Assembly: GCF_003095655.1 (NCBI RefSeq)
Contig: NZ_CP029151.1
Span: forward strand, 453,501 to 517,500
Direction: 5' to 3'
Origin: Dokdonia sp. Dokd-P16
GTDB lineage: Bacteria; Bacteroidota; Bacteroidia; Flavobacteriales; Flavobacteriaceae
DNA: 64,000 nt
Shown: positions 1 through 64,000 of the stretch, piece after piece
Layout: every line of letters starts with the position of its first letter
Position numbering within the stretch: position 1 is the first letter of the stretch
Made by a program: the position numbers and the translations under genes
The notes under the pieces: generated by a model
Told to the model about the DNA's origin: nothing
Database searches by the model: none
What the model saw: only the letters and a program-made list of their open reading frames with translations

Positions 1-397
1 AGGTATTGGTATGCTTGTTGCAGATTATCTCAACGTACCTTTTGCTTATGTACGTCCAGAGCCTAAGAAGCATGGACGTAAAAACCAGATAGAAGGTCAC
101 CTAGAACCTAACAATACTGTTGTGGTGATAGAAGATCTTATAAGCACAGGTAAGAGTAGCCTTATGGCAGTAGAAGCTCTTAAAAATTCTAACATGACGG
201 TAAAAGGGATGCTTGCCATCTTTACCTACGGTTTTGATACCGCTACTCAGAATTTTGAAGAAGCTGGAGTTACACTCAACACACTTAGTGATTACTCTCA
301 TTTACTACTACAAGCTAGGGACACAAATTTTATTACCGAAGCACAACAAGAAACGCTAGAAAACTGGCGTAAAAGCCCATCAACCTGGGAAAAATAA
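1..397 (+). CDS. pyrE: Orotate phosphoribosyltransferase, C-terminal part (5' truncated by window edge)
   Basis: Catalyses PRPP + orotate to OMP in pyrimidine synthesis (cytoplasm). The reading frame is open to the window edge (codons from base 2), so the N-terminus lies outside. The visible part has the conserved stretch YVRPEPKKHG, with the lysines typical of OPRTases, and the PRPP-binding loop VVVIEDLISTGKSS about 40 residues further on. The C-terminus is helical, as in the family. The gene ends 16 bases before a SRPBCC-family gene on the same strand, which suggests co-transcription. The PRPP loop alone fits many phosphoribosyltransferases; the RPEPKKHG motif points to PyrE. Confidence 0.9.
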   Translation, partial: GIGMLVADYLNVPFAYVRPEPKKHGRKNQIEGHLEPNNTVVVIEDLISTGKSSLMAVEALKNSNMTVKGMLAIFTYGFDTATQNFEEAGVTLNTLSDYSHLLLQARDTNFITEAQQETLENWRKSPSTWEK

Positions 398-413
398 TAT
401 TAAATAAACCTAA

Positions 414-806
414 ATGAATTTAGAAAGCCCTGTAAAGACGCTCAACAAGTCACAAGAAGAAGTTTATAATTTCTTAATGAACATTGAGAACTTCGAAAAA
501 TTAATGCCAGAAAATACTAAGTTTGAAAAGATAAGCGACACACGTTTCCTTTTTGGACTTAAAGGAATGCCAGAAATAGTACTAGACCTTAAGGAAGGAA
601 TTCCTCATAGTAAAGTAGTACTAGGAGCAGCAAGTGACAAAATACCTTTCCAACTCACTGCAGATATTAAAGAACTAGCAGTAGATAAAACTGAGGTACA
701 ACTTCATTTTGAAGGAGAATTTAACGCCATGATGGCGATGATGGTTAAAGGACCTATCACAAAATTTATAGGTACACTTTCTGATAATATGGATGTTATT
801 GCATAA
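414..806 (+). CDS. SRPBCC / START-like domain protein
   Basis: A 130-aa cytoplasmic protein without signal peptide or membrane segment. The start (SQEEVYNFLMNIENFEKLMP) and the alternating strands that follow look like a SRPBCC fold, a small helix-grip domain that binds hydrophobic ligands. Such a gene commonly follows pyrE in Flavobacteriaceae (recalled, not checked here). The 16-base spacing from pyrE and the terminator just after it make a two-gene transcript likely. The ligand and function are unknown. Confidence 0.7.
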   Translation: MNLESPVKTLNKSQEEVYNFLMNIENFEKLMPENTKFEKISDTRFLFGLKGMPEIVLDLKEGIPHSKVVLGAASDKIPFQLTADIKELAVDKTEVQLHFEGEFNAMMAMMVKGPITKFIGTLSDNMDVIA

Positions 807-841
807 AGCAGTTTAAATTCAATATTTCGCAAAAATCAAAG

Positions 842-884
842 AAGTCCTACAATCTTGAGCAATCTCGATGGTAGGACTTTTTTA
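842..884 (+). terminator. Rho-independent terminator after pyrE-SRPBCC
   Basis: Stem AAGTCCTAC/GTAGGACTT (842-850 and 871-879) followed by a T run. It closes the pyrE unit before the transketolase genes. Confidence 0.8.
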
Positions 885-916
885 TATGCTTATTTTTACA
901 TAATAAATTCAATAAT

Positions 917-1762
917 ATGGCAGACATAGAGAAGCTAGAAGCATTTGTAACCCAAGTGCGTAGAGATATCGTACGACAAGTACACAAAGTAAGTTCTGGA
1001 CACCCAGGCGGATCATTAGGATGTGCCGAATTTATTTCGGTTCTCTATCAAGAGCTTATGGAACGTAAAGAAGGATTTGATATGGACGGTATAGGAGAAG
1101 ATCTTTTCTTCCTTTCTAACGGTCATATCTCTCCAGTTTTCTATAGTGTATTAGCTCGTTCTGGATATTTTCCAGTGGAAGAACTTAACACTTTTAGATT
1201 ACTTAACTCTAGACTACAAGGACACCCTACTACGCATGAAGGGCTACCTGGAGTGCGTATCGCATCTGGATCACTAGGTCAAGGATTAAGTGTTGCAGTA
1301 GGTGCAGCTCAAGCAAAAAAACTCAATAAAGACAACCACACTATCTATACCTTAATGGGAGATGGCGAATTGCAAGAAGGTCAAAACTGGGAAGCAATAA
1401 TGTATGCTTCGGCAAAAAAGGTTGATAATATTATAGCTACCGTAGATCTTAATGGACAGCAGATAGATGGTAGCACAGACCACGTATTAAACATGGGAAG
1501 CGTGCGTGCAAAATTTGAAGCTTTCGGGTGGATTGTTCTTGATATTGAGCAAGGAAATGACGTAGAAGCTATTGTAAAAGGAATGAATCAAGCCAAGGAT
1601 CTTTCTGGAAACGGAAAACCAGTTTGTGTATTATTACACACAATCATGGGTAATGGTGTAGACTTTATGATGGGCACCCACGCGTGGCATGGTAAAGCTC
1701 CTAATGATGAGCAACTCGCGAGTGCTCTAGAACAGAATCCAGCAACTTTAGGCGATTACTAA
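917..1762 (+). CDS. Transketolase, N-terminal (thiamine diphosphate) subunit
   Basis: A 281-aa subunit equal to the first third of ordinary transketolase, which transfers two-carbon units between ketose and aldose phosphates in the non-oxidative pentose phosphate pathway. Visible motifs are GHPGGSLG (residues 28-35) and the ThDP/Mg binding motif GDGELQEGQNWEA (148-160). The protein lacks the pyrimidine-binding and C-terminal domains; those are on the next gene, 48 bases downstream, so the enzyme is split. Split transketolases are known from archaea and many Bacteroidetes. The enzyme should act as an alpha2beta2 complex with the next product. Confidence 0.93.
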   Translation: MADIEKLEAFVTQVRRDIVRQVHKVSSGHPGGSLGCAEFISVLYQELMERKEGFDMDGIGEDLFFLSNGHISPVFYSVLARSGYFPVEELNTFRLLNSRLQGHPTTHEGLPGVRIASGSLGQGLSVAVGAAQAKKLNKDNHTIYTLMGDGELQEGQNWEAIMYASAKKVDNIIATVDLNGQQIDGSTDHVLNMGSVRAKFEAFGWIVLDIEQGNDVEAIVKGMNQAKDLSGNGKPVCVLLHTIMGNGVDFMMGTHAWHGKAPNDEQLASALEQNPATLGDY

Positions 1763-1776
1763 ACCTTTTTCTTATT

Positions 1777-1794
1777 ACGCTTTCGCGAAAGCGT
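1777..1794. repeat. Dispersed palindrome copy 1 (intergenic)
   Basis: Perfect 18-bp palindrome ACGCTTTCGCGAAAGCGT, placed in the 48-base gap between the two transketolase genes, i.e. inside an operon rather than at its end. Confidence 0.95.
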
Positions 1795-1810
1795 ACCAAA
1801 AATCACTACA

Positions 1811-2764
1811 ATGAAAACATACGAAAATACAGGCAGTAAGGATACAAGATCAGGTTTTGGAGCAGGAATGACAGAATTAGGAAGAACAAATCCTAATGTG
1901 GTTTCTCTTTGTGCAGATCTTATAGGTTCTCTAAAAATACAGACGTTTATAGATGAAAATCCAGAACGTTTTTTCCAAATAGGAATTGCCGAAGCAAATA
2001 TGATGGGAATCGCTGCAGGACTAACAATAGGTGGTAAAATTCCTTTCACAGGAACTTTTGCAAACTTCTCTACGGGTCGTGTTTATGACCAGATTAGACA
2101 GTCTATCGCATATTCTGATAAAAATGTAAAAATATGTGCATCTCACGCAGGTCTTACCTTAGGTGAAGATGGTGCTACGCACCAAATTCTTGAGGACATC
2201 GGACTCATGAAGATGTTACCAGGGATGACAGTGATCAATACTTGTGATTATAACCAGACCAAAGCGGCTACTATAGCTCTTGCAGATCACGTAGGGCCAG
2301 TTTATTTACGTTTTGGACGTCCAGTAGTGGCGAACTTTACTCCAGAAGATCAAAAATTTGAAATAGGGAAAGCAGTGCAATTACAAGAAGGAAATGATGT
2401 AACGATTGTTGCAACAGGACACCTTGTTTGGGAAGCGCTTGAAGCTTGTAAAGTACTTAATGAAAAAGGCATCACAGCAGATGTAATTAATATACACACC
2501 ATAAAACCATTAGATGCAGACGCAATTATCAAGTCTGTAAAAAAGACAGGATGCGTGGTAACTGCAGAGGAGCATAACTTTTTAGGAGGTCTAGGAGAAA
2601 GTGTAGCAAGAGAGCTATCTCTTACCCACCCTGCACCACAAGAGTACGTTGCGACAGCAGATACCTTTGGAGAAAGTGGGACGCCAGCACAACTTATGGA
2701 AAAGTACGGGCTTAATGCAGATGCTATTATAAAGGCTGTAGAAAAAGTGGTTGCTAGAAAATAA
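1811..2764 (+). CDS. Transketolase, C-terminal subunit
   Basis: A 317-aa protein carrying the pyrimidine-binding domain and C-terminal domain of transketolase. The region FFQIGIAEANMMGIAAGL (about residues 54-71) contains the glutamate that activates thiamine diphosphate; DGATHQ and YLRFGRP are further family signatures. The C-terminal part ends in a typical alpha/beta domain (TGHLVWEAL, AEEHNFLGGLG). It pairs with the upstream ThDP subunit to form the active enzyme. The operon ends in a strong terminator 34 bases downstream. Confidence 0.93.
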   Translation: MKTYENTGSKDTRSGFGAGMTELGRTNPNVVSLCADLIGSLKIQTFIDENPERFFQIGIAEANMMGIAAGLTIGGKIPFTGTFANFSTGRVYDQIRQSIAYSDKNVKICASHAGLTLGEDGATHQILEDIGLMKMLPGMTVINTCDYNQTKAATIALADHVGPVYLRFGRPVVANFTPEDQKFEIGKAVQLQEGNDVTIVATGHLVWEALEACKVLNEKGITADVINIHTIKPLDADAIIKSVKKTGCVVTAEEHNFLGGLGESVARELSLTHPAPQEYVATADTFGESGTPAQLMEKYGLNADAIIKAVEKVVARK

Positions 2765-2797
2765 TCAAACAACACAACCGTTTACATAAAAGACATA

Positions 2798-2827
2798 GGC
2801 AGTATGATTGTAACATACTGCCTTTTT
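2798..2827 (+). terminator. Terminator of the transketolase operon
   Basis: Perfect 9-bp stem GGCAGTATG/CATACTGCC (2798-2806, 2814-2822) with a following T5 run. Confidence 0.88.
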
Positions 2828-2861
2828 ATTTGTCTCTTTATTAATCAATAAAACTTCAATT

Positions 2862-3491
2862 ATGAAAAAAATCATTGTAGCAGTATTACTCTTATCAGGT
2901 ATGACTGCATTTAGCCAAAGCGCTGGCTTCGGAATCAAGGGCGGACTCAATTATGGATCTGTAGGTGATCTAGAATTTACCTCAGAATTTGCTGAGAGTA
3001 CTTTTGACAAGGAAAATAAGTCTGGCTTTCATGCTGGTATTTATTATAAGGCAGTGTTTGCTGGTATCTTTGTGCAACCAGAATTACTTTACACTAAAAT
3101 CAATACAGAATATCAGAGTAATATCTCAGGATCTAATAGTATAGATTATGAATTGTCAAAAATTGACATTCCAGTACTTGTTGGTTTTAATGTTATAGGG
3201 CCTTTAAATGTGAAGGCTGGACCTTCTTTTCAATATATTATTGACGATGAATTTGATGGGATAGACATTGATTTTGAAGATCCGGAAAATTCATTTACTG
3301 TAGGCTACCAGCTAGGCGCAGGTCTTTCATTTGGTAAGCTCGGGATTGATGTGAGATATGAGGGAGCATTTACAGACAATACCATTGTAACAGAATCACA
3401 AGCTGAAGATAATAGTGTAGGCTTTAAAGTAGATGCAAGACCATCACAATGGATTTTAAGTTTATCGTACTCTCTTGATGGAGCGAATTAA
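2862..3491 (+). CDS. Outer-membrane beta-barrel protein (PorT-like family)
   Basis: A 209-aa protein with a clear Sec signal peptide (MKKIIVAVLLLSGMTAFSQS, cleavage near residue 20). The mature part starts GFGIKGGLNYGSVGD, the usual opening of small Bacteroidetes eight-stranded barrels, and then alternates polar and hydrophobic residues in strand-like pieces ending in the C-terminal strand WILSLSYSL. Acidic loops (DDEFDGIDIDFEDPEN) probably face outside. It stands alone between two terminators. Its specific function is unknown. Confidence 0.82.
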   Translation: MKKIIVAVLLLSGMTAFSQSAGFGIKGGLNYGSVGDLEFTSEFAESTFDKENKSGFHAGIYYKAVFAGIFVQPELLYTKINTEYQSNISGSNSIDYELSKIDIPVLVGFNVIGPLNVKAGPSFQYIIDDEFDGIDIDFEDPENSFTVGYQLGAGLSFGKLGIDVRYEGAFTDNTIVTESQAEDNSVGFKVDARPSQWILSLSYSLDGAN

Positions 3492-3512
3492 ATTCAAAAA
3501 AGTAAATATTTT

Positions 3513-3553
3513 AAAATCGGGTATTCTTTATGAGAGTACCCGATTTTCTTTTT
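3513..3553 (+). terminator. Terminator after the barrel gene
   Basis: Perfect 11-bp stem AAAATCGGGTA/TACCCGATTTT (3513-3523, 3537-3547) followed by CTTTTT. Confidence 0.85.
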
Positions 3554-3738
3554 GACATACCGCTACTTTCGATTAAAAAGCACTAGTCGCCGTTAGTAAA
3601 TACACTCAATCTGACGCCCTCATTCAATAGTTCACTAATAGTTATATCTAGATTATTATCATCTCTAGATACCACCTTAAATCACTTCATTTAGTTTTTA
3701 GTGTATGGCTATTTCAGGATGGGACATAGGTTAAATAA
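3554..3738. other. Intergenic stretch without recognised features
   Basis: A gene-free stretch between two terminators. I see no reading frame, tRNA or clear hairpin in it. Confidence 0.5.
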
Positions 3739-3770
3739 AAAAGGCACATTGTTTGAACAATGTGCCTTTT
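3739..3770 (-). terminator. Bidirectional terminator
   Basis: A 15-bp perfect stem AAAAGGCACATTGTT/AACAATGTGCCTTTT (3739-3753, 3756-3770) with A and T runs on the two sides. It lies downstream of the minus-strand FKBP gene and most likely ends that transcript. Confidence 0.8.
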
Positions 3771-3783
3771 AAGTATGTGCATT

Positions 3784-3801
3784 ACGCTTTCGCGAAAGCG
3801 T
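3784..3801. repeat. Dispersed palindrome copy 2 (intergenic)
   Basis: ACGCTTTCGCGAAAGCGT, between the FKBP gene stop and its terminator. Confidence 0.95.
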
Positions 3802-3810
3802 AATTAAATT

Positions 3811-4836
3811 CTAACTATCTGCATCTAGATAATCAGGTATACCGTCTCCATCTGTATCTGTATAAGTGATAACTCCTGTTGATGTATTGATTTGGATTTC
3901 ATCTAGAGTATCCCTACCATCTCCATCATCATCGTTATCAAGGTGATTGCTAATGCCATCCCCATCTGTATCAATAAATGAAACTAAATTTCCATCCTCG
4001 TCAAGTATGATTTCTAGTCTAGTGCGTACACCGTCATTATCATCATCTGGATCTTGGAATGCTGCTGCACTGTCATTATCTGGATTATCTGCATCATCAA
4101 ATAGAAAACCATTTCCATCAAGATCTTCATCAATAGATATAATTCCATCACCGTCATGATCTGTAATGATTACATCAAACACAGAGAATGTAAATACGAG
4201 AGGACTATAAATTTCAACATTACCAGGAGGTAGATTAAAATAAGCGAGTCCACTAGGAATAAATACAGCTCCTACACCAAAATCTTGATAAGATGTTGTT
4301 CCATCACCATTTGCAACAGGTCCTGCTCCGGCACCTTTAAAACCTGCAATACCATTCTGAAAACCATCTATAGTTGCTGTAAGATCAAACCATACAGGAT
4401 TAGGGGACGAATCAAAAGTTGTACTATTTAAGTTTCTGCCAGTATAAGTTACTAATGTTGAATCTGTGTAAGTAGCTGCCGGCTTCTCGCTAGATCCTTG
4501 TCTTGCTGTAAGTATGTAAACTGTTTGATCTGTATCAACACGATTATATGTGATACTAGTTAACTCAGGTCGGTCAATGATTGGTGTTTTATCGCTATTT
4601 ACCGTAGCAATAGTGTCAAAACGAATTATATAGTCAAAATCTGCTGTAGGATTTTCAAACTCCTCATAATTATAAAAGTGTGTCTCTAAATACTCGCGTA
4701 TTTCTGCGTCATCTTCTATTGCCTGCTCTCCTCTATCTCTAGGAGGAACAATCGTAATGTCTGCATCATCGTCAGAAGGACAACCAACACATAGTAGTAA
4801 AACTAACGCTAAACCTAGGTAATTTCTTAATTTCAT
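3811..4836 (-). CDS. FKBP-type peptidyl-prolyl isomerase lipoprotein with calcium-binding repeats
   Basis: A 341-aa lipoprotein. I start it at 4836 because this gives a clean type II signal (MKLRNYLGLALVLLLCVGC, lipid on Cys19); the longer frame from 4887 adds an unlikely N-terminus. The acidic PSDDDAD after the Cys suits export to the cell surface in Flavobacteria. The middle holds an FKBP fold (VTYTGRNLNSTTFDSS, IDGFQNGIAGFKGAGAG, VFIPSGLAYF). The last ~110 residues are DxDGDGI/DxDDDGDG repeats of the thrombospondin-3/EF-hand type, predicted to bind calcium. It is probably a surface or periplasmic folding factor. The calcium-binding tail is unusual for an FKBP. Confidence 0.85.
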   Translation of the reverse strand: MKLRNYLGLALVLLLCVGCPSDDDADITIVPPRDRGEQAIEDDAEIREYLETHFYNYEEFENPTADFDYIIRFDTIATVNSDKTPIIDRPELTSITYNRVDTDQTVYILTARQGSSEKPAATYTDSTLVTYTGRNLNSTTFDSSPNPVWFDLTATIDGFQNGIAGFKGAGAGPVANGDGTTSYQDFGVGAVFIPSGLAYFNLPPGNVEIYSPLVFTFSVFDVIITDHDGDGIISIDEDLDGNGFLFDDADNPDNDSAAAFQDPDDDNDGVRTRLEIILDEDGNLVSFIDTDGDGISNHLDNDDDGDGRDTLDEIQINTSTGVITYTDTDGDGIPDYLDADS

Positions 4837-4874
4837 CAATTTTAATTTAAGGACTGCAAGATACAATTTTGATG

Positions 4875-4882
4875 TATTTTTG
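4875..4882 (+). promoter_or_regulatory. Candidate -7 box for the S4-domain gene
   Basis: TATTTTTG fits the Bacteroidetes -7 consensus TAnnTTTG, 44 bases before the start codon, in the divergent gap with the FKBP gene. No good -33 TTG is at the right distance, so this is tentative. Confidence 0.4.
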
Positions 4883-4925
4883 CACATTACTTTACCTTTA
4901 TTAACGCGGTTTTATCCCTTTTTAT

Positions 4926-5321
4926 ATGAGAGTAGACAAATATTTATGGTGCGTGCGCTACTTTAAGACGAGATCTATAGCTACAGCAGCTTGCAAGAAA
5001 GGCCAAGTCAAAATTAACAACACCTCCATTAAACCTTCTCGAGACATATATCCCACTGATACTATCTCTGTGCGCAAAAACCAAGTTACCTACGTCCTGG
5101 AAGTCCTTGACCTCCCTGAAAGTAGACTGGGTGCAAAACTAGTAGGCATGTATGTGCGCGACAAAACTCCTAAGGAAAATCTAGAGAAACTAGAATTGCT
5201 CAAATACTCAAAAGATTATTATCGCAAGAAAGGAGTGGGTCGTCCTACTAAAAAAGACAGAAGAAGCATTGATGAGATTTACAACAATGACGATTTTTTT
5301 AAAAGCGATGAAGAAGAATAG
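4926..5321 (+). CDS. S4-domain RNA-binding protein (Hsp15/HslR family)
   Basis: A 131-aa cytoplasmic protein. The first ~60 residues are an S4 RNA-binding domain (MRVDKYLWCVRYFKTRS, ACKKGQVKINN, KPSRDI), the layout of Hsp15, which binds 50S subunits carrying stalled nascent chains. The C-terminus is a basic stretch (KKGVGRPTKKDRRSID) followed by an acidic tail. It is read away from the FKBP gene and is 41 bases before a phosphoribosyltransferase gene. The ribosome role is inferred from the family. Confidence 0.87.
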   Translation: MRVDKYLWCVRYFKTRSIATAACKKGQVKINNTSIKPSRDIYPTDTISVRKNQVTYVLEVLDLPESRLGAKLVGMYVRDKTPKENLEKLELLKYSKDYYRKKGVGRPTKKDRRSIDEIYNNDDFFKSDEEE

Positions 5322-5362
5322 TAGGTTAATTGAATATCTTTAACCCATAAGCTAGCACAGAT

Positions 5363-5866
5363 ATGAAAGTTAAACTGGAGAAAATATTAGATCATCAAGC
5401 AATAGCTCATAAAACAAAGCGCATTGCCTTTCAAATCTACGAAAGCAATGCAAATGAAGAAGAAGTGATTCTAGCAGGTATTGCAGATAACGGTTACAAA
5501 TTTGCCGAACGTCTCGCTATGGTGCTCGCAGAAATATCTCCTCTCAGGACAATCCTTTGCAAAGTGACTATGGATAAGAAAAATCCGCTAGGTACTGTAC
5601 AGACGAGTCTTCCAGCAAGTGAATATCAAAACAAATCTGTAATTCTTATAGACGATGTTCTCAATTCTGGAACTACACTCGTATATGGCGTAAAACATTT
5701 TCTAGATGTGCCTTTAAAGAGATTTAAGACAGCTGTACTAGTAAATAGAAATCACAAAAAGTACCCAGTAAAGGCAGACTTTAAAGGAATCTCTTTAAGT
5801 ACATCACTTAATGAATCTGTAAAAGTTACCTTTAGAAAAGGCAACGACACTGCTGTATTAGAGTAG
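5363..5866 (+). CDS. Phosphoribosyltransferase family protein (PyrR-like)
   Basis: A 167-aa type I phosphoribosyltransferase. The PRPP motif VILIDDVLNSGTT is at residues 93-105, and an earlier ILAGIADNGYKFAERLA segment matches the family's nucleotide/PPi loop. The size and the TVQTSLPASEYQNKSVIL context resemble PyrR (UMP-responsive regulator/uracil PRTase), but no neighbour is a pyr gene here and the substrate cannot be read from the sequence. Its 3' end overlaps the convergent aroK by 9 bases. Confidence 0.8.
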   Translation: MKVKLEKILDHQAIAHKTKRIAFQIYESNANEEEVILAGIADNGYKFAERLAMVLAEISPLRTILCKVTMDKKNPLGTVQTSLPASEYQNKSVILIDDVLNSGTTLVYGVKHFLDVPLKRFKTAVLVNRNHKKYPVKADFKGISLSTSLNESVKVTFRKGNDTAVLE

Positions 5867-6379
5867 TTTCTTTAAAATTTCGGCAGTTAATGTTTCTGGT
5901 GATTGGGTTTCTACTTTAATCACAACATCCGCTTGGTTGTAATAAAACCCTCTCTCAAATAAATGCTTTCTTATATAGTCTTCTAGATCTTCTAGTGATT
6001 GCATGCTAGCAATCAATGGTCGCTTCTCTTTTGCCTCCCATAATCTATTTGCAAGTACTTTAAAGTTCCAATTAAGGTACATTGTCTTTGTATTTGCTTC
6101 TTTAATGAGCTGCAAATTGTTTCCATAACAAGGTGTTCCACCTCCTAAAGCGACTACTATATCGTCATCATTCTCGTCAATTAACGCTTTTAGATGTCTT
6201 GTTTCGGCTTTTCTAAAATAAATTTCACCTTTATTTTTAAATATTTCTGAGATACTATTGCCCTCTGCCTCTTCTACATAGGTGTCAAAATCTAAAAATT
6301 TGTAAGAAAGTGCTTCAGCGAGTAGTGGTCCAATGGTTGATTTTCCTGACCCCATGTACCCCATTAAAAAATATTTCAT
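5858..6379 (-). CDS. aroK: Shikimate kinase
   Basis: A 173-aa cytoplasmic kinase that phosphorylates shikimate in the chorismate pathway. Walker A GYMGSGKST is at residues 7-15, the shikimate-binding Asp in FLDFDTYVE (28-36), the Arg in YFRKAETR (54-61), and the GGGTP motif at 79-83. The adenine-lid arginine is in KEKRPLI. The length is typical of AroK. It is convergent with the phosphoribosyltransferase gene and overlaps its last codons. Confidence 0.95.
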   Translation of the reverse strand: MKYFLMGYMGSGKSTIGPLLAEALSYKFLDFDTYVEEAEGNSISEIFKNKGEIYFRKAETRHLKALIDENDDDIVVALGGGTPCYGNNLQLIKEANTKTMYLNWNFKVLANRLWEAKEKRPLIASMQSLEDLEDYIRKHLFERGFYYNQADVVIKVETQSPETLTAEILKKLL

Positions 6380-6449
6380 ATGCGAACTTATTGAAAAACA
6401 AAGGTATATATTAAACTAAAAAAAAGAATGAAAATTTTATTTAAAAGGT

Positions 6450-6481
6450 TTGGAAATAAGAATTAATTAGATGTATATTTG
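6450..6481 (+). promoter_or_regulatory. Promoter of tRNA-Lys copy 1
   Basis: TTG (6450-6452), a 21-base spacer, then TATATTTG (6474-6481), the Bacteroidetes primary-sigma promoter; 18 bases before the mature tRNA. Confidence 0.8.
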
Positions 6482-6499
6482 CACCCGCAATGAGGCAAT

Positions 6500-6572
6500 G
6501 ACCTGGTAGCTCAGTTGGTAGAGCATCTCCCTTTTAAGGAGAGGGTCCCGGGTTCGAGCCCCGGCCAGGTCA
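6500..6572 (+). tRNA. tRNA-Lys (UUU), copy 1
   Basis: A 73-nt cloverleaf. Acceptor GACCTGG pairs with CCAGGTC, with discriminator A. The anticodon stem TCTCC/GGAGA encloses the loop CTTTTAA (anticodon TTT). The T loop is TTCGAGC. The CCA end is not encoded. It has its own promoter and terminator. Confidence 0.97.
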
Positions 6573-6584
6573 CTTGATAAGTGC

Positions 6585-6614
6585 AAACCTCCATCAAAAG
6601 ATGGAGGTTTTTTT
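6585..6614 (+). terminator. Terminator of tRNA-Lys copy 1
   Basis: An 11-bp stem AAACCTCCATC/GATGGAGGTTT (6585-6595, 6600-6610) and a T run. Confidence 0.9.
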
Positions 6615-6650
6615 ATGCAAAAAAATTCAAAAAATAATTTGAGATTATGC

Positions 6651-6680
6651 TTTGAGTTTCGAAAGAAGACTTTATATTTG
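6651..6680 (+). promoter_or_regulatory. Promoter of tRNA-Lys copy 2
   Basis: TTTG (6651-6654), an 18-base spacer and TATATTTG (6673-6680), followed by the same GCACCC start region as copy 1. Confidence 0.8.
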
Positions 6681-6698
6681 CACCCTCGTTAAAATGAC

Positions 6699-6771
6699 GA
6701 CCTGGTAGCTCAGTTGGTAGAGCATCTCCCTTTTAAGGAGAGGGTCCCGGGTTCGAGCCCCGGCCAGGTCA
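6699..6771 (+). tRNA. tRNA-Lys (UUU), copy 2
   Basis: Identical over all 73 bases to copy 1 at 6500-6572, while the flanking sequences differ. Anticodon TTT. It is followed by its own terminator. Confidence 0.97.
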
Positions 6772-6783
6772 CTTTATGAATAT

Positions 6784-6813
6784 AAACCTTCATCACTAGA
6801 TGAAGGTTTTTTT
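6784..6813 (+). terminator. Terminator of tRNA-Lys copy 2
   Basis: An 11-bp stem AAACCTTCATC/GATGAAGGTTT (6784-6794, 6799-6809) and a T run. Confidence 0.9.
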
Positions 6814-6879
6814 ATGCTTTAAATTCAACAACCCTTAAAAATAGTTTTAGATTCACTCTAGAGTCTCACAAGAACATTT

Positions 6880-6887
6880 TATATTTG
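6880..6887 (+). promoter_or_regulatory. -7 box of tRNA-Leu promoter
   Basis: TATATTTG followed by CACCC, as before the two tRNA-Lys genes. The -33 element is weak. Confidence 0.75.
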
Positions 6888-6916
6888 CACCCGCATTGAT
6901 AAAATGCCGCTTATCT

Positions 6917-6999
6917 ACCCGGGTGCTGAAATTGGTAGACAGGCACGGTTGAGGGCCGTGTGCACTAGTTGCGTGTGGGTTCAAGTCCCATTCCGGGTA
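6917..6999 (+). tRNA. tRNA-Leu (GAG)
   Basis: An 83-nt class II tRNA with a long variable arm. Acceptor ACCCGGG pairs with TCCGGGT (one G-U), with discriminator A. Anticodon stem CACGG/CCGTG with loop TTGAGGG gives anticodon GAG. The T arm is GTGGG-TTCAAGT-CCCAT. CCA is not encoded. The exact 5' end could be one base off. Confidence 0.94.
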
Positions 7000-7000
7000 C

Positions 7001-7037
7001 AAAGAGAGTTGATCATATGATTAACTCTCTTTTTTAT
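7001..7037 (+). terminator. Terminator of tRNA-Leu
   Basis: Stem AAAGAGAGTT/AACTCTCTTT (7001-7010, 7023-7032) followed by T's. Confidence 0.88.
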
Positions 7038-7122
7038 TACATTTCTTCCATAGATACCATACAATCCATTAAGCTCTAAGGCTTCAGTAGGTTCATCAAA
7101 CTAATTCCTTCCTTAAATTATC

Positions 7123-7140
7123 ACGCTTTCGCGAAAGCGT
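7123..7140. repeat. Dispersed palindrome copy 3 (intergenic)
   Basis: ACGCTTTCGCGAAAGCGT, 95 bases upstream of the B12-binding regulator gene and just before its likely operator. Confidence 0.95.
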
Positions 7141-7158
7141 AACTACATTTTCATAAAC

Positions 7159-7193
7159 TTTGTTTAAATTTTAATACTCATAGGTTAAACAAA
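7159..7193. promoter_or_regulatory. Candidate operator of the MerR/B12 regulator (inverted repeat)
   Basis: A perfect 9-bp inverted repeat TTTGTTTAA (7159-7167) and TTAAACAAA (7185-7193), separated by 17 bases, 42 bases upstream of the regulator gene. The right half overlaps the -33 position of the promoter proposed at 7185-7215. That arrangement would let a dimeric repressor block its own operon. Binding by this regulator is inferred. Confidence 0.6.
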
Positions 7194-7215
7194 ATAATTT
7201 AATTCCATACTTTTA
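7185..7215 (+). promoter_or_regulatory. Candidate promoter of the carotenoid operon
   Basis: TTA (7185-7187), a 20-base spacer and TACTTTTA (7208-7215), one mismatch from TAnnTTTG. It sits 19 bases before the regulator's start codon. Confidence 0.5.
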
Positions 7216-7224
7216 CATATAAAT

Positions 7225-7230
7225 AAGGAG
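7225..7230 (+). promoter_or_regulatory. Shine-Dalgarno sequence of the regulator gene
   Basis: AAGGAG, four bases from the ATG at 7235. A full Shine-Dalgarno is rare in this window and fixes this start. Confidence 0.65.
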
Positions 7231-7234
7231 TTTT

Positions 7235-8164
7235 ATGAAAAATGCTGTAAAGACAAAATTTAGTATAAAGGACCTTGAAGGCCTAAGTGGCATTAAGGCG
7301 CATACTATACGTATATGGGAAAAAAGATATGGACTCCTTGAACCACAACGTACGGACACCAATATTAGAACATATGCACTAAGCGATTTACAAAAATTAC
7401 TTAATGTAGTTTTTCTTACGGAGCATAAATACAAAATCTCAAAAATTGCCCGTCACTCTACGAAAGAAATAGCAGTACTTGTTGCAAGCTTAATTTCTGA
7501 ATCTAATGAGTCTAGTGAGAATCATGCTATTAATTCTTTTAAAATAGCAATGATGAATTTTGATCAAAACTTATTTCATAAAACCTACAATGCGCTCAAT
7601 GAGACAAAACCCTTTGTAGATATATTTTACGAGGTTTTTATACCACTACTTCATGAGATTGGACTATTATGGCAAACAGATACGATCAACCCATCGCATG
7701 AGCATTTTATATTCAATCTCATTAAGCATAAAATTCTTATTAATATTGAAAAAACACAAATCAGTGTCCCACCGTTAAAAGAGAAGACATTTGCGCTTTT
7801 TCTGCCTGAGAACGAAATACACGAATTAGGACTGTTATTTCTTAATTACGAATTAGTTTCTCATGGATATAAAGTTATTTACTTAGGGCAAAGTATCATG
7901 CTTTCAAATTTGAAGTATCTTTCAGTTAACCATCCTAATCTATCTTTTGCATCTTATTTCACTGTTAATCCTTTAGAAAGTGAGATTCCTCAATATTTTG
8001 AAGATTTTAATGCTGTTTTTGAAAATCAGAAATTAGATTTATACGTATTAGGCGCAATGACAAGTAAAATAGATGAAAGTAAAATACCTTCAAACATTCA
8101 TATTATGCTTAGCATAAGAGAGTTTGTAAATGTTATAAAACAGTCTACCCCATCATATGCATAA
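7235..8164 (+). CDS. MerR-family regulator with B12-binding domain (CarH/LitR-like photoreceptor)
   Basis: A 309-aa regulator. Residues 9-75 are a MerR winged helix (FSIKDLEGLSGIKAHTIRIWEKRYGLL). A four-helix bundle follows, with the motif Wx9EH (Trp146, Glu156, His157) that marks adenosylcobalamin light sensors. The C-terminal Rossmann domain has ExHxxG (Glu194, His196, Gly199), the His being the lower cobalt ligand. In CarH/LitR proteins, light breaks the Co-C bond and the repressor tetramer leaves DNA. The gene overlaps crtI by 8 bases, so it likely represses its own carotenoid operon in the dark. Light sensing is inferred from the retained residues. Confidence 0.9.
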   Translation: MKNAVKTKFSIKDLEGLSGIKAHTIRIWEKRYGLLEPQRTDTNIRTYALSDLQKLLNVVFLTEHKYKISKIARHSTKEIAVLVASLISESNESSENHAINSFKIAMMNFDQNLFHKTYNALNETKPFVDIFYEVFIPLLHEIGLLWQTDTINPSHEHFIFNLIKHKILINIEKTQISVPPLKEKTFALFLPENEIHELGLLFLNYELVSHGYKVIYLGQSIMLSNLKYLSVNHPNLSFASYFTVNPLESEIPQYFEDFNAVFENQKLDLYVLGAMTSKIDESKIPSNIHIMLSIREFVNVIKQSTPSYA

Positions 8165-9617
8165 AAAAATTATAATCATAGGTTCTGGATTTTCCTCTCT
8201 ATCTGCAGCAAGTTATCTTGCCAAATCGGGAAATGAGGTTCACCTTTATGAAAAAAACAGTACGCTAGGAGGACGAGCAAGACAGCTCAAACGTGATGGA
8301 TTTACCTTTGACATGGGCCCTAGCTGGTACTGGATGCCTGATATTTTTGAAAAATTCTTCGGAGATTTTGGAAAGAAGGTATCAGACTATTACAGCTTAG
8401 AAAAACTGGACCCTGCATATCATGTTTGGTTTGCAGATGAGATTGTGACCATAGGTGACACCCTTGATAAAATTGCTATAGAATTTGAACGTATAGAACC
8501 GGGCAGCTCACCAGCATTAAAGAAATTTATCAAAGAAGCAGGGGTTAATTATGACATTGCTATTAATGATGTAGTAAATAAACCTGGCCTTTCTCCATTT
8601 GAACTAGTAACACCGGAAACTGCCGTACGAGTTGCACAATTTTTCAAAACGATAAGTGACGATGTGCGCAAAGCATTTAAAAATGAGAAACTTGTTTCTA
8701 TTTTAGAATTTCCAGTGCTATTTCTTGGTGCAAAACCAGACAAGACGCCAGCTTTTTATCGCTTTATGAACTATGCAGATTTTGGCTTAGGAACTTGGCA
8801 CCCTAAAGGTGGTATGCATTCTGTTATTCAAGGAATGATATCACTAGCCGAAAGTCTAGGTGTAACTATGCATACTAATGCTGGAGTGTCAAAGATTATT
8901 GTAGAAAACGGAGTAACTAAAGGGATTGTTGTCAATGGAGAAACGGTTAATGCAGACATCGTAGTAAGTGGCGCAGACTATCACCATACAGAGACTCTAC
9001 TAGAACCTTCGGATCGTCAGTATTCAGAAAAATACTGGGATAGCCGAGTTTTTGCACCATCCTCCCTCCTATTTTATGTAGGATTTGACAAGAAATTTGA
9101 AAAAGTGGCTCATCATAATTTATTTTTTGATACGGATTTTAATGAACACGCAAGAACGATTTATGACGATCTTGCCTGGCCTAAGGAACCATTATTCTAC
9201 GCAAATTTTCCATCCATAAGTGATGAGACTATGGCTCCAGCTGGTAAAGAAAATGGATTTTTCTTGATACCAATAGCACCAGGAGTAGAAGATACACAGT
9301 CACTTAGAGATAAATATTTTGACATTATAATGGAAAGGCTAGAGCGACTTTCTGGTCAAGATTTTAGAAGTCACATATTATTTAATGAATCTTTTTGCGT
9401 TAAAGATTTTATAAGCGAATACAATAGCTTTAAAGGTAATGCATACGGAATGGCAAACACCTTAAAACAAACTGCATTTCTTAGACCTAATTTACGAAGT
9501 AAGAAAGTGAAAAATTTGTATTTTACTGGTCAGTTAACGGTTCCTGGTCCTGGCGTACCACCAGCTCTTATATCTGGAAAGTTAACATCTCAACTTATAG
9601 CAAAAATTAAAAGTTAA
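8157..9617 (+). CDS. crtI: Phytoene desaturase
   Basis: A 486-aa FAD enzyme that converts phytoene to lycopene by stepwise desaturation at the membrane. The FAD motif IIIIGSGFSSLSAASYLAKS is at residues 5-24, followed by GGRARQLKRDGFTFDMGPSW. The C-terminal bacterial-type phytoene dehydrogenase signature reads NLYFTGQLTVPGPGVPPALI. The start codon lies inside the end of the regulator gene (8-base overlap), which indicates translational coupling. crtB begins one base after the stop codon. Confidence 0.95.
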   Translation: MHKKIIIIGSGFSSLSAASYLAKSGNEVHLYEKNSTLGGRARQLKRDGFTFDMGPSWYWMPDIFEKFFGDFGKKVSDYYSLEKLDPAYHVWFADEIVTIGDTLDKIAIEFERIEPGSSPALKKFIKEAGVNYDIAINDVVNKPGLSPFELVTPETAVRVAQFFKTISDDVRKAFKNEKLVSILEFPVLFLGAKPDKTPAFYRFMNYADFGLGTWHPKGGMHSVIQGMISLAESLGVTMHTNAGVSKIIVENGVTKGIVVNGETVNADIVVSGADYHHTETLLEPSDRQYSEKYWDSRVFAPSSLLFYVGFDKKFEKVAHHNLFFDTDFNEHARTIYDDLAWPKEPLFYANFPSISDETMAPAGKENGFFLIPIAPGVEDTQSLRDKYFDIIMERLERLSGQDFRSHILFNESFCVKDFISEYNSFKGNAYGMANTLKQTAFLRPNLRSKKVKNLYFTGQLTVPGPGVPPALISGKLTSQLIAKIKS

Positions 9618-9618
9618 T

Positions 9619-10458
9619 ATGAAATCATTATTTGACACCGTTTCCAGAAGTTGTGCAAAGGTTGTTACCCAATCTTATAGCACTTCGTTTGCCAGCGCTA
9701 CAAAGATGCTTGCGCCGTCAATAAGACAGGACATTTACAATATTTATGGTTTCGTACGCTTTGCAGATGAGATTGTAGACTCTTTTCATGATTATGATAA
9801 AGCGCTTCTTTTTGAGCGTTTTGATCAAGATCTTAAAAATGCTTTAGAAGACAAGATAAGCTTAAACCCGATTCTCAATGCTTTTCAAGAGACGGTACAC
9901 AAGTTTGACATAGAACAAGAGCACATAGATGCTTTTATGAAAAGTATGCGTCTTGACCTTACAAAGTCAGACTACTTGACTGATGCAGAGTACAGAGAGT
10001 ACATCTATGGAAGCGCAGATGTAGTAGGCCTCATGTGCCTTACCGTTTTTGTGCAAGGGGATAAAGAGCAATATGAATCTCTTAAGGAAAGCGCCATGAG
10101 TCTAGGCTCTGCCTTTCAAAAGGTAAACTTCTTACGTGATCTCAAAGCAGATTTTGAAGGACTAAGTAGAACCTATTTTCCAGATACAAACCTGCACGAA
10201 CTTGACGAAGCTTCAAAGCAAAGCATCATTGCAGATATAGAAGAAGACTTTGCAAAAGGTCTTGCAGGAATCAACAGACTACCTATAGAAGCTAAGTTTG
10301 GAGTGTACACAGCTTTTAGATATTACAAAAAGCTGCTTACTAAACTTAAGAAAGTACCTTCTGCCGAAATTAAAAATACACGCGTACGAGTACCAGACTA
10401 TGTAAAAGCAAGTCTACTGGCTCGTAGCTATGTGAAATATCGTTTAAACCTCATTTAA
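9619..10458 (+). CDS. crtB: Phytoene synthase
   Basis: A 279-aa enzyme that condenses two geranylgeranyl diphosphates to phytoene. The first Asp-rich Mg site is in RFADEIVDSFHD (48-58), and the second is in VNFLRDLKADFEGLSRTYFP. It lies one base after crtI and 16 before crtZ, so the three genes form one tight operon with the B12 regulator. Its GGPP substrate must come from a synthase coded elsewhere. Confidence 0.95.
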   Translation: MKSLFDTVSRSCAKVVTQSYSTSFASATKMLAPSIRQDIYNIYGFVRFADEIVDSFHDYDKALLFERFDQDLKNALEDKISLNPILNAFQETVHKFDIEQEHIDAFMKSMRLDLTKSDYLTDAEYREYIYGSADVVGLMCLTVFVQGDKEQYESLKESAMSLGSAFQKVNFLRDLKADFEGLSRTYFPDTNLHELDEASKQSIIADIEEDFAKGLAGINRLPIEAKFGVYTAFRYYKKLLTKLKKVPSAEIKNTRVRVPDYVKASLLARSYVKYRLNLI

Positions 10459-10474
10459 AATTTACCTTATACTA

Positions 10475-10942
10475 ATGCAAACATTTCTTTGGATACTCGT
10501 TTTTGTAATGACATTCGTCGTAATGGAATTTCTAGCTTGGGCAACACATAAATATGTGATGCACGGCTTTTTATGGTCACTTCATCAAGATCATCACCAC
10601 AAAAAACACAACTCTTGGTGGGAAAAAAATGACCTCTTCTTTATTTTTTATGCACTAGTTTCAATAGGCTGTTTCTTATTATGGCGGTATGAAGGCGTGT
10701 GGATAGGTCTTCCTATAGGTCTGGGCATTTTTGCTTACGGTCTTGCATACTTTGGAGTACATGATATATTTATACACCAGCGTTTCAAGTTATTTCGTAA
10801 CGCAAATGGATGGTATGGAAAAGCACTAAGGCGTGCCCACAAGATGCACCACAAACACCTAGGAAAAGGAGATGGAGAATCTTTTGGGATGCTCTTTCCT
10901 CCTGTTAAATACTTCAAGCAAGCGAGAGCAAGCAAGAGATAA
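10475..10942 (+). CDS. crtZ: Beta-carotene hydroxylase
   Basis: A 155-aa membrane di-iron hydroxylase of the fatty-acid hydroxylase superfamily, making zeaxanthin from beta-carotene. It has all the histidine clusters: HKYVMH (25-30), HQDHHH (37-42), HDIFIHQRF and HKMHHKH, with about four hydrophobic segments. It is the last gene of the operon and is followed by a weak terminator. No lycopene cyclase gene follows, although the enzyme needs a cyclised substrate. Confidence 0.94.
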   Translation: MQTFLWILVFVMTFVVMEFLAWATHKYVMHGFLWSLHQDHHHKKHNSWWEKNDLFFIFYALVSIGCFLLWRYEGVWIGLPIGLGIFAYGLAYFGVHDIFIHQRFKLFRNANGWYGKALRRAHKMHHKHLGKGDGESFGMLFPPVKYFKQARASKR

Positions 10943-10952
10943 AATATAAAAG

Positions 10953-10976
10953 ACCACTGTAAAAGGTGGTTTTTTT
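10953..10976 (+). terminator. Terminator of the carotenoid operon
   Basis: A short stem ACCAC/GTGGT (10953-10957, 10966-10970) with a T6 run. Confidence 0.6.
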
Positions 10977-10978
10977 AT

Positions 10979-10992
10979 GCTTTCGCGAAAGC
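10979..10992. repeat. Dispersed palindrome copy 4 (intergenic)
   Basis: GCTTTCGCGAAAGC directly after the T run of the carotenoid terminator. Confidence 0.9.
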
Positions 10993-11033
10993 AAAACAAC
11001 ACTCCTCTCAATTCCTTTTTCTAAGTTTGCAGT

Positions 11034-12026
11034 ATGCAAATAACCTCATTAGTTACCGGTGGCGCTGGCTTTATAGGAAGCCACGTTGCTCGTCATTTAC
11101 TAGATTTAAAACATCAAGTCGTAATACTTGATGATCTCTCTGGTGGTTTTGAAGATAACATTCCAGAAGGCGCAACATTTATCAATGGCTCTATCACAGA
11201 TGTCTCACTTATTGACGCTATATTTAATCAATATAATTTTGACTACGTGTATCACCTAGCTGCATATGCTGCTGAAGGATTAAGCCATTTCATACGTAAG
11301 TTCAACTACGAGAATAACCTCATTGGGAGCATCAACCTCATTAATGCTGCGGTTAATCACAACATAAAGAAGTTCATCTTTACAAGCTCTATTGCTGTAT
11401 ATGGAACTCAAGAATTACCGCTCAAGGAATCTCAAAAACCACAACCAGAAGATCCTTATGGTATTGCAAAATATGCGGTAGAGATGGATCTGGATAATGC
11501 ACATAAAATGTTTGGGCTAGACTATATTATCTTTCGCCCGCACAATGTGTATGGGCCTGGACAAAATATCGGAGATAAGTATCGCAATGTGGTGGGTATA
11601 TTTATGAATCAGATATTAAAGGACGAACCGCTTACCATCTTTGGCGACGGAAATCAAACCCGTGCTTTTACCTACATAGATGATGTCGCACCTTATATTG
11701 CGGCTAGTTACGCTTTCGCGAAAGCGGATAACCAAATCTTTAACATAGGCGCAGATACCGAAAACACGGTAAACAAACTAGCTAAAGAAGTAGGACTTGC
11801 TATGAAAAAAGAGGTGACCATCAACCACCTAGAGCAACGCGAGGAAGTGATACACGCCTATGCAGACCACTCAAAATTTACAGAAATCTTTACTCCAAAA
11901 CCAGCCACAACACTTGCACAAGGACTACGAGAAACCGCAAAATGGGTGACTGAACACGGCGCGAGAGAAAGTAGTACTTTTGACCCTATAGAAATCACAA
12001 AAAACCTACCAAAATCGTGGCAGTAA
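11034..12026 (+). CDS. NAD-dependent sugar epimerase/dehydratase
   Basis: A 330-aa extended short-chain dehydrogenase. Rossmann motif VTGGAGFIGSHVA is at residues 7-19, and the catalytic YGIAK (Tyr-x3-Lys) follows a TSSIAVYG strand. The substrate-domain motif RPHNVYGPGQN is typical of UDP-hexose 4-epimerases and relatives. The gene overlaps the next glycosyltransferase by 10 bases, suggesting that its nucleotide sugar feeds that transferase for a surface glycan. The exact sugar cannot be told. A palindrome copy encodes its SYAFAKAD segment. Confidence 0.85.
   Translation: MQITSLVTGGAGFIGSHVARHLLDLKHQVVILDDLSGGFEDNIPEGATFINGSITDVSLIDAIFNQYNFDYVYHLAAYAAEGLSHFIRKFNYENNLIGSINLINAAVNHNIKKFIFTSSIAVYGTQELPLKESQKPQPEDPYGIAKYAVEMDLDNAHKMFGLDYIIFRPHNVYGPGQNIGDKYRNVVGIFMNQILKDEPLTIFGDGNQTRAFTYIDDVAPYIAASYAFAKADNQIFNIGADTENTVNKLAKEVGLAMKKEVTINHLEQREEVIHAYADHSKFTEIFTPKPATTLAQGLRETAKWVTEHGARESSTFDPIEITKNLPKSWQ
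11710..11726. repeat. Dispersed palindrome copy 5 (inside epimerase gene)
   Basis: ACGCTTTCGCGAAAGCG, read in frame as YAFAKA. Confidence 0.92.
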
Positions 12027-13033
12027 ATCAACCCCTCGTATCTATCATAATGGCCGTAAAAGACACGGCTCCATACCTACACGATTGCATAAACTCCATT
12101 ATCAACCAGACGTATCAAAACTGGGAACTTATTGCTGTAAATGATCACAGTACAGATGAAACTCCAGAGATTCTTGCAGCATTTGCAAAGCAAGATGCAC
12201 GCGTTCGTGTTTTTGACAGTGACGGCTATAAACTCATCCCTACATTGCAATGTGGATACAGAGAAGTACGCGGAACCCTGCTCAACAGGATGGACTCGGA
12301 TGATAAAATGCCGGATTATAAAATTCAGCTATTAGTAGATGAATGGCATAAGTATGGAAAAGGGCACGTGATTGCTGGAGGTACAGAGCACTTTGTAGAT
12401 GAGGGCGAGGTAGGTGACGGTTTTTTACGCTATGAGCGCTGGCTTAATGAGGTGGCGAGAACAAGCACACACTACCAGCAAATTTATAAAGAGTGTGTTA
12501 TCCCGTCACATTGCTGGATGATTCATAAAGATGATTTTGATGCCGTAGGTGCTTTTGATCCTGTTATCTATCCAGAAGATTATGATTTGTGTTTCCGTAT
12601 GTATAAACACGGACTCAAGGTTGTAGGCGTAGATGCGATACTTCACCACTGGCGTGATCGCTCTAACCGTATCTCACGTACTTGGGATGAGTATAAAGAC
12701 AATCGCTATTTTGATATGAAAATGCGTTTCTTCTATGAGATAGATCGTGACAACACACGACCACTAGTACTCTGGGGCGCAGGCCGCAACGGTAAAGATA
12801 TGGCTAAGATTTTACAATCGTATAATGACACCTTTCACTGGGTTTCAAATAATGAGAAACAGATAGGTAAAGACATTTATGATGTACGTATGCAATCTTT
12901 TACAGATGTTCCATCTATAGAAAATGCGCAGATTATGATTGTAGTTTCTTCTCCAGATGGAAAAAAGGAAATACAAGCACTACTCGATTCTTGGGGCAAA
13001 GAAGCGGTGAAAGATTACTGGTTTTTTGCCTAG
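12017..13033 (+). CDS. Family 2 glycosyltransferase with C-terminal Rossmann-like domain
   Basis: A 338-aa GT-A enzyme starting at GTG (12017), inside the last codons of the epimerase gene. The first in-frame ATG (12050) would cut the first beta strand VSIIMAVKDTAPYL. The N-terminal domain has NDHSTDETPEIL and NRMDSDDKMP (DxD-like metal site). After about residue 245 comes RPLVLWGAGRNGKDMAKIL, a nucleotide-fold extension ending in KDYWFFA; similar tails are seen in some bacterial GT2 enzymes. It probably adds a sugar to a cell-surface glycan. Donor and acceptor are unknown. Confidence 0.85.
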   Translation: MAVNQPLVSIIMAVKDTAPYLHDCINSIINQTYQNWELIAVNDHSTDETPEILAAFAKQDARVRVFDSDGYKLIPTLQCGYREVRGTLLNRMDSDDKMPDYKIQLLVDEWHKYGKGHVIAGGTEHFVDEGEVGDGFLRYERWLNEVARTSTHYQQIYKECVIPSHCWMIHKDDFDAVGAFDPVIYPEDYDLCFRMYKHGLKVVGVDAILHHWRDRSNRISRTWDEYKDNRYFDMKMRFFYEIDRDNTRPLVLWGAGRNGKDMAKILQSYNDTFHWVSNNEKQIGKDIYDVRMQSFTDVPSIENAQIMIVVSSPDGKKEIQALLDSWGKEAVKDYWFFA

Positions 13034-13037
13034 ATAA

Positions 13038-14360
13038 TTAATTTGAAATAATAACAAGTTCTTCTTGTGGAGCGATAAGATACTCCGCTCCATTTTCTGT
13101 TACTACGGCCATCTCCTCAACAGACATTGTTTTTACACCGCCGTCTGCTAGTTTCCAAGAGTGAAAACCGTCAAAGGCAAACGTCATCCCTTCCTTGATT
13201 ACTTTTTCTGAGGCTGGTCTCACGTGCGATGCTTGAGAACCTCCTAGATTAGGTCCTACATCGTGAGCGACATAGCCTACTGGGTGGCCCGTACTCCACA
13301 TCACATAATCAGACCCTGCTTTTTCCATAAGAACGCGCTGGGCTCTATCTACATCTACTCCTTTTACGCCAGGTTTCATCGCAGCCAGTGCTGCCCTATT
13401 TCCAGCTCTCGAACTTTCCCAGTAGTGCATAATCTCATCTGGAGCTTCGCTCTCACCTTCTTTTAAAACATATGCAAATCGCTGTATATCTGTCACCCAC
13501 CTGTCATATACTTTGATGCCAAAATCTATTTGTATCACATCACCAGGCATAATTACTTTATCTGTAGCGTGCGAGTGCCCGCGGTCTGGCCCAGAATTTA
13601 CATTAGGATTTTGAGCAGGTGCCCATCCATCTGTCACGCCATACTCGGTCATTCTTTGTTTTAAATATTTTGCAATATCTGCATCTGTAGAGGTGCCAGG
13701 TACTACTTGCTCGTAGGCTTCAATCTGCCACTGGGCAGTGAGCTTTGCAGCTTTCTTTAAAATGGCAACTTCTTCTGGTAGCTTTATAGATAACCACTCA
13801 TACACCACCTCTTCAGAGGATACTAGTTTTAAAGTTTCGTTACCTAAGGCACTAGCGATTTCTTCATACTGTGTATGCGTAAGTCCGTCTGCCATCACAT
13901 TTTTTGAAGATGTGTTTACCGCAATACTTTTAAAATCTTTTGTTTTGATAAAATCTGAGGCTTGCTCGATGGCTGATGTTCCTCGTTCAACACTCACGAC
14001 TTCCTCGTGTATATCTAGATCATCTAGCGCAGTTGCTTCTCCAGAAGGTGAGAACACTTTAGAGTGAAAACCAGTTGCGTCGTTATAAAATAAAAATACG
14101 GCGGTACCACCAGCATTTTCTCCTCCTATATGATCTGCAATGGGGTCATTATTATTTTCTCTACAAATGGTCATCCAGCAATCTACCTCTGCAGTTTTGA
14201 GCGCTTGCGGTAATAGCTGGCTAATACGCTTCTTTCTAATGTCTGGCCAAGGATTTTCTCCCCAGTAAGTTTCCGGGTTTATGGCAACTTCTGGTTCTTG
14301 TTGTTGAGCACAACTACAAACTAAAAAAATGGTAAGAAAAAAGAGTACAGGTTTAAGCAT
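13038..14360 (-). CDS. M24-family peptidase (Xaa-Pro aminopeptidase-like) lipoprotein
   Basis: A 440-aa lipoprotein (signal MLKPVLFFLTIFLVCSC, lipid on Cys17). The C-terminal half is a pita-bread M24 domain with metal ligands Asp in QIDFG, Asp in VTDIQR, His in STGHPVGYVAHD and Glu in MSVEEMAVV. The fourth ligand, usually Glu in the IEPG motif, is replaced in GMTFAFDGFHSW by Asp. Family members remove N-terminal residues before proline. A lipid-anchored form would act in the periplasm. It converges on the glycosyltransferase gene with only four bases between the stops. Confidence 0.85.
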   Translation of the reverse strand: MLKPVLFFLTIFLVCSCAQQQEPEVAINPETYWGENPWPDIRKKRISQLLPQALKTAEVDCWMTICRENNNDPIADHIGGENAGGTAVFLFYNDATGFHSKVFSPSGEATALDDLDIHEEVVSVERGTSAIEQASDFIKTKDFKSIAVNTSSKNVMADGLTHTQYEEIASALGNETLKLVSSEEVVYEWLSIKLPEEVAILKKAAKLTAQWQIEAYEQVVPGTSTDADIAKYLKQRMTEYGVTDGWAPAQNPNVNSGPDRGHSHATDKVIMPGDVIQIDFGIKVYDRWVTDIQRFAYVLKEGESEAPDEIMHYWESSRAGNRAALAAMKPGVKGVDVDRAQRVLMEKAGSDYVMWSTGHPVGYVAHDVGPNLGGSQASHVRPASEKVIKEGMTFAFDGFHSWKLADGGVKTMSVEEMAVVTENGAEYLIAPQEELVIISN

Positions 14361-14447
14361 CGTATCTAGATTATTTTCAGAGTAATATAGAAATTTTGTT
14401 CCTATCCCTAAAAATAAAATGATGCAAATTAAACTGGCTGGTAGCTA

Positions 14448-15623
14448 TTAAAATGCCTCTGCGATTCCTAAGTAAAACTCACTAGAGCCTCTACCAAAAC
14501 CTACATCAAAACGAAGATTGAGACGCTCTTCCTTATCTATCATAAAACGAAGACCACCTCCATAGGTAGGCTTTAAGTTCTTGAACTGAAAATCGCTCAC
14601 ATCATTATAGATATCACCTCCACCGGCAAATAATACAGCGCCAAAACGAGAGTTCTTAAACGTCTTTCTATATTCTACCTGGCTTGCAAGTAAATCTCTA
14701 CCTACATAACGGCCTTCTCTATAACCACGCATAATCTCACTACCTCCAAGAAAAGAAAACTCAGAAAACGGTAAGTCACCACGAGTAAATCTTCCCACCA
14801 TCTGGAACGCAAGAATATCATCCTTATCTGCAAATGGCTTTGTGTAATGTCTTAAATCAAAACGTGTCAAATCAAAGTTATGTGTACCTCCAAGCGCCTC
14901 AAAATATTGACCTCTCGTGGTCTCTAGGTACCATCCATTTTGAGCATTCAGCACATTGTTTCTGTTATCATACAGTGCTGCAACCTCAACACCTAGCGAT
15001 GTAGATCCATCATAACCCGTAGGTCTAGTTTGATCTATTAGTCCGCCCTCTTCTATATCAACAGAGTAAATATGATTAAATCGCACACCAGCACCCACAA
15101 AAAGGTAACGTGTAAAAGCCTGTTTTAGAAAGATAGGCTCCACTAGCAACTGGTAATAATTATACTCCTCCTCTGCACTTTCTGGTGAGTTTGTGCCAAA
15201 ACCATAAAACAGTCTTGGGTAATTTTGAAAAAGGATATTACCCTCTATCACCCACTTCTCTTGGTTTGTAAAAATCTCAAATCCAGAATAAACAAAAAAC
15301 TGACTATTGAGTGTGTACTGCAGCGTGATAGGCATATTAGACACACGCGTCTCCTCCCCACTACCGTTAAATTTAAACAGATACTTTGCTCCCGTTCCAA
15401 AGGCAAAATTTGTCTCCGGGCTGTAGCTCATTACTGGTGCCGCTATAAACTTAGATGCATATAAAGTACTATCTTTTGCAACAGCCTTGTGGTTTGGGTG
15501 AAACGTAAAGAACTCTTTAATCTTTTCAAAATCCTGTGCTTGTGCCGTCTGTGTATTACCTACCGTAAAAAGTACGATGGCAATAAGATATATCAATGTT
15601 TGGGGGAAGTAGTTTACTCTCAA
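14448..15623 (-). CDS. Omp85/surface-antigen-like outer-membrane barrel
   Basis: A 391-aa protein with a signal peptide (cleavage after NTQTAQAQ, about residue 30) and no POTRA domains. The barrel carries the Omp85 signature FLGGSEIMRGYREGRYVG, and AALYDNRNNVLNAQNGWYLE resembles the D15 strand motif. The short N-terminal part before the barrel is specific to Bacteroidetes D15-only proteins. It could be a porin, a surface-display factor or a lipid-handling barrel. It lies 87 bases upstream of the M24 lipoprotein on the same strand. Confidence 0.82.
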   Translation of the reverse strand: MRVNYFPQTLIYLIAIVLFTVGNTQTAQAQDFEKIKEFFTFHPNHKAVAKDSTLYASKFIAAPVMSYSPETNFAFGTGAKYLFKFNGSGEETRVSNMPITLQYTLNSQFFVYSGFEIFTNQEKWVIEGNILFQNYPRLFYGFGTNSPESAEEEYNYYQLLVEPIFLKQAFTRYLFVGAGVRFNHIYSVDIEEGGLIDQTRPTGYDGSTSLGVEVAALYDNRNNVLNAQNGWYLETTRGQYFEALGGTHNFDLTRFDLRHYTKPFADKDDILAFQMVGRFTRGDLPFSEFSFLGGSEIMRGYREGRYVGRDLLASQVEYRKTFKNSRFGAVLFAGGGDIYNDVSDFQFKNLKPTYGGGLRFMIDKEERLNLRFDVGFGRGSSEFYLGIAEAF

Positions 15624-15747
15624 AATGCTATTTTTGGATAAAGATACTGTAGACGGGGGTTTTAGCCCGTGACATGCTTTAGTTTTTGTGATAACATTAG
15701 TATCTCACACACCATTTATACACCATACATCCCATCAAGCAGCCATT

Positions 15748-16215
15748 ATGCTCAATATTGTACTCATACATCCAGAAATCCCAAACAACACAGGTAACAT
15801 AGGTAGGCTTGCCCTCGGTTCTGGCTGCAAGTTGCACCTTGTAAAACCCTTTGGTTTTGAGATAGACGACACCCGCCTTAAACGCGCAGGTCTTGACTAC
15901 TGGCAGCATCTAGACGTACAGTATTATGATAGTACAGAAGACTTTTTTAAGAAGAACGCTTTCGCGAAAATGGTATTTCTTTCCAGTCACGGTACAAAAT
16001 CACATTACGATATCCCTTTTGAAGAAGAGGTATTTCTCGTTTTTGGGAAAGAGTCCAAAGGACTCCCTATTGAAATCACTGAAAAATATCCCAACCAACT
16101 TTATAAGATCCCATTATTTAGCGAGCACATCAGAAGTTTAAATCTTGCAAATGCAGTGGGAATAGTGGCTTATGAGGGGATAAGACAGTTAACTTTTAAA
16201 AAAAACACTGACTAA
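15748..16215 (+). CDS. trmL: tRNA (cytidine/uridine 2'-O)-methyltransferase
   Basis: A 155-aa SPOUT enzyme that methylates the wobble nucleotide of tRNA-Leu. I use the ATG at 15748, which starts MLNIVLIHPEIPNNTGNIGR, the family's normal N-terminus; the frame extends to 15688 but the extra 20 residues are not conserved in type. Motif 2/3 residues FGKESKGLP and the knot motif IPLFSEHIRSLNLANAVGIV are present. The 3' half from 15956 is repeated, about 85% identical by eye, at 18235-18476, so the present 3' half may not be the original one. Confidence 0.93.
   Translation: MLNIVLIHPEIPNNTGNIGRLALGSGCKLHLVKPFGFEIDDTRLKRAGLDYWQHLDVQYYDSTEDFFKKNAFAKMVFLSSHGTKSHYDIPFEEEVFLVFGKESKGLPIEITEKYPNQLYKIPLFSEHIRSLNLANAVGIVAYEGIRQLTFKKNTD
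15956..15970. repeat. Dispersed palindrome copy 6 (inside trmL)
   Basis: ACGCTTTCGCGAAAA (one arm incomplete), read as NAFAKM. It marks the left end of the segment duplicated at 18235. Confidence 0.85.
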
Positions 16216-16276
16216 CGACCGAAAGTTTTATTAATTAAAAAAGCACCTTGCTTATAATTTTAATTCATAGAAGGTT

Positions 16277-16293
16277 ACGCTTTCGCGAAAGCG
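16277..16293. repeat. Dispersed palindrome copy 7 (intergenic)
   Basis: ACGCTTTCGCGAAAGCG, 61 bases after trmL. Confidence 0.93.
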
Positions 16294-16440
16294 ATAACTA
16301 ACAACATATATTTCTAGTAGTTTCAAGAATACTTCTCAAGAAAGCAACTAGTACAGTCATCATTTCAAATCATTAAACGCTTTGTTTTTTTGAGAAAACT
16401 GATTTTAATGCAAAAGTTATGGATACTCAGAAAAAATAGT

Positions 16441-16476
16441 AAAAAAAAATTGCGTTCCATAACAGAACGCAATTTT
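16441..16476 (-). terminator. Terminator of the spondin-like lipoprotein gene
   Basis: A 12-bp stem AAAATTGCGTTC/GAACGCAATTTT (16446-16457, 16465-16476), preceded on the plus strand by an A run that becomes the T run of the minus-strand transcript. Confidence 0.85.
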
Positions 16477-16502
16477 CGAACAAATCAAACTAAACCAAAC
16501 AA

Positions 16503-17882
16503 TTAATTTATTAATGCTACTGTAACTTCAATTAAGTTATAACCTCCTCTTTCATCTAAGTACTGAGTAACTCCTGCAGGGGAGCTTATTATACCTTTAC
16601 CAAACTGTACATCATCTAGTGCTCTTACTCTTCTCACAGTTGTATCTGCATCATCTGCCACAGCAACATTGCCACCCATAGGTTGCCCATTACCTTGACC
16701 TACAATTTGATCAACTTCTGTACCTGCATCATATAAATAATTCTTGCTTATATCAAAAGAGCTTTTAGGCGTTCCGTCTTCATTAAAAAGGGTAATACCA
16801 GCTTGATTGTTTGAAATAAACCAATCATTTGAAGAAATAAGCATTGTTGCAAAGTTAAGTCGCTGCCCAGGAGCTGCTTCAATTTCTATTACCATAGATT
16901 CTCCAGGAGTAGCAGGTGTAGTAGTGCGCATGGCAGTAACATTATCCATTGCATTTAAGTAATTAAAAGCAATTTCATTAGATCCATCTTCTGCAAGCTC
17001 CTCTAAGCCATTATCTGTTGTTATAGCTTCTCCATTTGTGAATAAAGGTGTCTGTTCTCCATCATGCACATAAGCAACAGCAGGAGATAATACGGAGTAA
17101 GAAGATGATAATCTTAAAGGAGCACCAGTGCTACCCACCTCTGTAAACCATTCATATATTGCTGCAGGAGAGCCATCTTCTGCAAGACCTTCTAGACCAT
17201 TATTGAGAAGTGGTTCATTTGCAACAAATAGTGCATTGTCTTGCGTATGTATCACCAAGATACCAGGGGTAATAAATCCAGGATTATGGAGTGCTTCTCT
17301 ATTTGCCTTTGTAATGGTAAGAGTAAACTCCTTTGAAGAAGGGTCATACGCTAGATTTGCCGTTAGGTAGTTACGTATATTGCGTCCTGTGTTTCTTACG
17401 TTATTATTATCATCTGCAGGACCTGAGTTTGGCTCGCTTTGATTTGGTGCGGTAAACATGGTATTAGGAAAATCTGTAAGAAAATCTTCCTCTTCCTCAC
17501 TTCCTGCATCCCAAACTATAATTTGATCTGAGATATCTCCAGTAAGTGGCACCATGTTATCCCATAATTTAATGCCCGTGCTAGCAGGAGCAAAAAACCA
17601 GTCATTACTTTGAGCAAACATATTTGCAAAGCTCAAGTACGTTCCTTTAGGTGCTTTAAATGTAGTTACATAGGTCTGCCCTGTTGTAGTTAAAGGCGCA
17701 TCTCCTATAGTGTCTGCACTTAAGAAATTAATAGCATTACGCAATGTAATTCTAAAGGTACTAGTACTCACCGCGGTTTCTACAGTAGGAATTGATGTTG
17801 CTTCAACGGTTTCCTCATCTGATGAGCAAGATCCTAAAATTGCCATTCCAGCAATAGCTAAAGATAAAATTGATTTTTTCAT
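16503..17882 (-). CDS. Lipoprotein with two spondin-like domains
   Basis: A 459-aa lipoprotein (MKKSILSLAIAGMAILGSC, lipid on Cys19, then acidic SSDEE). Two halves repeat each other: GTYLSFANMFAQSNDWFFAP with a WDAGSEEEEDF segment about 35 residues on, and QRLNFATMLISSNDWFIS with YDAGTEVDQ. The SNDWF motif and the acidic loop match the spondin_N domain found in Bacteroidetes surface proteins. A repeated LEELAEDGS/LEGLAEDGS motif lies between them. The function is unknown; adhesion or matrix binding is a guess. It sits between trmL and a displaced 3' fragment of trmL. Confidence 0.78.
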   Translation of the reverse strand: MKKSILSLAIAGMAILGSCSSDEETVEATSIPTVETAVSTSTFRITLRNAINFLSADTIGDAPLTTTGQTYVTTFKAPKGTYLSFANMFAQSNDWFFAPASTGIKLWDNMVPLTGDISDQIIVWDAGSEEEEDFLTDFPNTMFTAPNQSEPNSGPADDNNNVRNTGRNIRNYLTANLAYDPSSKEFTLTITKANREALHNPGFITPGILVIHTQDNALFVANEPLLNNGLEGLAEDGSPAAIYEWFTEVGSTGAPLRLSSSYSVLSPAVAYVHDGEQTPLFTNGEAITTDNGLEELAEDGSNEIAFNYLNAMDNVTAMRTTTPATPGESMVIEIEAAPGQRLNFATMLISSNDWFISNNQAGITLFNEDGTPKSSFDISKNYLYDAGTEVDQIVGQGNGQPMGGNVAVADDADTTVRRVRALDDVQFGKGIISSPAGVTQYLDERGGYNLIEVTVALIN

Positions 17883-17923
17883 TTTTTAAATATTTATGTA
17901 ATTGTTTACGTTTAATAATGGCA

Positions 17924-17955
17924 CAAAGATGCACCTGCATGGAACGTTTTTACAA
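17924..17955 (-). promoter_or_regulatory. Promoter of the spondin-like lipoprotein gene
   Basis: On the minus strand: TTG (17953-17955), a 21-base spacer and CATCTTTG (17924-17931), one mismatch from TAnnTTTG; about 40 bases before the start codon. Confidence 0.6.
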
Positions 17956-18185
17956 TTAAAAAGAGATGAGCGGGAAATTAGAACGCTAAAAAGGAAAAAA
18001 TCAATAAATAAATTCAATATCCTTAAAATCAATGTTTTACATACAAATAAGCTGATGAAAAGGAAAATATAACGTTAAAAAGGAATATTAAAGGTTCATG
18101 CTGAGCGTGTTACTTTCAAAGCAACGTAGAATCTTTATGTATAGATAGATTGCATAAACCTTGTAGTTCTCATTGATATTATCAA
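17956..18185. other. AT-rich intergenic stretch with two short direct repeats
   Basis: No gene seen. AACGCTAAAAAGGAA (17982-17996) and AACGTTAAAAAGGAA (18071-18085) form a 15-base direct repeat with one mismatch, about 90 bases apart. It could be a regulator site or chance. Confidence 0.4.
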
Positions 18186-18476
18186 ATGCCTATACATGTA
18201 ATTATAATAGTAACTTTCATGTTTTTTAAAGAGAACGCTTTCGCGAAAATGATATTTCTTTCCAGTCACGGCACAAAATCACATTATAACATTCCTTTTG
18301 AGGATGATCTATTTCTAATCTTTGGAAAAGAATCTAAAGGACTCCCAAAAGAAATCACCGAAAAACACCCCGACCAACTTTATAAAATCCCATTATTTAA
18401 TGAACACATCAGAAGCTTAAATCTTGCAAATGCCGTGGGAATTGTGGCTTATGAGGGGATAAGGCAGTTGGGGTAA
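18186..18476 (+). pseudogene. trmL 3'-half remnant
   Basis: From 18235 the frame reads NAFAKMIFLSSHGTKSHYNI, FGKESKGLPKEITEKHP and IPLFNEHIRSLNLANAVGIV, matching residues ~70-150 of the intact TrmL 2.3 kb upstream. The N-terminal half with the first conserved region (HPEIPNNTGNIGR) is missing; the first ~16 residues of the open frame are unrelated. A truncated knot half should not work alone, so this is a partial gene. DNA identity to trmL is high but not perfect (several synonymous changes), so it is not a very recent copy. Confidence 0.85.
18235..18249. repeat. Dispersed palindrome copy 8 (in trmL remnant)
   Basis: ACGCTTTCGCGAAAA, same position as copy 6 in trmL, at the left edge of the duplication. 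Confidence 0.85.
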
Positions 18477-18488
18477 TAAATTTACAAG

Positions 18489-18899
18489 ATGAAAAAAGAA
18501 CACAAACTCATTTTAGACATATTATCAAGCTATCTTGAAAGATATCCAGATCAACGATTTGGTCAAGCCATATTTAATCCTGGTATTAATGAATTCATTA
18601 AAAACAACTCATCACGACCAACTTATAATTTAAGGGATATATATAATGATGAAGATTCCGTTATAATAAAACGTATAGAAAACCAACTAGAGTGGTTCAA
18701 TTTACAAAAAAAGGTAAATGAAGGAATTTCTAACATTGAAGGTTTATCTTCTATGACAGTCAATGAGAGATTGTTTCGAACAGGTCTATTAGAGCAGTTT
18801 GATATATTTAAAATATCTAGTAAAAATTATGCAAAATATATCCTAGAATCTCTTCATGTAGATTCTGACTCTATAAAAAAGATGATAAATTCAAAATAA
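18489..18899 (+). CDS. Hypothetical protein
   Basis: A 136-aa protein without signal peptide or membrane segment. The N-terminal half (ILDILSSYLERYPDQRFGQA, ... LRDIYNDEDSVIIKRI) resembles a type of short protein common in Bacteroidetes accessory DNA whose function I do not know. The C-terminal half (VNEGISNIEGLSSMTVNERL) is helical. It starts 12 bases after the trmL remnant and ends 4 bases before the convergent membrane-protein gene. Codon use is more AT-rich than its neighbours', which hints at acquired DNA. Confidence 0.6.
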   Translation: MKKEHKLILDILSSYLERYPDQRFGQAIFNPGINEFIKNNSSRPTYNLRDIYNDEDSVIIKRIENQLEWFNLQKKVNEGISNIEGLSSMTVNERLFRTGLLEQFDIFKISSKNYAKYILESLHVDSDSIKKMINSK

Positions 18900-18903
18900 A
18901 TAA

Positions 18904-19305
18904 TTATCCCAGATATTTTCTCACTTTAACCCAAGATAAGTATATACCAAGAAAGAAACCCAAAGGAACAATTACACCAAAACAAACGTCATACTCACCA
19001 ATTTGAAAAGCGTTATGAAGCAATAAAATGCACATAACAATTAAAAGGATTGATCCAAAAATCATAAAAAACCAAATAATTGAGGTTACGGCGTATTTCT
19101 CAAAATCATTTTTAAATGGCAGTGACATTATTGAGATAAATGCAAAAAATCCAAACAGTATGTGATATAACAAATTGATTAATATCATAAACTGAAAACG
19201 AGCTATTAAACTCTCCTCACTCGAAAATAAAATCGAAAGCAAAGAAAGAATAAGATTCAAAACACCAAATCCCAAATAGTATTTTTTGATAGCTTCTTCT
19301 CTCAT
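18904..19305 (-). CDS. Hypothetical small membrane protein
   Basis: A 133-aa protein with four predicted membrane helices (about residues 10-27, 36-60, 73-98 and 105-127) and no recognisable motif. It ends in a basic tail, WVKVRKYLG. It starts 7 bases after bshC on the same strand, so it may be co-transcribed with it. I do not recognise the family. Confidence 0.6.
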   Translation of the reverse strand: MREEAIKKYYLGFGVLNLILSLLSILFSSEESLIARFQFMILINLLYHILFGFFAFISIMSLPFKNDFEKYAVTSIIWFFMIFGSILLIVMCILLLHNAFQIGEYDVCFGVIVPLGFFLGIYLSWVKVRKYLG

Positions 19306-19312
19306 CTATCCC

Positions 19313-20908
19313 CTACAAAGTAACCACCGTAAACTCTCCTCCTAATGGCTCAAGAGCATTTACTAGTTCAGGGATTAATTGCTCGCCAAATTCTAGATAA
19401 AACTGTGAGAAGTTGGTGTTTCTTTCTTGCAGGCTTTGCATTGGGAATACTTCGTTTTGTAAATCTACTAGACGCTGTACGTGATCACTTAGCTTACGTT
19501 TTTGTGCGCGCAGCAATCTACTTTCTAAGTTTTCTAAACCTTTGAGTTGTTTTACCTCTTGTGCTTTTACGGCTCCTATAAAACTAGCGTCTGTCTCTTC
19601 GGCTAGTAAGTGCATTGCTTTAAACTGCTCTCTTAAAAAGCTGCGTTGTGCAGAGAAGTCTATCTCTATATTTGAGATGGCACGCACCTTTCGGTTAATG
19701 AGTTCGTTTTGTTTTAGAAACAAATTTGGCAACGACACGCCTAGATTTTCAGCCTTTGTACGTTGCTTTTCGGTACGTATTAATGCCGAGTTACGAAGCA
19801 ATAATGCCGGAAATGGAACTCCCACTTCATCAAAATATGTTTTGAGCTGGAACCAATACGCCAGCTCTCCGCCTCCACCTACATAGCAGAGATTCGGTAA
19901 AATCACTTCTTGAAAAAGTGGTCTCAGCAAGGCGTTAGGCGAGAACCGTTCTGGGTGGTTAGCAAGCTCGTCGAGTATCTCATTTTCGCGAAAGCGGATA
20001 TCTGTATCATTTACCACATACATATCATCCACTTTGATAATACGCTCACGTATGCCCTCTTTTATGTAAAACAAGTTTATCTCACGAGGGTGTACTTGCT
20101 CTGCATACCCTAGCGTAGTGAGTTGCTCGGTTTGCTCTGTCACCTTTGCGTGCGACACGCCCTCAAACAATTCTCGTTGTACATAAGGAGCAAATAGCTC
20201 TTTGAGTCCCGCATCATTCCCGTCTACAATGACAAGGCCGTACTCACCAAAAAGCTCGTTACCCAGATAGCGCGTTGCATCTGCCAGGTTATCGTGATTG
20301 AGATACGCATCACTAAAAAGTTTTGAGAGGTACTCTGCATTTCTTGAAGTCCCTAGCTGTGTTTTAAATAATGCTAATACTTCCGCCAGTCCTTCGGTTG
20401 AGAGTTCGCCTACGGCGCCACCGTCCTCACGATTCCAATGTACTTTTTTGCCTTGGAAATTGAAGTAGTTAATCTCGTCAAAATCGTGATCCTCTGTCGC
20501 CATCCAGTAAATAGGTACATAATTGCGGTCTGGATCTTTCTCTTTAAGCTCCTTGCAGAGATTAATGACAGAGATAATTTTATATAAAAAGTAGAGCGGC
20601 CCGGTAAATAAATTGAGCTGGTGCCCTGTGGTGATGGTAAAGGTATTTTCGCTGGCTAGATGCTCTAAGTTGAGCTGCGTCTCGGCAGAGGTGTTTGTAT
20701 TTTTATATTGCGCGATGAGGGAATCATATAAACGCTTTCGCGAAAGCGGACTAAAAAATTGCCCCTTCTCTTCTGCCTGTTTGATAAGATTATCTGCTGT
20801 AGGAAATCTGTGATAAAAGGGCTTAAGTGCTTCTTCTTGATCTAGATAGTTTGTGATAAGATTAGAAAAATACCCAGTTTCACGGTACGGCAGACAGTCA
20901 GTTGGCAT
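19313..20908 (-). CDS. bshC: Bacillithiol biosynthesis cysteine-adding enzyme
   Basis: A 531-aa cytoplasmic ligase that adds cysteine to glucosaminyl-malate, the last step of bacillithiol synthesis. Diagnostic segments are TITTGHQLNLFTGPLYFLYKI, YWMATEDHDFDEIN and LCYVGGGGELAYWFQLK, with a coiled-coil region near residues 400-480. The length is normal for the family. bshA and bshB are not in this window. Two palindrome copies lie in the gene (FSPLSRKRLY and DIRFRENEIL). Confidence 0.93.
   Translation of the reverse strand: MPTDCLPYRETGYFSNLITNYLDQEEALKPFYHRFPTADNLIKQAEEKGQFFSPLSRKRLYDSLIAQYKNTNTSAETQLNLEHLASENTFTITTGHQLNLFTGPLYFLYKIISVINLCKELKEKDPDRNYVPIYWMATEDHDFDEINYFNFQGKKVHWNREDGGAVGELSTEGLAEVLALFKTQLGTSRNAEYLSKLFSDAYLNHDNLADATRYLGNELFGEYGLVIVDGNDAGLKELFAPYVQRELFEGVSHAKVTEQTEQLTTLGYAEQVHPREINLFYIKEGIRERIIKVDDMYVVNDTDIRFRENEILDELANHPERFSPNALLRPLFQEVILPNLCYVGGGGELAYWFQLKTYFDEVGVPFPALLLRNSALIRTEKQRTKAENLGVSLPNLFLKQNELINRKVRAISNIEIDFSAQRSFLREQFKAMHLLAEETDASFIGAVKAQEVKQLKGLENLESRLLRAQKRKLSDHVQRLVDLQNEVFPMQSLQERNTNFSQFYLEFGEQLIPELVNALEPLGGEFTVVTL
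19983..19996. repeat. Dispersed palindrome copy 9 (inside bshC)
   Basis: TTTTCGCGAAAGCG, read on the minus strand as RFRE. Confidence 0.85.
20732..20748. repeat. Dispersed palindrome copy 10 (inside bshC)
   Basis: ACGCTTTCGCGAAAGCG, read on the minus strand as LSRKR. Confidence 0.92.
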
Positions 20909-21030
20909 AAATTATGGTTTAGATAGTAAAGATAAATCCGTTAAATAGCGAGTTTTCCCAAAAAAACGTTAAAACGCTGATTTGCGGCGAGCTCTTTTTA
21001 TAGCTTTAGCTTTTGCTAAAAACCAACCAA

Positions 21031-23520
21031 ATGCACAGAATTTACAGCTTTTTTGTCGCCTTATTCCTCACAACATTACTCACTGCACAAGTACAATCTC
21101 CATCAGAATTTCTGGGCTACGAGATAGGAACACAGTTCTCACGCCACTCAGATGTGGTGCGTTACTTTGAGCATGTTGCGGAAAATAGTGACCTAGTAAC
21201 GTATCAAACATATGGTAAAACAAATGAGCGCAGACCTCTTACTTATGCAGTTATCACAACAGCAGCAAATCACAACAATCTAGAAAACATACGTAAAGCA
21301 AATCTTGAGCAAACAGGTATTGCCTCTGGCAACTCTGGTGCGGCAGATAAGGCGATTGTATGGCTTTCTTATAACGTACATGGTAATGAAGCTTCCTCAA
21401 CAGAGGCATCTATGGCTACCCTTTATGAGCTTGTTACTACAAAAAAAGATTGGCTTGAAAACACTGTGGTGATTATAGATCCCTGTGTAAATCCAGATGG
21501 ACGTGATCGCTATTCAAACTGGTTTAACCAAGTGGCATCTACACCTTACGATCCAGCTCAAGTAGCTGCAGAGCATGATGAGCCGTGGCCAGGAGGAAGA
21601 CCTAATCACTACCTTTTTGACCTAAACCGTGATTGGGCTTGGGCTTCTCAAGTAGAATCACAGCAACGATTAAAAGTTTACAATAAATGGATGCCGCATG
21701 TGCATGTAGACTTTCACGAGCAAGGCATTAATAGTCCTTATTACTTTGCTCCAGCAGCAGAGCCTTTTAATGAGATCATCACAGACTGGCAACAAGAATT
21801 CCAAGTAGAAATAGGAAAAAACCACGCTCGCTATTTTGATAAAGAAGGTTGGCTATTTTTTACCGGAGAGAGTTTTGACTTACTCTATCCATCATACGGA
21901 GATACGTACCCTATGTTTATGGGTGCAATAGGGATGACCTACGAGCAAGCCGGTCACGGTCGTGCAGGATTAGGAATAGATACAGATCAAGGTTTTGAAC
22001 TTACACTTGTAGATCGTGTGGCACATCATAAAACCACAGGACTTTCTACTATAGAAATATCTTCTGCCAATGCTGGTAAACTCAACACCCAGTTTAAAGA
22101 CTACTTTAATACAAGCGGCCTTAAATATAAAAGCTACGTACTTTCTGGAAATCTAGACAATCTTAAAGAACTTGCAACACTGCTAGACAGACACGAGATC
22201 AAATATGGCTTCTCATCAAACGGGAAAGCCTCAGGATTTTCTTATATCTCAAACGGTCAAGGAAGCATGAGTTATGACATGGCAATGGTCGTGAGTACTA
22301 ATCAGCCAAAAGGTAAAATGGTAAAAGCGCTTCTTGAGCCAGATGCAAAACTGAGCACACCACTTACCTACGACATTACTGCCTGGAGTTTACCACACGC
22401 TTATGGACTTAATGCTGTAGCAAGCACATCACTAGTTACTGCAAATGCGGCAAATCCTTTTACTACAAACAACTCAAACCTGAATGCAAATGCAGCAGGT
22501 TATATCGCAAAGTGGAATAGCCTTGAAGATGCAAAGCTACTTGCTGCGCTATTAAAAGAAGGTATTAAAGTACGTTTTACAGAAAAGCCTTTTGCAAATA
22601 ATGGTATCTCTTATGAGCGAGGATCGCTAGTAATTACAAAAAGTGATAACAAAGGACGTACAGATTTTAATGAGGTTGTAAATACGCTTTCGCGAAAGCA
22701 TAACAGGACCCTTAATGCAACTAACACTTCATTTTCGACCTCCGGACCTGACTTTGGATCATCATCTATGAAGCTCATCAATCCGCCGAAAATTGCCTTA
22801 TTAAAAGGAGATGGAACCTCATCATTAAGCTATGGAGCCACTTGGTATTTCTTTGAGCAAACACTAGGATATCCAGCTACCTCAATTGATACTGGTAATT
22901 TAGGACGCATTAACCTAGAAGATTTTGACGTACTTGTAATGCCTAGCGGTTGGTACGGAAGCGTGCTGAATGATAGTACGCTAGATAAAGTAAAAGATTT
23001 TGTACGCGGTGGCGGAAAAGTAATCGCGATAGCGAATGCTGTAGGAAGTTTTGCTAAAAAATCTGGATTTAACTTAAAACGCAACAGCAATTCAAGTGAC
23101 GAAGACGATACTTCGAGCGATGATAATCTCATTCCATATGCAGAACGCGAGAACGCAAGCACGACAAACTTTATAACAGGTTCTATCTTTAAAACCAAAG
23201 TAGATCCTACACATCCCATGGCTTTTGGGTACGATGACACCTATTACTCTTTAAAACTAGGAAGCAACTCTTATTCATATTTGGACAAAGGTTTTAACGT
23301 GTCTTACATTCCAGAAGAAGTGACCAACGTTGCAGGATTTGCAGGTGATAATGCAAAAGCAAAACTGAGCAAGTCTCTTATTTTTGGAGAAGAACGCATG
23401 GGACGTGGAAGTGTAATCTACATGGTAGATGACCCACTTTTTAGAGCTTTCTGGCATAATGGGAAGTTGTTTTTTGCCAATGCTATTTTCTTGACTAATA
23501 ATGGGAAGTATAGGTTGTAA
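21031..23520 (+). CDS. M14-family zinc carboxypeptidase, secreted
   Basis: An 829-aa secreted protein. I start it at the ATG at 21031, giving a clean signal peptide (MHRIYSFFVALFLTTLLTAQ); the frame also opens at a TTG 18 bases earlier. The zinc-binding HGNEASSTEA, the DPCVNPDGRDRY motif, HVHVDFHEQG and the catalytic Glu region GMTYEQAGH place it in peptidase family M14. The last ~300 residues form a class-I-glutaminase-like domain (VLVMPSGWYG, VRGGGKVIAIANA). It probably digests peptides in the periplasm or outside the cell. A palindrome copy encodes NTLSRKHN. Confidence 0.88.
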   Translation: MHRIYSFFVALFLTTLLTAQVQSPSEFLGYEIGTQFSRHSDVVRYFEHVAENSDLVTYQTYGKTNERRPLTYAVITTAANHNNLENIRKANLEQTGIASGNSGAADKAIVWLSYNVHGNEASSTEASMATLYELVTTKKDWLENTVVIIDPCVNPDGRDRYSNWFNQVASTPYDPAQVAAEHDEPWPGGRPNHYLFDLNRDWAWASQVESQQRLKVYNKWMPHVHVDFHEQGINSPYYFAPAAEPFNEIITDWQQEFQVEIGKNHARYFDKEGWLFFTGESFDLLYPSYGDTYPMFMGAIGMTYEQAGHGRAGLGIDTDQGFELTLVDRVAHHKTTGLSTIEISSANAGKLNTQFKDYFNTSGLKYKSYVLSGNLDNLKELATLLDRHEIKYGFSSNGKASGFSYISNGQGSMSYDMAMVVSTNQPKGKMVKALLEPDAKLSTPLTYDITAWSLPHAYGLNAVASTSLVTANAANPFTTNNSNLNANAAGYIAKWNSLEDAKLLAALLKEGIKVRFTEKPFANNGISYERGSLVITKSDNKGRTDFNEVVNTLSRKHNRTLNATNTSFSTSGPDFGSSSMKLINPPKIALLKGDGTSSLSYGATWYFFEQTLGYPATSIDTGNLGRINLEDFDVLVMPSGWYGSVLNDSTLDKVKDFVRGGGKVIAIANAVGSFAKKSGFNLKRNSNSSDEDDTSSDDNLIPYAERENASTTNFITGSIFKTKVDPTHPMAFGYDDTYYSLKLGSNSYSYLDKGFNVSYIPEEVTNVAGFAGDNAKAKLSKSLIFGEERMGRGSVIYMVDDPLFRAFWHNGKLFFANAIFLTNNGKYRL
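22684..22699. repeat. Dispersed palindrome copy 11 (inside M14 peptidase gene)
   Basis: ACGCTTTCGCGAAAGC, read as TLSRK. Confidence 0.92.
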
Positions 23521-23547
23521 ATACAACGCTTACTAAAACAAAAAAAT

Positions 23548-23573
23548 GCCCTGTATTTCAGGGCTTTTTTTTT
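23548..23573 (+). terminator. Terminator of the M14 peptidase gene
   Basis: Stem GCCCTG/CAGGGC (23548-23553, 23559-23564) followed by T9. Confidence 0.88.
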
Positions 23574-23576
23574 GTT

Positions 23577-24545
23577 CCAATTCCTTTCCCCAACCCTTAG
23601 TCATTCTGCCAATTTATTTTGCCCTAGCTTAAATCAGTCTCCCAATTCCTTTCCCCGCCCCTGAAGGGTGGGAATTGGAGTTAGAAATTTTTAGTTTATT
23701 TACTCACTCCTGTGGACATCTCCCTGACTCCCTCTTGGAAGAGGGACACTGTTGTGAGTAGGTCGCGTTATTTTAATGTCTAAATATTTTAAGAAAAGTT
23801 CACCCTTTAGGGACGGGGAAAACTTTTCGGCTGGCAATTGCTTTCCCCGACAATGAATCAGTCGGCCAATTCCTTTCCCCGCCCCTGAAGGGTGGGAATT
23901 GGAATGGAAAAAATTCTAGTTTACTCACTCTTGCGAACATCTCCCTGACTCCCTCTTGGAAGAGGGACACTGTTGTGGGTAGGTCGCGTTTTTTAGATGC
24001 CCAATTTCCTAAGAAAAGTCCCCCTTTAGCGACGGGGGAAAACTTTTCGGCTGGCAATTCCTTTCCCCAACCCTGAAGGGAGGGAATTGGAATGGAAAAA
24101 CCTAGTTCTCACTCATGCGGACATCTCCCTGACTCCCTCTTGGAAGAGGGACACTGTTGTGGGTAGGTTACGTAATTTTGATGTCTAATATTGATGGATA
24201 GAATTAGTATGGAAAATTTTAGTTTACTCACTATTGCGGACATCTCCCTGACTCTCTCTTGGAAGAGGGACACTGTTGTGGGTAGGTTACGTAATTTTGA
24301 TGTCTAAATATTTTAAGAAAAGTTCACCCTTTAGGGATGGGGTAAAACTTTTCTGTGTCAACTCTATTCCCCCGACCCTGAAGGGTGGGAATTGGAATGG
24401 AACGTTCTAAGAAAAGTTCACCCTTTAGGGACGGGGCAAAAACTATTCGGATCCCAATTCCTTTCCCCAGCCCTGAAGGGTGGGAATTGGAATGGAACGT
24501 TCTAAGAAAAGTCACCCTTTAGGGATGGAAGAAAACTTTTCGAAT
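23577..24545. repeat. Composite hairpin repeat array (non-coding)
   Basis: About 970 bases with no gene, between convergent genes. Three palindromic motifs alternate. P: CCAATTCC...GGAATTGG around CCCTGAAGGGTGGG (23642, 23866, 24054, 24361, 24454). S: CTCCCTCTTGGAAGAGGGAC within a ~50-base conserved block (blocks start 23716, 23937, 24121, 24240). Q: AAGAAAAGTT...AACTTTTC around CCCTTTAGGGACGGGG (23791, 24011, 24315, 24409, 24503). Copies are near-identical but not exact, and spacings vary (119-221 bases between S blocks), so it is not a simple tandem repeat. The short frames in it are not convincing genes. Confidence 0.85.
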
Positions 24546-24576
24546 ACCATTTTAATCTAGAAATCAGTTTATTTGC

Positions 24577-25821
24577 TTAGTCCATCTCAAAGCGTATCAT
24601 CTTGACCTCGCTGTTATCACCGTTAAGGTCTGTCCACGCTACAAAAATCGTATCGCCTACAACCTCTAGTTGCGGGAAGCCGCTTTGTCGTTCGGCAGAA
24701 GTATTGGTTACTGTCACTGGGGCATCGTGTGTGCCATCTACATATACTCGGGCTACTTGTAGCACTACGTTTTCACCAACTGGCTCTAACCACGAGATGA
24801 GAGCGCTGCCATCCCTCATAAAATCTGTATCTATTCTACCTATTGCGTTTCCGTTATCTATACGGATTGCACCTCCAAAAGAGGCTCCATTATCATTTGA
24901 AAATGCTGTAAGAACTCTAGGAATATCACCCTCTGCAGTAAACCAACTCACCACCACATTTTCTTCTTGAGTTGCGATTGCAGGTCCGTTTACGGGGCAA
25001 CCGTTAAGTTCCCAATTATCATTACCTATAGCCATAGGTTTTGACCACGCTCCATCTACCCAGCGTACGATTGCCATATCTCGTATCTCTGGTGTGGTGT
25101 CTGAGCGATCTCTATAAACGGTAACTGGTCCATTATTTGTAATAGCCGTTGCAGTATTACAACAATCACAGACTCTATTATCTATCTCTGTATCTTGAGT
25201 TTTATTTCCCGCTAAATCTATGTAGGCGTTGCGTAGGGTCATTTGGTTTTTACTCTTGTCTTCGTTTTTTGTATTTCTACCGTCTAGCCAGCTAGCATAA
25301 AAACCTCCATCATACGATTGTATAGATACAAAGCCGTGCTCTGCATCTACACCATCTGTATTGAGCAGGAAATCATCTTTAATAACCTTATCACCCTTAG
25401 TTAATTGAAGTTTGATATTATAATCATAAGTACCCGCTGCAGATTTTTCTAGAATATTAGTTAGCACATAATCTCCGTTAATTCCTAATGCAGGAAAATC
25501 TGCCCAATTCACAAACCAATTATCTCCAGATGTAATCGTTCTAGGTTGGCTCCAGGTAGCACTATCGTAACTAGCATATTTTAAAATTGCCATCTTGTCT
25601 TCTTGCTCAACCCAAGTCATATGTACTTTACCACCACTCGACTTGAGTCTAGGCAAATGAGACTTTCCTGTAGATGGAAGCTCTATAGTAGTAAGTGAGG
25701 CATTGATAGTAGCCACTTCTAGAGTAGGCTGCTCTGCTACTGGCGTAACTTCCGTTTGATTAGATTTTTTACAAGAAGTGAAGAAGATTAAAACAAAAAA
25801 TACTAGACCAGTAATACGCAT
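24577..25821 (-). CDS. Sialidase-like beta-propeller lipoprotein
   Basis: A 414-aa lipoprotein. I start at 25821 (MRITGLVFFVLIFFTSC, lipid on Cys17); the longer frame from 25893 would begin inside the rimO terminator. The mature protein repeats the pattern of BNR/sialidase-type propellers: strands such as VHMTWVEQEDKM, FYASWLDGRNTK, VVVSWFTAEGDIP and ALISWLEP, each followed by SxDxGxxF-like turns (FSNDNGASFG). A Cys-rich RVCDCCNTA stands in the middle. Catalytic residues of true sialidases are not recognisable. It is probably a periplasmic or surface glycan or protein binder. Confidence 0.68.
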   Translation of the reverse strand: MRITGLVFFVLIFFTSCKKSNQTEVTPVAEQPTLEVATINASLTTIELPSTGKSHLPRLKSSGGKVHMTWVEQEDKMAILKYASYDSATWSQPRTITSGDNWFVNWADFPALGINGDYVLTNILEKSAAGTYDYNIKLQLTKGDKVIKDDFLLNTDGVDAEHGFVSIQSYDGGFYASWLDGRNTKNEDKSKNQMTLRNAYIDLAGNKTQDTEIDNRVCDCCNTATAITNNGPVTVYRDRSDTTPEIRDMAIVRWVDGAWSKPMAIGNDNWELNGCPVNGPAIATQEENVVVSWFTAEGDIPRVLTAFSNDNGASFGGAIRIDNGNAIGRIDTDFMRDGSALISWLEPVGENVVLQVARVYVDGTHDAPVTVTNTSAERQSGFPQLEVVGDTIFVAWTDLNGDNSEVKMIRFEMD

Positions 25822-25881
25822 AGGGAATGTGTTTATAAATGCTACAAATGTAAGCGTTGCGCAGAAACTCTTACACACAAA

Positions 25882-25915
25882 AAAGCCTTTCAAAACATTT
25901 GTTCCGAAAGGCTTT
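25882..25915 (-). terminator. Terminator of rimO
   Basis: A 10-bp stem AAAGCCTTTC/GAAAGGCTTT (25882-25891, 25906-25915); the A run at 25879-25884 is the T run on the minus strand. Confidence 0.85.
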
Positions 25916-25937
25916 ATATAAATTATCTTACTGCTTC

Positions 25938-27290
25938 TTACTTTTTAGTGGCGCGCTTTGCATGCAGCGCTTGTGGACGCTCTAAAGCTACAAGTGGTTC
26001 TGCATAAAGGTCAAAATCTTCGGCCTCTGTGATAGTTACCATTGCGTAGTCTCCAGTCTTTAAGTAGAATTTTGTTGCATCTACTAGCACCTCATTATCT
26101 ACGTCTGGTGAGTCAAACTCTGTACGACCTATAAAGAAGTTTCCTTCTTTACGATCTACAACAATTTTAAACTCCTTCCCTATCTTCTGTTGGTTAAGTT
26201 CCCAAGAGATTTGTGATTGGATCTCCATAATCTGATTGGCACGATCCATTTTTACTTCTTCAGGTACATCGTCCTCTAAGTTAAATGCGTGTGTATTTTC
26301 TTCATGAGAATATGTAAAACAACCTAAACGCTCAAAACGTTGATCTTTCACCCATTGCTTCATGAGTTGGAAATCTTCTTCTGTTTCTCCAGGATAGCCA
26401 ACAATAAGCGTAGTTCTTATGGTCATTCCTGGTACGCTTTCGCGAAAGCGGTCTAACAACGCATTTGTTTTCTCCATCGTAGTACCACGACGCATGGACT
26501 TCAAAATATGATCTGCAATATGCTGCAGTGGAATATCTATATAATTACACACTTTAGGCTCGCGTTTCATCACATCAAGTACATCTACCGGGAATCCAGA
26601 AGGAAATGCATAATGCAAACGAATCCACTCAATTCCTTCTACCTGAACAAGGTTTTCAAGAAGCTCTGCAAGGTTACGTTTTTTGTATAAATCAAGACCG
26701 TAATATGTAAGATCTTGCGCAATAAGGATTAACTCCGTTACTCCATTTGCAGCAAGTTTTTTTGCTTCAATAACTAAGTGTTCTATTGATTTTGATTTAT
26801 GCTTTCCTCTCATTAAAGGGATCGCACAGAAAGAACAAGGACGGTCACAGCCTTCGGCTATTTTTAAGTATGCATAGTTTTTTGGAGTAGTTGTGATACG
26901 CTCCCCTATAAGTTCATGTTTATAATCTGCCCCAAGTGCTTTAAGTAATCCAGGTAATTCTGTTGTTCCAAAATACTGATCTACATCTGGGATTTCCTTT
27001 TGAAGATCCGGCTTATAACGCTCAGATAAACATCCCGTTACAAAAACTTTATCTACTTCTCCTTCTTCCTTTTGCTTTACATACTCAAGAATAGTGTTTA
27101 CAGACTCCTCTTTTGCGTTGTCTATAAAACCACAAGTATTAATCACGACGATATTACCTTCTTCCTCGTGGGCAACATCCATCTCATTTGCTTTGAGCTG
27201 GCCCATTAAGACCTCACTGTCATAAACGTTTTTTGAGCAACCTAGAGTTACTACGTTTATCTTATTCTTTTTTAATGATTTTGTACGCAT
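25938..27290 (-). CDS. rimO: Ribosomal protein uS12 methylthiotransferase
   Basis: A 450-aa radical-SAM enzyme that methylthiolates Asp in ribosomal protein S12. Order: UPF0004 domain with NVVTLGCSKNVYDSE and NTCGFI, radical-SAM cluster site CDRPCSFC, then a C-terminal TRAM domain. I start at ATG 27290 because the longer frame (27371) runs through a terminator hairpin and is not conserved in type. The methionine/AdoMet cysteines of the N-terminal cluster are present. A palindrome copy encodes DRFRESVPG in the radical-SAM domain. Confidence 0.94.
   Translation of the reverse strand: MRTKSLKKNKINVVTLGCSKNVYDSEVLMGQLKANEMDVAHEEEGNIVVINTCGFIDNAKEESVNTILEYVKQKEEGEVDKVFVTGCLSERYKPDLQKEIPDVDQYFGTTELPGLLKALGADYKHELIGERITTTPKNYAYLKIAEGCDRPCSFCAIPLMRGKHKSKSIEHLVIEAKKLAANGVTELILIAQDLTYYGLDLYKKRNLAELLENLVQVEGIEWIRLHYAFPSGFPVDVLDVMKREPKVCNYIDIPLQHIADHILKSMRRGTTMEKTNALLDRFRESVPGMTIRTTLIVGYPGETEEDFQLMKQWVKDQRFERLGCFTYSHEENTHAFNLEDDVPEEVKMDRANQIMEIQSQISWELNQQKIGKEFKIVVDRKEGNFFIGRTEFDSPDVDNEVLVDATKFYLKTGDYAMVTITEAEDFDLYAEPLVALERPQALHAKRATKK
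26434..26450. repeat. Dispersed palindrome copy 12 (inside rimO)
   Basis: ACGCTTTCGCGAAAGCG, read on the minus strand as RFRES. Confidence 0.92.
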
Positions 27291-27360
27291 AGCATTCCTT
27301 TTAAGGGAGTGCAAAGATAAGCCAAATAACATAGTAATAAGAAAGCTATCTAAAACGAGA

Positions 27361-27386
27361 AAAGTCAGCATCTTACTGCTGACTTT
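27361..27386 (-). terminator. Terminator between amidase gene and rimO
   Basis: A 10-bp stem AAAGTCAGCA/TGCTGACTTT (27361-27370, 27377-27386). It lies downstream of the amidase gene on the minus strand; the T run is better on the plus strand. Confidence 0.65.
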
Positions 27387-27450
27387 TTTCTCATTATAAT
27401 ATGTGTTTTTCTTTCTAAAAGCGGCTAGCTTCTGGTCATCTAGATTGTTT

Positions 27451-29133
27451 TTACTCCTGATATCCTTCTGGTAATGTTCTAGCTTTAAGTGTACTCTCTA
27501 CTCCTACTGCAATATTGTAAATCACTTCTTCCTGCTTAGATGGAGTGATAATGGTAATTCCCTTAGGCTCGCCTTGTGCTGTGAAGCCCATAGGTATTGT
27601 AAGTGCTGGATAGTGTGCCGCTGCGGCATAGCCAGCATCATAATTATTTATGGAGAGTATGGCGTCTAGTTGACCACCAGCTTCAGGGTGCTTGCTCAAA
27701 GCTTCTTGAAAATATGCTTGAGTAACCTCCATAAGGCTTTCTTTAATTGTTTTAAGTTCTACGGCGGTTGTGCTATCTGCTACAATACCTTCAAACAATT
27801 GTTGTCCATAAGGAATACGCGCAAGACTATCTTGATTATTAAAAACAATAAGCTCCTCTATATTTCTATTTTTTACTGAAAGCGCAACCTCTGCATCATA
27901 GTAGGCTGGTAGATCATTTTTCATATCTATATTTAAGATAGACAGAAAACCTGGCATATTGATACGCTCCATATCCACCTCAACGAGTATGGCTTTGGTT
28001 TGCTTTAATTTATCAATGGCAGCCGCATACGTACTGTCTTGCAAGTATCCCTTTATAACACCAAGATATTTTCCTTCAAGTTTCCCTTCTTTAACAGCTT
28101 GTACATAATTACCACTAGATGAATAACTATAAGAATCTGCAGCATCTTTACCTGTGAGCGCTTGTAGTACAATCGCATTATCTACTACATTCTTTGTCAT
28201 AGGACCAGGTGTGTCAAGGTGACTAGAGATAGGTACAATCCCACTACGACTTAAAAGACCTATGGTAGGTTTGAGTCCAACAAGGTTATTTTGACTAGAA
28301 GGTGATAATATAGAACCGCTCGTTTCTGACCCTATAGCGGCCACTGCATAATTTGCTGCTACGCTTACTCCAGATCCAGAACTTGATCCTCCCGACTCAA
28401 ATTGTAAACGACCGTACGGATTGATAGTTTGACCACCTACGGCACTATAACCTACTGGACAACCTGTACATAAAAAGTAAGCCCACTCGCTTAAGTTAGC
28501 TTTACCTAATATAATTGCTTTTTCTTCCTTGAGTCTTTTTGTGATAAATGCATCTCCTGCATTATTATCTGTAAGCGCAACAGATCCTGCAGTTGTAGGC
28601 ATTCCCACTGCACCAATGTTGTCCTTTAATAGGATAGGCATCCCGTACACAGAGTATTCATCTATGGTAGATTTATCTTTATTATCAAGTGCTCTCGCTT
28701 CCTTCACCGCTTCTTTATTGAGAGCGATGACTCCGTTAAGCGCTAAATTATTATTACTTTCAAAACGGGCAATACGGTTTAAATAAAATAGCGTCAGTTC
28801 CTCGTATGAGAAATCGCCATTTTTAATATGCCCTTGAATGGTTGGAATATCCTGCTCTAAGATAAGCGGAGAAATTTCTGAGATACGCTTTCGCGAAAGC
28901 GTATTTATCTCCCCATTAAGATTTTTCCAAATATCATTTTTATCGAGCCCCTTTGCATTTACAAGCTTGAGGTGCATTCTGCTATTTTCTAGTTCTTGCG
29001 TTTTTGCAATATCTAGAGAGTCGTTATAAGCTTCCCACACATATCTTGGAGTTGTGTCTACCGCAGTAGTAGGAGCTTCGTTTTTACAAGAAAAAAGCGC
29101 CGTTGCGAGCGCGAGTGTATAAAGGTATTTCAT
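27451..29133 (-). CDS. Amidase lipoprotein
   Basis: A 560-aa amidase-signature enzyme with a lipoprotein signal (MKYLYTLALATALFSC, lipid on Cys16). The catalytic triad is visible: Lys in PILLKDNIG, cis-Ser in GGSSSGSGVSVAAN and the nucleophile Ser in IGSETSGSI. The C-terminal part has the YDAGYAAAAHYPALTIPMGF segment of peptide-amide and related amidases. It should hydrolyse amides in the periplasm; the substrate is unknown. A palindrome copy encodes NTLSRKRI near the N-terminus. Confidence 0.9.
   Translation of the reverse strand: MKYLYTLALATALFSCKNEAPTTAVDTTPRYVWEAYNDSLDIAKTQELENSRMHLKLVNAKGLDKNDIWKNLNGEINTLSRKRISEISPLILEQDIPTIQGHIKNGDFSYEELTLFYLNRIARFESNNNLALNGVIALNKEAVKEARALDNKDKSTIDEYSVYGMPILLKDNIGAVGMPTTAGSVALTDNNAGDAFITKRLKEEKAIILGKANLSEWAYFLCTGCPVGYSAVGGQTINPYGRLQFESGGSSSGSGVSVAANYAVAAIGSETSGSILSPSSQNNLVGLKPTIGLLSRSGIVPISSHLDTPGPMTKNVVDNAIVLQALTGKDAADSYSYSSSGNYVQAVKEGKLEGKYLGVIKGYLQDSTYAAAIDKLKQTKAILVEVDMERINMPGFLSILNIDMKNDLPAYYDAEVALSVKNRNIEELIVFNNQDSLARIPYGQQLFEGIVADSTTAVELKTIKESLMEVTQAYFQEALSKHPEAGGQLDAILSINNYDAGYAAAAHYPALTIPMGFTAQGEPKGITIITPSKQEEVIYNIAVGVESTLKARTLPEGYQE
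28885..28902. repeat. Dispersed palindrome copy 13 (inside amidase gene)
   Basis: ACGCTTTCGCGAAAGCGT, read on the minus strand as TLSRKR. Confidence 0.92.
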
Positions 29134-29170
29134 AGTGCATTTTTATAGTTCACTAAAAATACAAAAAGGT

Positions 29171-29503
29171 TTATCCAAAAGGATTAACCCACATCAAGAA
29201 ACCGTAGATAAAAAATTTAGTAGATTCAAATACAACCACTACAATTACTGGCATCCACCAGTTTTGCGAATCAATCGCTCCCATAAGGATTCTCCATATA
29301 TAGAATATGATGAGACTATAAAAGACAATAAATATATAATGAGGAAAAGCCGAGTACTGAGCTAGATATTTAGGCACAAGTTCGCTTCTTACTACAGCAT
29401 GTGCATTATAAACGCTCCACACGTTAAGTAACATCAAACCAATGACGACAACTCGTAAAGTGCGCAACGTAAGTTCTGGAAGCCACCTAGGAACGAGTTT
29501 CAT
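29171..29503 (-). CDS. Hypothetical small membrane protein downstream of ftsY
   Basis: A 110-aa protein with about three membrane helices (residues 15-33, 52-73 and 82-104). I see no motif and do not recognise the family. It starts 13 bases after ftsY on the same strand, so it is probably in the ftsY transcript; a link to membrane-protein targeting is only a guess. Confidence 0.6.
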   Translation of the reverse strand: MKLVPRWLPELTLRTLRVVVIGLMLLNVWSVYNAHAVVRSELVPKYLAQYSAFPHYIFIVFYSLIIFYIWRILMGAIDSQNWWMPVIVVVVFESTKFFIYGFLMWVNPFG

Positions 29504-29516
29504 AAAAAGTAACGAC

Positions 29517-30470
29517 TTATTTAAAGAAGCTATCTACAAACTCCACTTTATTGAACACTTGTAAATCTTCTATATCTTCTCCCACTCCGATGTATTTTAC
29601 AGGGATTTGAAACTGATCAGAAATTCCTATCACTACACCACCTTTGGCAGTTCCATCAAGTTTTGTCACAGCAAGCGAAGTCACCTCTGTAGCTGCTGTA
29701 AATTGTTTTGCTTGTTCAAAAGCGTTTTGACCTGTAGATCCGTCAAGTACAAGAAGTACATCGTGAGGGGCGTCTACCACTACTTTTTGCATCACGCGCT
29801 TAACCTTAGTGAGCTCGTTCATTAAGTTTACCTTATTATGTAATCTTCCAGCAGTATCTATGATTATGACATCTGCATTTTGATTTACACCACTCTCTAG
29901 CGCGTCAAACGCTACAGAGGCTGGATCACTACCCATCTGTTGTTTTACAATAGGAACATCTACTCTATCTGCCCACACTTGCAATTGATCTATAGCAGCT
30001 GCTCTAAACGTATCTGCAGCTCCTAGGACTACGTTAAGTCCTTGCTTTTTAAATTGGTATGCAAGTTTACCTATCGTTGTTGTTTTTCCTACTCCGTTTA
30101 CACCTACCACCATAATTACGTGTGGCTTGTTTCCTTTAGGGATTTCAAATTCTGTAGCGTTTCCTACGTTAGTCTCGCTTAGTAAGCCAGCGATTTCCTC
30201 ACGTAAAATCTGGTTAAGCTCATCTGTACCTACATACTTATCACGTGACACACGCTCTTCAATACGAGTAATTACTTTGAGCGTAGTTTTTACACCCACA
30301 TCACTCGTTACAAGTACTTCTTCAAGATTATCTAGAACATCGTCATCTACCTTAGATTTTCCAGCAACTGCCTTACTCATCTTATCAAAGAAGCTCGTCT
30401 TTGTTTTCTCTAACCCTTTATCAAGGGTTTCTTTTTTTTCTTTACTAAATATTTTTTTGAAAAAACTCAT
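29517..30470 (-). CDS. ftsY: Signal recognition particle receptor
   Basis: A 317-aa SRP-type GTPase that docks ribosome-SRP complexes at the inner membrane. It has a short charged N-terminus (MSFFKKIFSKEKKETLDKG), an NG domain with P-loop GVNGVGKTTT, DTFRAAA, DTAGRLHNK and TKLDGTAKGG, and the C-terminal IGVGEDIEDLQVFN motif. The acidic A domain of E. coli FtsY is absent, as is usual in Bacteroidetes. Confidence 0.96.
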   Translation of the reverse strand: MSFFKKIFSKEKKETLDKGLEKTKTSFFDKMSKAVAGKSKVDDDVLDNLEEVLVTSDVGVKTTLKVITRIEERVSRDKYVGTDELNQILREEIAGLLSETNVGNATEFEIPKGNKPHVIMVVGVNGVGKTTTIGKLAYQFKKQGLNVVLGAADTFRAAAIDQLQVWADRVDVPIVKQQMGSDPASVAFDALESGVNQNADVIIIDTAGRLHNKVNLMNELTKVKRVMQKVVVDAPHDVLLVLDGSTGQNAFEQAKQFTAATEVTSLAVTKLDGTAKGGVVIGISDQFQIPVKYIGVGEDIEDLQVFNKVEFVDSFFK

Positions 30471-30767
30471 AATTGTGTTGGCGGTTTTCTGGTATGTCGT
30501 CGGTAAGACAAAAATAGTGCCTTTTAGGGAGAATGCCGTTATGTCACCCCATAGACTACACTGCTGACTGTCAATTTTTTAAATAAATTATGCAGATCAA
30601 CATTTAAAATCACTCAAAAACTACAGTATTAATAATGATTACAAAGGTTACAGTTACGCTTTCGCGAAAGCGTGAAAAACTCCAAAAAAACGCATTTCTA
30701 ATTTACTATCTTCTCCTATGGTCGTTTGCTAGTATAATCTTATTTTTACTTTAAAGACAACGTTTAT
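30471..30767. other. Divergent intergenic region ftsY-mpl
   Basis: 297 bases with one palindrome copy and no gene that I can support. It must hold the promoters for ftsY and mpl, but I find no good TAnnTTTG box. The ribosomal-protein genes (rpmB, rpmG) that often precede ftsY in this phylum are not here. Confidence 0.5.
30656..30673. repeat. Dispersed palindrome copy 14 (intergenic)
   Basis: ACGCTTTCGCGAAAGCGT between divergent ftsY and mpl. Confidence 0.95.
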
Positions 30768-32120
30768 ATGAATATCCATTTTATTGCAATAGGTGGCGCA
30801 GCAATGCACAATCTAGCACTCGCATTACATCATAAAGGAGAAACGGTAACAGGTAGTGATGACACGATCTTTGACCCATCAAAATCCCGACTTGAAAAGT
30901 ATGGATTGCTTCCTGAAGCATTTGGATGGTTTCCAGAAAAAATTACAGCAGATCTTGATGCTGTGATTTTAGGCATGCATGCAAAAAAAGATAACCCTGA
31001 GCTTTTAAAAGCACAAGAGTTAGGACTAAACATATATTCATATCCTGAGTACTTATATGAACGTGCCAAAAACAAAACACGTGTTGTTATAGGCGGTTCT
31101 CACGGTAAGACTACTATTACTTCTATGATCTTGCATGTCATGCATTATTGGGATAAAGAGGTAGATTATATGGTGGGAGCGCAACTAGAAGGCTTTGACA
31201 CCATGGTGCGCATGACAGACGATGCAGATTTTATGGTCCTAGAAGGTGATGAGTATCTGAGTAGCCCCATAGATCGCAGACCGAAATTTCACTTATACAA
31301 ACCCAACATTGCTTTACTAAGCGGTATAGCATGGGATCATATTAACGTATTCCCTACGTTTGACAACTATGTGGAGCAATTTCAGATTTTTGTAGATTCC
31401 ATGACCAATGGTGGTGCAATGATTTACAACACAGAAGATGAAAATGTCGTAAAAGTGGTAGAAAGTGCCACTGCACACATTAAAAAATATCCATACAAAA
31501 CTCCGGCATACAGCATTGAAGATGGAGAGACTTTACTAGAAACTCCAGATGGGCCAATGCCTATAGAAGTTTTTGGGAAACACAATCTTAATAACCTTGC
31601 AGGAGCCAAGTGGATTTGCCAGCACATGGGTGTGGTAGAAGAAGACTTTTATGAAGCCATCGCTACATTCTCAGGAGCTAGCAAGCGCCTAGAAAAAATT
31701 GCAGAAACTAATGACACTGTCATCTATAAAGATTTTGCACATAGCCCATCAAAAGTAAGTGCTACAACAACGGCTGTAAAAGAGCAGTATCCAGACCGCA
31801 CACTTGTAGCTTGTCTAGAATTACACACCTACAGCAGTCTTAATCCAGAATTTCTAAGCGAATATAAAGGTGCACTAGACAGCGCAGATGTTGCTGTGGT
31901 ATTTTACTCTCCACACGCTGTCGAAATCAAAAAACTAGAACCTGTCACGGCTCAACAAATCGCAACTGCCTTTGAACGCGATGATCTCATCATCTACACA
32001 GATCCAGCGGATTTCAAAAAGTTTCTTTTCGAACAAGAGCTAAAAAATAAAGCAGTATTACTGATGAGTAGCGGTAATTATGGTGGTTTAGATTTTGAGG
32101 AGGTTAAGGGGTTGGTGTAA
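30768..32120 (+). CDS. mpl: UDP-N-acetylmuramate:L-alanyl-gamma-D-glutamyl-meso-diaminopimelate ligase
   Basis: A 450-aa Mur-type ligase of peptidoglycan recycling: it attaches the tripeptide from old murein to UDP-MurNAc. N-terminal MNIHFIAIGGAAMHNLALAL replaces the GxGGxGM motif of MurC with GGAAM, as in Mpl. The ATP loop is IGGSHGKTTITSMI, with EGDEYLSSPID and FAHSPSKV further on. Its stop overlaps the next gene's start (TAATG). Confidence 0.9.
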   Translation: MNIHFIAIGGAAMHNLALALHHKGETVTGSDDTIFDPSKSRLEKYGLLPEAFGWFPEKITADLDAVILGMHAKKDNPELLKAQELGLNIYSYPEYLYERAKNKTRVVIGGSHGKTTITSMILHVMHYWDKEVDYMVGAQLEGFDTMVRMTDDADFMVLEGDEYLSSPIDRRPKFHLYKPNIALLSGIAWDHINVFPTFDNYVEQFQIFVDSMTNGGAMIYNTEDENVVKVVESATAHIKKYPYKTPAYSIEDGETLLETPDGPMPIEVFGKHNLNNLAGAKWICQHMGVVEEDFYEAIATFSGASKRLEKIAETNDTVIYKDFAHSPSKVSATTTAVKEQYPDRTLVACLELHTYSSLNPEFLSEYKGALDSADVAVVFYSPHAVEIKKLEPVTAQQIATAFERDDLIIYTDPADFKKFLFEQELKNKAVLLMSSGNYGGLDFEEVKGLV

Positions 32121-32746
32121 TGAAATATTTATTCTTATTTATTCCTTTTCTTGTCTTCGGGCAAGACACTATAGTTTTTGATCGTGTTTATGAATACGAG
32201 TTAACCAATTCATCTGAGAGGAACTTAGATCTAGAAAGAAGATACTCTTTTACTTGTTCAAATAACGATCGTTATGTTGCTTCGTTTACAAGTAAAAGCA
32301 GCAACCAATACACCTTTATATTAAATGATTTTAAGGAAGATAAAATTGGTCAATTTACAGTAGATGAGAATACACTTTTTGAAAAGGACACACTATTTAT
32401 TCCACAAAGTGAACTTCTCAAAAATAGATTCAACCATTCTGACAAGGTGAAAAACTATACATTATCAATAAACAAAATTTCAGACTCTCTCATAGTTCAT
32501 GAATACAAATTATTGAAGAAACGTAGAAAATATAACATAAAATCACACACTCTTTATATAAATCCTAAAAAGCCTTTTAGTAGACTTGTGGGTTTTGGGG
32601 ATGTTTATAACGGCTACCCTTTTGATGATCATAATTTAAATGGACTTGTTGAAGAATCATTTTCAATCACAAACAATGATGAGAAAGTTAATCATCAACA
32701 ATTATATTTGAGTTTCAAAACAAGCAAAGTAATTGTCATTAACTAA
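32120..32746 (+). CDS. Hypothetical secreted protein
   Basis: A 208-aa protein with a signal peptide (MKYLFLFIPFLVFGQ, cleavage before Asp16) and a beta-rich mature part. No cysteine lipid site and no recognised domain. It shares one base with the mpl stop codon, so translation is coupled. The AT-rich codon use differs from mpl and may mean a younger addition to the operon. Confidence 0.65.
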   Translation: MKYLFLFIPFLVFGQDTIVFDRVYEYELTNSSERNLDLERRYSFTCSNNDRYVASFTSKSSNQYTFILNDFKEDKIGQFTVDENTLFEKDTLFIPQSELLKNRFNHSDKVKNYTLSINKISDSLIVHEYKLLKKRRKYNIKSHTLYINPKKPFSRLVGFGDVYNGYPFDDHNLNGLVEESFSITNNDEKVNHQQLYLSFKTSKVIVIN

Positions 32747-32790
32747 ACACTTCAGGCAGGATTACAATTTGTTTATTATGATGATGGAGT

Positions 32791-32805
32791 CTTTCGCGAA
32801 AGCGT
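32791..32805. repeat. Dispersed palindrome copy 15 (intergenic)
   Basis: CTTTCGCGAAAGCGT, upstream of the gyrB promoter. Confidence 0.88.
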
Positions 32806-32916
32806 AAAAAACACCCAAAAATACACACCCAAAAAAGACGCTTATTTTTTCCACAATATGTTAATAACTTCAAGGGTTTAGAGAGGTTTTAGAGCCTATT
32901 CTGGAGTCCCTTTCTT

Positions 32917-32924
32917 TATATTTG
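32917..32924 (+). promoter_or_regulatory. -7 box of the gyrB promoter
   Basis: TATATTTG, 26 bases before the gyrB start. No clear TTG at -33. Confidence 0.65.
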
Positions 32925-32947
32925 TTTTTAGACAATTTAACTATTAA

Positions 32948-34894
<1,947 letters not shown>

Positions 34895-34916
34895 CAAAAC
34901 TCTTATATTTTATTAC

Positions 34917-34954
34917 AATGGTCCTGAGATAGTTTCTCAGGACCATTTTTTTTT
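34917..34954 (+). terminator. Terminator of gyrB
   Basis: A 13-bp stem AATGGTCCTGAGA/TCTCAGGACCATT (34917-34929, 34935-34947) and T9. Confidence 0.92.
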
Positions 34955-35160
34955 GATAAAATCTAAAGCCAATCTTTTAGTGAACCCAAAGACCTTATTA
35001 TCTGCTATTAGATAGTCTCTGTATCTACGCCCCAATATTACTGAGCTGTTTCAAATATGGTAAAAACATAGATTAAATGCATAAAAAAACGACCAAATAC
35101 ACATACACTCCTTCATCCGATGATTATTTTTTAGTTTTAAAGCAAAGTATTCGGTATCTC
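34955..35160. other. Intergenic stretch without recognised features
   Basis: About 200 AT-rich bases between the gyrB terminator and the candidate small-RNA promoter. No gene or clear structure seen. Confidence 0.5.
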
Positions 35161-35303
35161 TATATTTACACCACGAAGAGATATTTTAAGAGTAATCATA
35201 ATATATTTCTGCTAATTTCTCAAAATTAGATGTAGGGGTTTAATTGGACAGAGATTAGCAACCTATAAATCCTTGCTATTTAATAGCAAGGATTTTTTTT
35301 TTT
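35161..35303 (+). ncRNA. Candidate small RNA A (orphan promoter and terminator)
   Basis: TATATTTA (35161-35168), followed by ACACC, resembles the tRNA promoters. A small hairpin CTAATTT/AAATTAG follows near 35212-35230. The end is a strong terminator AAATCCTTGCTATT/AATAGCAAGGATTT (35267-35280, 35282-35295) with T10. No reading frame of useful length lies between. A terminator this strong needs a transcript, so a ~130-nt RNA is plausible. No family recognised. Confidence 0.45.
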
Positions 35304-35477
35304 AAATGCAACTATACTTTCAACAAAACTGTGTCGAAGACAATTACTTAAGCACAACAACATTTAACCTAGATGCCGTCAAAGAAGCATTTATATTCGA
35401 TGAATTACCTAAAACCATACATTATCAAACAGTCCTTAAAATCATCTACACCAATAATCCCAGCAACATATCTTTGC

Positions 35478-35634
35478 ATCACAGTATAATTACTGTGATT
35501 TTTAAACCATTATAAGTTGGGTATTTACAATGGTTTAACTGTAAGAGCAAGCGATTACTGTTTGATTCATTTGGATTGTGAATTTCCGCGCTTGTTCCAT
35601 CCCTGCCACTCTTTGAGAGGCAGGGATTTTTTTT
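35478..35634 (+). ncRNA. Candidate structured RNA B
   Basis: Four stems in a row: ATCACAGTA/TACTGTGAT (35478-35486, 35491-35499) followed by T's; AAACCATT/AATGGTTT (35503-35510, 35529-35536); GAGCAAGCG/CGCTTGTTC (35545-35553, 35589-35597) enclosing an inner stem ATTCA/TGAAT; and a terminator ATCCCTGCC/GGCAGGGAT (35599-35607, 35619-35627) with T8. No gene is coded. The first stem may end another transcript. A long hairpin with an open middle followed by a terminator could be a 6S-like or other regulatory RNA. The family is not identified. Confidence 0.5.
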
Positions 35635-35690
35635 GACTGGTTAACATACATTTAGCGTCAGAGCTCACGATAAACGAGAGAGTTATTGTA

Positions 35691-35705
35691 TTTTCGCAAA
35701 AGCGT
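35691..35705. repeat. Degenerate dispersed palindrome (intergenic)
   Basis: TTTTCGCAAAAGCGT, a decayed copy upstream of mdh. Confidence 0.55.
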
Positions 35706-35751
35706 AAAAAGCTATTAAAAACATACTATAAATCCTTAAAATTACATCCAT

Positions 35752-36678
35752 ATGAAAGTTACTGTAGTCGGTGCTGGAGCCGTAGGAGCCAGTTGTGCAG
35801 AATACATTGCAATCAAAGATTTTGCAAGTGAAGTTGTCTTAGTAGATATTAAAGAAGGTTTTGCCGAAGGTAAAGCAATGGACTTAATGCAAACTGCTTC
35901 GTTAAACGGGTTTGATACAAAAATCACAGGTACTACTGGTGATTATTCAAAAACTGCTGGTAGTGATATCGCAGTAATTACTTCTGGAATTCCTCGTAAA
36001 CCAGGAATGACTCGTGAAGAACTTATCGGGATTAATGCAGGTATTGTAAAAACAGTTGCCGCTAGCCTTGTAAAAGAATCACCTAATGTTATTCTTATCG
36101 TTGTTTCTAATCCTATGGATACAATGACTTACCTAGCTCATAAAGTAACCGGACTTCCTAAAAACCGTATTATTGGTATGGGTGGAGCACTAGACAGCGC
36201 TCGTTTTAAGTACCGTCTTGCCGAAGCTCTTGAAGCTCCTATCTCAGATGTAGATGGAATGGTAATAGGTGGGCACTCAGATAAAGGAATGGTACCTCTT
36301 ACACGTCTTGCAACTCGCAACAGTGTACCTGTATCAGAATTTATTTCTGAAGAAAGACTTACACAAGTAAAAGAAGATACTAAAGTAGGTGGAGCAACGC
36401 TTACTAAACTACTAGGAACTTCTGCTTGGTATGCACCAGGAGCAGCAGTATCTGGACTTGTACAAGCAATTGCTTGTGACCAAAAGAAAATTTTCCCTTG
36501 TTCTGTACTTCTTGATGGAGAATACGGTCTTTCTGATCTTTGTATCGGAGTACCTGTAGTATTAGGAAGAAATGGAATTGAAAAAATAGTTGAAATCAAC
36601 CTTAGTGATGCAGAAAAAGCGCATCTAGCAGAAAGTGCTGAAGGTGTTAAAGCAACAAATGGTTTACTTGACGCTTAA
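35752..36678 (+). CDS. mdh: Malate dehydrogenase
   Basis: A 308-aa NAD-dependent enzyme of the TCA cycle, of the LDH-like class. Rossmann motif VVGAGAVGASCAEYI (5-19), cofactor-selecting Asp in VVLVDIKEG, IPRKPGMTREEL mobile loop with the malate-type Arg, catalytic VIGGHSDKGMVPL (His), and the SNPMDTMTYLA segment. The length is typical. It is monocistronic with its own terminator. Confidence 0.95.
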   Translation: MKVTVVGAGAVGASCAEYIAIKDFASEVVLVDIKEGFAEGKAMDLMQTASLNGFDTKITGTTGDYSKTAGSDIAVITSGIPRKPGMTREELIGINAGIVKTVAASLVKESPNVILIVVSNPMDTMTYLAHKVTGLPKNRIIGMGGALDSARFKYRLAEALEAPISDVDGMVIGGHSDKGMVPLTRLATRNSVPVSEFISEERLTQVKEDTKVGGATLTKLLGTSAWYAPGAAVSGLVQAIACDQKKIFPCSVLLDGEYGLSDLCIGVPVVLGRNGIEKIVEINLSDAEKAHLAESAEGVKATNGLLDA

Positions 36679-36701
36679 GAAGTCAATAAATTTACTCTAC
36701 C

Positions 36702-36732
36702 AAAGGCTACCTATGTTTAGGTAGCCTTTTTT
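36702..36732 (+). terminator. Terminator of mdh
   Basis: A 12-bp stem AAAGGCTACCTA/TAGGTAGCCTTT (36702-36713, 36718-36729) and T's. Confidence 0.9.
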
Positions 36733-36768
36733 GTTATATATAATAAGGAGTCATTTTCTGTACTAGGT

Positions 36769-36786
36769 ACGCTTTCGCGAAAGCGT
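36769..36786. repeat. Dispersed palindrome copy 16 (intergenic)
   Basis: ACGCTTTCGCGAAAGCGT after the mdh terminator. Confidence 0.95.
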
Positions 36787-36862
36787 AACAATACACATCA
36801 AACTTTCCTCATTATACGTTTATCATGCAACTTAACATATCATTATAATGACCCAAAAAATA

Positions 36863-36893
36863 TTGGGTACTACCACTGAGAATCCTATATTTG
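36863..36893 (+). promoter_or_regulatory. Promoter upstream of the hypothetical gene before secDF
   Basis: TTG (36863-36865), a 20-base spacer and TATATTTG (36886-36893): the best-fitting protein-gene promoter in the window. Confidence 0.75.
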
Positions 36894-36958
36894 CGTGTTT
36901 GATGAAAACAGAAATCTAGATGCAAAACTGCAATAGATGATGTTTTATAATTAAGTGT

Positions 36959-37558
36959 GTGAGAAATAAGTGGTTCATAAGTGCTTTTATAATTGCCCTT
37001 GCTATCGTAAGTATAAGCATGGAGCAACGCACTGCGCCTAATCAGGAAATAATTATTACATTTTCTGATACTGAGCCAAACCTTTCTCAATCTGAACATG
37101 CCATCACATTAGTAAAAAATAAGCTGAGCTCGCTTGAAGTAGATAATATTAAAGTAGAGCAACTTGATAATGGATCTTTAAAAGTATCATACTACAGTAC
37201 TATTGATGTTACGGAGATTAAGAACAAATTATCACCTACCTCAGCACATACCAAGTACAATCTTGAGAATGACAACTCAGATGTACCAGAAGAAAACGAG
37301 ATCGCTCATTATGAGTTAGACGTTTATAAAATACAAGACAGCACAGACATGGAAGGTGCTGCTGGGGTTATTATTGAGTCAAAATCTGAGTCAACACGTT
37401 CTTCTACAGTAAAAGTATATGCTAGCCTTCACAAACTAAGTGATTGCGCAGCTACCATTCAAACACAAACTGCTTACAATAATCACAAGAGAAGTGATGT
37501 TGCTTTCATTAACTCATTCTACAACATACCTGAGACAAGGGCCGGCCCCTTTTCTTAA
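36959..37558 (+). CDS. Hypothetical membrane-anchored protein
   Basis: A 199-aa protein starting at GTG (36959); an in-frame stop at 36938 leaves no ATG choice upstream. One N-terminal membrane helix (WFISAFIIALAIVSISM) is followed by a soluble part with a ferredoxin-like pattern (ITLVKNKLSSLEVDNIKVEQ, GSLKVSYYSTIDVTEIKNKL), which resembles the SecD-like small domains that handle beta-alpha-beta folds. A canonical promoter lies 65 bases upstream. It precedes secDF by 158 bases. The function is unknown. Confidence 0.72.
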   Translation: MRNKWFISAFIIALAIVSISMEQRTAPNQEIIITFSDTEPNLSQSEHAITLVKNKLSSLEVDNIKVEQLDNGSLKVSYYSTIDVTEIKNKLSPTSAHTKYNLENDNSDVPEENEIAHYELDVYKIQDSTDMEGAAGVIIESKSESTRSSTVKVYASLHKLSDCAATIQTQTAYNNHKRSDVAFINSFYNIPETRAGPFS

Positions 37559-37716
37559 GGCATAACAATATTAGCTAAGGCAAGACTTGCTCTAGTTAAT
37601 TGCTTTTTTTCATAAAAGCAATCCCACAGATTATAATACCAATCACTTTACATTAATTTCAACGTGATAATCACACACTGATGTGCTGTTTATTATGTTG
37701 ATACAAACACACTAAA

Positions 37717-40698
37717 ATGCAAAACAAAGGACTCATTAGATTTTTTGCGATAATTTTTGGTCTGGTATGTTTATACCAACTATCATTTACGTATTTCACA
37801 AACAAAACAGAAGACGAAGCTAAGGCTTACGCGATCTCTCAAGCACCAGAAGATGCAGACATGCAGGATGTGGTGGAGCGCGCTTACTTAGATAGCATAG
37901 GAGCAAATCCTATTTTTGCTGGTATCACTTATAATGATGCTAAAGAAAAAGAACTTAACAAAGGACTGGATCTTAAAGGAGGAATTAACGTAATCCTTCA
38001 GATCTCTATTCGTGATATCTTAGGTGGTCTTTCTAACAATAGTACAGATCCAGCTTTTATAGCTGCATTAGATGCTACAGATGAGGCACAAAAAGACAGC
38101 CAGAACACATACTTCGAAGATTTCGTATCTGCATTTGAAGCGCAAGGAGGACAACTAGCATCTCCAGATATCTTTGCAAACGTAATTCTTAACGAAAAAG
38201 TAGATACTGGAATGAGCAACACAGAAGTTGCTAGTGTTCTTGAAGCGGAAATCAAAGAAACAATAGGTTCTGCTTTTGAAACGTTACGTAATCGTATTGA
38301 TAAGTTTGGAGTTACACAACCTAACATCCAGTCTCTAGGAGATAATGGACGTATTCTTGTTGAGCTTCCAGGAGCGAAAGATATTGATCGTGTAAGAGGT
38401 TTACTTGAAAAGACAGCACAATTAGAGTTTTACCAAACTCACTATGCTGGAGATGCACTTAACTACTTAATAGGAGCAAATGAAACACTACGTGGACTTG
38501 TTGCTAGCAACGAGGAGAAGCAAGAAGCTGCAGTAGCTCAAGACAGCACCCTTGATGATAATGTATCTGATCTCCTTAAAGATGCAGATGAGGAAGATGC
38601 AGAACAAGATTTTGGACCACTTTTCAAAATATTTAGCCCTAACCAACAAGCGGTTCAGATGAGCACAATTCCAACTGTAGGATTTGCTGCTGTAAAAGAT
38701 ACAGCAACTATTAACTTGTACTTAAGAAACCCGTCTGTTGTAAAGCAGCGTCCAGCATCTTTGCGTTATGCAAAATTTGCATGGGGTGTACCAGAAGAAG
38801 GAGCAGATATCGTAGCGCTTTATGCACTTGAGTCTAACAGACAAGGAGCACCATACATGGACGGTGACGTTGTAAACGACTCACGCCAGCAATTTACGCA
38901 AACTCAACAACCTGCTGTAGGTCTTGATTTTGAAGGACAAGGTGTAAACCAGTGGGCAAAAATGACTCGCGAAGTTGCACAAAAAGGAAATGCTATTGCC
39001 ATTGCACTAGATGGTAATGTATACTCTGCAGCATCAGCTCGTCAAGAGATTAAAGGTGGTGCGACAGAAATCTCTGGAAACTTTACAGTAGCAGGAGCAC
39101 AGGATCTTGCAACAGTATTAAACGCAGGTAGACTTCCTGCATCTGCAAAGATTATTCAAGCAGAAGAAATTGGACCATCACTAGGTAAAGAAGCGATTGA
39201 TTCTGGAATCTTATCATTCCTTATCGCACTAGCACTAGTATTAGTATGGATGGTATTTTACTACGGTAAAGCTGGTGGATTTGCAGATATTGCTCTTGTA
39301 GTAAACATCCTTTTCATCTTTGGAGTACTTGCCGGTCTGGGAGCTGTACTTACACTTCCTGGTATTGCAGGTATCGTACTTACTATAGGTATGTCTGTGG
39401 ATGCAAACGTACTTATCTTTGAGCGTATTAAGGAAGAGCTACGTAAAGGGAAGTCTCAAAAAGATGCGATTAAAGATGGTTTCAACAACGCACTTTCTTC
39501 TATTCTCGATGCAAACATCACTACATTCTTAACGGCACTTATCCTTTTCTTATTTGGAACAGGACCAGTACAAGGATTTGCAACTACACTTATGATAGGT
39601 ATTGCAACTTCATTATTCTGTGCAATTTTCATTACTCGTCTATTCATTGATGGATACGGGAAGAATGGAAAATCACTTGAGTTTGCAACATCTATGACTA
39701 AAGGTCTTTTTGTAAACAACAGTATCGACTTCTTAGGAAAACGTAAAATTGCTTATGCTATCTCTGGTGTACTTATCGTAGGTGGTCTTGCTGCTTTACT
39801 TACTGGTGGTCTTGATACTGGTATTGACTTTGTAGGAGGTCGTACATATACAGTTCGTTTTGATCAACCTATGAATGCACAAGAAGTAGAAGATGCACTA
39901 GTTGCAGATTTTGGAAGTGCAGATGTAAAAACATTTGGAGCAGATAATCAATTAAAGATTACTACAAAGTACCGTATCGATGAGACAGGTACAGATATTG
40001 ACGCTCAGGTTGAGCAACAATTATTTACTTCACTTACTCCGTACTTACCTACTGGAATGACGTATGCAGCCTTTGCAAAGTCTACAGATGATAAGCAAGT
40101 AGGAAAAATGGAGTACTACATGGTAGGACCTACCATTGCAGATGATATCAAGAAAGGTGCACTTTTTGCAGTTATCGGGTCATTAATCGTGGTATTCTTA
40201 TACATCTTATTACGTTTCCGTAGATGGCAATTCTCTCTTGGAGCTGTAGCTGCAGTTTTCCATGATGTATTATTAGTACTAGGAGTATTTGCAGTCTTGA
40301 AAAACATCATGCCATTTGATATGGAGGTAGATCAGAACTTTATTGCGGCTATTCTTACCGTAATTGGGTACTCGCTGAATGATACCGTGGTAGTTTTTGA
40401 CCGTATACGTGAGTATATTAAAGAACACGGTTCTACTAGAGGATTTGGTAAATTAATTAACCAAGCACTTAACAGTACATTAAGCCGTACACTTAACACC
40501 TCTGTAACTACGTTAATCGTACTTCTAGCGATCTTCTTCTTAGGAGCTCCATCTATTAGAGGATTAATGTTTGCACTTATTGTAGGTGTAATCGTAGGTA
40601 CATATTCTTCATTATTTATCGCAACTCCTGTAATGTTTGATACAGTACAGAAGAAAGCATTAAAGGAAGAAAAAGAAGAGGAAGAAGTAGAAGCATAA
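37717..40698 (+). CDS. secDF: Protein translocase SecDF (fused)
   Basis: A 993-aa inner-membrane protein that uses the proton gradient to pull exported proteins through SecYEG. The SecD half has an N-terminal helix, GLDLKGGINVILQISI, the P1 domain, and after about residue 480 six helices with GMSVDANVLIFERIKEEL. The SecF half starts near residue 670 (IDFLGKRKIAYAISG), with DFVGGRTYTVRF and GYSLNDTVVVFDRIREYI. The large insertion between SecD domains (NNSTDPAFIAALDATDEAQK) is usual in Bacteroidetes. The end is an acidic tail. Confidence 0.96.
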   Translation: MQNKGLIRFFAIIFGLVCLYQLSFTYFTNKTEDEAKAYAISQAPEDADMQDVVERAYLDSIGANPIFAGITYNDAKEKELNKGLDLKGGINVILQISIRDILGGLSNNSTDPAFIAALDATDEAQKDSQNTYFEDFVSAFEAQGGQLASPDIFANVILNEKVDTGMSNTEVASVLEAEIKETIGSAFETLRNRIDKFGVTQPNIQSLGDNGRILVELPGAKDIDRVRGLLEKTAQLEFYQTHYAGDALNYLIGANETLRGLVASNEEKQEAAVAQDSTLDDNVSDLLKDADEEDAEQDFGPLFKIFSPNQQAVQMSTIPTVGFAAVKDTATINLYLRNPSVVKQRPASLRYAKFAWGVPEEGADIVALYALESNRQGAPYMDGDVVNDSRQQFTQTQQPAVGLDFEGQGVNQWAKMTREVAQKGNAIAIALDGNVYSAASARQEIKGGATEISGNFTVAGAQDLATVLNAGRLPASAKIIQAEEIGPSLGKEAIDSGILSFLIALALVLVWMVFYYGKAGGFADIALVVNILFIFGVLAGLGAVLTLPGIAGIVLTIGMSVDANVLIFERIKEELRKGKSQKDAIKDGFNNALSSILDANITTFLTALILFLFGTGPVQGFATTLMIGIATSLFCAIFITRLFIDGYGKNGKSLEFATSMTKGLFVNNSIDFLGKRKIAYAISGVLIVGGLAALLTGGLDTGIDFVGGRTYTVRFDQPMNAQEVEDALVADFGSADVKTFGADNQLKITTKYRIDETGTDIDAQVEQQLFTSLTPYLPTGMTYAAFAKSTDDKQVGKMEYYMVGPTIADDIKKGALFAVIGSLIVVFLYILLRFRRWQFSLGAVAAVFHDVLLVLGVFAVLKNIMPFDMEVDQNFIAAILTVIGYSLNDTVVVFDRIREYIKEHGSTRGFGKLINQALNSTLSRTLNTSVTTLIVLLAIFFLGAPSIRGLMFALIVGVIVGTYSSLFIATPVMFDTVQKKALKEEKEEEEVEA

Positions 40699-40723
40699 GC
40701 TTCTAAGAAACTCAATAAATAGA

Positions 40724-40755
40724 AAATCCGCTACTTCTCAGTAGCGGATTTTTTT
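40724..40755 (+). terminator. Terminator of secDF
   Basis: An 11-bp stem AAATCCGCTAC/GTAGCGGATTT (40724-40734, 40741-40751) and T's. Confidence 0.9.
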
Positions 40756-40757
40756 AT

Positions 40758-40772
40758 GCGCTTTCGCGAAAA
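40758..40772. repeat. Dispersed palindrome copy 17 (intergenic)
   Basis: GCGCTTTCGCGAAAA directly after the secDF terminator. Confidence 0.82.
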
Positions 40773-40906
40773 TAGGATTGCTGGATAATGGACGATAAAA
40801 TTTTTAGCAAAGCTGTACAGAAACTGTTGGGCTACCAACTTCTTCATCTCCGTAAAAGTATCACTAGCTTATAGCATATCGCTTAAAGCTTTAAGCTTTA
40901 AGCATA

Positions 40907-41548
40907 CTATGGAATATTCAAATACTTATGTGTCTGTAAGCTCACCTTCCACTTTGGGTTTTTCATCACGTAATCTACAATGAGCGGCACCATCTTATCA
41001 CGCACAGACCATTCTGGCTGCAGGTATAAAATACAGTCCTCGCCCACTTGTGCTGCGTGCTTCTCTGCAAAGTCAAAGTCTGACTTATTAAAAATAATCA
41101 CCTTCAGTTCGTTTGCTTTTTCTAAAACAGAAGCTTTAGGTAACATACGTTTTTTAGGAGAAAGACAGATCCAGTCCCACTCACCAGAAAGCTCGTAAGC
41201 ACCAGAAGTCTCAATATGAGTTGTAAGTCCTAGGGACTTTAATTTTTGTGTAAGCGGGTTCATATCCCACATAAGCGGCTCCCCACCTGTCACTACAATT
41301 GTATCTGAGTACTTTGCAGCATTTTCGGCTATGGTATTTGCATTTGTAGGAGGATGTATTGCAGCATCCCAACTTTCCTTCACATCACACCAGTGACACC
41401 CCACATCACAACCACCTACTCGTATAAAGTAAGCTGCTGTTCCTTTATGGAATCCTTCTCCTTGTATAGTATAAAATTCTTCCATAAGCGGAAGCATCTC
41501 ACCAAGGTCTATTTGTGCTTGTAATGAATCTAAGGCCTGTTTTGTCAT
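40907..41548 (-). CDS. queE: 7-carboxy-7-deazaguanine synthase
   Basis: A 213-aa radical-SAM enzyme of queuosine synthesis, converting CPH4 to CDG. The start is the ATG at 41548; a TTG eight codons earlier is less likely. The substrate loop YTIQGEGFHKGTAAYFIRVG leads to the cluster motif CDVGCHWCDVKESW, then VTGGEPLMWD and LSPKKRM. The length fits the family. The other que genes are not nearby. Confidence 0.94.
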   Translation of the reverse strand: MTKQALDSLQAQIDLGEMLPLMEEFYTIQGEGFHKGTAAYFIRVGGCDVGCHWCDVKESWDAAIHPPTNANTIAENAAKYSDTIVVTGGEPLMWDMNPLTQKLKSLGLTTHIETSGAYELSGEWDWICLSPKKRMLPKASVLEKANELKVIIFNKSDFDFAEKHAAQVGEDCILYLQPEWSVRDKMVPLIVDYVMKNPKWKVSLQTHKYLNIP

Positions 41549-41638
41549 AACGTGCAAAGATATAGAATACAACTAGATTTAAAACCATCCATCGCGACAG
41601 TCTCATTAGTGTTAACATATGTTATGATTAGAATGTGG

Positions 41639-42796
41639 TTAATTACGCTTTCGCGAAAGCGCAACCCCGATAATCATCGCTATAAATGCTCCAGCACCTA
41701 GGACTGTAAAACTCAGCCTAAGGCTTGAAAAGTCTGCTAGAAACCCTACCAATGGCGGACTCGCAAGAAACCCTACAAAACCAGCTCCCGCAACAAATGA
41801 AATACCATCTGCACTGTTTACTCCCTTTGCCTTACCAGCTAGTCTAAGCAACTCAGGAATAATTACAGAAAAACCTAAACCTATAATCGCAAATCCTACA
41901 AGAGTGAAAAATGTAATAGCAGAAAGCACCGCTACGTAGCCTACAACCGCAAGAAGGGCGCCGCCTATGATAATTTTAATAGAGCCAAAACGTTTGCTCA
42001 CTCCATCACCAAAGAATCTTCCTAACGCCATAAACAATGAGAACAGTAAAAATCCCATTCCTGCCGTTTTTTCTGTAGTTACTTGCACAATGTCTTCTAG
42101 ATAGAGCTTACTCCACTGCTCAATGGCTCCTTCACTTCCCATAATAATGAGAGCTACTATAGTAAGACCTAGCAGTGGTTTGAGTAGATTGAAATTAAGT
42201 GTCCCGTGACTGTCATCTATAGGTGTTCTATGAGCCATATAACTTTTGCAAAGCCATAAATTTGTGATAATGACAAGAATTGCAGCTCCCATACCGTGAT
42301 AAACAGGCACCTTTATATAGTCTATTACGAAGTAACCTATCACTGCTGCAATTGCTCCACCTATAGAAAAAAACCCGTGTGACGAACTCATAATATGCAC
42401 CTCGTCTTCGGTTTCTATATCTGAGACTAGGGCATTCATTGCTATATCTGTAAAGCAAGAAAATAGCCCCACACAAAATAAAGAAACACATAACAAAATA
42501 TAAGACGGAGCAATTAAGGGCATTAAAAATAGTAGTGAGAATATAATCACACCTACTACGGTGGCCCTGCCTACTCCCACACTTTTTATAATGCGAGAAG
42601 CCACCGTGAGTGACACAAGACTTCCTAATCCCATACAGAATAAAGCTACCCCCAGATCCCCATCATCTATCCCTAGCTTTTCTTTTACTCTCGGGATGTA
42701 TAGCACCCAAGTACCTATCATAATGTTGAGTGATGCAAAAACCCAGGCAGGTGCAAAATATCGCTTTCTAGATAGTATGAGAAATAGAGAATTCAT
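41639..42796 (-). CDS. Major facilitator superfamily transporter
   Basis: A 385-aa protein with about 12 membrane helices. The ATG at 42796 is preferred over a TTG 10 codons upstream. Motif-like segments are GVALFCMGLGSLVSLTVASRI and LGRFFGDGVSKRFG (inter-helix loop). The family has similarity to FucP/bypass-type transporters; the substrate is not evident. The last codons overlap a palindrome copy, so the protein ends ALSRKRN. Confidence 0.85.
   Translation of the reverse strand: MNSLFLILSRKRYFAPAWVFASLNIMIGTWVLYIPRVKEKLGIDDGDLGVALFCMGLGSLVSLTVASRIIKSVGVGRATVVGVIIFSLLFLMPLIAPSYILLCVSLFCVGLFSCFTDIAMNALVSDIETEDEVHIMSSSHGFFSIGGAIAAVIGYFVIDYIKVPVYHGMGAAILVIITNLWLCKSYMAHRTPIDDSHGTLNFNLLKPLLGLTIVALIIMGSEGAIEQWSKLYLEDIVQVTTEKTAGMGFLLFSLFMALGRFFGDGVSKRFGSIKIIIGGALLAVVGYVAVLSAITFFTLVGFAIIGLGFSVIIPELLRLAGKAKGVNSADGISFVAGAGFVGFLASPPLVGFLADFSSLRLSFTVLGAGAFIAMIIGVALSRKRN
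41645..41661. repeat. Dispersed palindrome copy 18 (3' end of MFS gene)
   Basis: ACGCTTTCGCGAAAGCG, forming the last codons of the transporter (LSRKR). Confidence 0.92.
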
Positions 42797-43024
42797 ACTA
42801 TAAAAGTAAAGATTTACAGTTCTCAAACTACAACACCTTAGGTATTTATACGCAAACGTTATTTTATTAATGAAACTACTGGAAGATTAAACAATAGAAA
42901 AGGGCCTATTTATCAAACTTAAGTAAGCTGAATTTTGAAAGCGCTTCCTACTACGGCAAGGAACTTTTCTCCTTTAAAATCGTTATTTTTAGACAAGCAA
43001 TAGTTCTTCAAGAAAACACGCCAT

Positions 43025-44287
43025 ATGGTATATGAAAATAATCTCGCTTTCGCGAAAGCGCAAGACGAAAAAGATCCCCTTAAAGAGTACCGAAATCACT
43101 TCTACATACCAGTAGACAAGGAGGATAACGAACTTATCTACCTCTGCGGAAACAGCCTAGGTTGCCAGCCAAAATCTGTTGCACAATATATCGAGCAAGA
43201 ACTCAATGACTGGGCAGATCTGGGTGTTGAAGGGCATTTTAAAGAAGAAACTCCGTGGTTGTCTTATCACGAGGAACTCGCAAAACCTATGGCTCACATT
43301 GTAGGTGCAAAACCGAGTGAGGTGGTGATTATGAACACCCTCACGACAAACCTTCACTTGATGATGGTGTCGTTTTACAATCCTACACCATCACGTCATA
43401 AAATCATTATAGAAAGCGATGCTTTCCCATCAGATAAGTATGCGGTAGAAAGTCAGATACGCCAGCGTGGCTATGATCCTGAGACGAACCTAATATTATG
43501 GCAACCTCGTGAAGGAGAAGACCTCTGTCGATATGAAGATCTAGAAGCATTAGTAAAAGAACACGGCGATAGCGTTGCACTTCTATTAATAGGTAACACA
43601 AACTATTATTCTGGACAGTGCTACCCTATTAAAAAAATCACAACCTTAGGTCACAACAATGGCAGCAAAGTAGGCTTTGACCTTGCCCACGGCGTGGGTA
43701 ATATTATGCCAGACTTACACGAGAGCGGTGCAGATTTTGCCGTGTGGTGTACTTATAAATACCTCAACAGCGGCCCAGGAAGTCTAGGTGGATGCTTTGT
43801 ACACGAGCGCCATCATACAGATAAAAACATTCAGCGATTTACTGGCTGGTGGGGACAAAACAAAGACACACGCTTTAATATGCGCAAAGGCTTTGACCCA
43901 ATCCCAACCGCCGAAGGCTGGCAACTATCAAATCCTCCTATCCTTAGTATGGCAGCCGTTAAGGCAAGCCTTGATATTTTTGAGGAAGCTGGAATGAGTA
44001 ACATACGCGCAAAATCTAAAAAACTTACTGGCTATTTAGAGTTCTTAGTAAACGAACTCAACAATGAGCACATCGCTATTATTACACCTAGCAGTCCGCT
44101 AGAACGTGGGTGCCAACTAAGTATTCAAGTAAAAAATGCCGACAAAAGTTTACACAAAAAACTTACCGAAGCAGGAGTCATATCAGACTGGCGTGAGCCA
44201 GATGTAATACGCGTGGCTCCAGCACCGCTCTACAATAATTTTGAAGATGTTTATGAAATGGTAAAACGACTTAAGAAGATACTCTAA
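43025..44287 (+). CDS. kynU: Kynureninase
   Basis: A 420-aa PLP enzyme that splits kynurenine or 3-hydroxykynurenine to (hydroxy)anthranilate and alanine. The substrate-site YLCGNSLGCQP, the PLP loop MNTLTTNLHLMM, the Asp in VGFDLAHGVGN and the Schiff-base Lys in VWCTYKYLNSGPGSLGG are all present. It is the first gene of an operon, overlapping the next gene by one base. A palindrome copy encodes LAFAKAQ at residues 7-13, in the poorly conserved N-terminal arm. Confidence 0.95.
   Translation: MVYENNLAFAKAQDEKDPLKEYRNHFYIPVDKEDNELIYLCGNSLGCQPKSVAQYIEQELNDWADLGVEGHFKEETPWLSYHEELAKPMAHIVGAKPSEVVIMNTLTTNLHLMMVSFYNPTPSRHKIIIESDAFPSDKYAVESQIRQRGYDPETNLILWQPREGEDLCRYEDLEALVKEHGDSVALLLIGNTNYYSGQCYPIKKITTLGHNNGSKVGFDLAHGVGNIMPDLHESGADFAVWCTYKYLNSGPGSLGGCFVHERHHTDKNIQRFTGWWGQNKDTRFNMRKGFDPIPTAEGWQLSNPPILSMAAVKASLDIFEEAGMSNIRAKSKKLTGYLEFLVNELNNEHIAIITPSSPLERGCQLSIQVKNADKSLHKKLTEAGVISDWREPDVIRVAPAPLYNNFEDVYEMVKRLKKIL
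43045..43060. repeat. Dispersed palindrome copy 19 (inside kynU, codons 7-12)
   Basis: CGCTTTCGCGAAAGCG, read as AFAKA near the N-terminus. Confidence 0.92.
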
Positions 44288-44904
44288 TGTACATTCCTGA
44301 TATTTATAAAAACGAAGACCCAGAGGAGATACGCAGTTTCTTAAAAGAAAATGCTTTTGGGATTCTTGTCACAAATCTTGACGGAAAATCGTGTGCGACA
44401 CACATCCCGCTAGAATTATCAAAACGCCCAGACGGCACCGAAATCATACACGCACACATCTCTAAGATGAATGAACAAGTTGCTCATCTCAAAAATGGCG
44501 CAGAGGCGCTCTGTATTTTTAATGGACCTCACAGTTATATTTCGGCTAGCTGGTATGATTTTGAAGAAGTATCCACATGGAACTATACGGCCGTTCAAGT
44601 GAGAGGTAACGTGACTTTACTAGATAAGGAAGGCACTTATAAATCCATCAAAGCATTGATGGATAAGTATGAAGCACCACAAAGAAATCCAATAGATATG
44701 GATGCGCTTTCTGAAAAAACTTTACGACAAATAAACGGCGTCGTGGCATTTGAGATTGAGATCAAGAGTATTGAAGCTGTAAAAAAGATGTCACAAAACA
44801 GAAACGATAAAAATCACGCTGCTGTAGTATCTAGCTTACGCGAAAATGGAACTCCAAACGATAAAGCCGTCGCAGACGAAATGGAGTGCTTGAGAAATAA
44901 ATAA
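44287..44904 (+). CDS. FMN-binding PaiB-family protein
   Basis: A 205-aa split-barrel flavin protein of the PaiB (FMN-binding negative regulator) family. NAFGILVTN, ATHIPLEL, IHAHISKMN and the YISASWYDFEEVSTWNYTAVQV stretch are family marks. The start shares a base with the kynU stop (TAATG). It could be a regulator or an FMN oxidoreductase in tryptophan breakdown; the role is inferred from position only. Confidence 0.85.
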   Translation: MYIPDIYKNEDPEEIRSFLKENAFGILVTNLDGKSCATHIPLELSKRPDGTEIIHAHISKMNEQVAHLKNGAEALCIFNGPHSYISASWYDFEEVSTWNYTAVQVRGNVTLLDKEGTYKSIKALMDKYEAPQRNPIDMDALSEKTLRQINGVVAFEIEIKSIEAVKKMSQNRNDKNHAAVVSSLRENGTPNDKAVADEMECLRNK

Positions 44905-44953
44905 AATTTAAATAGTACTAACGGAGAAATCACGTTAGTAATCACAGTATTAT

Positions 44954-46354
44954 ATGGCACAACAAGAACACATACTCATTATAGGCGCAGGCCTTTGCGG
45001 TTCGCTTCTAGCCTTACGTATGGCGCAACGTGGTTATAAAATCACCTTGATGGAAAAGCGCCCAGACCTAAGAGCCGTACATCAAGATGCTGGTAGAAGT
45101 ATCAACCTAGCCCTATCAGACAGAGGTTTAAAGGGAATACGCCTCGTAGGTCTTGAGGATCGAGTAAAAGATTTGTGCATCCCTATGAATGGAAGGATGT
45201 TGCACGACAAAGAAAGTAACACGCTTTTTAGTCCGTATTCTGGACGTACAGATGAGTACATAAATTCTATCTCTCGTACAGACCTCAACATTATGCTACT
45301 CAATGCGGCAGATGAGTATGACACCTTACAAGTTCACTTTAACCAAGCTTGCACAAACGTAGATCTTAAAAATGCTACCGCAACCTTTACAGATTATCAC
45401 ACAAAAGAAGAGCAAACCATCACTGCAGATATTATTCTAGGAGCAGATGGTGCAGGATCTGCAGTGCGTAAGAGTATGTATATGAGTCGCGACTTTTTAT
45501 TCAGCTTCTCGCAAGATTACTTAGGTCACGGTTATAAGGAACTCACCTTCCCTCCTGCCGAAAATGGCGAATACCGCACTGAAAAAAATGCCTTACACAT
45601 CTGGCCACGAGGTCGAGATATGATCATTGCTTTGCCTAATCTAGATGGGAGTTTTACTGTAACGCTATTTATAGATTATGAAGATGCACCAGATAGTTTT
45701 GCATCGCTAGATAGCCCAGCTGCAATTACAGAATACTTTACACGCCAGTTCCCAGATGCGGTGCCTATGATGCCAGAACTGGTGAAGGAATACGAAGAAA
45801 ATCCCGTAGGACCTCTTGGCACTATAAAGTGCCATCCTTGGAGCGCCTTTGGAAAAACGTGTATTATGGGAGATGCGGCACACGCCATTGTTCCATTTTA
45901 TGGACAAGGGATGAATGCTAGTTTTGAAGATGTGGTCGTTTTTGACGAGACGCTCGATGCATTTGGCGATCAAGGGTGGGAGAAAGTTTTCAAAGAATTT
46001 GAAAAAACCAGAAAACCAGATACAGATGCCATTGCAGACCTTGCGGTAGATAACTTTCACGAGATGAAAGAGCACACAGCTCACCCTATGTTTCAAGAGA
46101 AGAGAAAACTCGAGACACAATTTGAGAAAGAATTTCCTACGGAGTATTACTCAAAATATAGTTTAGTAACTTTCAACGAGGCGATAGGATATAAAGAGGC
46201 AATGACCCGAGGTAGAGCACAAAACAAAGCTATTTTAAACCTACTGGATGACGGATTGCTACCTGATTCTCTTTCGCTTAAAGCGAAATTAAAAAAAGTA
46301 CAACAGGCTACAGAAGACATCTTGCACGACGATGCCATAGCCGGAAACATATAA
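44954..46354 (+). CDS. kmo: Kynurenine 3-monooxygenase
   Basis: A 466-aa FAD hydroxylase that makes 3-hydroxykynurenine. The FAD motif LIIGAGLCGSLLALRMAQRG (8-27), the second motif LGADGAGSAVRK, and GDAAHAIVPFYGQGMNASFED all match the aromatic hydroxylase class. AGRSINLALSDRGLKG and PWSAFGKTCIMGDAAH are typical for KMO. It lies 49 bases after the PaiB gene and 15 before the deaminase gene. Confidence 0.94.
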   Translation: MAQQEHILIIGAGLCGSLLALRMAQRGYKITLMEKRPDLRAVHQDAGRSINLALSDRGLKGIRLVGLEDRVKDLCIPMNGRMLHDKESNTLFSPYSGRTDEYINSISRTDLNIMLLNAADEYDTLQVHFNQACTNVDLKNATATFTDYHTKEEQTITADIILGADGAGSAVRKSMYMSRDFLFSFSQDYLGHGYKELTFPPAENGEYRTEKNALHIWPRGRDMIIALPNLDGSFTVTLFIDYEDAPDSFASLDSPAAITEYFTRQFPDAVPMMPELVKEYEENPVGPLGTIKCHPWSAFGKTCIMGDAAHAIVPFYGQGMNASFEDVVVFDETLDAFGDQGWEKVFKEFEKTRKPDTDAIADLAVDNFHEMKEHTAHPMFQEKRKLETQFEKEFPTEYYSKYSLVTFNEAIGYKEAMTRGRAQNKAILNLLDDGLLPDSLSLKAKLKKVQQATEDILHDDAIAGNI

Positions 46355-46369
46355 CAAAATCATATACTT

Positions 46370-46816
46370 ATGAGTGATAAAGATTTAGACCTACGTTTAC
46401 AAGGCGATCCTTTTAATGAAAAGAAAGTGACACCTAGAGGAGCTTATCCTCATATTAAAAGAGCTGGAGATTTTCTATTTGTCTCGGGCACTAGCAGTCG
46501 AAAAGCAGATAATACTTTTGCTGGCGTGCACGTGATAGATGCAATGGGCACAATGCACCTTGATATCAAAGAGCAAACCAGAGCCGTACTAGAAAACATA
46601 AAGAAAACACTCGCAACCGCAGATGCAACGATGGAAGATGTGGTAGATGTCACGTCATTTCTTGTAAATATGAATGATTTTGGCGGTTACAACGAAGCCT
46701 ACGGAGAGTTTTTTAATAAAGAAACCGGCCCTGCAAGAACCACCGTAGCCGTGCACCAGCTACCACACCCGCATCTAGTAGTTGAGATTAAGGTGATGGC
46801 TTATAAGCCAGAATAG
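46370..46816 (+). CDS. RidA-family protein, probable 2-aminomuconate deaminase
   Basis: A 148-aa protein of the RidA/YjgF fold. Segments [55 protein letters not shown] and the conserved Arg are present. In kynurenine clusters this gene usually codes 2-aminomuconate deaminase, removing ammonia after the semialdehyde dehydrogenase step. It lies directly before that dehydrogenase gene (stop and start adjacent), which supports this role. Confidence 0.85.
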
Positions 46817-48259
46817 ATGAACATCAAAAACTACATACACGGCGACTATAGAAATCCAGCATCAAACGATTGGTTAGATAATTATGAACCGGCTTCTGGC
46901 GAGGTATATGGGCAGATTCCTAATAGTAGTGCGCAAGATGTTGAGGAGGCTACCGCTTTCGCGAAAGCGGCATTCCCGCAGTGGTCTAGCACCACACTTG
47001 ATGAGCGCAGTCGGATCTTGATGAACATTGCACGTGGCATTGAAGCTAGACTTGAAGAACTCGCTCAAGCCGAAAGTCGAGATAATGGGAAACCGGTGTC
47101 ACTTGCAATGGCGGTAGATATCCCGAGGGCGGCAAGCAACTTTCGGTTTTTTGCAAATGCTATCACTCAGTTTTCGGCTGAGAGTCACGAGGGTGTTGGG
47201 CTGAACGCAATGAATTTTACCCTACGTAAACCCATAGGTGTGGTAGGGTGCATCAGCCCGTGGAATTTACCACTGTACCTCTTCACCTGGAAAATCGCTC
47301 CGGCAATAGCCGCTGGCAATTGTGTGATTGCAAAACCTAGTGAAGTCACTCCTATGACGGCTTACCTCCTAGGTGAGATTTGTACGGAGGCTGGACTTCC
47401 TCCCGGTGTTATCAATATTGTGCACGGACTGGGACACACAACGGGACAAGCTATTTTAGAACATAAAGATATTAAAGCGATAAGTTTTACGGGAGGTACA
47501 AAAACGGGAGCTCATCTCGCAAAAACGTGTGCCCCTATGTTTAAAAAACTCTCACTAGAACTAGGTGGCAAAAACCCGAACCTCATTTTTGCAGATTGCA
47601 ATTATGAAGATATGCTTGCCACAACCGTGAGAAGCTCCTTTGCAAATCAAGGGCAAATCTGCCTCTGTGGGAGTCGCATTTTTGTTGAGCGATCTATTTA
47701 TGACCGATTTAAAAGTGATTTCATTTCAAAGGTCAAGAAGTTAGTCGTGGGACACCCATCACAAGAGAAAACAAATCTAGGAGCACTCGTTTCAAAATCG
47801 CATCTTGAGAAAGTAGAAGATTACATTAACAACGCACAGGCTTACGGAGGCACTGTCCTTTGTGGTGGCAAGCGAGTTAATGTGATAGGATATGAGAATG
47901 GCTATTACTTAGAACCTACAGTTATTGAAGTAAACAGTAATGACTGCAAACTGAATCAAGAAGAGATTTTTGGACCTGTGGTGACTATAATGCCTTTTGA
48001 CACCGAAGAAGAAGCACTTGCACTAGCAAACGGAACAAAATACGGACTCTCTGCAACGGTATGGACTCAGCAACTGGACAGAACAATGCGTTTAAGCAAC
48101 GCACTTGAAGTTGGTATTATCTGGGTGAATACGTGGATGAATCGAGATTTGCGCACACCCTTTGGCGGAGTGAAAGCTAGCGGCGTAGGTCGTGAAGGCG
48201 GCTTTGAAGCGCTGCGATTTTTTACTGAGGCAAAGAATGTTTGTATAAAATATAATTAG
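46817..48259 (+). CDS. 2-aminomuconic/2-hydroxymuconic semialdehyde dehydrogenase
   Basis: A 480-aa NAD aldehyde dehydrogenase. Catalytic Cys in NQGQICLCGSRIFVE, general-base Glu in KLSLELGGKNPNLIF, NAD-binding GCISPWNLPLYLFTWKIAPAI and FTGGTKTGAHLA. The C-terminal end KASGVGREGGFEALRFFTEAK is typical of muconic semialdehyde enzymes. It starts directly after the RidA stop codon. A palindrome copy encodes ATAFAKAAF. Confidence 0.92.
   Translation: MNIKNYIHGDYRNPASNDWLDNYEPASGEVYGQIPNSSAQDVEEATAFAKAAFPQWSSTTLDERSRILMNIARGIEARLEELAQAESRDNGKPVSLAMAVDIPRAASNFRFFANAITQFSAESHEGVGLNAMNFTLRKPIGVVGCISPWNLPLYLFTWKIAPAIAAGNCVIAKPSEVTPMTAYLLGEICTEAGLPPGVINIVHGLGHTTGQAILEHKDIKAISFTGGTKTGAHLAKTCAPMFKKLSLELGGKNPNLIFADCNYEDMLATTVRSSFANQGQICLCGSRIFVERSIYDRFKSDFISKVKKLVVGHPSQEKTNLGALVSKSHLEKVEDYINNAQAYGGTVLCGGKRVNVIGYENGYYLEPTVIEVNSNDCKLNQEEIFGPVVTIMPFDTEEEALALANGTKYGLSATVWTQQLDRTMRLSNALEVGIIWVNTWMNRDLRTPFGGVKASGVGREGGFEALRFFTEAKNVCIKYN
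46953..46970. repeat. Dispersed palindrome copy 20 (inside dehydrogenase gene)
   Basis: CCGCTTTCGCGAAAGCGG, read as TAFAKA; the flanking bases also pair. Confidence 0.92.
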
Positions 48260-48317
48260 AAAATAAAATTAGAGCTCACTCGGACAGATTAGTTCGCTAC
48301 GCTCGCAATCACATACT

Positions 48318-49097
48318 ATGAAACTAAACCTAACTAATAAAAACGCCCTCGTCTGTGGCTCTACAGCGGGGATAGGACTAGCAACTGCTATGGGTCTAGC
48401 AGAAGAAGGCGCAAATGTAACCCTTGCAGCTCGTACAGAAGAGAAGCTCAAAGTCGTAATCACACAGTTACCTAATAACGGCTCACAAAAGCACAGCTAT
48501 GTGGTGGCAGACTTTACCAATCCACAGGAGGTGGCTGCTGCTGTTTCGGCAACGGGCAATGTGTATCACATATTAATCAACAACACGGGTGGACCTCCAG
48601 GTGGACCGATTGTGGATGCAGATGTTACCGCTTTCGCGAAAGCGTTTAGACAACACCTACAAACCAATCATCTATTAACACAAACCGTACTCCCAGGAAT
48701 GAAAGCCGAAGGATATGGACGTATCATTAACGTGATCTCAACCTCTGTAAAGCAACCGCTAGATGGTCTAGGCGTGAGTAACACCATACGTGGCGCCGTG
48801 GCAAACTGGAGTAAGACGATGGCAAATGAACTAGGGCAATACGGGATTACCGTAAATAACGTGCTTCCTGGCGCAACCGCCACTGGCAGGCTCTCTGAGA
48901 TTATAGAAAACAAGGCAAAAAGGACTGGAAAATCTATAGAAGAGGTATCGCAAACTATGGCAAACGCTTCACCAGCAAAACGTTTTGCCAAACCTGAGGA
49001 GGTAGCAAATGCAATCGTTTTTCTCGCTAGTGAAGCAGCTTCATTTATTAATGGAATCAATGTTCCTGTAGATGGAGGACGCACAAAAAGTCTGTAG
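48318..49097 (+). CDS. Short-chain dehydrogenase/reductase
   Basis: A 259-aa SDR. The cofactor motif is VCGSTAGIGLATAMGLAEEG (11-30), and INNTGGPPGGP replaces the usual NNAG. The active-site Ser (INVISTSVKQP) is present, but the usual Tyr of YxxxK is not obvious (LGVSNTIRGAVANWSKTMA), so activity is unsure. It ends where the next gene starts. This SDR type is common in kynurenine clusters of Bacteroidetes; the step is not known. A palindrome copy encodes TAFAKAF. Confidence 0.85.
   Translation: MKLNLTNKNALVCGSTAGIGLATAMGLAEEGANVTLAARTEEKLKVVITQLPNNGSQKHSYVVADFTNPQEVAAAVSATGNVYHILINNTGGPPGGPIVDADVTAFAKAFRQHLQTNHLLTQTVLPGMKAEGYGRIINVISTSVKQPLDGLGVSNTIRGAVANWSKTMANELGQYGITVNNVLPGATATGRLSEIIENKAKRTGKSIEEVSQTMANASPAKRFAKPEEVANAIVFLASEAASFINGINVPVDGGRTKSL
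48629..48644. repeat. Dispersed palindrome copy 21 (inside SDR gene)
   Basis: CGCTTTCGCGAAAGCG, read as AFAKA. Confidence 0.92.
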
Positions 49098-49559
49098 ATG
49101 GATATTAAAAAGATTTTCTGGATACTAAGTTGGCTCGTGGCGGGGGTTACCTTTGCGATGATTCTGATACATTATAGTGACATTCCAGACGAAGTACCTA
49201 TGCACTTTGATGCGACTGGGGTGGTAGATAGATATGGGTCAAAAAATGAACTTTTTATCTTACCCGCAATTAGCGTCTTACTTATCTTACTATTCCAGTT
49301 TATGACAGGCAAGTCTATAAAGATTAACAAGCATAAACAAGGGGTTAAAAATGAGGCGCAGGTTACCATTACAAAAACCTTTATGTCACAAATGGCGCTG
49401 TATTGCACCCTACTTTTTGGCTGGCTGGTATATCAATCTATGGCAGTTGCCGTGGGCAAACAGGCGGGATTAAGCAGTTATTTTTTGGTTGCAACCTTTG
49501 GCGGTTTTATTATACTACTCGTCTTATATTATATACAACTCAAGAAGGTAAAACAGTAA
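49098..49559 (+). CDS. DUF1648-domain membrane protein
   Basis: A 153-aa protein with four predicted membrane helices. Residues ~25-60 (SDIPDEVPMHFDATGVVDRY) carry the DUF1648 pattern, which includes a P-x-H-x-D/N motif. The start codon follows directly on the SDR stop, so it is in the same transcript. No function known; its place in a tryptophan-breakdown operon may be incidental. Confidence 0.8.
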   Translation: MDIKKIFWILSWLVAGVTFAMILIHYSDIPDEVPMHFDATGVVDRYGSKNELFILPAISVLLILLFQFMTGKSIKINKHKQGVKNEAQVTITKTFMSQMALYCTLLFGWLVYQSMAVAVGKQAGLSSYFLVATFGGFIILLVLYYIQLKKVKQ

Positions 49560-49613
49560 GGCGGTACTCATATAATAATTGTATTTTTAAAAACACAACA
49601 GCGATTGCGTAGT

Positions 49614-49629
49614 ACGCTTTCGCGAAAGC
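49614..49629. repeat. Dispersed palindrome copy 22 (intergenic, in operon)
   Basis: ACGCTTTCGCGAAAGC, in the 79-base gap between the DUF1648 gene and the ACMSD-like gene. Confidence 0.92.
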
Positions 49630-49638
49630 ATACTCAAT

Positions 49639-50730
49639 ATGTCACATAAAAAACTTCGCATAAACGGCCACTCTCACCTACTTCCCTATCCAGAGGAAAT
49701 TCCTCAGTTTATGAAAGACAAGGGTATATTTTGGGTAGACAAAGACCGAAAGTTTATGCTCCAGAAAGACTGGAGTAGGCCTGTGACAGACTCAAGTTTT
49801 TTCTTGCACGAAAAACTGGAGTGGATGGAGCGCAACAAAGTAGACCACGCCGTGGTACTTAACCTCTCGCAGCTTTATGGAAATGGACTACGTCTAGAAG
49901 AAATGAAGCAAGCACTAAAGTTTCAAAATGACTTTAATGCGAGAGTGCAACAAGAACATCCAGACAAGTTTACAACTGGTTTTGTGGTACACCCAGGGTT
50001 TGTGCGTGGCGCTTTATGGGAAATAGAGCGCTGTGTAGAGGTGTTAGGTATGGATTTACTATGCTTACCTACGCACTATATGGACACCATCGGGACGTGG
50101 CGATGTATTTTTGACGAAGAAAATGAACCTATTTTTGAGCTTGCAAGTAAGTATAATCTAGCAGTAGAGATTCACCCTTATGATGGTGAGAAGTTTATAA
50201 AACTGCAGAATACAAACTGGCGTTTTCACCTTATATGGATGCTTGCACAATGTGCAGATGCCTACCACTTCCTTACGCTTAATGGATATGCAGATAAGTA
50301 TCCGGGTATGCGCGTTTGTTTTGCTCACGGAGGACAACTAGCGCAGATTAACCTAGGTAGGCGCATACAAGGTTTTGACGGAAGGCCAGATCTTTTTGAA
50401 GGAAAAACACACCCTCGTAAATCTGTAGGGCATCCTAATATCTTTTTTGACACCTTAGTACACGACACAAATTCGCTTAAAATGGTGATTGAAAACCAAG
50501 GAAGCAAGCAGGTGGTTATGGGACTCGATGATCCGTACCCGCTAGGTGAGATGGAAAGTGACAACCAGAGTAGTTACCCTGGTAAAATATTAGATCTTGC
50601 TTTAGAACGTGAGATTATTAATGCTACCGAGTATGACCAGATATGGGATGATAACGTAGTGCGCTGGTTATATGGAGATGATGAGAAGCGCAAGGAAGCT
50701 TTCAGGAAAAGGATATTAGGTCAAAAATAA
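49639..50730 (+). CDS. Amidohydrolase, probable 2-amino-3-carboxymuconate-6-semialdehyde decarboxylase
   Basis: A 363-aa metal-dependent amidohydrolase of the ACMSD family. Metal-binding HSHLLPYPEEIPQ (HxH-like at 11-13), ILVH-type His in VVHPGFVRG, His in AVEIHPYD, FAHGG and the Asp in GLDDPYPLGEME. The substrate comes from 3-hydroxyanthranilate cleavage. It closes the kynurenine operon, after a gap with one palindrome copy. Confidence 0.9.
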   Translation: MSHKKLRINGHSHLLPYPEEIPQFMKDKGIFWVDKDRKFMLQKDWSRPVTDSSFFLHEKLEWMERNKVDHAVVLNLSQLYGNGLRLEEMKQALKFQNDFNARVQQEHPDKFTTGFVVHPGFVRGALWEIERCVEVLGMDLLCLPTHYMDTIGTWRCIFDEENEPIFELASKYNLAVEIHPYDGEKFIKLQNTNWRFHLIWMLAQCADAYHFLTLNGYADKYPGMRVCFAHGGQLAQINLGRRIQGFDGRPDLFEGKTHPRKSVGHPNIFFDTLVHDTNSLKMVIENQGSKQVVMGLDDPYPLGEMESDNQSSYPGKILDLALEREIINATEYDQIWDDNVVRWLYGDDEKRKEAFRKRILGQK

Positions 50731-50795
50731 ATTATTGTATTACCTAGACTTATCTCAAAAACGATAGGTAATTTTGTCTTTCAAACTTATTTATA

Positions 50796-51437
50796 ATGCA
50801 CTTTTTACCAGAGGAACTTGATGATTATGTAGTTGCGCACTCGGCACAAGAACCAGCCCATCTCAAAGCACTTACTAAGGAAACATACCAAAAGATATTA
50901 CAACCTCGTATGCTTTCTGGCGCATATCAAGGTAGAGTGCTTAGTATGATTTCAAAATTAGTAAATCCTAAGAGCATTTTAGAGATTGGCACATTTGCTG
51001 GTTATAGTGCTCTATGTTTGGCAGAAGGGCTTCAAAGTAACGGAACACTTCACACTATTGACATAAAGGAAGAGATGCAAGATTTTCAGCGCAAGCATTT
51101 TAACGCTTCGCCTTACGGATCACAGATTATACAGCATCTCGGTCAAGCACTAGATATTATTCCAACCATTGATACTACTTTTGATCTCGTTTTTATAGAT
51201 GCAGATAAGCGCAACTACATTAATTATTTCCATACTATAATAGGTAAAATGAATCCTGGCGGAATTATCCTTTCTGACAATGTATTATGGAGTGGTAAAG
51301 TGGTTGAACCACTAAAGAAAAAAGATGTGGACACAAAGGTGTTATTAGATTACAACATGCTTCTTAATGAAGATCCTCGAGTAGAAACGGTATTACTACC
51401 TATAAGAGATGGTCTTACAGTAAGCCGTGTTTTATAA
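50796..51437 (+). CDS. O-methyltransferase (class I, COMT-like)
   Basis: A 213-aa AdoMet-dependent enzyme. Motif I ILEIGTFAGYSALCLAEGL, then HTIDIKEEM, DLVFIDADKRNY and GGIILSDNVLWSGKV match the small caffeoyl-CoA/catechol O-methyltransferase family, with metal ligands Asp and Asn in IDADKRNY and SDN. The substrate is unknown. It is 65 bases after the kynurenine operon on the same strand; a link is possible but not shown. Confidence 0.88.
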   Translation: MHFLPEELDDYVVAHSAQEPAHLKALTKETYQKILQPRMLSGAYQGRVLSMISKLVNPKSILEIGTFAGYSALCLAEGLQSNGTLHTIDIKEEMQDFQRKHFNASPYGSQIIQHLGQALDIIPTIDTTFDLVFIDADKRNYINYFHTIIGKMNPGGIILSDNVLWSGKVVEPLKKKDVDTKVLLDYNMLLNEDPRVETVLLPIRDGLTVSRVL

Positions 51438-51501
51438 ATTTTATTTCCTAAGCTATTTAAAAAATATAAATTAAAATCTCAATGCTGAGATTGGTCTAGA
51501 A

Positions 51502-51783
51502 TTATAGAGATCTCTTGATAGGACCAGTAATATCATTAATATCTTCCTTAGCCTTATCAATCTCCTTTTTAATATCCTTAGTAAGATCTAAGTCGATATC
51601 ATTTCTTTCGGCAGTTTTTGTGATTTCTGATTTGATATCATTTGTAGCGTCTTTAAGTTGGCGCATGCCCTTCCCTAAACCGCGAGCGATTTCTGGAACT
51701 TTGTCTGCACCAAAAACCATAATCACTATAAAAATAATGAAGGCAATTTCGGCACCAGAAATAAATAGTGGTAAGCTTATCAT
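51502..51783 (-). CDS. tatA: Twin-arginine translocase subunit TatA/TatB-like
   Basis: A 93-aa protein with the TatA layout: short N-terminal helix (ISGAEIAFIIFIVIMVFGAD), a conserved hinge KVPEIARGLGKGMRQLKDA, and an amphipathic helix followed by an acidic-basic tail. The ATG at 51783 is preferred over an upstream TTG. TatA forms the pore that exports folded proteins. No tatC is nearby. Confidence 0.9.
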   Translation of the reverse strand: MISLPLFISGAEIAFIIFIVIMVFGADKVPEIARGLGKGMRQLKDATNDIKSEITKTAERNDIDLDLTKDIKKEIDKAKEDINDITGPIKRSL

Positions 51784-51874
51784 AGATAACAAAGGTATTT
51801 AATAGCGCAGTAGTTTAAAAATTTTCAAATAGAATAATAACAAACTATATGAGATTGTTTTAAGGATATAAAAT

Positions 51875-51892
51875 ACGCTTTCGCGAAAGCGT
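51875..51892. repeat. Dispersed palindrome copy 23 (intergenic)
   Basis: ACGCTTTCGCGAAAGCGT between tatA and rpoD. Confidence 0.95.
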
Positions 51893-52143
51893 AACTATTC
51901 ACACATCACGCTCAATAACAACACATTCTCAGAAATCAACACCTCGCACCTTATAAATCACGCTATGTAAGGATTACTGAAAAATCGCAAATCATTAATT
52001 TACATTGAGTTATGCCAATTAAACAAGTTGCATAAGCTATAACTTAAAAATCATTTAAAAAAAACTTTAAGTTTTTTGTAACATTTTGCAACTTTGCTGC
52101 GTATAACAGTTATAATAGACAAACCCTAGTTCATTACAACCCT
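51893..52143. other. Upstream region of rpoD
   Basis: About 250 AT-rich bases. There is an AAAAAACTTTAAGTTTTTT-type palindrome near 52058-52077. CAACTTTG (52089-52096) is one base from TAnnTTTG and could be the rpoD -7 box, without a clear -33 partner. Confidence 0.35.
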
Positions 52144-53007
52144 ATGAGACAGCTTAAAATTACTAAGCAGGTCACCAATCGTGAGACCGCATCCTTAGAC
52201 AAGTACTTACAAGAAATCGGTAAAGTTGACCTTATCACGGCAGATGAAGAGGTGGAACTAGCACAGCGTATAAAAGCTGGTGATCATCGTGCTCTAGAGA
52301 AGCTTACTAAAGCAAATTTACGTTTTGTAGTTTCTGTGTCAAAACAATACCAAAACCAAGGACTTACCCTCCCAGATCTCATTAATGAAGGTAACTTAGG
52401 GCTTATAAAAGCTGCACAGCGCTTTGATGAAACTCGTGGTTTTAAATTTATATCATATGCGGTATGGTGGATACGCCAGTCCATCTTACAAGCACTAGCA
52501 GAGCAATCTCGTATTGTACGTTTACCTCTCAATAAGATTGGGTCTATTAATAAAATTAATAAAACCTTTGCTTTTCTAGAACAAGCAAACGAACGCCCAC
52601 CTAGCCCTGAGGAAATTGCCAAAGAGCTAGACATGTCTATTAATGATGTAAAGGAATCTTTAAAGAACTCTGGACGTCACATAAGTATGGATGCGCCTCT
52701 AGTAGAAGGAGAAGACTCAAACTTGTATGATGTCTTAAACTCTGGTGAATCACCAAACCCTGATCGCCAACTACTACATGAATCCCTTAAGACAGAAATA
52801 GAACGTGCTCTTGAAACACTTACTCCACGTGAGGCAGATGTGGTTAGACTTTATTTTGGCTTAGGCGATCAACAGCCTATGACCCTCGAGGAAATAGGAG
52901 AAACCTTTGATCTTACTCGTGAGCGAGTGAGACAGATTAAGGAAAAAGCGATTCGTAGATTAAAACATACTTCACGTAGCAAGATTCTTAAGACTTATTT
53001 AGGATAA
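52144..53007 (+). CDS. rpoD: RNA polymerase primary sigma factor
   Basis: A 287-aa sigma-70 protein. It has a short N-terminus ([20 protein letters not shown]), region 1.2 ([20 protein letters not shown]), region 2 with the [14 protein letters not shown] and [19 protein letters not shown] segments, region 3, and region 4 ([20 protein letters not shown]). The lack of region 1.1 is typical of the Bacteroidetes housekeeping sigma, which reads the TTG/TAnnTTTG promoters seen in this window. Confidence 0.95.
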
Positions 53008-53035
53008 CCTTATCATTTTTACCGATAATGTGTTA

Positions 53036-53067
53036 AAACCAATAGCCAATGCTCTTGGTTTTTTTTA
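53036..53067 (+). terminator. Terminator of rpoD
   Basis: Stem AAAACCAA/TTGGTTTT (53036-53043, 53055-53062) followed by T's. Confidence 0.75.
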
Positions 53068-53083
53068 CAGTGAAAAGATTTGG

Positions 53084-53206
53084 TATCTTTGTAATACAAA
53101 AATGTAATTAACGCCACTGGCGACTTAATAATGACAACAACAGTTTATCATAACTGTTCGTTTTTTGATTGATGAATGAATCCCCGGCTGATTACCGGGG
53201 ATTTTT
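53084..53206 (+). ncRNA. Candidate small RNA C between rpoD and rpe
   Basis: TATCTTTG (53084-53091) fits TAnnTTTG exactly. After it come hairpin CGCC/GGCG (around 53114-53124), hairpin AACAGTT/AACTGTT (around 53140-53159), and a terminator AATCCCCGG/CCGGGGATT (53179-53187, 53195-53203) with T5. A 13-codon frame from an ATG near 53132 ends in TGA but looks too short to matter. A ~105-nt RNA between a terminated rpoD and rpe is a reasonable reading. No family recognised. Confidence 0.5.
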
Positions 53207-53293
53207 CATTTTAAATATTCTGGGTTACAAAACTTAATACTTAATCTTCATACCTTAGAAGAGAATCATATCTTTACATAAAACATCTATTAT

Positions 53294-53956
53294 ATGTCGA
53301 CCACGCTCATTGCCCCATCCATACTTGCTGCAGATTTTGCAAACCTTCAACGTGATATTGAGATGATAAATGCTAGTGAGGCAGACTGGTTTCATATAGA
53401 TATTATGGATGGTGTTTTTGTTCCAAACATTTCTTTTGGAATGCCAGTGCTACGTGATATTGCAAAACACGCTAAAAAAACTATAGACGTCCACTTGATG
53501 ATTGTAGATCCAGATCGTTATGTACAAATGTTTGCAGATCTAGGAGCAAACATACTCACCGTGCATTATGAAGCATGTACTCACCTACACAGAACACTAC
53601 AAGTAATTAAAGCTGCTGGGATCAAAGCTGGTGTAGCTCTTAACCCACACACGCCTGTGAGCCTTCTTGAAGATGTTATACAAGATATAGACTTAGTCTG
53701 TATGATGAGTGTGAACCCAGGTTTTGGAGGACAACAGTATATAGAGAACACGTATGATAAGGTTACTGCTCTCAAAACTCTAATCACAAAAAAAAATGCT
53801 CCCACGCTCATAGAAATTGACGGCGGTGTAAGTGATAAGAATGCTGCGCAGTTGGTTCAAGCTGGAGCAGATGTACTTGTAGCTGGAAGCTTTATTTTTA
53901 AATCATCCAATCCTACGGAAACGATCAAAGAACTTAAAGATATTGCAGCTCGCTAA
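53294..53956 (+). CDS. rpe: Ribulose-phosphate 3-epimerase
   Basis: A 220-aa TIM barrel that interconverts ribulose-5-phosphate and xylulose-5-phosphate. Metal and catalytic residues are in IAPSILAADFANL, HIDIMDGVFVPN, VHLMI, VHYEA, MMSVNPGFGGQ and EIDGGVS. The length is normal. Its stop overlaps the convergent PBP gene by 4 bases. It serves the same pathway as the split transketolase of this window. Confidence 0.96.
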   Translation: MSTTLIAPSILAADFANLQRDIEMINASEADWFHIDIMDGVFVPNISFGMPVLRDIAKHAKKTIDVHLMIVDPDRYVQMFADLGANILTVHYEACTHLHRTLQVIKAAGIKAGVALNPHTPVSLLEDVIQDIDLVCMMSVNPGFGGQQYIENTYDKVTALKTLITKKNAPTLIEIDGGVSDKNAAQLVQAGADVLVAGSFIFKSSNPTETIKELKDIAAR

Positions 53957-56271
53957 TTAACAATAGGATCAACTACTTGAACCTTTGCTGTATCTTGAAT
54001 GACAGGAAGCACCTCATCAATAATAAGCGTATCCCTTCTTCTAAGATTATATAAGTACGTCGTATCTGATTGTGCAAATGTTTTTGCTTCTGTCGCATCC
54101 ATTTCTAAAAACGAAGGACATGGAAAATAGTCAAAATCGTATTCAAAATTTGTGAGCATGGGTGATTTCCAAGAGCTCAGTCCTTTAAATACAGATGCTA
54201 CCATAGGCATTGCTGTATTTGCACCAGAGCCGTGATAGGTTTTTTCAAAGTGCACTCTCTTATCTCTTGTCCCTACCCACGCTCCTACTACAATTTCTGG
54301 TGAGGCACCTATAAACCAGCCGTCCCCATTATTTTGGGTAGTGCCGGTTTTACCTATGAGGTTATATCCTATTTCATAATTTTTCATTCCTGAGGCGCTT
54401 CCTTCAGTTATTACCTCTTCCATCATTTTCTGTAATTCCTTTACATGCTGTACACTGGCTACACGCTTTCCAGCAGTAGGAGTATGTTTGTATAATTCAT
54501 TACCATCCTCATCTTCTATGCGCTGTATTGTATAAGGTTGTATACGTGTTCCACCGTTTGCTATACTTGCATAAGCAGTAACCATTTCAAATAAAGTAAG
54601 CTCTGCAGTACCAAGCACGATACTTGGTACTTCTGGAAGAGTGGTAGTAATACCCATCCTCTTTGCCTGATCCATCACTTTCTCTATCCCTACATTGAGC
54701 TGTAATTGTACAGATACTGTATTTACAGAATTTGCAAGCGCTCCGTGCATACTATAGCTCCCTCCATATCTTCCACTAGCATTTTTAGGCTTCCAATCTT
54801 CATACTGCTTATAGGTTACTAAAGCATTATTATAATAGTTACAAGGATCTTGCCCTCTCTCTAAAGCAGCTAGATAAGTGATAGGTTTAAAAGTCGAACC
54901 CACTTGTTTTTTAGTCACCACGTTATCTGTCTGACTAAAACCATAATCTATCCCTCCCACATATCCTAAAATAGCACCAGATCTACTATTTACCGTAAAC
55001 ACTGCTGCGTGTAATCTATTAAGACTTGTAGCTATGGAGTCACGTAGAGATTGAAGCCTTGGCTCATATCCTTTACCTATATTCCAGAAGTCACGTTCTT
55101 TAACTTTCATCGAGAACTCGGCAATAGAGGCTGCTGTAGCATTCTTAGCTTTCATTCTTTTTACAGCTGTTTGCTCTTGAACTATTTTATCTAAAAGAGC
55201 TTCCTTACCTCCTTCTGTGGTGGTAGCCGCCCAGTATTTATCCATCAATACTTGTAATCGTTCTACTTGTTTTTGTAGCGCCTTTTCTGAGCTTTTCTGT
55301 ATCGAACTATTGAGCGTCGTAGTAATCTTTAGTCCATCCGTGTGTAGATTATAAATATGACCATCTGCAGCTGGGTGCTGTTGCGCCCACGTATTAAACT
55401 CGGCTTCTACAAAGTTTTTATAATAAGTGGAAAATGAGGACTGTTTTTTACTTGCTTGATAATTGATTGCTAGAGGCACTTGCGCTTTTATTTTCTCCTC
55501 ATCGCTAAGGAAACCATATTTCACCATTTGGTTTAAAACCGTATTGCGCCTGCGCTCTGCACGTTCTGGATGATTGCGCGGACTATAATAACTAGGTGCT
55601 TTGAGTAATCCCACGAGCGTAGCACTCTCTGTAGTGGATAATTGCTCTGGAGGTTTATTAAAAAAGCGTAAAGATGCTTTTTCTATACCGTATATATTTT
55701 CGCCAAAAGACACTGTATTAAAATACAGCAGTAAAATTTCATCTTTACTATATACAGACTCTAGCCTTCTAGCGATAAAGAGTTCTCTAAACTTATTTAT
55801 AGGAGTACTGAGAAAAAACTGCTTTTTACGTCCAAAGATATTCTTTGCAACTTGTTGTGTTACCGTACTACCACCGCCTGCATTCTGACCTAAAATAACA
55901 GATTTTATAAATACACGACCATAGCTTTTATAATCTATACCTCCATGCTCATAAAAGCGAGCATCTTCGGTTGCCACGAGGGCATTTTTAAGTGCTTCTG
56001 GAAGTTGAGCTAAATCTACATTTGACCTGTTTTGCAAAAAGTAAAGACCGATGGACTCGCCTCTAGCATCGTATAATGTAGAAGTAACTGGATTTTTTAA
56101 TTTTTTGAGATAGTCGGCTGTTGGTATTTTTCCAAATACACCTAAGTAAATACTCAATAAGAATACTGCAAATAATCCGACCATAGTGAGCACCGCATAT
56201 CTTATTGCTCTAAAAGGTTTGGCTTTAATTTTTAACCAAATTGCCTTAACCTTACTTTTATAACTATACAA
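53953..56271 (-). CDS. Bifunctional penicillin-binding protein 1A
   Basis: A 772-aa class A PBP. A cytoplasmic start and one membrane helix (about 28-46) lead to the GT51 glycosyltransferase domain (LVATEDARFYEHGGID, GGGSTVTQQVAKNIF, RRLESVYSKDEIL, YFNTVSFGENIYG). The transpeptidase has GSTFKP (SxxK), SVN in ALANSVNTVS and KTG in IGKTGTTQNNGDGW. It polymerises and cross-links peptidoglycan. The gene symbol could be mrcA or pbpC-like; I leave it open. Confidence 0.95.
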   Translation of the reverse strand: MYSYKSKVKAIWLKIKAKPFRAIRYAVLTMVGLFAVFLLSIYLGVFGKIPTADYLKKLKNPVTSTLYDARGESIGLYFLQNRSNVDLAQLPEALKNALVATEDARFYEHGGIDYKSYGRVFIKSVILGQNAGGGSTVTQQVAKNIFGRKKQFFLSTPINKFRELFIARRLESVYSKDEILLLYFNTVSFGENIYGIEKASLRFFNKPPEQLSTTESATLVGLLKAPSYYSPRNHPERAERRRNTVLNQMVKYGFLSDEEKIKAQVPLAINYQASKKQSSFSTYYKNFVEAEFNTWAQQHPAADGHIYNLHTDGLKITTTLNSSIQKSSEKALQKQVERLQVLMDKYWAATTTEGGKEALLDKIVQEQTAVKRMKAKNATAASIAEFSMKVKERDFWNIGKGYEPRLQSLRDSIATSLNRLHAAVFTVNSRSGAILGYVGGIDYGFSQTDNVVTKKQVGSTFKPITYLAALERGQDPCNYYNNALVTYKQYEDWKPKNASGRYGGSYSMHGALANSVNTVSVQLQLNVGIEKVMDQAKRMGITTTLPEVPSIVLGTAELTLFEMVTAYASIANGGTRIQPYTIQRIEDEDGNELYKHTPTAGKRVASVQHVKELQKMMEEVITEGSASGMKNYEIGYNLIGKTGTTQNNGDGWFIGASPEIVVGAWVGTRDKRVHFEKTYHGSGANTAMPMVASVFKGLSSWKSPMLTNFEYDFDYFPCPSFLEMDATEAKTFAQSDTTYLYNLRRRDTLIIDEVLPVIQDTAKVQVVDPIVN

Positions 56272-56319
56272 ATGACTTTGAATTAAAAGATTGAATTAGA
56301 ATTTCTCGCATTGCTCCAT

Positions 56320-56360
56320 AAAAAAATGCGCACTCCTATTATCTAGGAAAGTACGCATTT
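56320..56360 (-). terminator. Terminator of the BI-1 gene
   Basis: Stem AAATGCG/CGCATTT (56324-56330, 56354-56360) with an inner stem CCTA/TAGG; an A run at 56320 gives T's on the minus strand. Confidence 0.7.
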
Positions 56361-56381
56361 ATTTTTAGTAATTGAGAGCCC

Positions 56382-57083
56382 TTAATCTCTTGACATAAAT
56401 ATTCTCAAAATATACCAGAATAATAACATCAGTGAGGCAAATAAACCTAAAGCCGCAGCAACGTACTGCTCTTCATCATATTTATGAACCATATTTGAAG
56501 TAGTATATAATATAGACCCTGCTGCAAGTGCAACCATAGCAACACTAAACCATAAGCCGAGGTCAAATCCAAAGAGAAGTCCAGCAACCATAAGGCCTAT
56601 TGCTAGAAAAAATCCAATGGCAAGTATAGATCGTAAAAATGAAAAGTCTTTTTTAGTAAGAATCACAACTGCAGATAATCCTGCAAATAATGCAATGGTC
56701 ATCACGGCAGCCTTTTGTAAAATCTCTACTCCATCTATCATAGAAAATGCCTTAAAAAGTAGAGGAATAAAAATAAAAGCCTCTGCAACTACATAAACCC
56801 CTAAGGCTAAATAGTGCTGGTATTTATCTCTAGTCTTGAGTGCTAACCCCTCTGCATAGTTTGTGATAAACATAAATGCACCTAACAATAATAGCCAGCT
56901 CCAACCTCCTGTGAGGGATAAAGCAAAATTCACAATCACTGGTGATTGAAAAAATAAATATTCGGTGATGATGAATAATAATACTGCAAGTGCTACATAG
57001 GTGTATGTCTTGCGATAAAATGCCACTCGGCGCTCATCAGATAATGCACTTACTGGTACTATTTGTGGTTGATATGATTCCAT
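56382..57083 (-). CDS. Bax inhibitor-1/YccA-family membrane protein
   Basis: A 233-aa protein with seven predicted membrane helices and the family layout: FYRKTYTYVALAVLLFIITE at the start and VHKYDEEQYVAAALGLFASL near the end, with the pH/calcium-sensing acidic pair in the last helices. BI-1 proteins of bacteria may leak calcium or act in membrane-protein quality control (YccA). The role here is inferred. Confidence 0.88.
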   Translation of the reverse strand: MESYQPQIVPVSALSDERRVAFYRKTYTYVALAVLLFIITEYLFFQSPVIVNFALSLTGGWSWLLLLGAFMFITNYAEGLALKTRDKYQHYLALGVYVVAEAFIFIPLLFKAFSMIDGVEILQKAAVMTIALFAGLSAVVILTKKDFSFLRSILAIGFFLAIGLMVAGLLFGFDLGLWFSVAMVALAAGSILYTTSNMVHKYDEEQYVAAALGLFASLMLLFWYILRIFMSRD

Positions 57084-57215
57084 TGATGTTGTTATTTTTA
57101 GTTTTGAAAGTGAAGTATAAATGTAAACAAACTAGAAATACGCTATTCCTAAAAAGTAAATATTGTAAATATCTTAGAGAAGTATCTTATATCTAACGGG
57201 ATGTATTTATTTTTT

Positions 57216-57231
57216 GCTTTCGCGAAAGCGT
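57216..57231. repeat. Dispersed palindrome copy 24 (intergenic)
   Basis: GCTTTCGCGAAAGCGT upstream of the BI-1 gene. Confidence 0.92.
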
Positions 57232-57274
57232 ACTTATATCATAAATAATCTGCTATATCTAATTACCTCAGCAG

Positions 57275-57808
57275 TTACTTCTTAGAAGACGCACCTTTAA
57301 AGTTTTGAGATGAATTTTTGAACAATACATTGAAGGTTGTGAGACTACCATAAATACGAGTAATGTACTGCTGGAGATCAATTTTATCTTGATCATCAAG
57401 TGTTTTACTAGCATTAATCTTTTGCTCCATCACGCGCACACGGTCGCGCACCATCACAATTTTATGGAAGAAGCTTTCTATAGAAATATCCTTTGATGAC
57501 AAGTTGCTATCCTCTGGAGATAATGTCATCGTTCCTCCTCTCCACTTATCTGCTATAGGCACCACCTCAGATATGTCGCTATATCTCTTGAGTAAATCTC
57601 TAAAGGTCTTTTCTACCTCATACATACTCACACTATCTACCTCACCTTCTATTGCTTCTATTACTTCAAAATTATCATCTAGTGTTATAGTCTCGAGTCC
57701 ACCGTCTATAAAAGTTACCCAGTATAGCTCTGAGGTAACATTTGTAATTACTCCTTTACCTAGCTTGTTGTGGTCTATCCTACTTCCTATTCCTAATATG
57801 GTATTCAT
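57275..57808 (-). CDS. Conserved hypothetical protein with SH3-like N-terminus
   Basis: A 177-aa cytoplasmic protein. Residues 1-50 (GSRIDHNKLGKGVITNVTSE, YWVTFIDGGLETITL) look like the small SH3-like barrel (DUF3553 type) seen at the end of UvrD-like helicases. The rest is helical, with a FFHKIVMVRDRVRVMEQKIN coiled-coil and an SLTTFNVLFK end. I have seen similar proteins only as hypotheticals in Bacteroidetes. Function unknown. Confidence 0.7.
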   Translation of the reverse strand: MNTILGIGSRIDHNKLGKGVITNVTSELYWVTFIDGGLETITLDDNFEVIEAIEGEVDSVSMYEVEKTFRDLLKRYSDISEVVPIADKWRGGTMTLSPEDSNLSSKDISIESFFHKIVMVRDRVRVMEQKINASKTLDDQDKIDLQQYITRIYGSLTTFNVLFKNSSQNFKGASSKK

Positions 57809-57981
57809 AATATTATATATAGTTTCTTTTATGTTATTACTTATTTACGAACGCTAATATATGTAATAACGTCCTTGTGTTTTGGTTTTAGATATTTTTC
57901 TCTTAACAAGAATTTAACGTCTTAATAGAAACCTTGCGATTATTAACTGCGTAAGTGTTCTCAAATAAACAATATACAACA

Positions 57982-58686
57982 ATGAAAAAATTACCAAAAA
58001 TTCTAATCGCAGGTGCTGTCTTACTTGGAGTAGGTGCACTTATCGCAGCCGATCACTTAGATGCTCCTGCCGTAGGCGGAACAACCGCAGACATTACTGA
58101 TTACTTCGCATTTGAAAGTGCTGAGAATTCAAGCAACACCGTATTTGCAGCAAACGTACAAAGTTCACTAGCTGGAGAGGCTGAGTTTGACGAGAACGTT
58201 CTTGTTGAATTCAACATCGATAATGACGGTGACTTAGTAGAGGATAGAGTAATACAAGCAATTCCAAGAGACGGAAAAATGTATTTCTTTGGACCTTATG
58301 AAATTTCTTCAACTGGACTTAACAGTACTATTGACGAAAGTGCTCTTATTGGATCTGTAGATATCTCTACTGGAGCTGATGCAATCACAATGACTACTAC
58401 TAATGGAATTAAAATATTTGCTGGATTAAGAGCAGATCCTTTTTTCTTTGATTTTACAACTTTTAATGCTGTTGTAGGAAACCCTGCAGGACCTTTTACA
58501 GGAACAACGGGACCAAACGGTGGTTTTCAAACTGCTGAAAATGCTTCTGATCCTTTTGAGGGAACAAATGTACTTTCTGTAGTGGTTGAAGTTCCAAACA
58601 CGTTATTAGGTGGTACTTCTGCACATCCAGCTGGAACAGGTGTTCAAGTTTGGAATACTTGGGTTGAAGCAAAAACAAAACAATAA
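57982..58686 (+). CDS. DUF4331-family secreted protein, N-terminal half
   Basis: A 234-aa protein. I start at ATG 57982 (signal MKKLPKILIAGAVLLGVGAL); the GTG 27 bases earlier is less likely. The mature part begins ADHLDAPAVGGTTADITDYF, the signature of DUF4331 proteins (SSHxDAP...ADITD-Y-F). FDFTTFNAV and VWNTWVEA follow. The usual second half of DUF4331 is not here; the next gene has it. Exported; function unknown. Confidence 0.82.
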   Translation: MKKLPKILIAGAVLLGVGALIAADHLDAPAVGGTTADITDYFAFESAENSSNTVFAANVQSSLAGEAEFDENVLVEFNIDNDGDLVEDRVIQAIPRDGKMYFFGPYEISSTGLNSTIDESALIGSVDISTGADAITMTTTNGIKIFAGLRADPFFFDFTTFNAVVGNPAGPFTGTTGPNGGFQTAENASDPFEGTNVLSVVVEVPNTLLGGTSAHPAGTGVQVWNTWVEAKTKQ

Positions 58687-58705
58687 TAGTTAAAAGACAA
58701 ATATC

Positions 58706-59329
58706 ATGAAATTACAAAATATAAAATATCTATTTGCAGCAGTTCTTCTAGCAGGAGTTGTATCATGTAGCGACGACGACGATAACACACCTATCACAAT
58801 TGATCCAGTACCAACGCCTACAGAAGTTGACTTTTCTGGAACGTTTGCTCAACAAGATCAAATGGGACGTGCAGCAATTAACACTGTATTAGGAGGAGAC
58901 AGCGCAGCTAAAAATAGCTTCAACACGACAATCCCTTCTGAAATGGTTGCAGGATTTCAACAAGCCTTTCTTGACAAAGCTGTAGCATTACACGGTGCAT
59001 TTGGCGTAGAATATGAAGAAAACATATTAGCTTTAGATGCTCAAACACTAACAACATTATTAGCTCAAGACGTATTACAGGTTGCACCAGACGCACCTAC
59101 TACTTATTTTGATGGAACTAATGTTCTTACTGGTCGTACTCTTAGTGATGATGTTGTAGATGTATCTTTAATTTTACTTTTCGGAGGAAATAATGGAGAC
59201 AAATACAATGGACAAGATCTTGATGATGATGGAACTCCAGATTTACCAATCTTAGTTACAGATAACGTAAGTGCTGGTACAGGTGCTATGGGGACTACAA
59301 CATTCCCTTACCTAGTAGGACCACAATAA
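58706..59329 (+). CDS. Lipoprotein with DUF4331-like C-terminal half
   Basis: A 207-aa lipoprotein (MKLQNIKYLFAAVLLAGVVSC, lipid on Cys21, then SDDDD, a surface-export type acidic start). The segment QMGRAAINTVLGGDSAAKNS resembles the MGRPxVNTV...KxxFN region of the second half of DUF4331 proteins. It starts 20 bases after the first half. DTDGD-like DDDGTPDLP near the end may bind metal. The split into two genes is inferred from these motifs. Confidence 0.68.
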   Translation: MKLQNIKYLFAAVLLAGVVSCSDDDDNTPITIDPVPTPTEVDFSGTFAQQDQMGRAAINTVLGGDSAAKNSFNTTIPSEMVAGFQQAFLDKAVALHGAFGVEYEENILALDAQTLTTLLAQDVLQVAPDAPTTYFDGTNVLTGRTLSDDVVDVSLILLFGGNNGDKYNGQDLDDDGTPDLPILVTDNVSAGTGAMGTTTFPYLVGPQ

Positions 59330-59355
59330 AAATTTAATTATTTTTAATTAGCTTA

Positions 59356-59386
59356 AAAAAGGGTCTGAATTTTTCAGGCCCTTTTT
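59356..59386 (+). terminator. Terminator of the DUF4331 pair
   Basis: Stem AAAAAGGGTCTGA/TCAGGCCCTTTTT (59356-59368, 59374-59386), one G-U. Confidence 0.82.
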
Positions 59387-59406
59387 ACATAAAACCAATT
59401 GATCTT

Positions 59407-60696
59407 ATGAAATATATAACCTTATTATTACTCACAACCGCCTTAATAATCTCTTGTTCTAATGAAGATGAAAAAATTCTCAATAAAGCCGATTATGAGA
59501 ACTACCTAAAGACTGAAAATTCTCAAGAGATTGCAAAAGCAGAAAAAGAATTAAGCTTCTGGAATGAACGTATAAAAAAAGATAGTATCCAACTTATTGA
59601 ATTATCAAAAAGTGCAGGAATGCAGACAAAGATTTTTCAACTTAATGCATCTATAGAGCAACTCAAAAATGCAGAAAAAAATCTTACAAGATCTGCGCTA
59701 GTAACAAACATAGGCAAAGACGGAAAACTACTGGCATTAGCACAAAACTACATCACTCAGCATCGCTTTAAAGAAGCAAAGACTCTCGTTGATAGTGCTC
59801 GCATAGTAGCTGGAGGAGAAATTAAAGCAATTAATCTAGTTGCATTTGATGTAGCAATGGAACTAGGTGATTATGAAAATGCAGAAAAGATCTTAACAAA
59901 AGAAACAGACTTCTCAGACTACAACTACTTGATTAGACTTGGAAAACTGGAAGATTACAAAGGTAATCTTGACAAAACAATCCAGCACATGGAAGCTGCA
60001 AAAGCTATTGCAGAAAGTAGTAAGCAAAAGGGATTACAAGTGTGGGTCTACACAAATCTCGCAGACTATTATGGACATGCTGGAAGAATTAATGATGCTT
60101 ACAACCACTATCTCAAGGCACTAGCAATCGATCCTAGCAATACTTACGCAAAAAAAGGAATTGCCTGGATTGCATATTCTTATGAAAACAATCCTACTGA
60201 AGCTTTACGCATAATTGAAGCTATAGAAAGAGATAGTAAAAGCCCAGATTACGAACTTCTCAAGTCAGAGATTTACGAAAGTACTGGCGATGAAGATAAA
60301 GCAAAAGAAGCGTTAAACAATTTTTTATCCCGAGTTTCAAATCCAAATTATGGAGATATGTATGGAGCATATCTTGTCGAAATATATGCAGGCAACCCTG
60401 AGACATCACAGCAGGCCATTACGATAGCTCAGAAGGAAGTAAACAATAGACCTACTCCGATGTCTTACGATCTACTAGCACATGCTTACTATGGAAATGG
60501 AGATTATAAAAAAGCCTTAAGCATAACTCAAGAACATGTAATTGGTAAAACTCATGAGCCTATGGCGCAGTTTCACACAGCACAAATTTATAAAGCTCTT
60601 GATATGAAAAATGAACTAGCTCCTATCAAAGAAGAGTTACTGGAAACAAGCTTTGAACTAGGCCCTGTTACCTATAAAGAAATACAAAACTTATAA
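59407..60696 (+). CDS. TPR-repeat lipoprotein
   Basis: A 429-aa lipoprotein (MKYITLLLLTTALIISC, lipid on Cys17). After a coiled-coil (EIAKAEKELSFWNERIKKDS) come about six TPR repeats, for example GQNYITQHRF-like, DYENAEKIL and GRINDAYNHYLKALAIDPSN. TPR proteins assemble other proteins; this one presumably works with the secreted DUF4331 pair directly upstream, but a terminator separates them. Confidence 0.82.
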   Translation: MKYITLLLLTTALIISCSNEDEKILNKADYENYLKTENSQEIAKAEKELSFWNERIKKDSIQLIELSKSAGMQTKIFQLNASIEQLKNAEKNLTRSALVTNIGKDGKLLALAQNYITQHRFKEAKTLVDSARIVAGGEIKAINLVAFDVAMELGDYENAEKILTKETDFSDYNYLIRLGKLEDYKGNLDKTIQHMEAAKAIAESSKQKGLQVWVYTNLADYYGHAGRINDAYNHYLKALAIDPSNTYAKKGIAWIAYSYENNPTEALRIIEAIERDSKSPDYELLKSEIYESTGDEDKAKEALNNFLSRVSNPNYGDMYGAYLVEIYAGNPETSQQAITIAQKEVNNRPTPMSYDLLAHAYYGNGDYKKALSITQEHVIGKTHEPMAQFHTAQIYKALDMKNELAPIKEELLETSFELGPVTYKEIQNL

Positions 60697-60797
60697 TTTT
60701 CCTAATCTATGAAACCGCTTCACAATGTTTTACGTAGATATAGTAAGGTTATTAGAAAACTATTAATGGTTGGATAGTTTTTGATTTTGTTTGTATG

Positions 60798-60830
60798 AGC
60801 GTCTTACTCTTTTGAGTAAGACGCTTTTTT
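60798..60830 (+). terminator. Terminator downstream of the TPR gene
   Basis: A 12-bp stem AGCGTCTTACTC/GAGTAAGACGCT (60798-60809, 60814-60825) and T6, about 100 bases after the TPR stop. Confidence 0.88.
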
Positions 60831-61083
60831 ATGACCTATAATTCGAGTTAGCTTTATTACCTTTTCTTAAGCGCAAGTCACACATAATAGTATATAACCT
60901 ACACACAAAAGCTGTCGTCATCCTGCTTGTTTAAATCATGCTCATTTAGTGCCTTTTTGATGACAATTGAGTAAGCATAACAACTAGACAATTCATATAA
61001 TCTATAGATAACATGAACAGGTTATATGAGTAGTTATTTGACTAGCGAGCTTATTGATTAGTAAACGAATTGATAGCGCATAA
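60831..61083. other. Intergenic stretch between convergent units
   Basis: About 250 bases between two terminators; no gene or structure recognised. Confidence 0.5.
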
Positions 61084-61117
61084 AAAACTCCTTGCTATAG
61101 AACTAGCAAGGAGTTTT
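61084..61117 (-). terminator. Terminator of the ECF sigma/anti-sigma operon
   Basis: A 14-bp stem AAAACTCCTTGCTA/TAGCAAGGAGTTTT (61084-61097, 61104-61117); the left A run gives T's on the minus strand. Confidence 0.85.
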
Positions 61118-61172
61118 TAGATTGATACTATACCTATATATGTTACATGTAATTAGAAAGCTCTCGTACATC

Positions 61173-61970
61173 TTAAGATGATGCAACCACTCCTAATGTA
61201 TATAGTTGCTCAAGTGTAGGAGAAGCACTTCCTCCTTCTGGCTCTAACGTAATACCAAAGGCTTCAGACTCATTAGGATTACTTAGCTCAAAGATTTGAT
61301 TTCCGCTAGCATCATATTGATCAAGAACTCCTATGCTCGTAGGCGTAAGAGGTTCTAAGGTAAGTGACCACACTTGGTAAACCTTCCCTTCAGGAGGTTC
61401 TGGTAATCCTTTTACATCTATATACGCTTTACCACTTTTCTTATCCCAATACACAGATGCATAAGCTTCTGGTGCAATAGCTTGCGCTCCTAGTGGCACT
61501 GCTATTAAATCTTGTTTACGTATTACATTAAGTAATCCTCTGGTTTGATCGAGGTTTGTTTCTGCAACTTGTGTTTTACCTTCTTGAAGCAACAATTCTC
61601 TCTCCGTATCCACGATACGATCTTCAAGCTTGTTATTTTCAGTATATAAGTAACCTACACCCGCAAGCAGTAATATTGCAGCAGCCCATCCCATAAAAGT
61701 GATGATAGGAGTTTGCTTTCGCGAAAGCGGGATTACTTTAGTTTCATTATCGTTTATGTACTTTCTTAGAACACTAACATCCTTAGGCTCACCAGGAGCG
61801 GCTGCCTTAGCAAGATGCATTAAATGGTTTTCGATCTCTACTACCTCTTGTAGTAATGCTGTATCTTGAGATACCTCACGAGCAATCTCCACCATTTCCT
61901 CCTCAGGAAGTGTTCCATATACAAAGAGCTCGAGAACCCCTGAATCTATATATGTTTGTGAATTTTTCAT
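61173..61970 (-). CDS. Anti-sigma factor (RskA-like)
   Basis: A 265-aa membrane protein. I start at ATG 61970, which overlaps the sigma stop as ATGA. An N-terminal zinc-less anti-sigma domain (SGVLELFVYGTLPEEEMVEI) lies in the cytoplasm, one membrane helix (ITFMGWAAAILLLAGVGYLY) follows, then a periplasmic coiled-coil and RskA domain (PEAYASVYWDKKSGKAYIDV, KVYQVWSL). It should hold the ECF sigma inactive until a signal arrives. A palindrome copy encodes IPLSRKQT just before the helix. Confidence 0.9.
   Translation of the reverse strand: MKNSQTYIDSGVLELFVYGTLPEEEMVEIAREVSQDTALLQEVVEIENHLMHLAKAAAPGEPKDVSVLRKYINDNETKVIPLSRKQTPIITFMGWAAAILLLAGVGYLYTENNKLEDRIVDTERELLLQEGKTQVAETNLDQTRGLLNVIRKQDLIAVPLGAQAIAPEAYASVYWDKKSGKAYIDVKGLPEPPEGKVYQVWSLTLEPLTPTSIGVLDQYDASGNQIFELSNPNESEAFGITLEPEGGSASPTLEQLYTLGVVASS
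61715..61728. repeat. Dispersed palindrome copy 25 (inside anti-sigma gene)
   Basis: GCTTTCGCGAAAGC, read on the minus strand as LSRK. Confidence 0.9.
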
Positions 61971-62506
61971 ACTACGCCTACAATATCTCTTAGTTTTTTT
62001 ATACAAATTCTATTTCGTGTTTTTACGGTACCTAAAGGAATATCTAGCTCTTCGGCTGTTTCCTTTTGTGTATATCCTTGAAAAAACAAGAAGTGAATTA
62101 TCTTTTTACAAAGCGGTTCTAGAACGTCTACATACTTCTTGATACCAATGGCATCTACCGAAGTATTAAAGCTTCCTTTCGCCTCGAGAATATCTACGAA
62201 ATATTCGGCAGTATGGTTTTTCTTTTGATTTTTGAAATCTTTAGAACGTGTTTTGTCTATAGCACCATTGCGAGCTATATTAAGCATCCACGTAAAAAAT
62301 CTTCCTTTAGAAGGGTTGTACTTATCTGAATTATTCCAGATTTTAACAAAGGTGTCTTGCAATAACTCTTCTGCTACCTCTTGGTTATGTACAACACTAT
62401 TTATAACTCCAAATAAGCTCTCGCTATAGAGTTCATAAATTTTCTCAAAAGATGCAGGATCTTTCTGTAGAAACTTATTAATTAATGCGTCTGGTTGTGT
62501 CATCAT
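61967..62506 (-). CDS. ECF-type RNA polymerase sigma factor
   Basis: A 179-aa ECF sigma. Region 2 (LYSESLFGVINSVVHNQEVA, DTFVKIWNNSDKYNPSKGRF, WMLNIARNGAIDKTRS) and region 4 (YTQKETAEELDIPLGTVKTR) are clear. It sits before its anti-sigma gene with a 4-base overlap, the normal operon order. Its targets are not identifiable; the facing DUF4331/TPR genes are candidates. Confidence 0.93.
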   Translation of the reverse strand: MMTQPDALINKFLQKDPASFEKIYELYSESLFGVINSVVHNQEVAEELLQDTFVKIWNNSDKYNPSKGRFFTWMLNIARNGAIDKTRSKDFKNQKKNHTAEYFVDILEAKGSFNTSVDAIGIKKYVDVLEPLCKKIIHFLFFQGYTQKETAEELDIPLGTVKTRNRICIKKLRDIVGVV

Positions 62507-62640
62507 AGATTAGACTACCAATGTAGGATTATGATTTACCATATGCAACTATTTTGCTGTTAAAGCCTGTAATAATTTACTTGTGCTATTAATAAATCAA
62601 TCTCACTCTCCTACTAGCTTATGAAATATACATCTGTAAT
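62507..62640. other. Upstream region of the ECF sigma gene
   Basis: About 130 bases without a gene; must contain the sigma promoter, which I could not place. Confidence 0.4.
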
Positions 62641-63274
62641 TGAAACTTTCACGAAAGGATTATCTCCGCTGCACTTCGGTGATCCCACAAAGCTCCGCTT
62701 TGAAAATAGAAGAGCCCCAATTACAAATTCAAATACACTTGATTTACTATGAGAATTTTGTGCTCATTAGTAACTTGAAAGGGTCAGAATTCAAACTTTT
62801 TGAAGGAAGACATAACTGTAATGGAAACTTTCACTGAAGGATTACCTCCGCTGCGCTTCGGTGATCCTCAAAGCTCCGCTTTGAAAATAAAAAAGGAGAA
62901 AAATAATTTCTGAGCAAGCTCAAATTATTTTCTCCTTAGTTAACTCAAAGGCACGAGTTCAAACTTTCTGAAGGACGACATAACTATAATGAAAACTTTC
63001 ACGAAAGGATTACCTCCGCTACGCTTCGGTGATCCTCAAAGCTCCGCTTTGAAAATAGAAAAGGAGAAAAATAATTTCTGAGCAAGCTCAAATTATTTTC
63101 TCCTTAGTTAACTCAAAGGCACGAGTTCAAACTTTCTGAAGGACGACATAACTATAATGAAAACTTTCACGAAAGGATTACCTCCGCTACGCTTCGGTGA
63201 TCCTCAAAGCTCCGCTTTGAAAATAAAAAAGGAGAAAAATAATTTCTGAGCAAGCTCAAATTATTTTTCTCCTT
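62641..63274. repeat. Tandem array of ~168-bp hairpin-bearing repeats
   Basis: Four units start at GAAACTTTCAC or GAAAACTTTCAC: 62641, 62824, 62991 and 63159. Units 2-4 are almost identical with a 168-base period; unit 1 is diverged (183 bases). Each unit has AGGATTACC/GGTGATCCT, TCAAAGC/GCTTTGA, and (units 2-4) the long GGAGAAAA...TTTTCTCC hairpin around GAGCAAGCTC (62893-62937, 63061-63105, 63229-63274). No gene is coded. The array lies just downstream of the tRNA-Arg gene. Confidence 0.92.
63229..63274 (-). terminator. Likely terminator of tRNA-Arg (last repeat hairpin)
   Basis: The hairpin AAGGAGAAAAATAATTT.../AAATTATTTTTCTCCTT, 14 bases after the tRNA 3' end on the minus strand. It is also the last unit of the repeat array. 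Confidence 0.65.
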
Positions 63275-63287
63275 TTCTATTTATTCG

Positions 63288-63361
63288 TGACCCAGAGAGG
63301 ATTCGAACCTCCAACCGTCAGAGCCGAAATCTGATATTCTATCCAGTTGAACTACTGAGCC
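63288..63361 (-). tRNA. tRNA-Arg (UCG)
   Basis: A 74-nt cloverleaf on the minus strand. Acceptor GGCTCAG/CTGGGTC (two G-U pairs), anticodon stem TCAGA/TCTGA with loop TTTCGGC (anticodon TCG), T arm GGAGG-TTCGAAT-CCTCT. CCA not encoded. Confidence 0.93.
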
Positions 63362-63371
63362 TACTTTTTTT

Positions 63372-63387
63372 GCTTTCGCGAAAGCGC
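63372..63387. repeat. Dispersed palindrome copy 26 (intergenic)
   Basis: GCTTTCGCGAAAGCGC between the OmpA-family gene and tRNA-Arg. Confidence 0.92.
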
Positions 63388-63399
63388 AAATGTAAATCT

Positions 63400-64000
63400 T
63401 TACTGAGTAATCACAATAAATTCTGAACGACGATTTAATTGATGTTGCTCCTCTGTACAGTCTGAGTTGTTATCACAGGTATTTACGAGCTCTGTCTCGC
63501 CATAACCTTGACCAGATATCCTATTGGCATCGATACCTCTAGAGATAATGTATGCCACTGTAGATTTTGCTCTTCTATCTGAAAGTGACAGGTTATAATC
63601 ATCCTTACCTCGACTATCTGTATGTGACCTTACGCTTATCACCATATCTGGCACTTGCTTCATTGCAGAGATCACTTTTGTAAGCTCTAACGCAGCATCT
63701 GGTCTTATGTCAGATTTATTATAATCAAAGTAAATAGGATTAAGATTAAGAAGTTTTGCAAGATCGTCACCTACTCCTACTTCTGTAAGTCTCAACTCGA
63801 GCTCTATATCCTTTTGTAATGTTTCTGGCTCTGCCGGTGTGATCACAATAACCTCTTTTGCATAATATAATTTTGAGGTCGCACGTATTACATAATTTTC
63901 TGAGCATACGAGACTAAATCTATATAAGCCACGTGCATTTACATCAACTTCTTTTACCACTTCATTATCAGCATTCATGAGCTGTACTTTTGCATCCGTT
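63400..64000 (-). CDS. OmpA-family protein, C-terminal part (5' truncated by window edge)
   Basis: The frame is open to the window edge (seven codons before Met at 63978), so the N-terminus is outside. A beta-sandwich piece of the carboxypeptidase-regulatory type (DAKVQLMNADNEVVKEVDVN, GLYRFSLVCSENYVIRATS) comes first, then an OmpA peptidoglycan-binding domain: IYFDYNKSDIRPDAALELTK, VRSHTDSRGKDDYNLSLSDRR, GYGETELVN and NRRSEFIV. It should tie the outer membrane to murein. The domain order resembles PD40-OmpA proteins of Bacteroidetes, some near type IX secretion genes. Confidence 0.9.
   Translation of the reverse strand, partial: TDAKVQLMNADNEVVKEVDVNARGLYRFSLVCSENYVIRATSKLYYAKEVIVITPAEPETLQKDIELELRLTEVGVGDDLAKLLNLNPIYFDYNKSDIRPDAALELTKVISAMKQVPDMVISVRSHTDSRGKDDYNLSLSDRRAKSTVAYIISRGIDANRISGQGYGETELVNTCDNNSDCTEEQHQLNRRSEFIVITQ

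What the first reader, a model, noticed from the sequence alone, without database searches (positions are those of the whole stretch)
15956..18476. trmL 3' half duplicated around a lipoprotein gene
trmL 15956-16190 reappears at 18235-18476, ~85% identical by eye, beginning at the same palindrome arm. Between them sits one complete gene on the other strand (the spondin-like lipoprotein with its promoter and terminator). Either a piece of foreign trmL with the lipoprotein gene replaced the original 3' end (leaving the old end behind), or an element inserted in trmL and rebuilt the gene, as site-specific integration does. The palindrome may be the crossing point. No integrase is visible.
Basis: partly seen in the sequence, partly recalled or inferred. 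Interest (0 to 1): 0.62.

Follow-up and report, generated by a model that had tools for sequence, protein, structure and literature searches.

The report
Foreign trmL end displaced the original
In this marine bacterium the back half of a tRNA-methylating enzyme gene appears to have been swapped for a relative's version that came in together with a surface-lipoprotein gene, and the original back half was left behind as a fragment: a clear example of a known kind of gene import.

Summary
15943-16190 (the end of an intact trmL-like gene) recurs at 18222-18469, ungapped, 87% identical, around one spondin-domain lipoprotein gene on the other strand. The genus is Dokdonia (inferred through a matched contig). 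Of 17 genus genomes with a trmL match, this one included, only this one has the second piece. Against five sister genomes the intact gene's 5' half is 97-98% identical, its 3' half only 86-88%, and the displaced piece 91-93%, close to the downstream flank (93-94%). So the intact gene is a chimera with a foreign 3' end, and the displaced piece is the native end, probably decaying. Another Dokdonia carries a 77% identical lipoprotein in the same orientation in the same trmL-bshC gap, which points to a donor chromosome of the genus rather than a mobile element; the donor itself was not found. No tyrosine integrase lies within 265 kb. Best mechanism: homologous recombination in trmL on one side, illegitimate joining on the other; integration of an element (as e14 in icd) is the rival. 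The kind of event is known. A palindrome lies inside the crossover interval, but it is a genus-wide repeat (about 780 exact half-sites per strand); its role is only weakly suggested.

The parts
15748..15955 (+). native 5' half of the TrmL-like gene
   Evidence: 201-203 of 208 bases identical to five sister genomes
15943..15992 (+). interval in which native sequence passes into foreign sequence; holds the half-palindrome at 15957-15972
   Evidence: copies 1 and 2 share states at offsets 227 and 236, copy 1 departs from copy 2 and the sisters from offset 245; change-point estimate offset 227, 208-236 within 2 lnL, counting those two shared states
15993..16215 (+). foreign 3' end of the TrmL-like gene (copy 1)
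   Evidence: last 235 compared bases agree with sisters at 203-206 only, mostly synonymous differences
16278..16293 (.). perfect 16-bp palindrome inside the insert
16503..17882 (-). cargo: spondin-domain lipoprotein gene, 459 aa
   Evidence: NF038123 184.8 bits; 77% identical gene in the same gap of G009; absent at E 1e-3 from 14 of 17 other genus genomes
18091..18221 (.). right end of the insert without match in other genus genomes
   Evidence: similarity to G009 stops at 18090
18222..18476 (+). displaced native 3' end of trmL (copy 2, relict)
   Evidence: 215-219 of 235 bases identical to sisters; joined to the native 5' part it gives an open frame 417-420 of 443 identical to sisters
18489..19305 (.). 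older variable cargo of the trmL-bshC gap: ORF 18489-18899 (+) and ORF 18904-19305 (-)
   Evidence: 18888-19320 is 95% identical to G012; the first ORF has one weak match in 58 other genomes

Best explanation
DNA from another, unsampled Dokdonia whose trmL-bshC gap carries the lipoprotein gene entered the cell. Inside trmL, between about 15943 and 15992, it recombined homologously, so the gene now has a native 5' part and a foreign 3' part and stays intact. The other end of the donor piece, about 2.2-2.3 kb further on, was joined without long homology to the recipient's own trmL near codon 66 (18221/18222), so the native 3' end was pushed downstream as a relict instead of being replaced. SHOWN by comparison: the chimera, the relict, the single-copy state of relatives, related cargo in the same gap of another Dokdonia, no tyrosine integrase nearby. 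INFERRED: the donor, the one-sided route (homology-facilitated illegitimate recombination, or one-sided repair of a break in trmL that copied donor DNA and rejoined), and that the relict is dead.
For: Chimera with an abrupt switch: 4 private changes in the first 245 sites, 22 in the next 198; Fisher p 2.2e-5, 0 of 500 permutations; sisters 1-5 and 1-3. Displaced copy at the local native level. Sisters single-copy. Relaxed change in the displaced copy: 5-6 non-synonymous to 9-12 synonymous codons, against 0-2 to 6-10 between sisters. Same cargo in the same gap and orientation in G009, without a trmL remnant. Gap content turns over across the genus. No Phage_integrase nearer than 265 kb. A ComEC-family gene is present.
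Against: Donor not found. Both junctions lie within about 50 bp of one point of the native gene, which one-sided recombination does not predict and a single-site insertion does. The 3'-half tree is weak and its AU tests reject nothing. At 8 of 33 sites where the copies differ the sisters side with the gene's tail. No Ku for end joining. Competence of this organism is not shown.
Confidence: 0.6

Rival explanations
1. A small circular or integrative element that carried a trmL 3' end and the lipoprotein integrated at one site in trmL and rebuilt the gene, as e14 does in icd; its recombinase acted in trans or was lost.
For: Both junctions lie near one point; the gene is rebuilt; the displaced end keeps about 27-50 nt of near-identity at its start, as an att core would. 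Anatomy as in e14/icd (PMC6379469, passages).
Against: No tyrosine integrase within 265 kb; the insert has one sizeable ORF; no relative of the cargo in phages or viral contigs, only three partial 35-37% matches in plasmids; the cargo sits in the same gap in G009 without any trmL remnant. Serine recombinases and transposases were not searched for genome-wide.
Confidence: 0.25
2. Reversed roles: the tail in the gene is native but fast-evolving or recombined earlier, and copy 2 is the import.
For: Copy 1 is continuous with the native 5' half; genome-wide G000-G008 identity over 400 kb is only 88%, so 86-88% is not extreme in itself.
Against: Abrupt switch within the gene; copy 2 closer to all five sisters and at the level of its downstream flank; 20 against 8 sites; the sequence soon after copy 2 is shared with G012.
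Confidence: 0.06
3. Old tandem duplication within the genome.
For: Two ungapped copies, 87% identical.
Against: Only one of 17 genus genomes has it; copy 1's tail differs from sisters by 12-14% while sisters differ by 3-5% there, and its 5' half does not.
Confidence: 0.03

Closest known systems
Homology-facilitated illegitimate recombination; 3'-end displacement proposed for Vibrio cholerae T6SS modules and Rhs tips (PMC5361080, passages read)
   Same: One homologous anchor in a gene, new downstream cargo, old 3' end pushed downstream.
   Different: Here the gene is a housekeeping tRNA-methyltransferase-like gene and the cargo a lipoprotein; the illegitimate junction lies almost opposite the homologous one, so nothing measurable was lost.
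e14 prophage in E. coli icd (PMC6379469, passages read)
   Same: Insertion provides an alternative 3' end to a housekeeping gene and leaves the original end as a duplicate fragment.
   Different: e14 integration is site-specific; no integrase, phage genes or proven att sites here, and the insert is only about 2.2-2.3 kb.
Integrase-poor recombination hotspots between core genes (PMC5635113, passages read)
   Same: The trmL-bshC gap holds different genes in related genomes, with no recognised mobile-element gene among the window's ORFs there.
   Different: Their usual mechanism, double crossover in both flanking core genes, leaves no relict; this event did.

Membership tests
Homology-facilitated illegitimate recombination | homologous crossover at one end of the incoming DNA | tested here: met
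   abrupt switch from native to foreign within trmL, window 15943-15992
Homology-facilitated illegitimate recombination | non-homologous or microhomology join at the other end | tested here: inconclusive
   abrupt junction at 18221/18222, similarity to the G009 version ends at 18090; donor sequence unknown, a T run at the junction
Homology-facilitated illegitimate recombination | route of DNA entry (transformation or conjugation) | not testable with these tools
   a ComEC-family gene is present; other competence genes not searched
Site-specific integrative element (e14 type) | recombinase gene in the element | tested here: not met
   one sizeable ORF, a lipoprotein; nearest Phage_integrase more than 265 kb away
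Site-specific integrative element (e14 type) | gene rebuilt by the element, old end duplicated at its far side | tested here: met
Site-specific integrative element (e14 type) | same element at the same att site elsewhere | tested here: not met
   17 genus genomes with a trmL match, one with a second piece; the cargo of G009 has no trmL remnant
Integrase-poor recombination hotspot | different genes between the same two core genes in related genomes | tested here: met
   trmL-bshC gap in the sisters and other genus genomes
Integrase-poor recombination hotspot | raised homologous recombination in the flanking core genes | not tested
   only this trmL was examined for mosaicism

The most novel reading that the evidence does not exclude
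The 16-bp palindrome in the crossover interval is not passive. Dokdonia and two other genus groups (g11, one member matched to Nonlabens, and g210) carry it in hundreds of copies, and segments that differ between species tend to end near it. It could be a recombination or DNA-exchange signal, in the manner of an uptake sequence, that seeds imports such as this chimeric trmL.
Probability: 0.08. Interest if true: 0.75.

Novelty: new member of a known kind. Interest (0 to 1): 0.33.

Why it matters
It is a readable fossil of how a small cargo gene enters a chromosome without visible mobile-element machinery: the crossover is mapped to about 50 bp, the displaced native end is still there, and a relative carries related cargo in the same gap. 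It also warns that the relict may be annotated as a short methyltransferase. If the palindrome took part, a very abundant repeat of these marine bacteria, for which my few searches of the held library found no description, would become directly testable.

Tried and rejected
Tree of the 3' halves (18 rows, 198 columns): copy 1 falls with genomes outside the five sisters (85/93), but 10 of 15 inner forks are open and four AU tests gave p 0.26-0.33; I do not lean on it.

Donor search: copy 1's tail plus downstream DNA against 397 family genomes (only two of them of this genus, this one included) gave 109 with a match; apart from short hits, the best to the trmL tail outside this genome was G011 at 79%. 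In the genus search (18 genomes) the five sisters match the whole gene at 91-92%, the next at 79%. The insert's right end (17990-18240) matched only G009 (83% over 51 bases) and G014 (79% over 52).

Cargo on mobile elements: phages none; plasmids three partial matches of 35-37%; viral contigs none. Rfam, 15600-19400, gathering threshold: none. tRNAs: four in the window, none in the insert, nearest ending at 7000.

Palindrome as breakpoint, first 400 kb of G000, G006, G008: against plain shifts an excess (G000-G008: 8 and 10 of 88 segment ends within 25 bp, expected 1.2 and 1.3). With a null matched for distance to gene ends, 1.2-3.5 fold within 25 bp, p 0.0002-0.50; at 50 bp one of six comparisons was below its null (2 against 3.2). 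With palindromes masked, 1.9-3.1 fold within 25 bp, p 0.0035-0.14. Second 400 kb with the rule fixed beforehand (50 bp, matched null; note): 1.3-2.0 fold in all 12 comparisons, p 0.03-0.33, three of 12 under 0.05. The comparisons share genomes, and alignment ends may be drawn to a shared or masked motif, so I rate this suggestive only.

Literature, held open-access library only: string TTTCGCGAAA in 10 papers, seen as listing, none about flavobacteria by title; 'Dokdonia' with 'palindrom' 5 papers, listing only; 'DNA uptake sequence', 'Flavobacteri', 'palindrom' together none; 'Dokdonia', 'natural transformation', 'recombination' together none.

Full report
What is there. The window is G000:C1:453501-517500 of a single contig of 3.62 Mb. 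The genus is inferred to be Dokdonia: G009, placed in the same genus, has a contig C73 of 31414 bases that matches CALKZS010000073.1, titled uncultured Dokdonia, in length and lipoprotein match. A TrmL-like gene (15748-16215, +) is followed by a spondin-domain lipoprotein gene (16503-17882, -), a second copy of the trmL 3' end (18222-18476, +), two small ORFs and bshC (19313-20908, -). The two trmL ends are 87% identical over 248 ungapped nt.

Is it private to this genome? Of 18 genus genomes, 17 have a trmL match, and only G000 has a second partial copy; the other extra hits are of at most 66 bases and mostly overlap the palindrome. In a protein search of 59 genomes, G000 included, no other genome has a second match better than E 7.6e-9 (30% identity; presumably other SpoU-type methylases). 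In the five sisters (G003, G006, G008, G012, G016) the trmL-bshC gap holds small ORFs directly after the trmL stop that differ in whole or part from genome to genome, and in G007 and G010 the two genes abut or overlap by a few bases.

Which end is native? Against the five sisters the gene's first 208 bases agree at 201-203 positions; of the last 235 compared, only 203-206 agree, while the displaced copy agrees at 215-219. The same sisters are 91-97% identical over the 1.3 kb upstream and 93-94% over the aligned downstream flank. So the displaced copy sits near the local native level and the gene's own tail is the outlier. The switch is abrupt: 4 private changes in the first 245 sites and 22 in the next 198 (Fisher p 2.2e-5; 0 of 500 permutations reach the change-point score), whereas each sister has 1-5 and 1-3. 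At the 33 sites where the copies differ, all five sisters side with the displaced copy at 20, with the gene's tail at 8, and are mixed at 5 (sign test p 0.036). Joining native 5' part and displaced end gives one open frame, 417-420 of 443 identical to the sisters, against 405-409 for the present gene. A caution: average identity of the aligned part of 400 kb is 93.5% to G006 but 88% to G008, so 86-88% is not extreme by itself; the contrast within the gene and with copy 2 carries the argument. The tree of the 3' halves is compatible but weak.

State of each end. The tail now in the gene differs from the sisters by 18-24 synonymous and 5-7 non-synonymous codons, as a gene that stayed under selection elsewhere. 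The displaced copy differs by 9-12 and 5-6, whereas sisters differ among themselves by 6-10 and 0-2. Four of its private changes (offsets 225, 261, 291, 373) are at sites where copy 1, all five sisters and 9 or 10 of 10 further genus genomes agree. This fits a recent relict; it has no stop or frameshift yet and lacks the first 65 residues. That it does nothing is inferred.

Where the crossover lies. The copies share two states absent from the sisters (offsets 227, 236), and copy 1 departs from copy 2 and all sisters from offset 245 on. The change-point estimate, which counts those two shared states, is offset 227 (208-236 within 2 lnL). I therefore place the left crossover between about 15943 and 15992. 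The right junction is at 18221/18222. Native sequence is thus split at nearly one point, with nothing measurable lost.

Where the insert came from. G009 has a 77% identical lipoprotein in the same orientation in its own trmL-bshC gap; DNA similarity covers 16444-18090 at 74%. There no trmL remnant was found beside it, and a 654-codon ORF lies between trmL and the lipoprotein gene. A scan of GTDB species gave 20 loci with relatives of the lipoprotein, one of them G009's; in the other 19 no trmL or bshC match (E 1e-5) lies in the fetched DNA, up to 10 kb on each side. At E 1e-3 it is missing from all five sisters and from 14 of the 17 other genus genomes in all. A donor of this genus with trmL-cargo-bshC is the simplest source; it was not found.

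How it most likely happened. A homologous switch in trmL on one side and an abrupt join on the other is the form of homology-facilitated illegitimate recombination, proposed for displaced effector ends in Vibrio cholerae (PMC5361080, passages) and for part of the variable segments in E. coli (PMC2884548, passages). The genome has a ComEC-family gene and no Ku by family search. The near-coincidence of the two junctions would also fit repair of a break in trmL that copied donor DNA from one end and rejoined, or integration of a circle. e14 in icd gives the same anatomy by site-specific integration (PMC6379469, passages), but here the nearest Phage_integrase is more than 265 kb away and no phage or viral-contig relative of the cargo was found. 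Hotspots that lack integrases and turn over by recombination in flanking core genes are described (PMC5635113, passages). I give the one-sided route 0.6 and an integrating element 0.25.

The palindrome. CGCTTTCGCGAAAGCG with up to three mismatches occurs 26 times in the window against 0.15 expected. The 13-mer CGCTTTCGCGAAA occurs 779 and 769 times on the two strands of this genome and 251-876 per strand over the 18 genus genomes, its reversed control 0-2. About half the sites lie in genes by a crude gene call. One imperfect site lies in the crossover interval; at the window's density a 50-bp interval would touch one about 3% of the time (my arithmetic), and this was noticed after the fact. 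Ends of variable segments lie near it about 1.2-3.5 times as often as matched points, with mixed significance, one comparison in the other direction, and possible alignment bias. That keeps the idea alive but does not show it.

Verdict. The finding is real and its main point resolved: a chimeric trmL-like gene with a foreign 3' end, and the native end displaced behind a lipoprotein gene. The kind of event is known; the example is clean. The mechanism stays open between one-sided recombination and integration.

Noticed in passing
window 1778-1793, 3785-3800, 11711-11726, 16278-16293 and others: A 16-bp palindrome CGCTTTCGCGAAAGCG in hundreds of copies in all 18 Dokdonia-group genomes, three g11 (Nonlabens-like) and one g210 genome, at most 20 half-sites per strand in the rest of 397 family genomes. 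In the first 400 kb of G000 (105 sites) its left flank is T/G-rich and its right flank A/C-rich.
   Followed up: partly
G118, G127, G141, G254 (four other genera), places: The few palindrome half-sites there are partly clustered and each genome has a pair 933 bp apart; this may be one segment that moved between genera.
   Followed up: no
trmL-bshC gap in L071-L075 (G016, G006, G008, G003, G012): Small ORFs turn over right behind the trmL stop; G012 seems, by eye, to keep only the tail of an ORF that G006, G008 and G016 have whole.
   Followed up: no
G009:C73, between 6482 and 8703 (L070): A 654-codon ORF, by eye a secreted glycoside hydrolase with a sorting-type C-terminus, lies between trmL and the lipoprotein gene. 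No family search was made.
   Followed up: no
window 18489-18899: ORF of 136 aa without Pfam or NCBIfam match and with one weak match (39% over 57 aa) in 58 other genomes.
   Followed up: partly
window 18097-18145: By eye a stretch like the short interspersed repeats of Bacteroidota lies in the unmatched right end of the insert; its core CATGCTGAGCG occurs once on the plus strand of 400 kb of this genome, so a repeat was not confirmed.
   Followed up: partly
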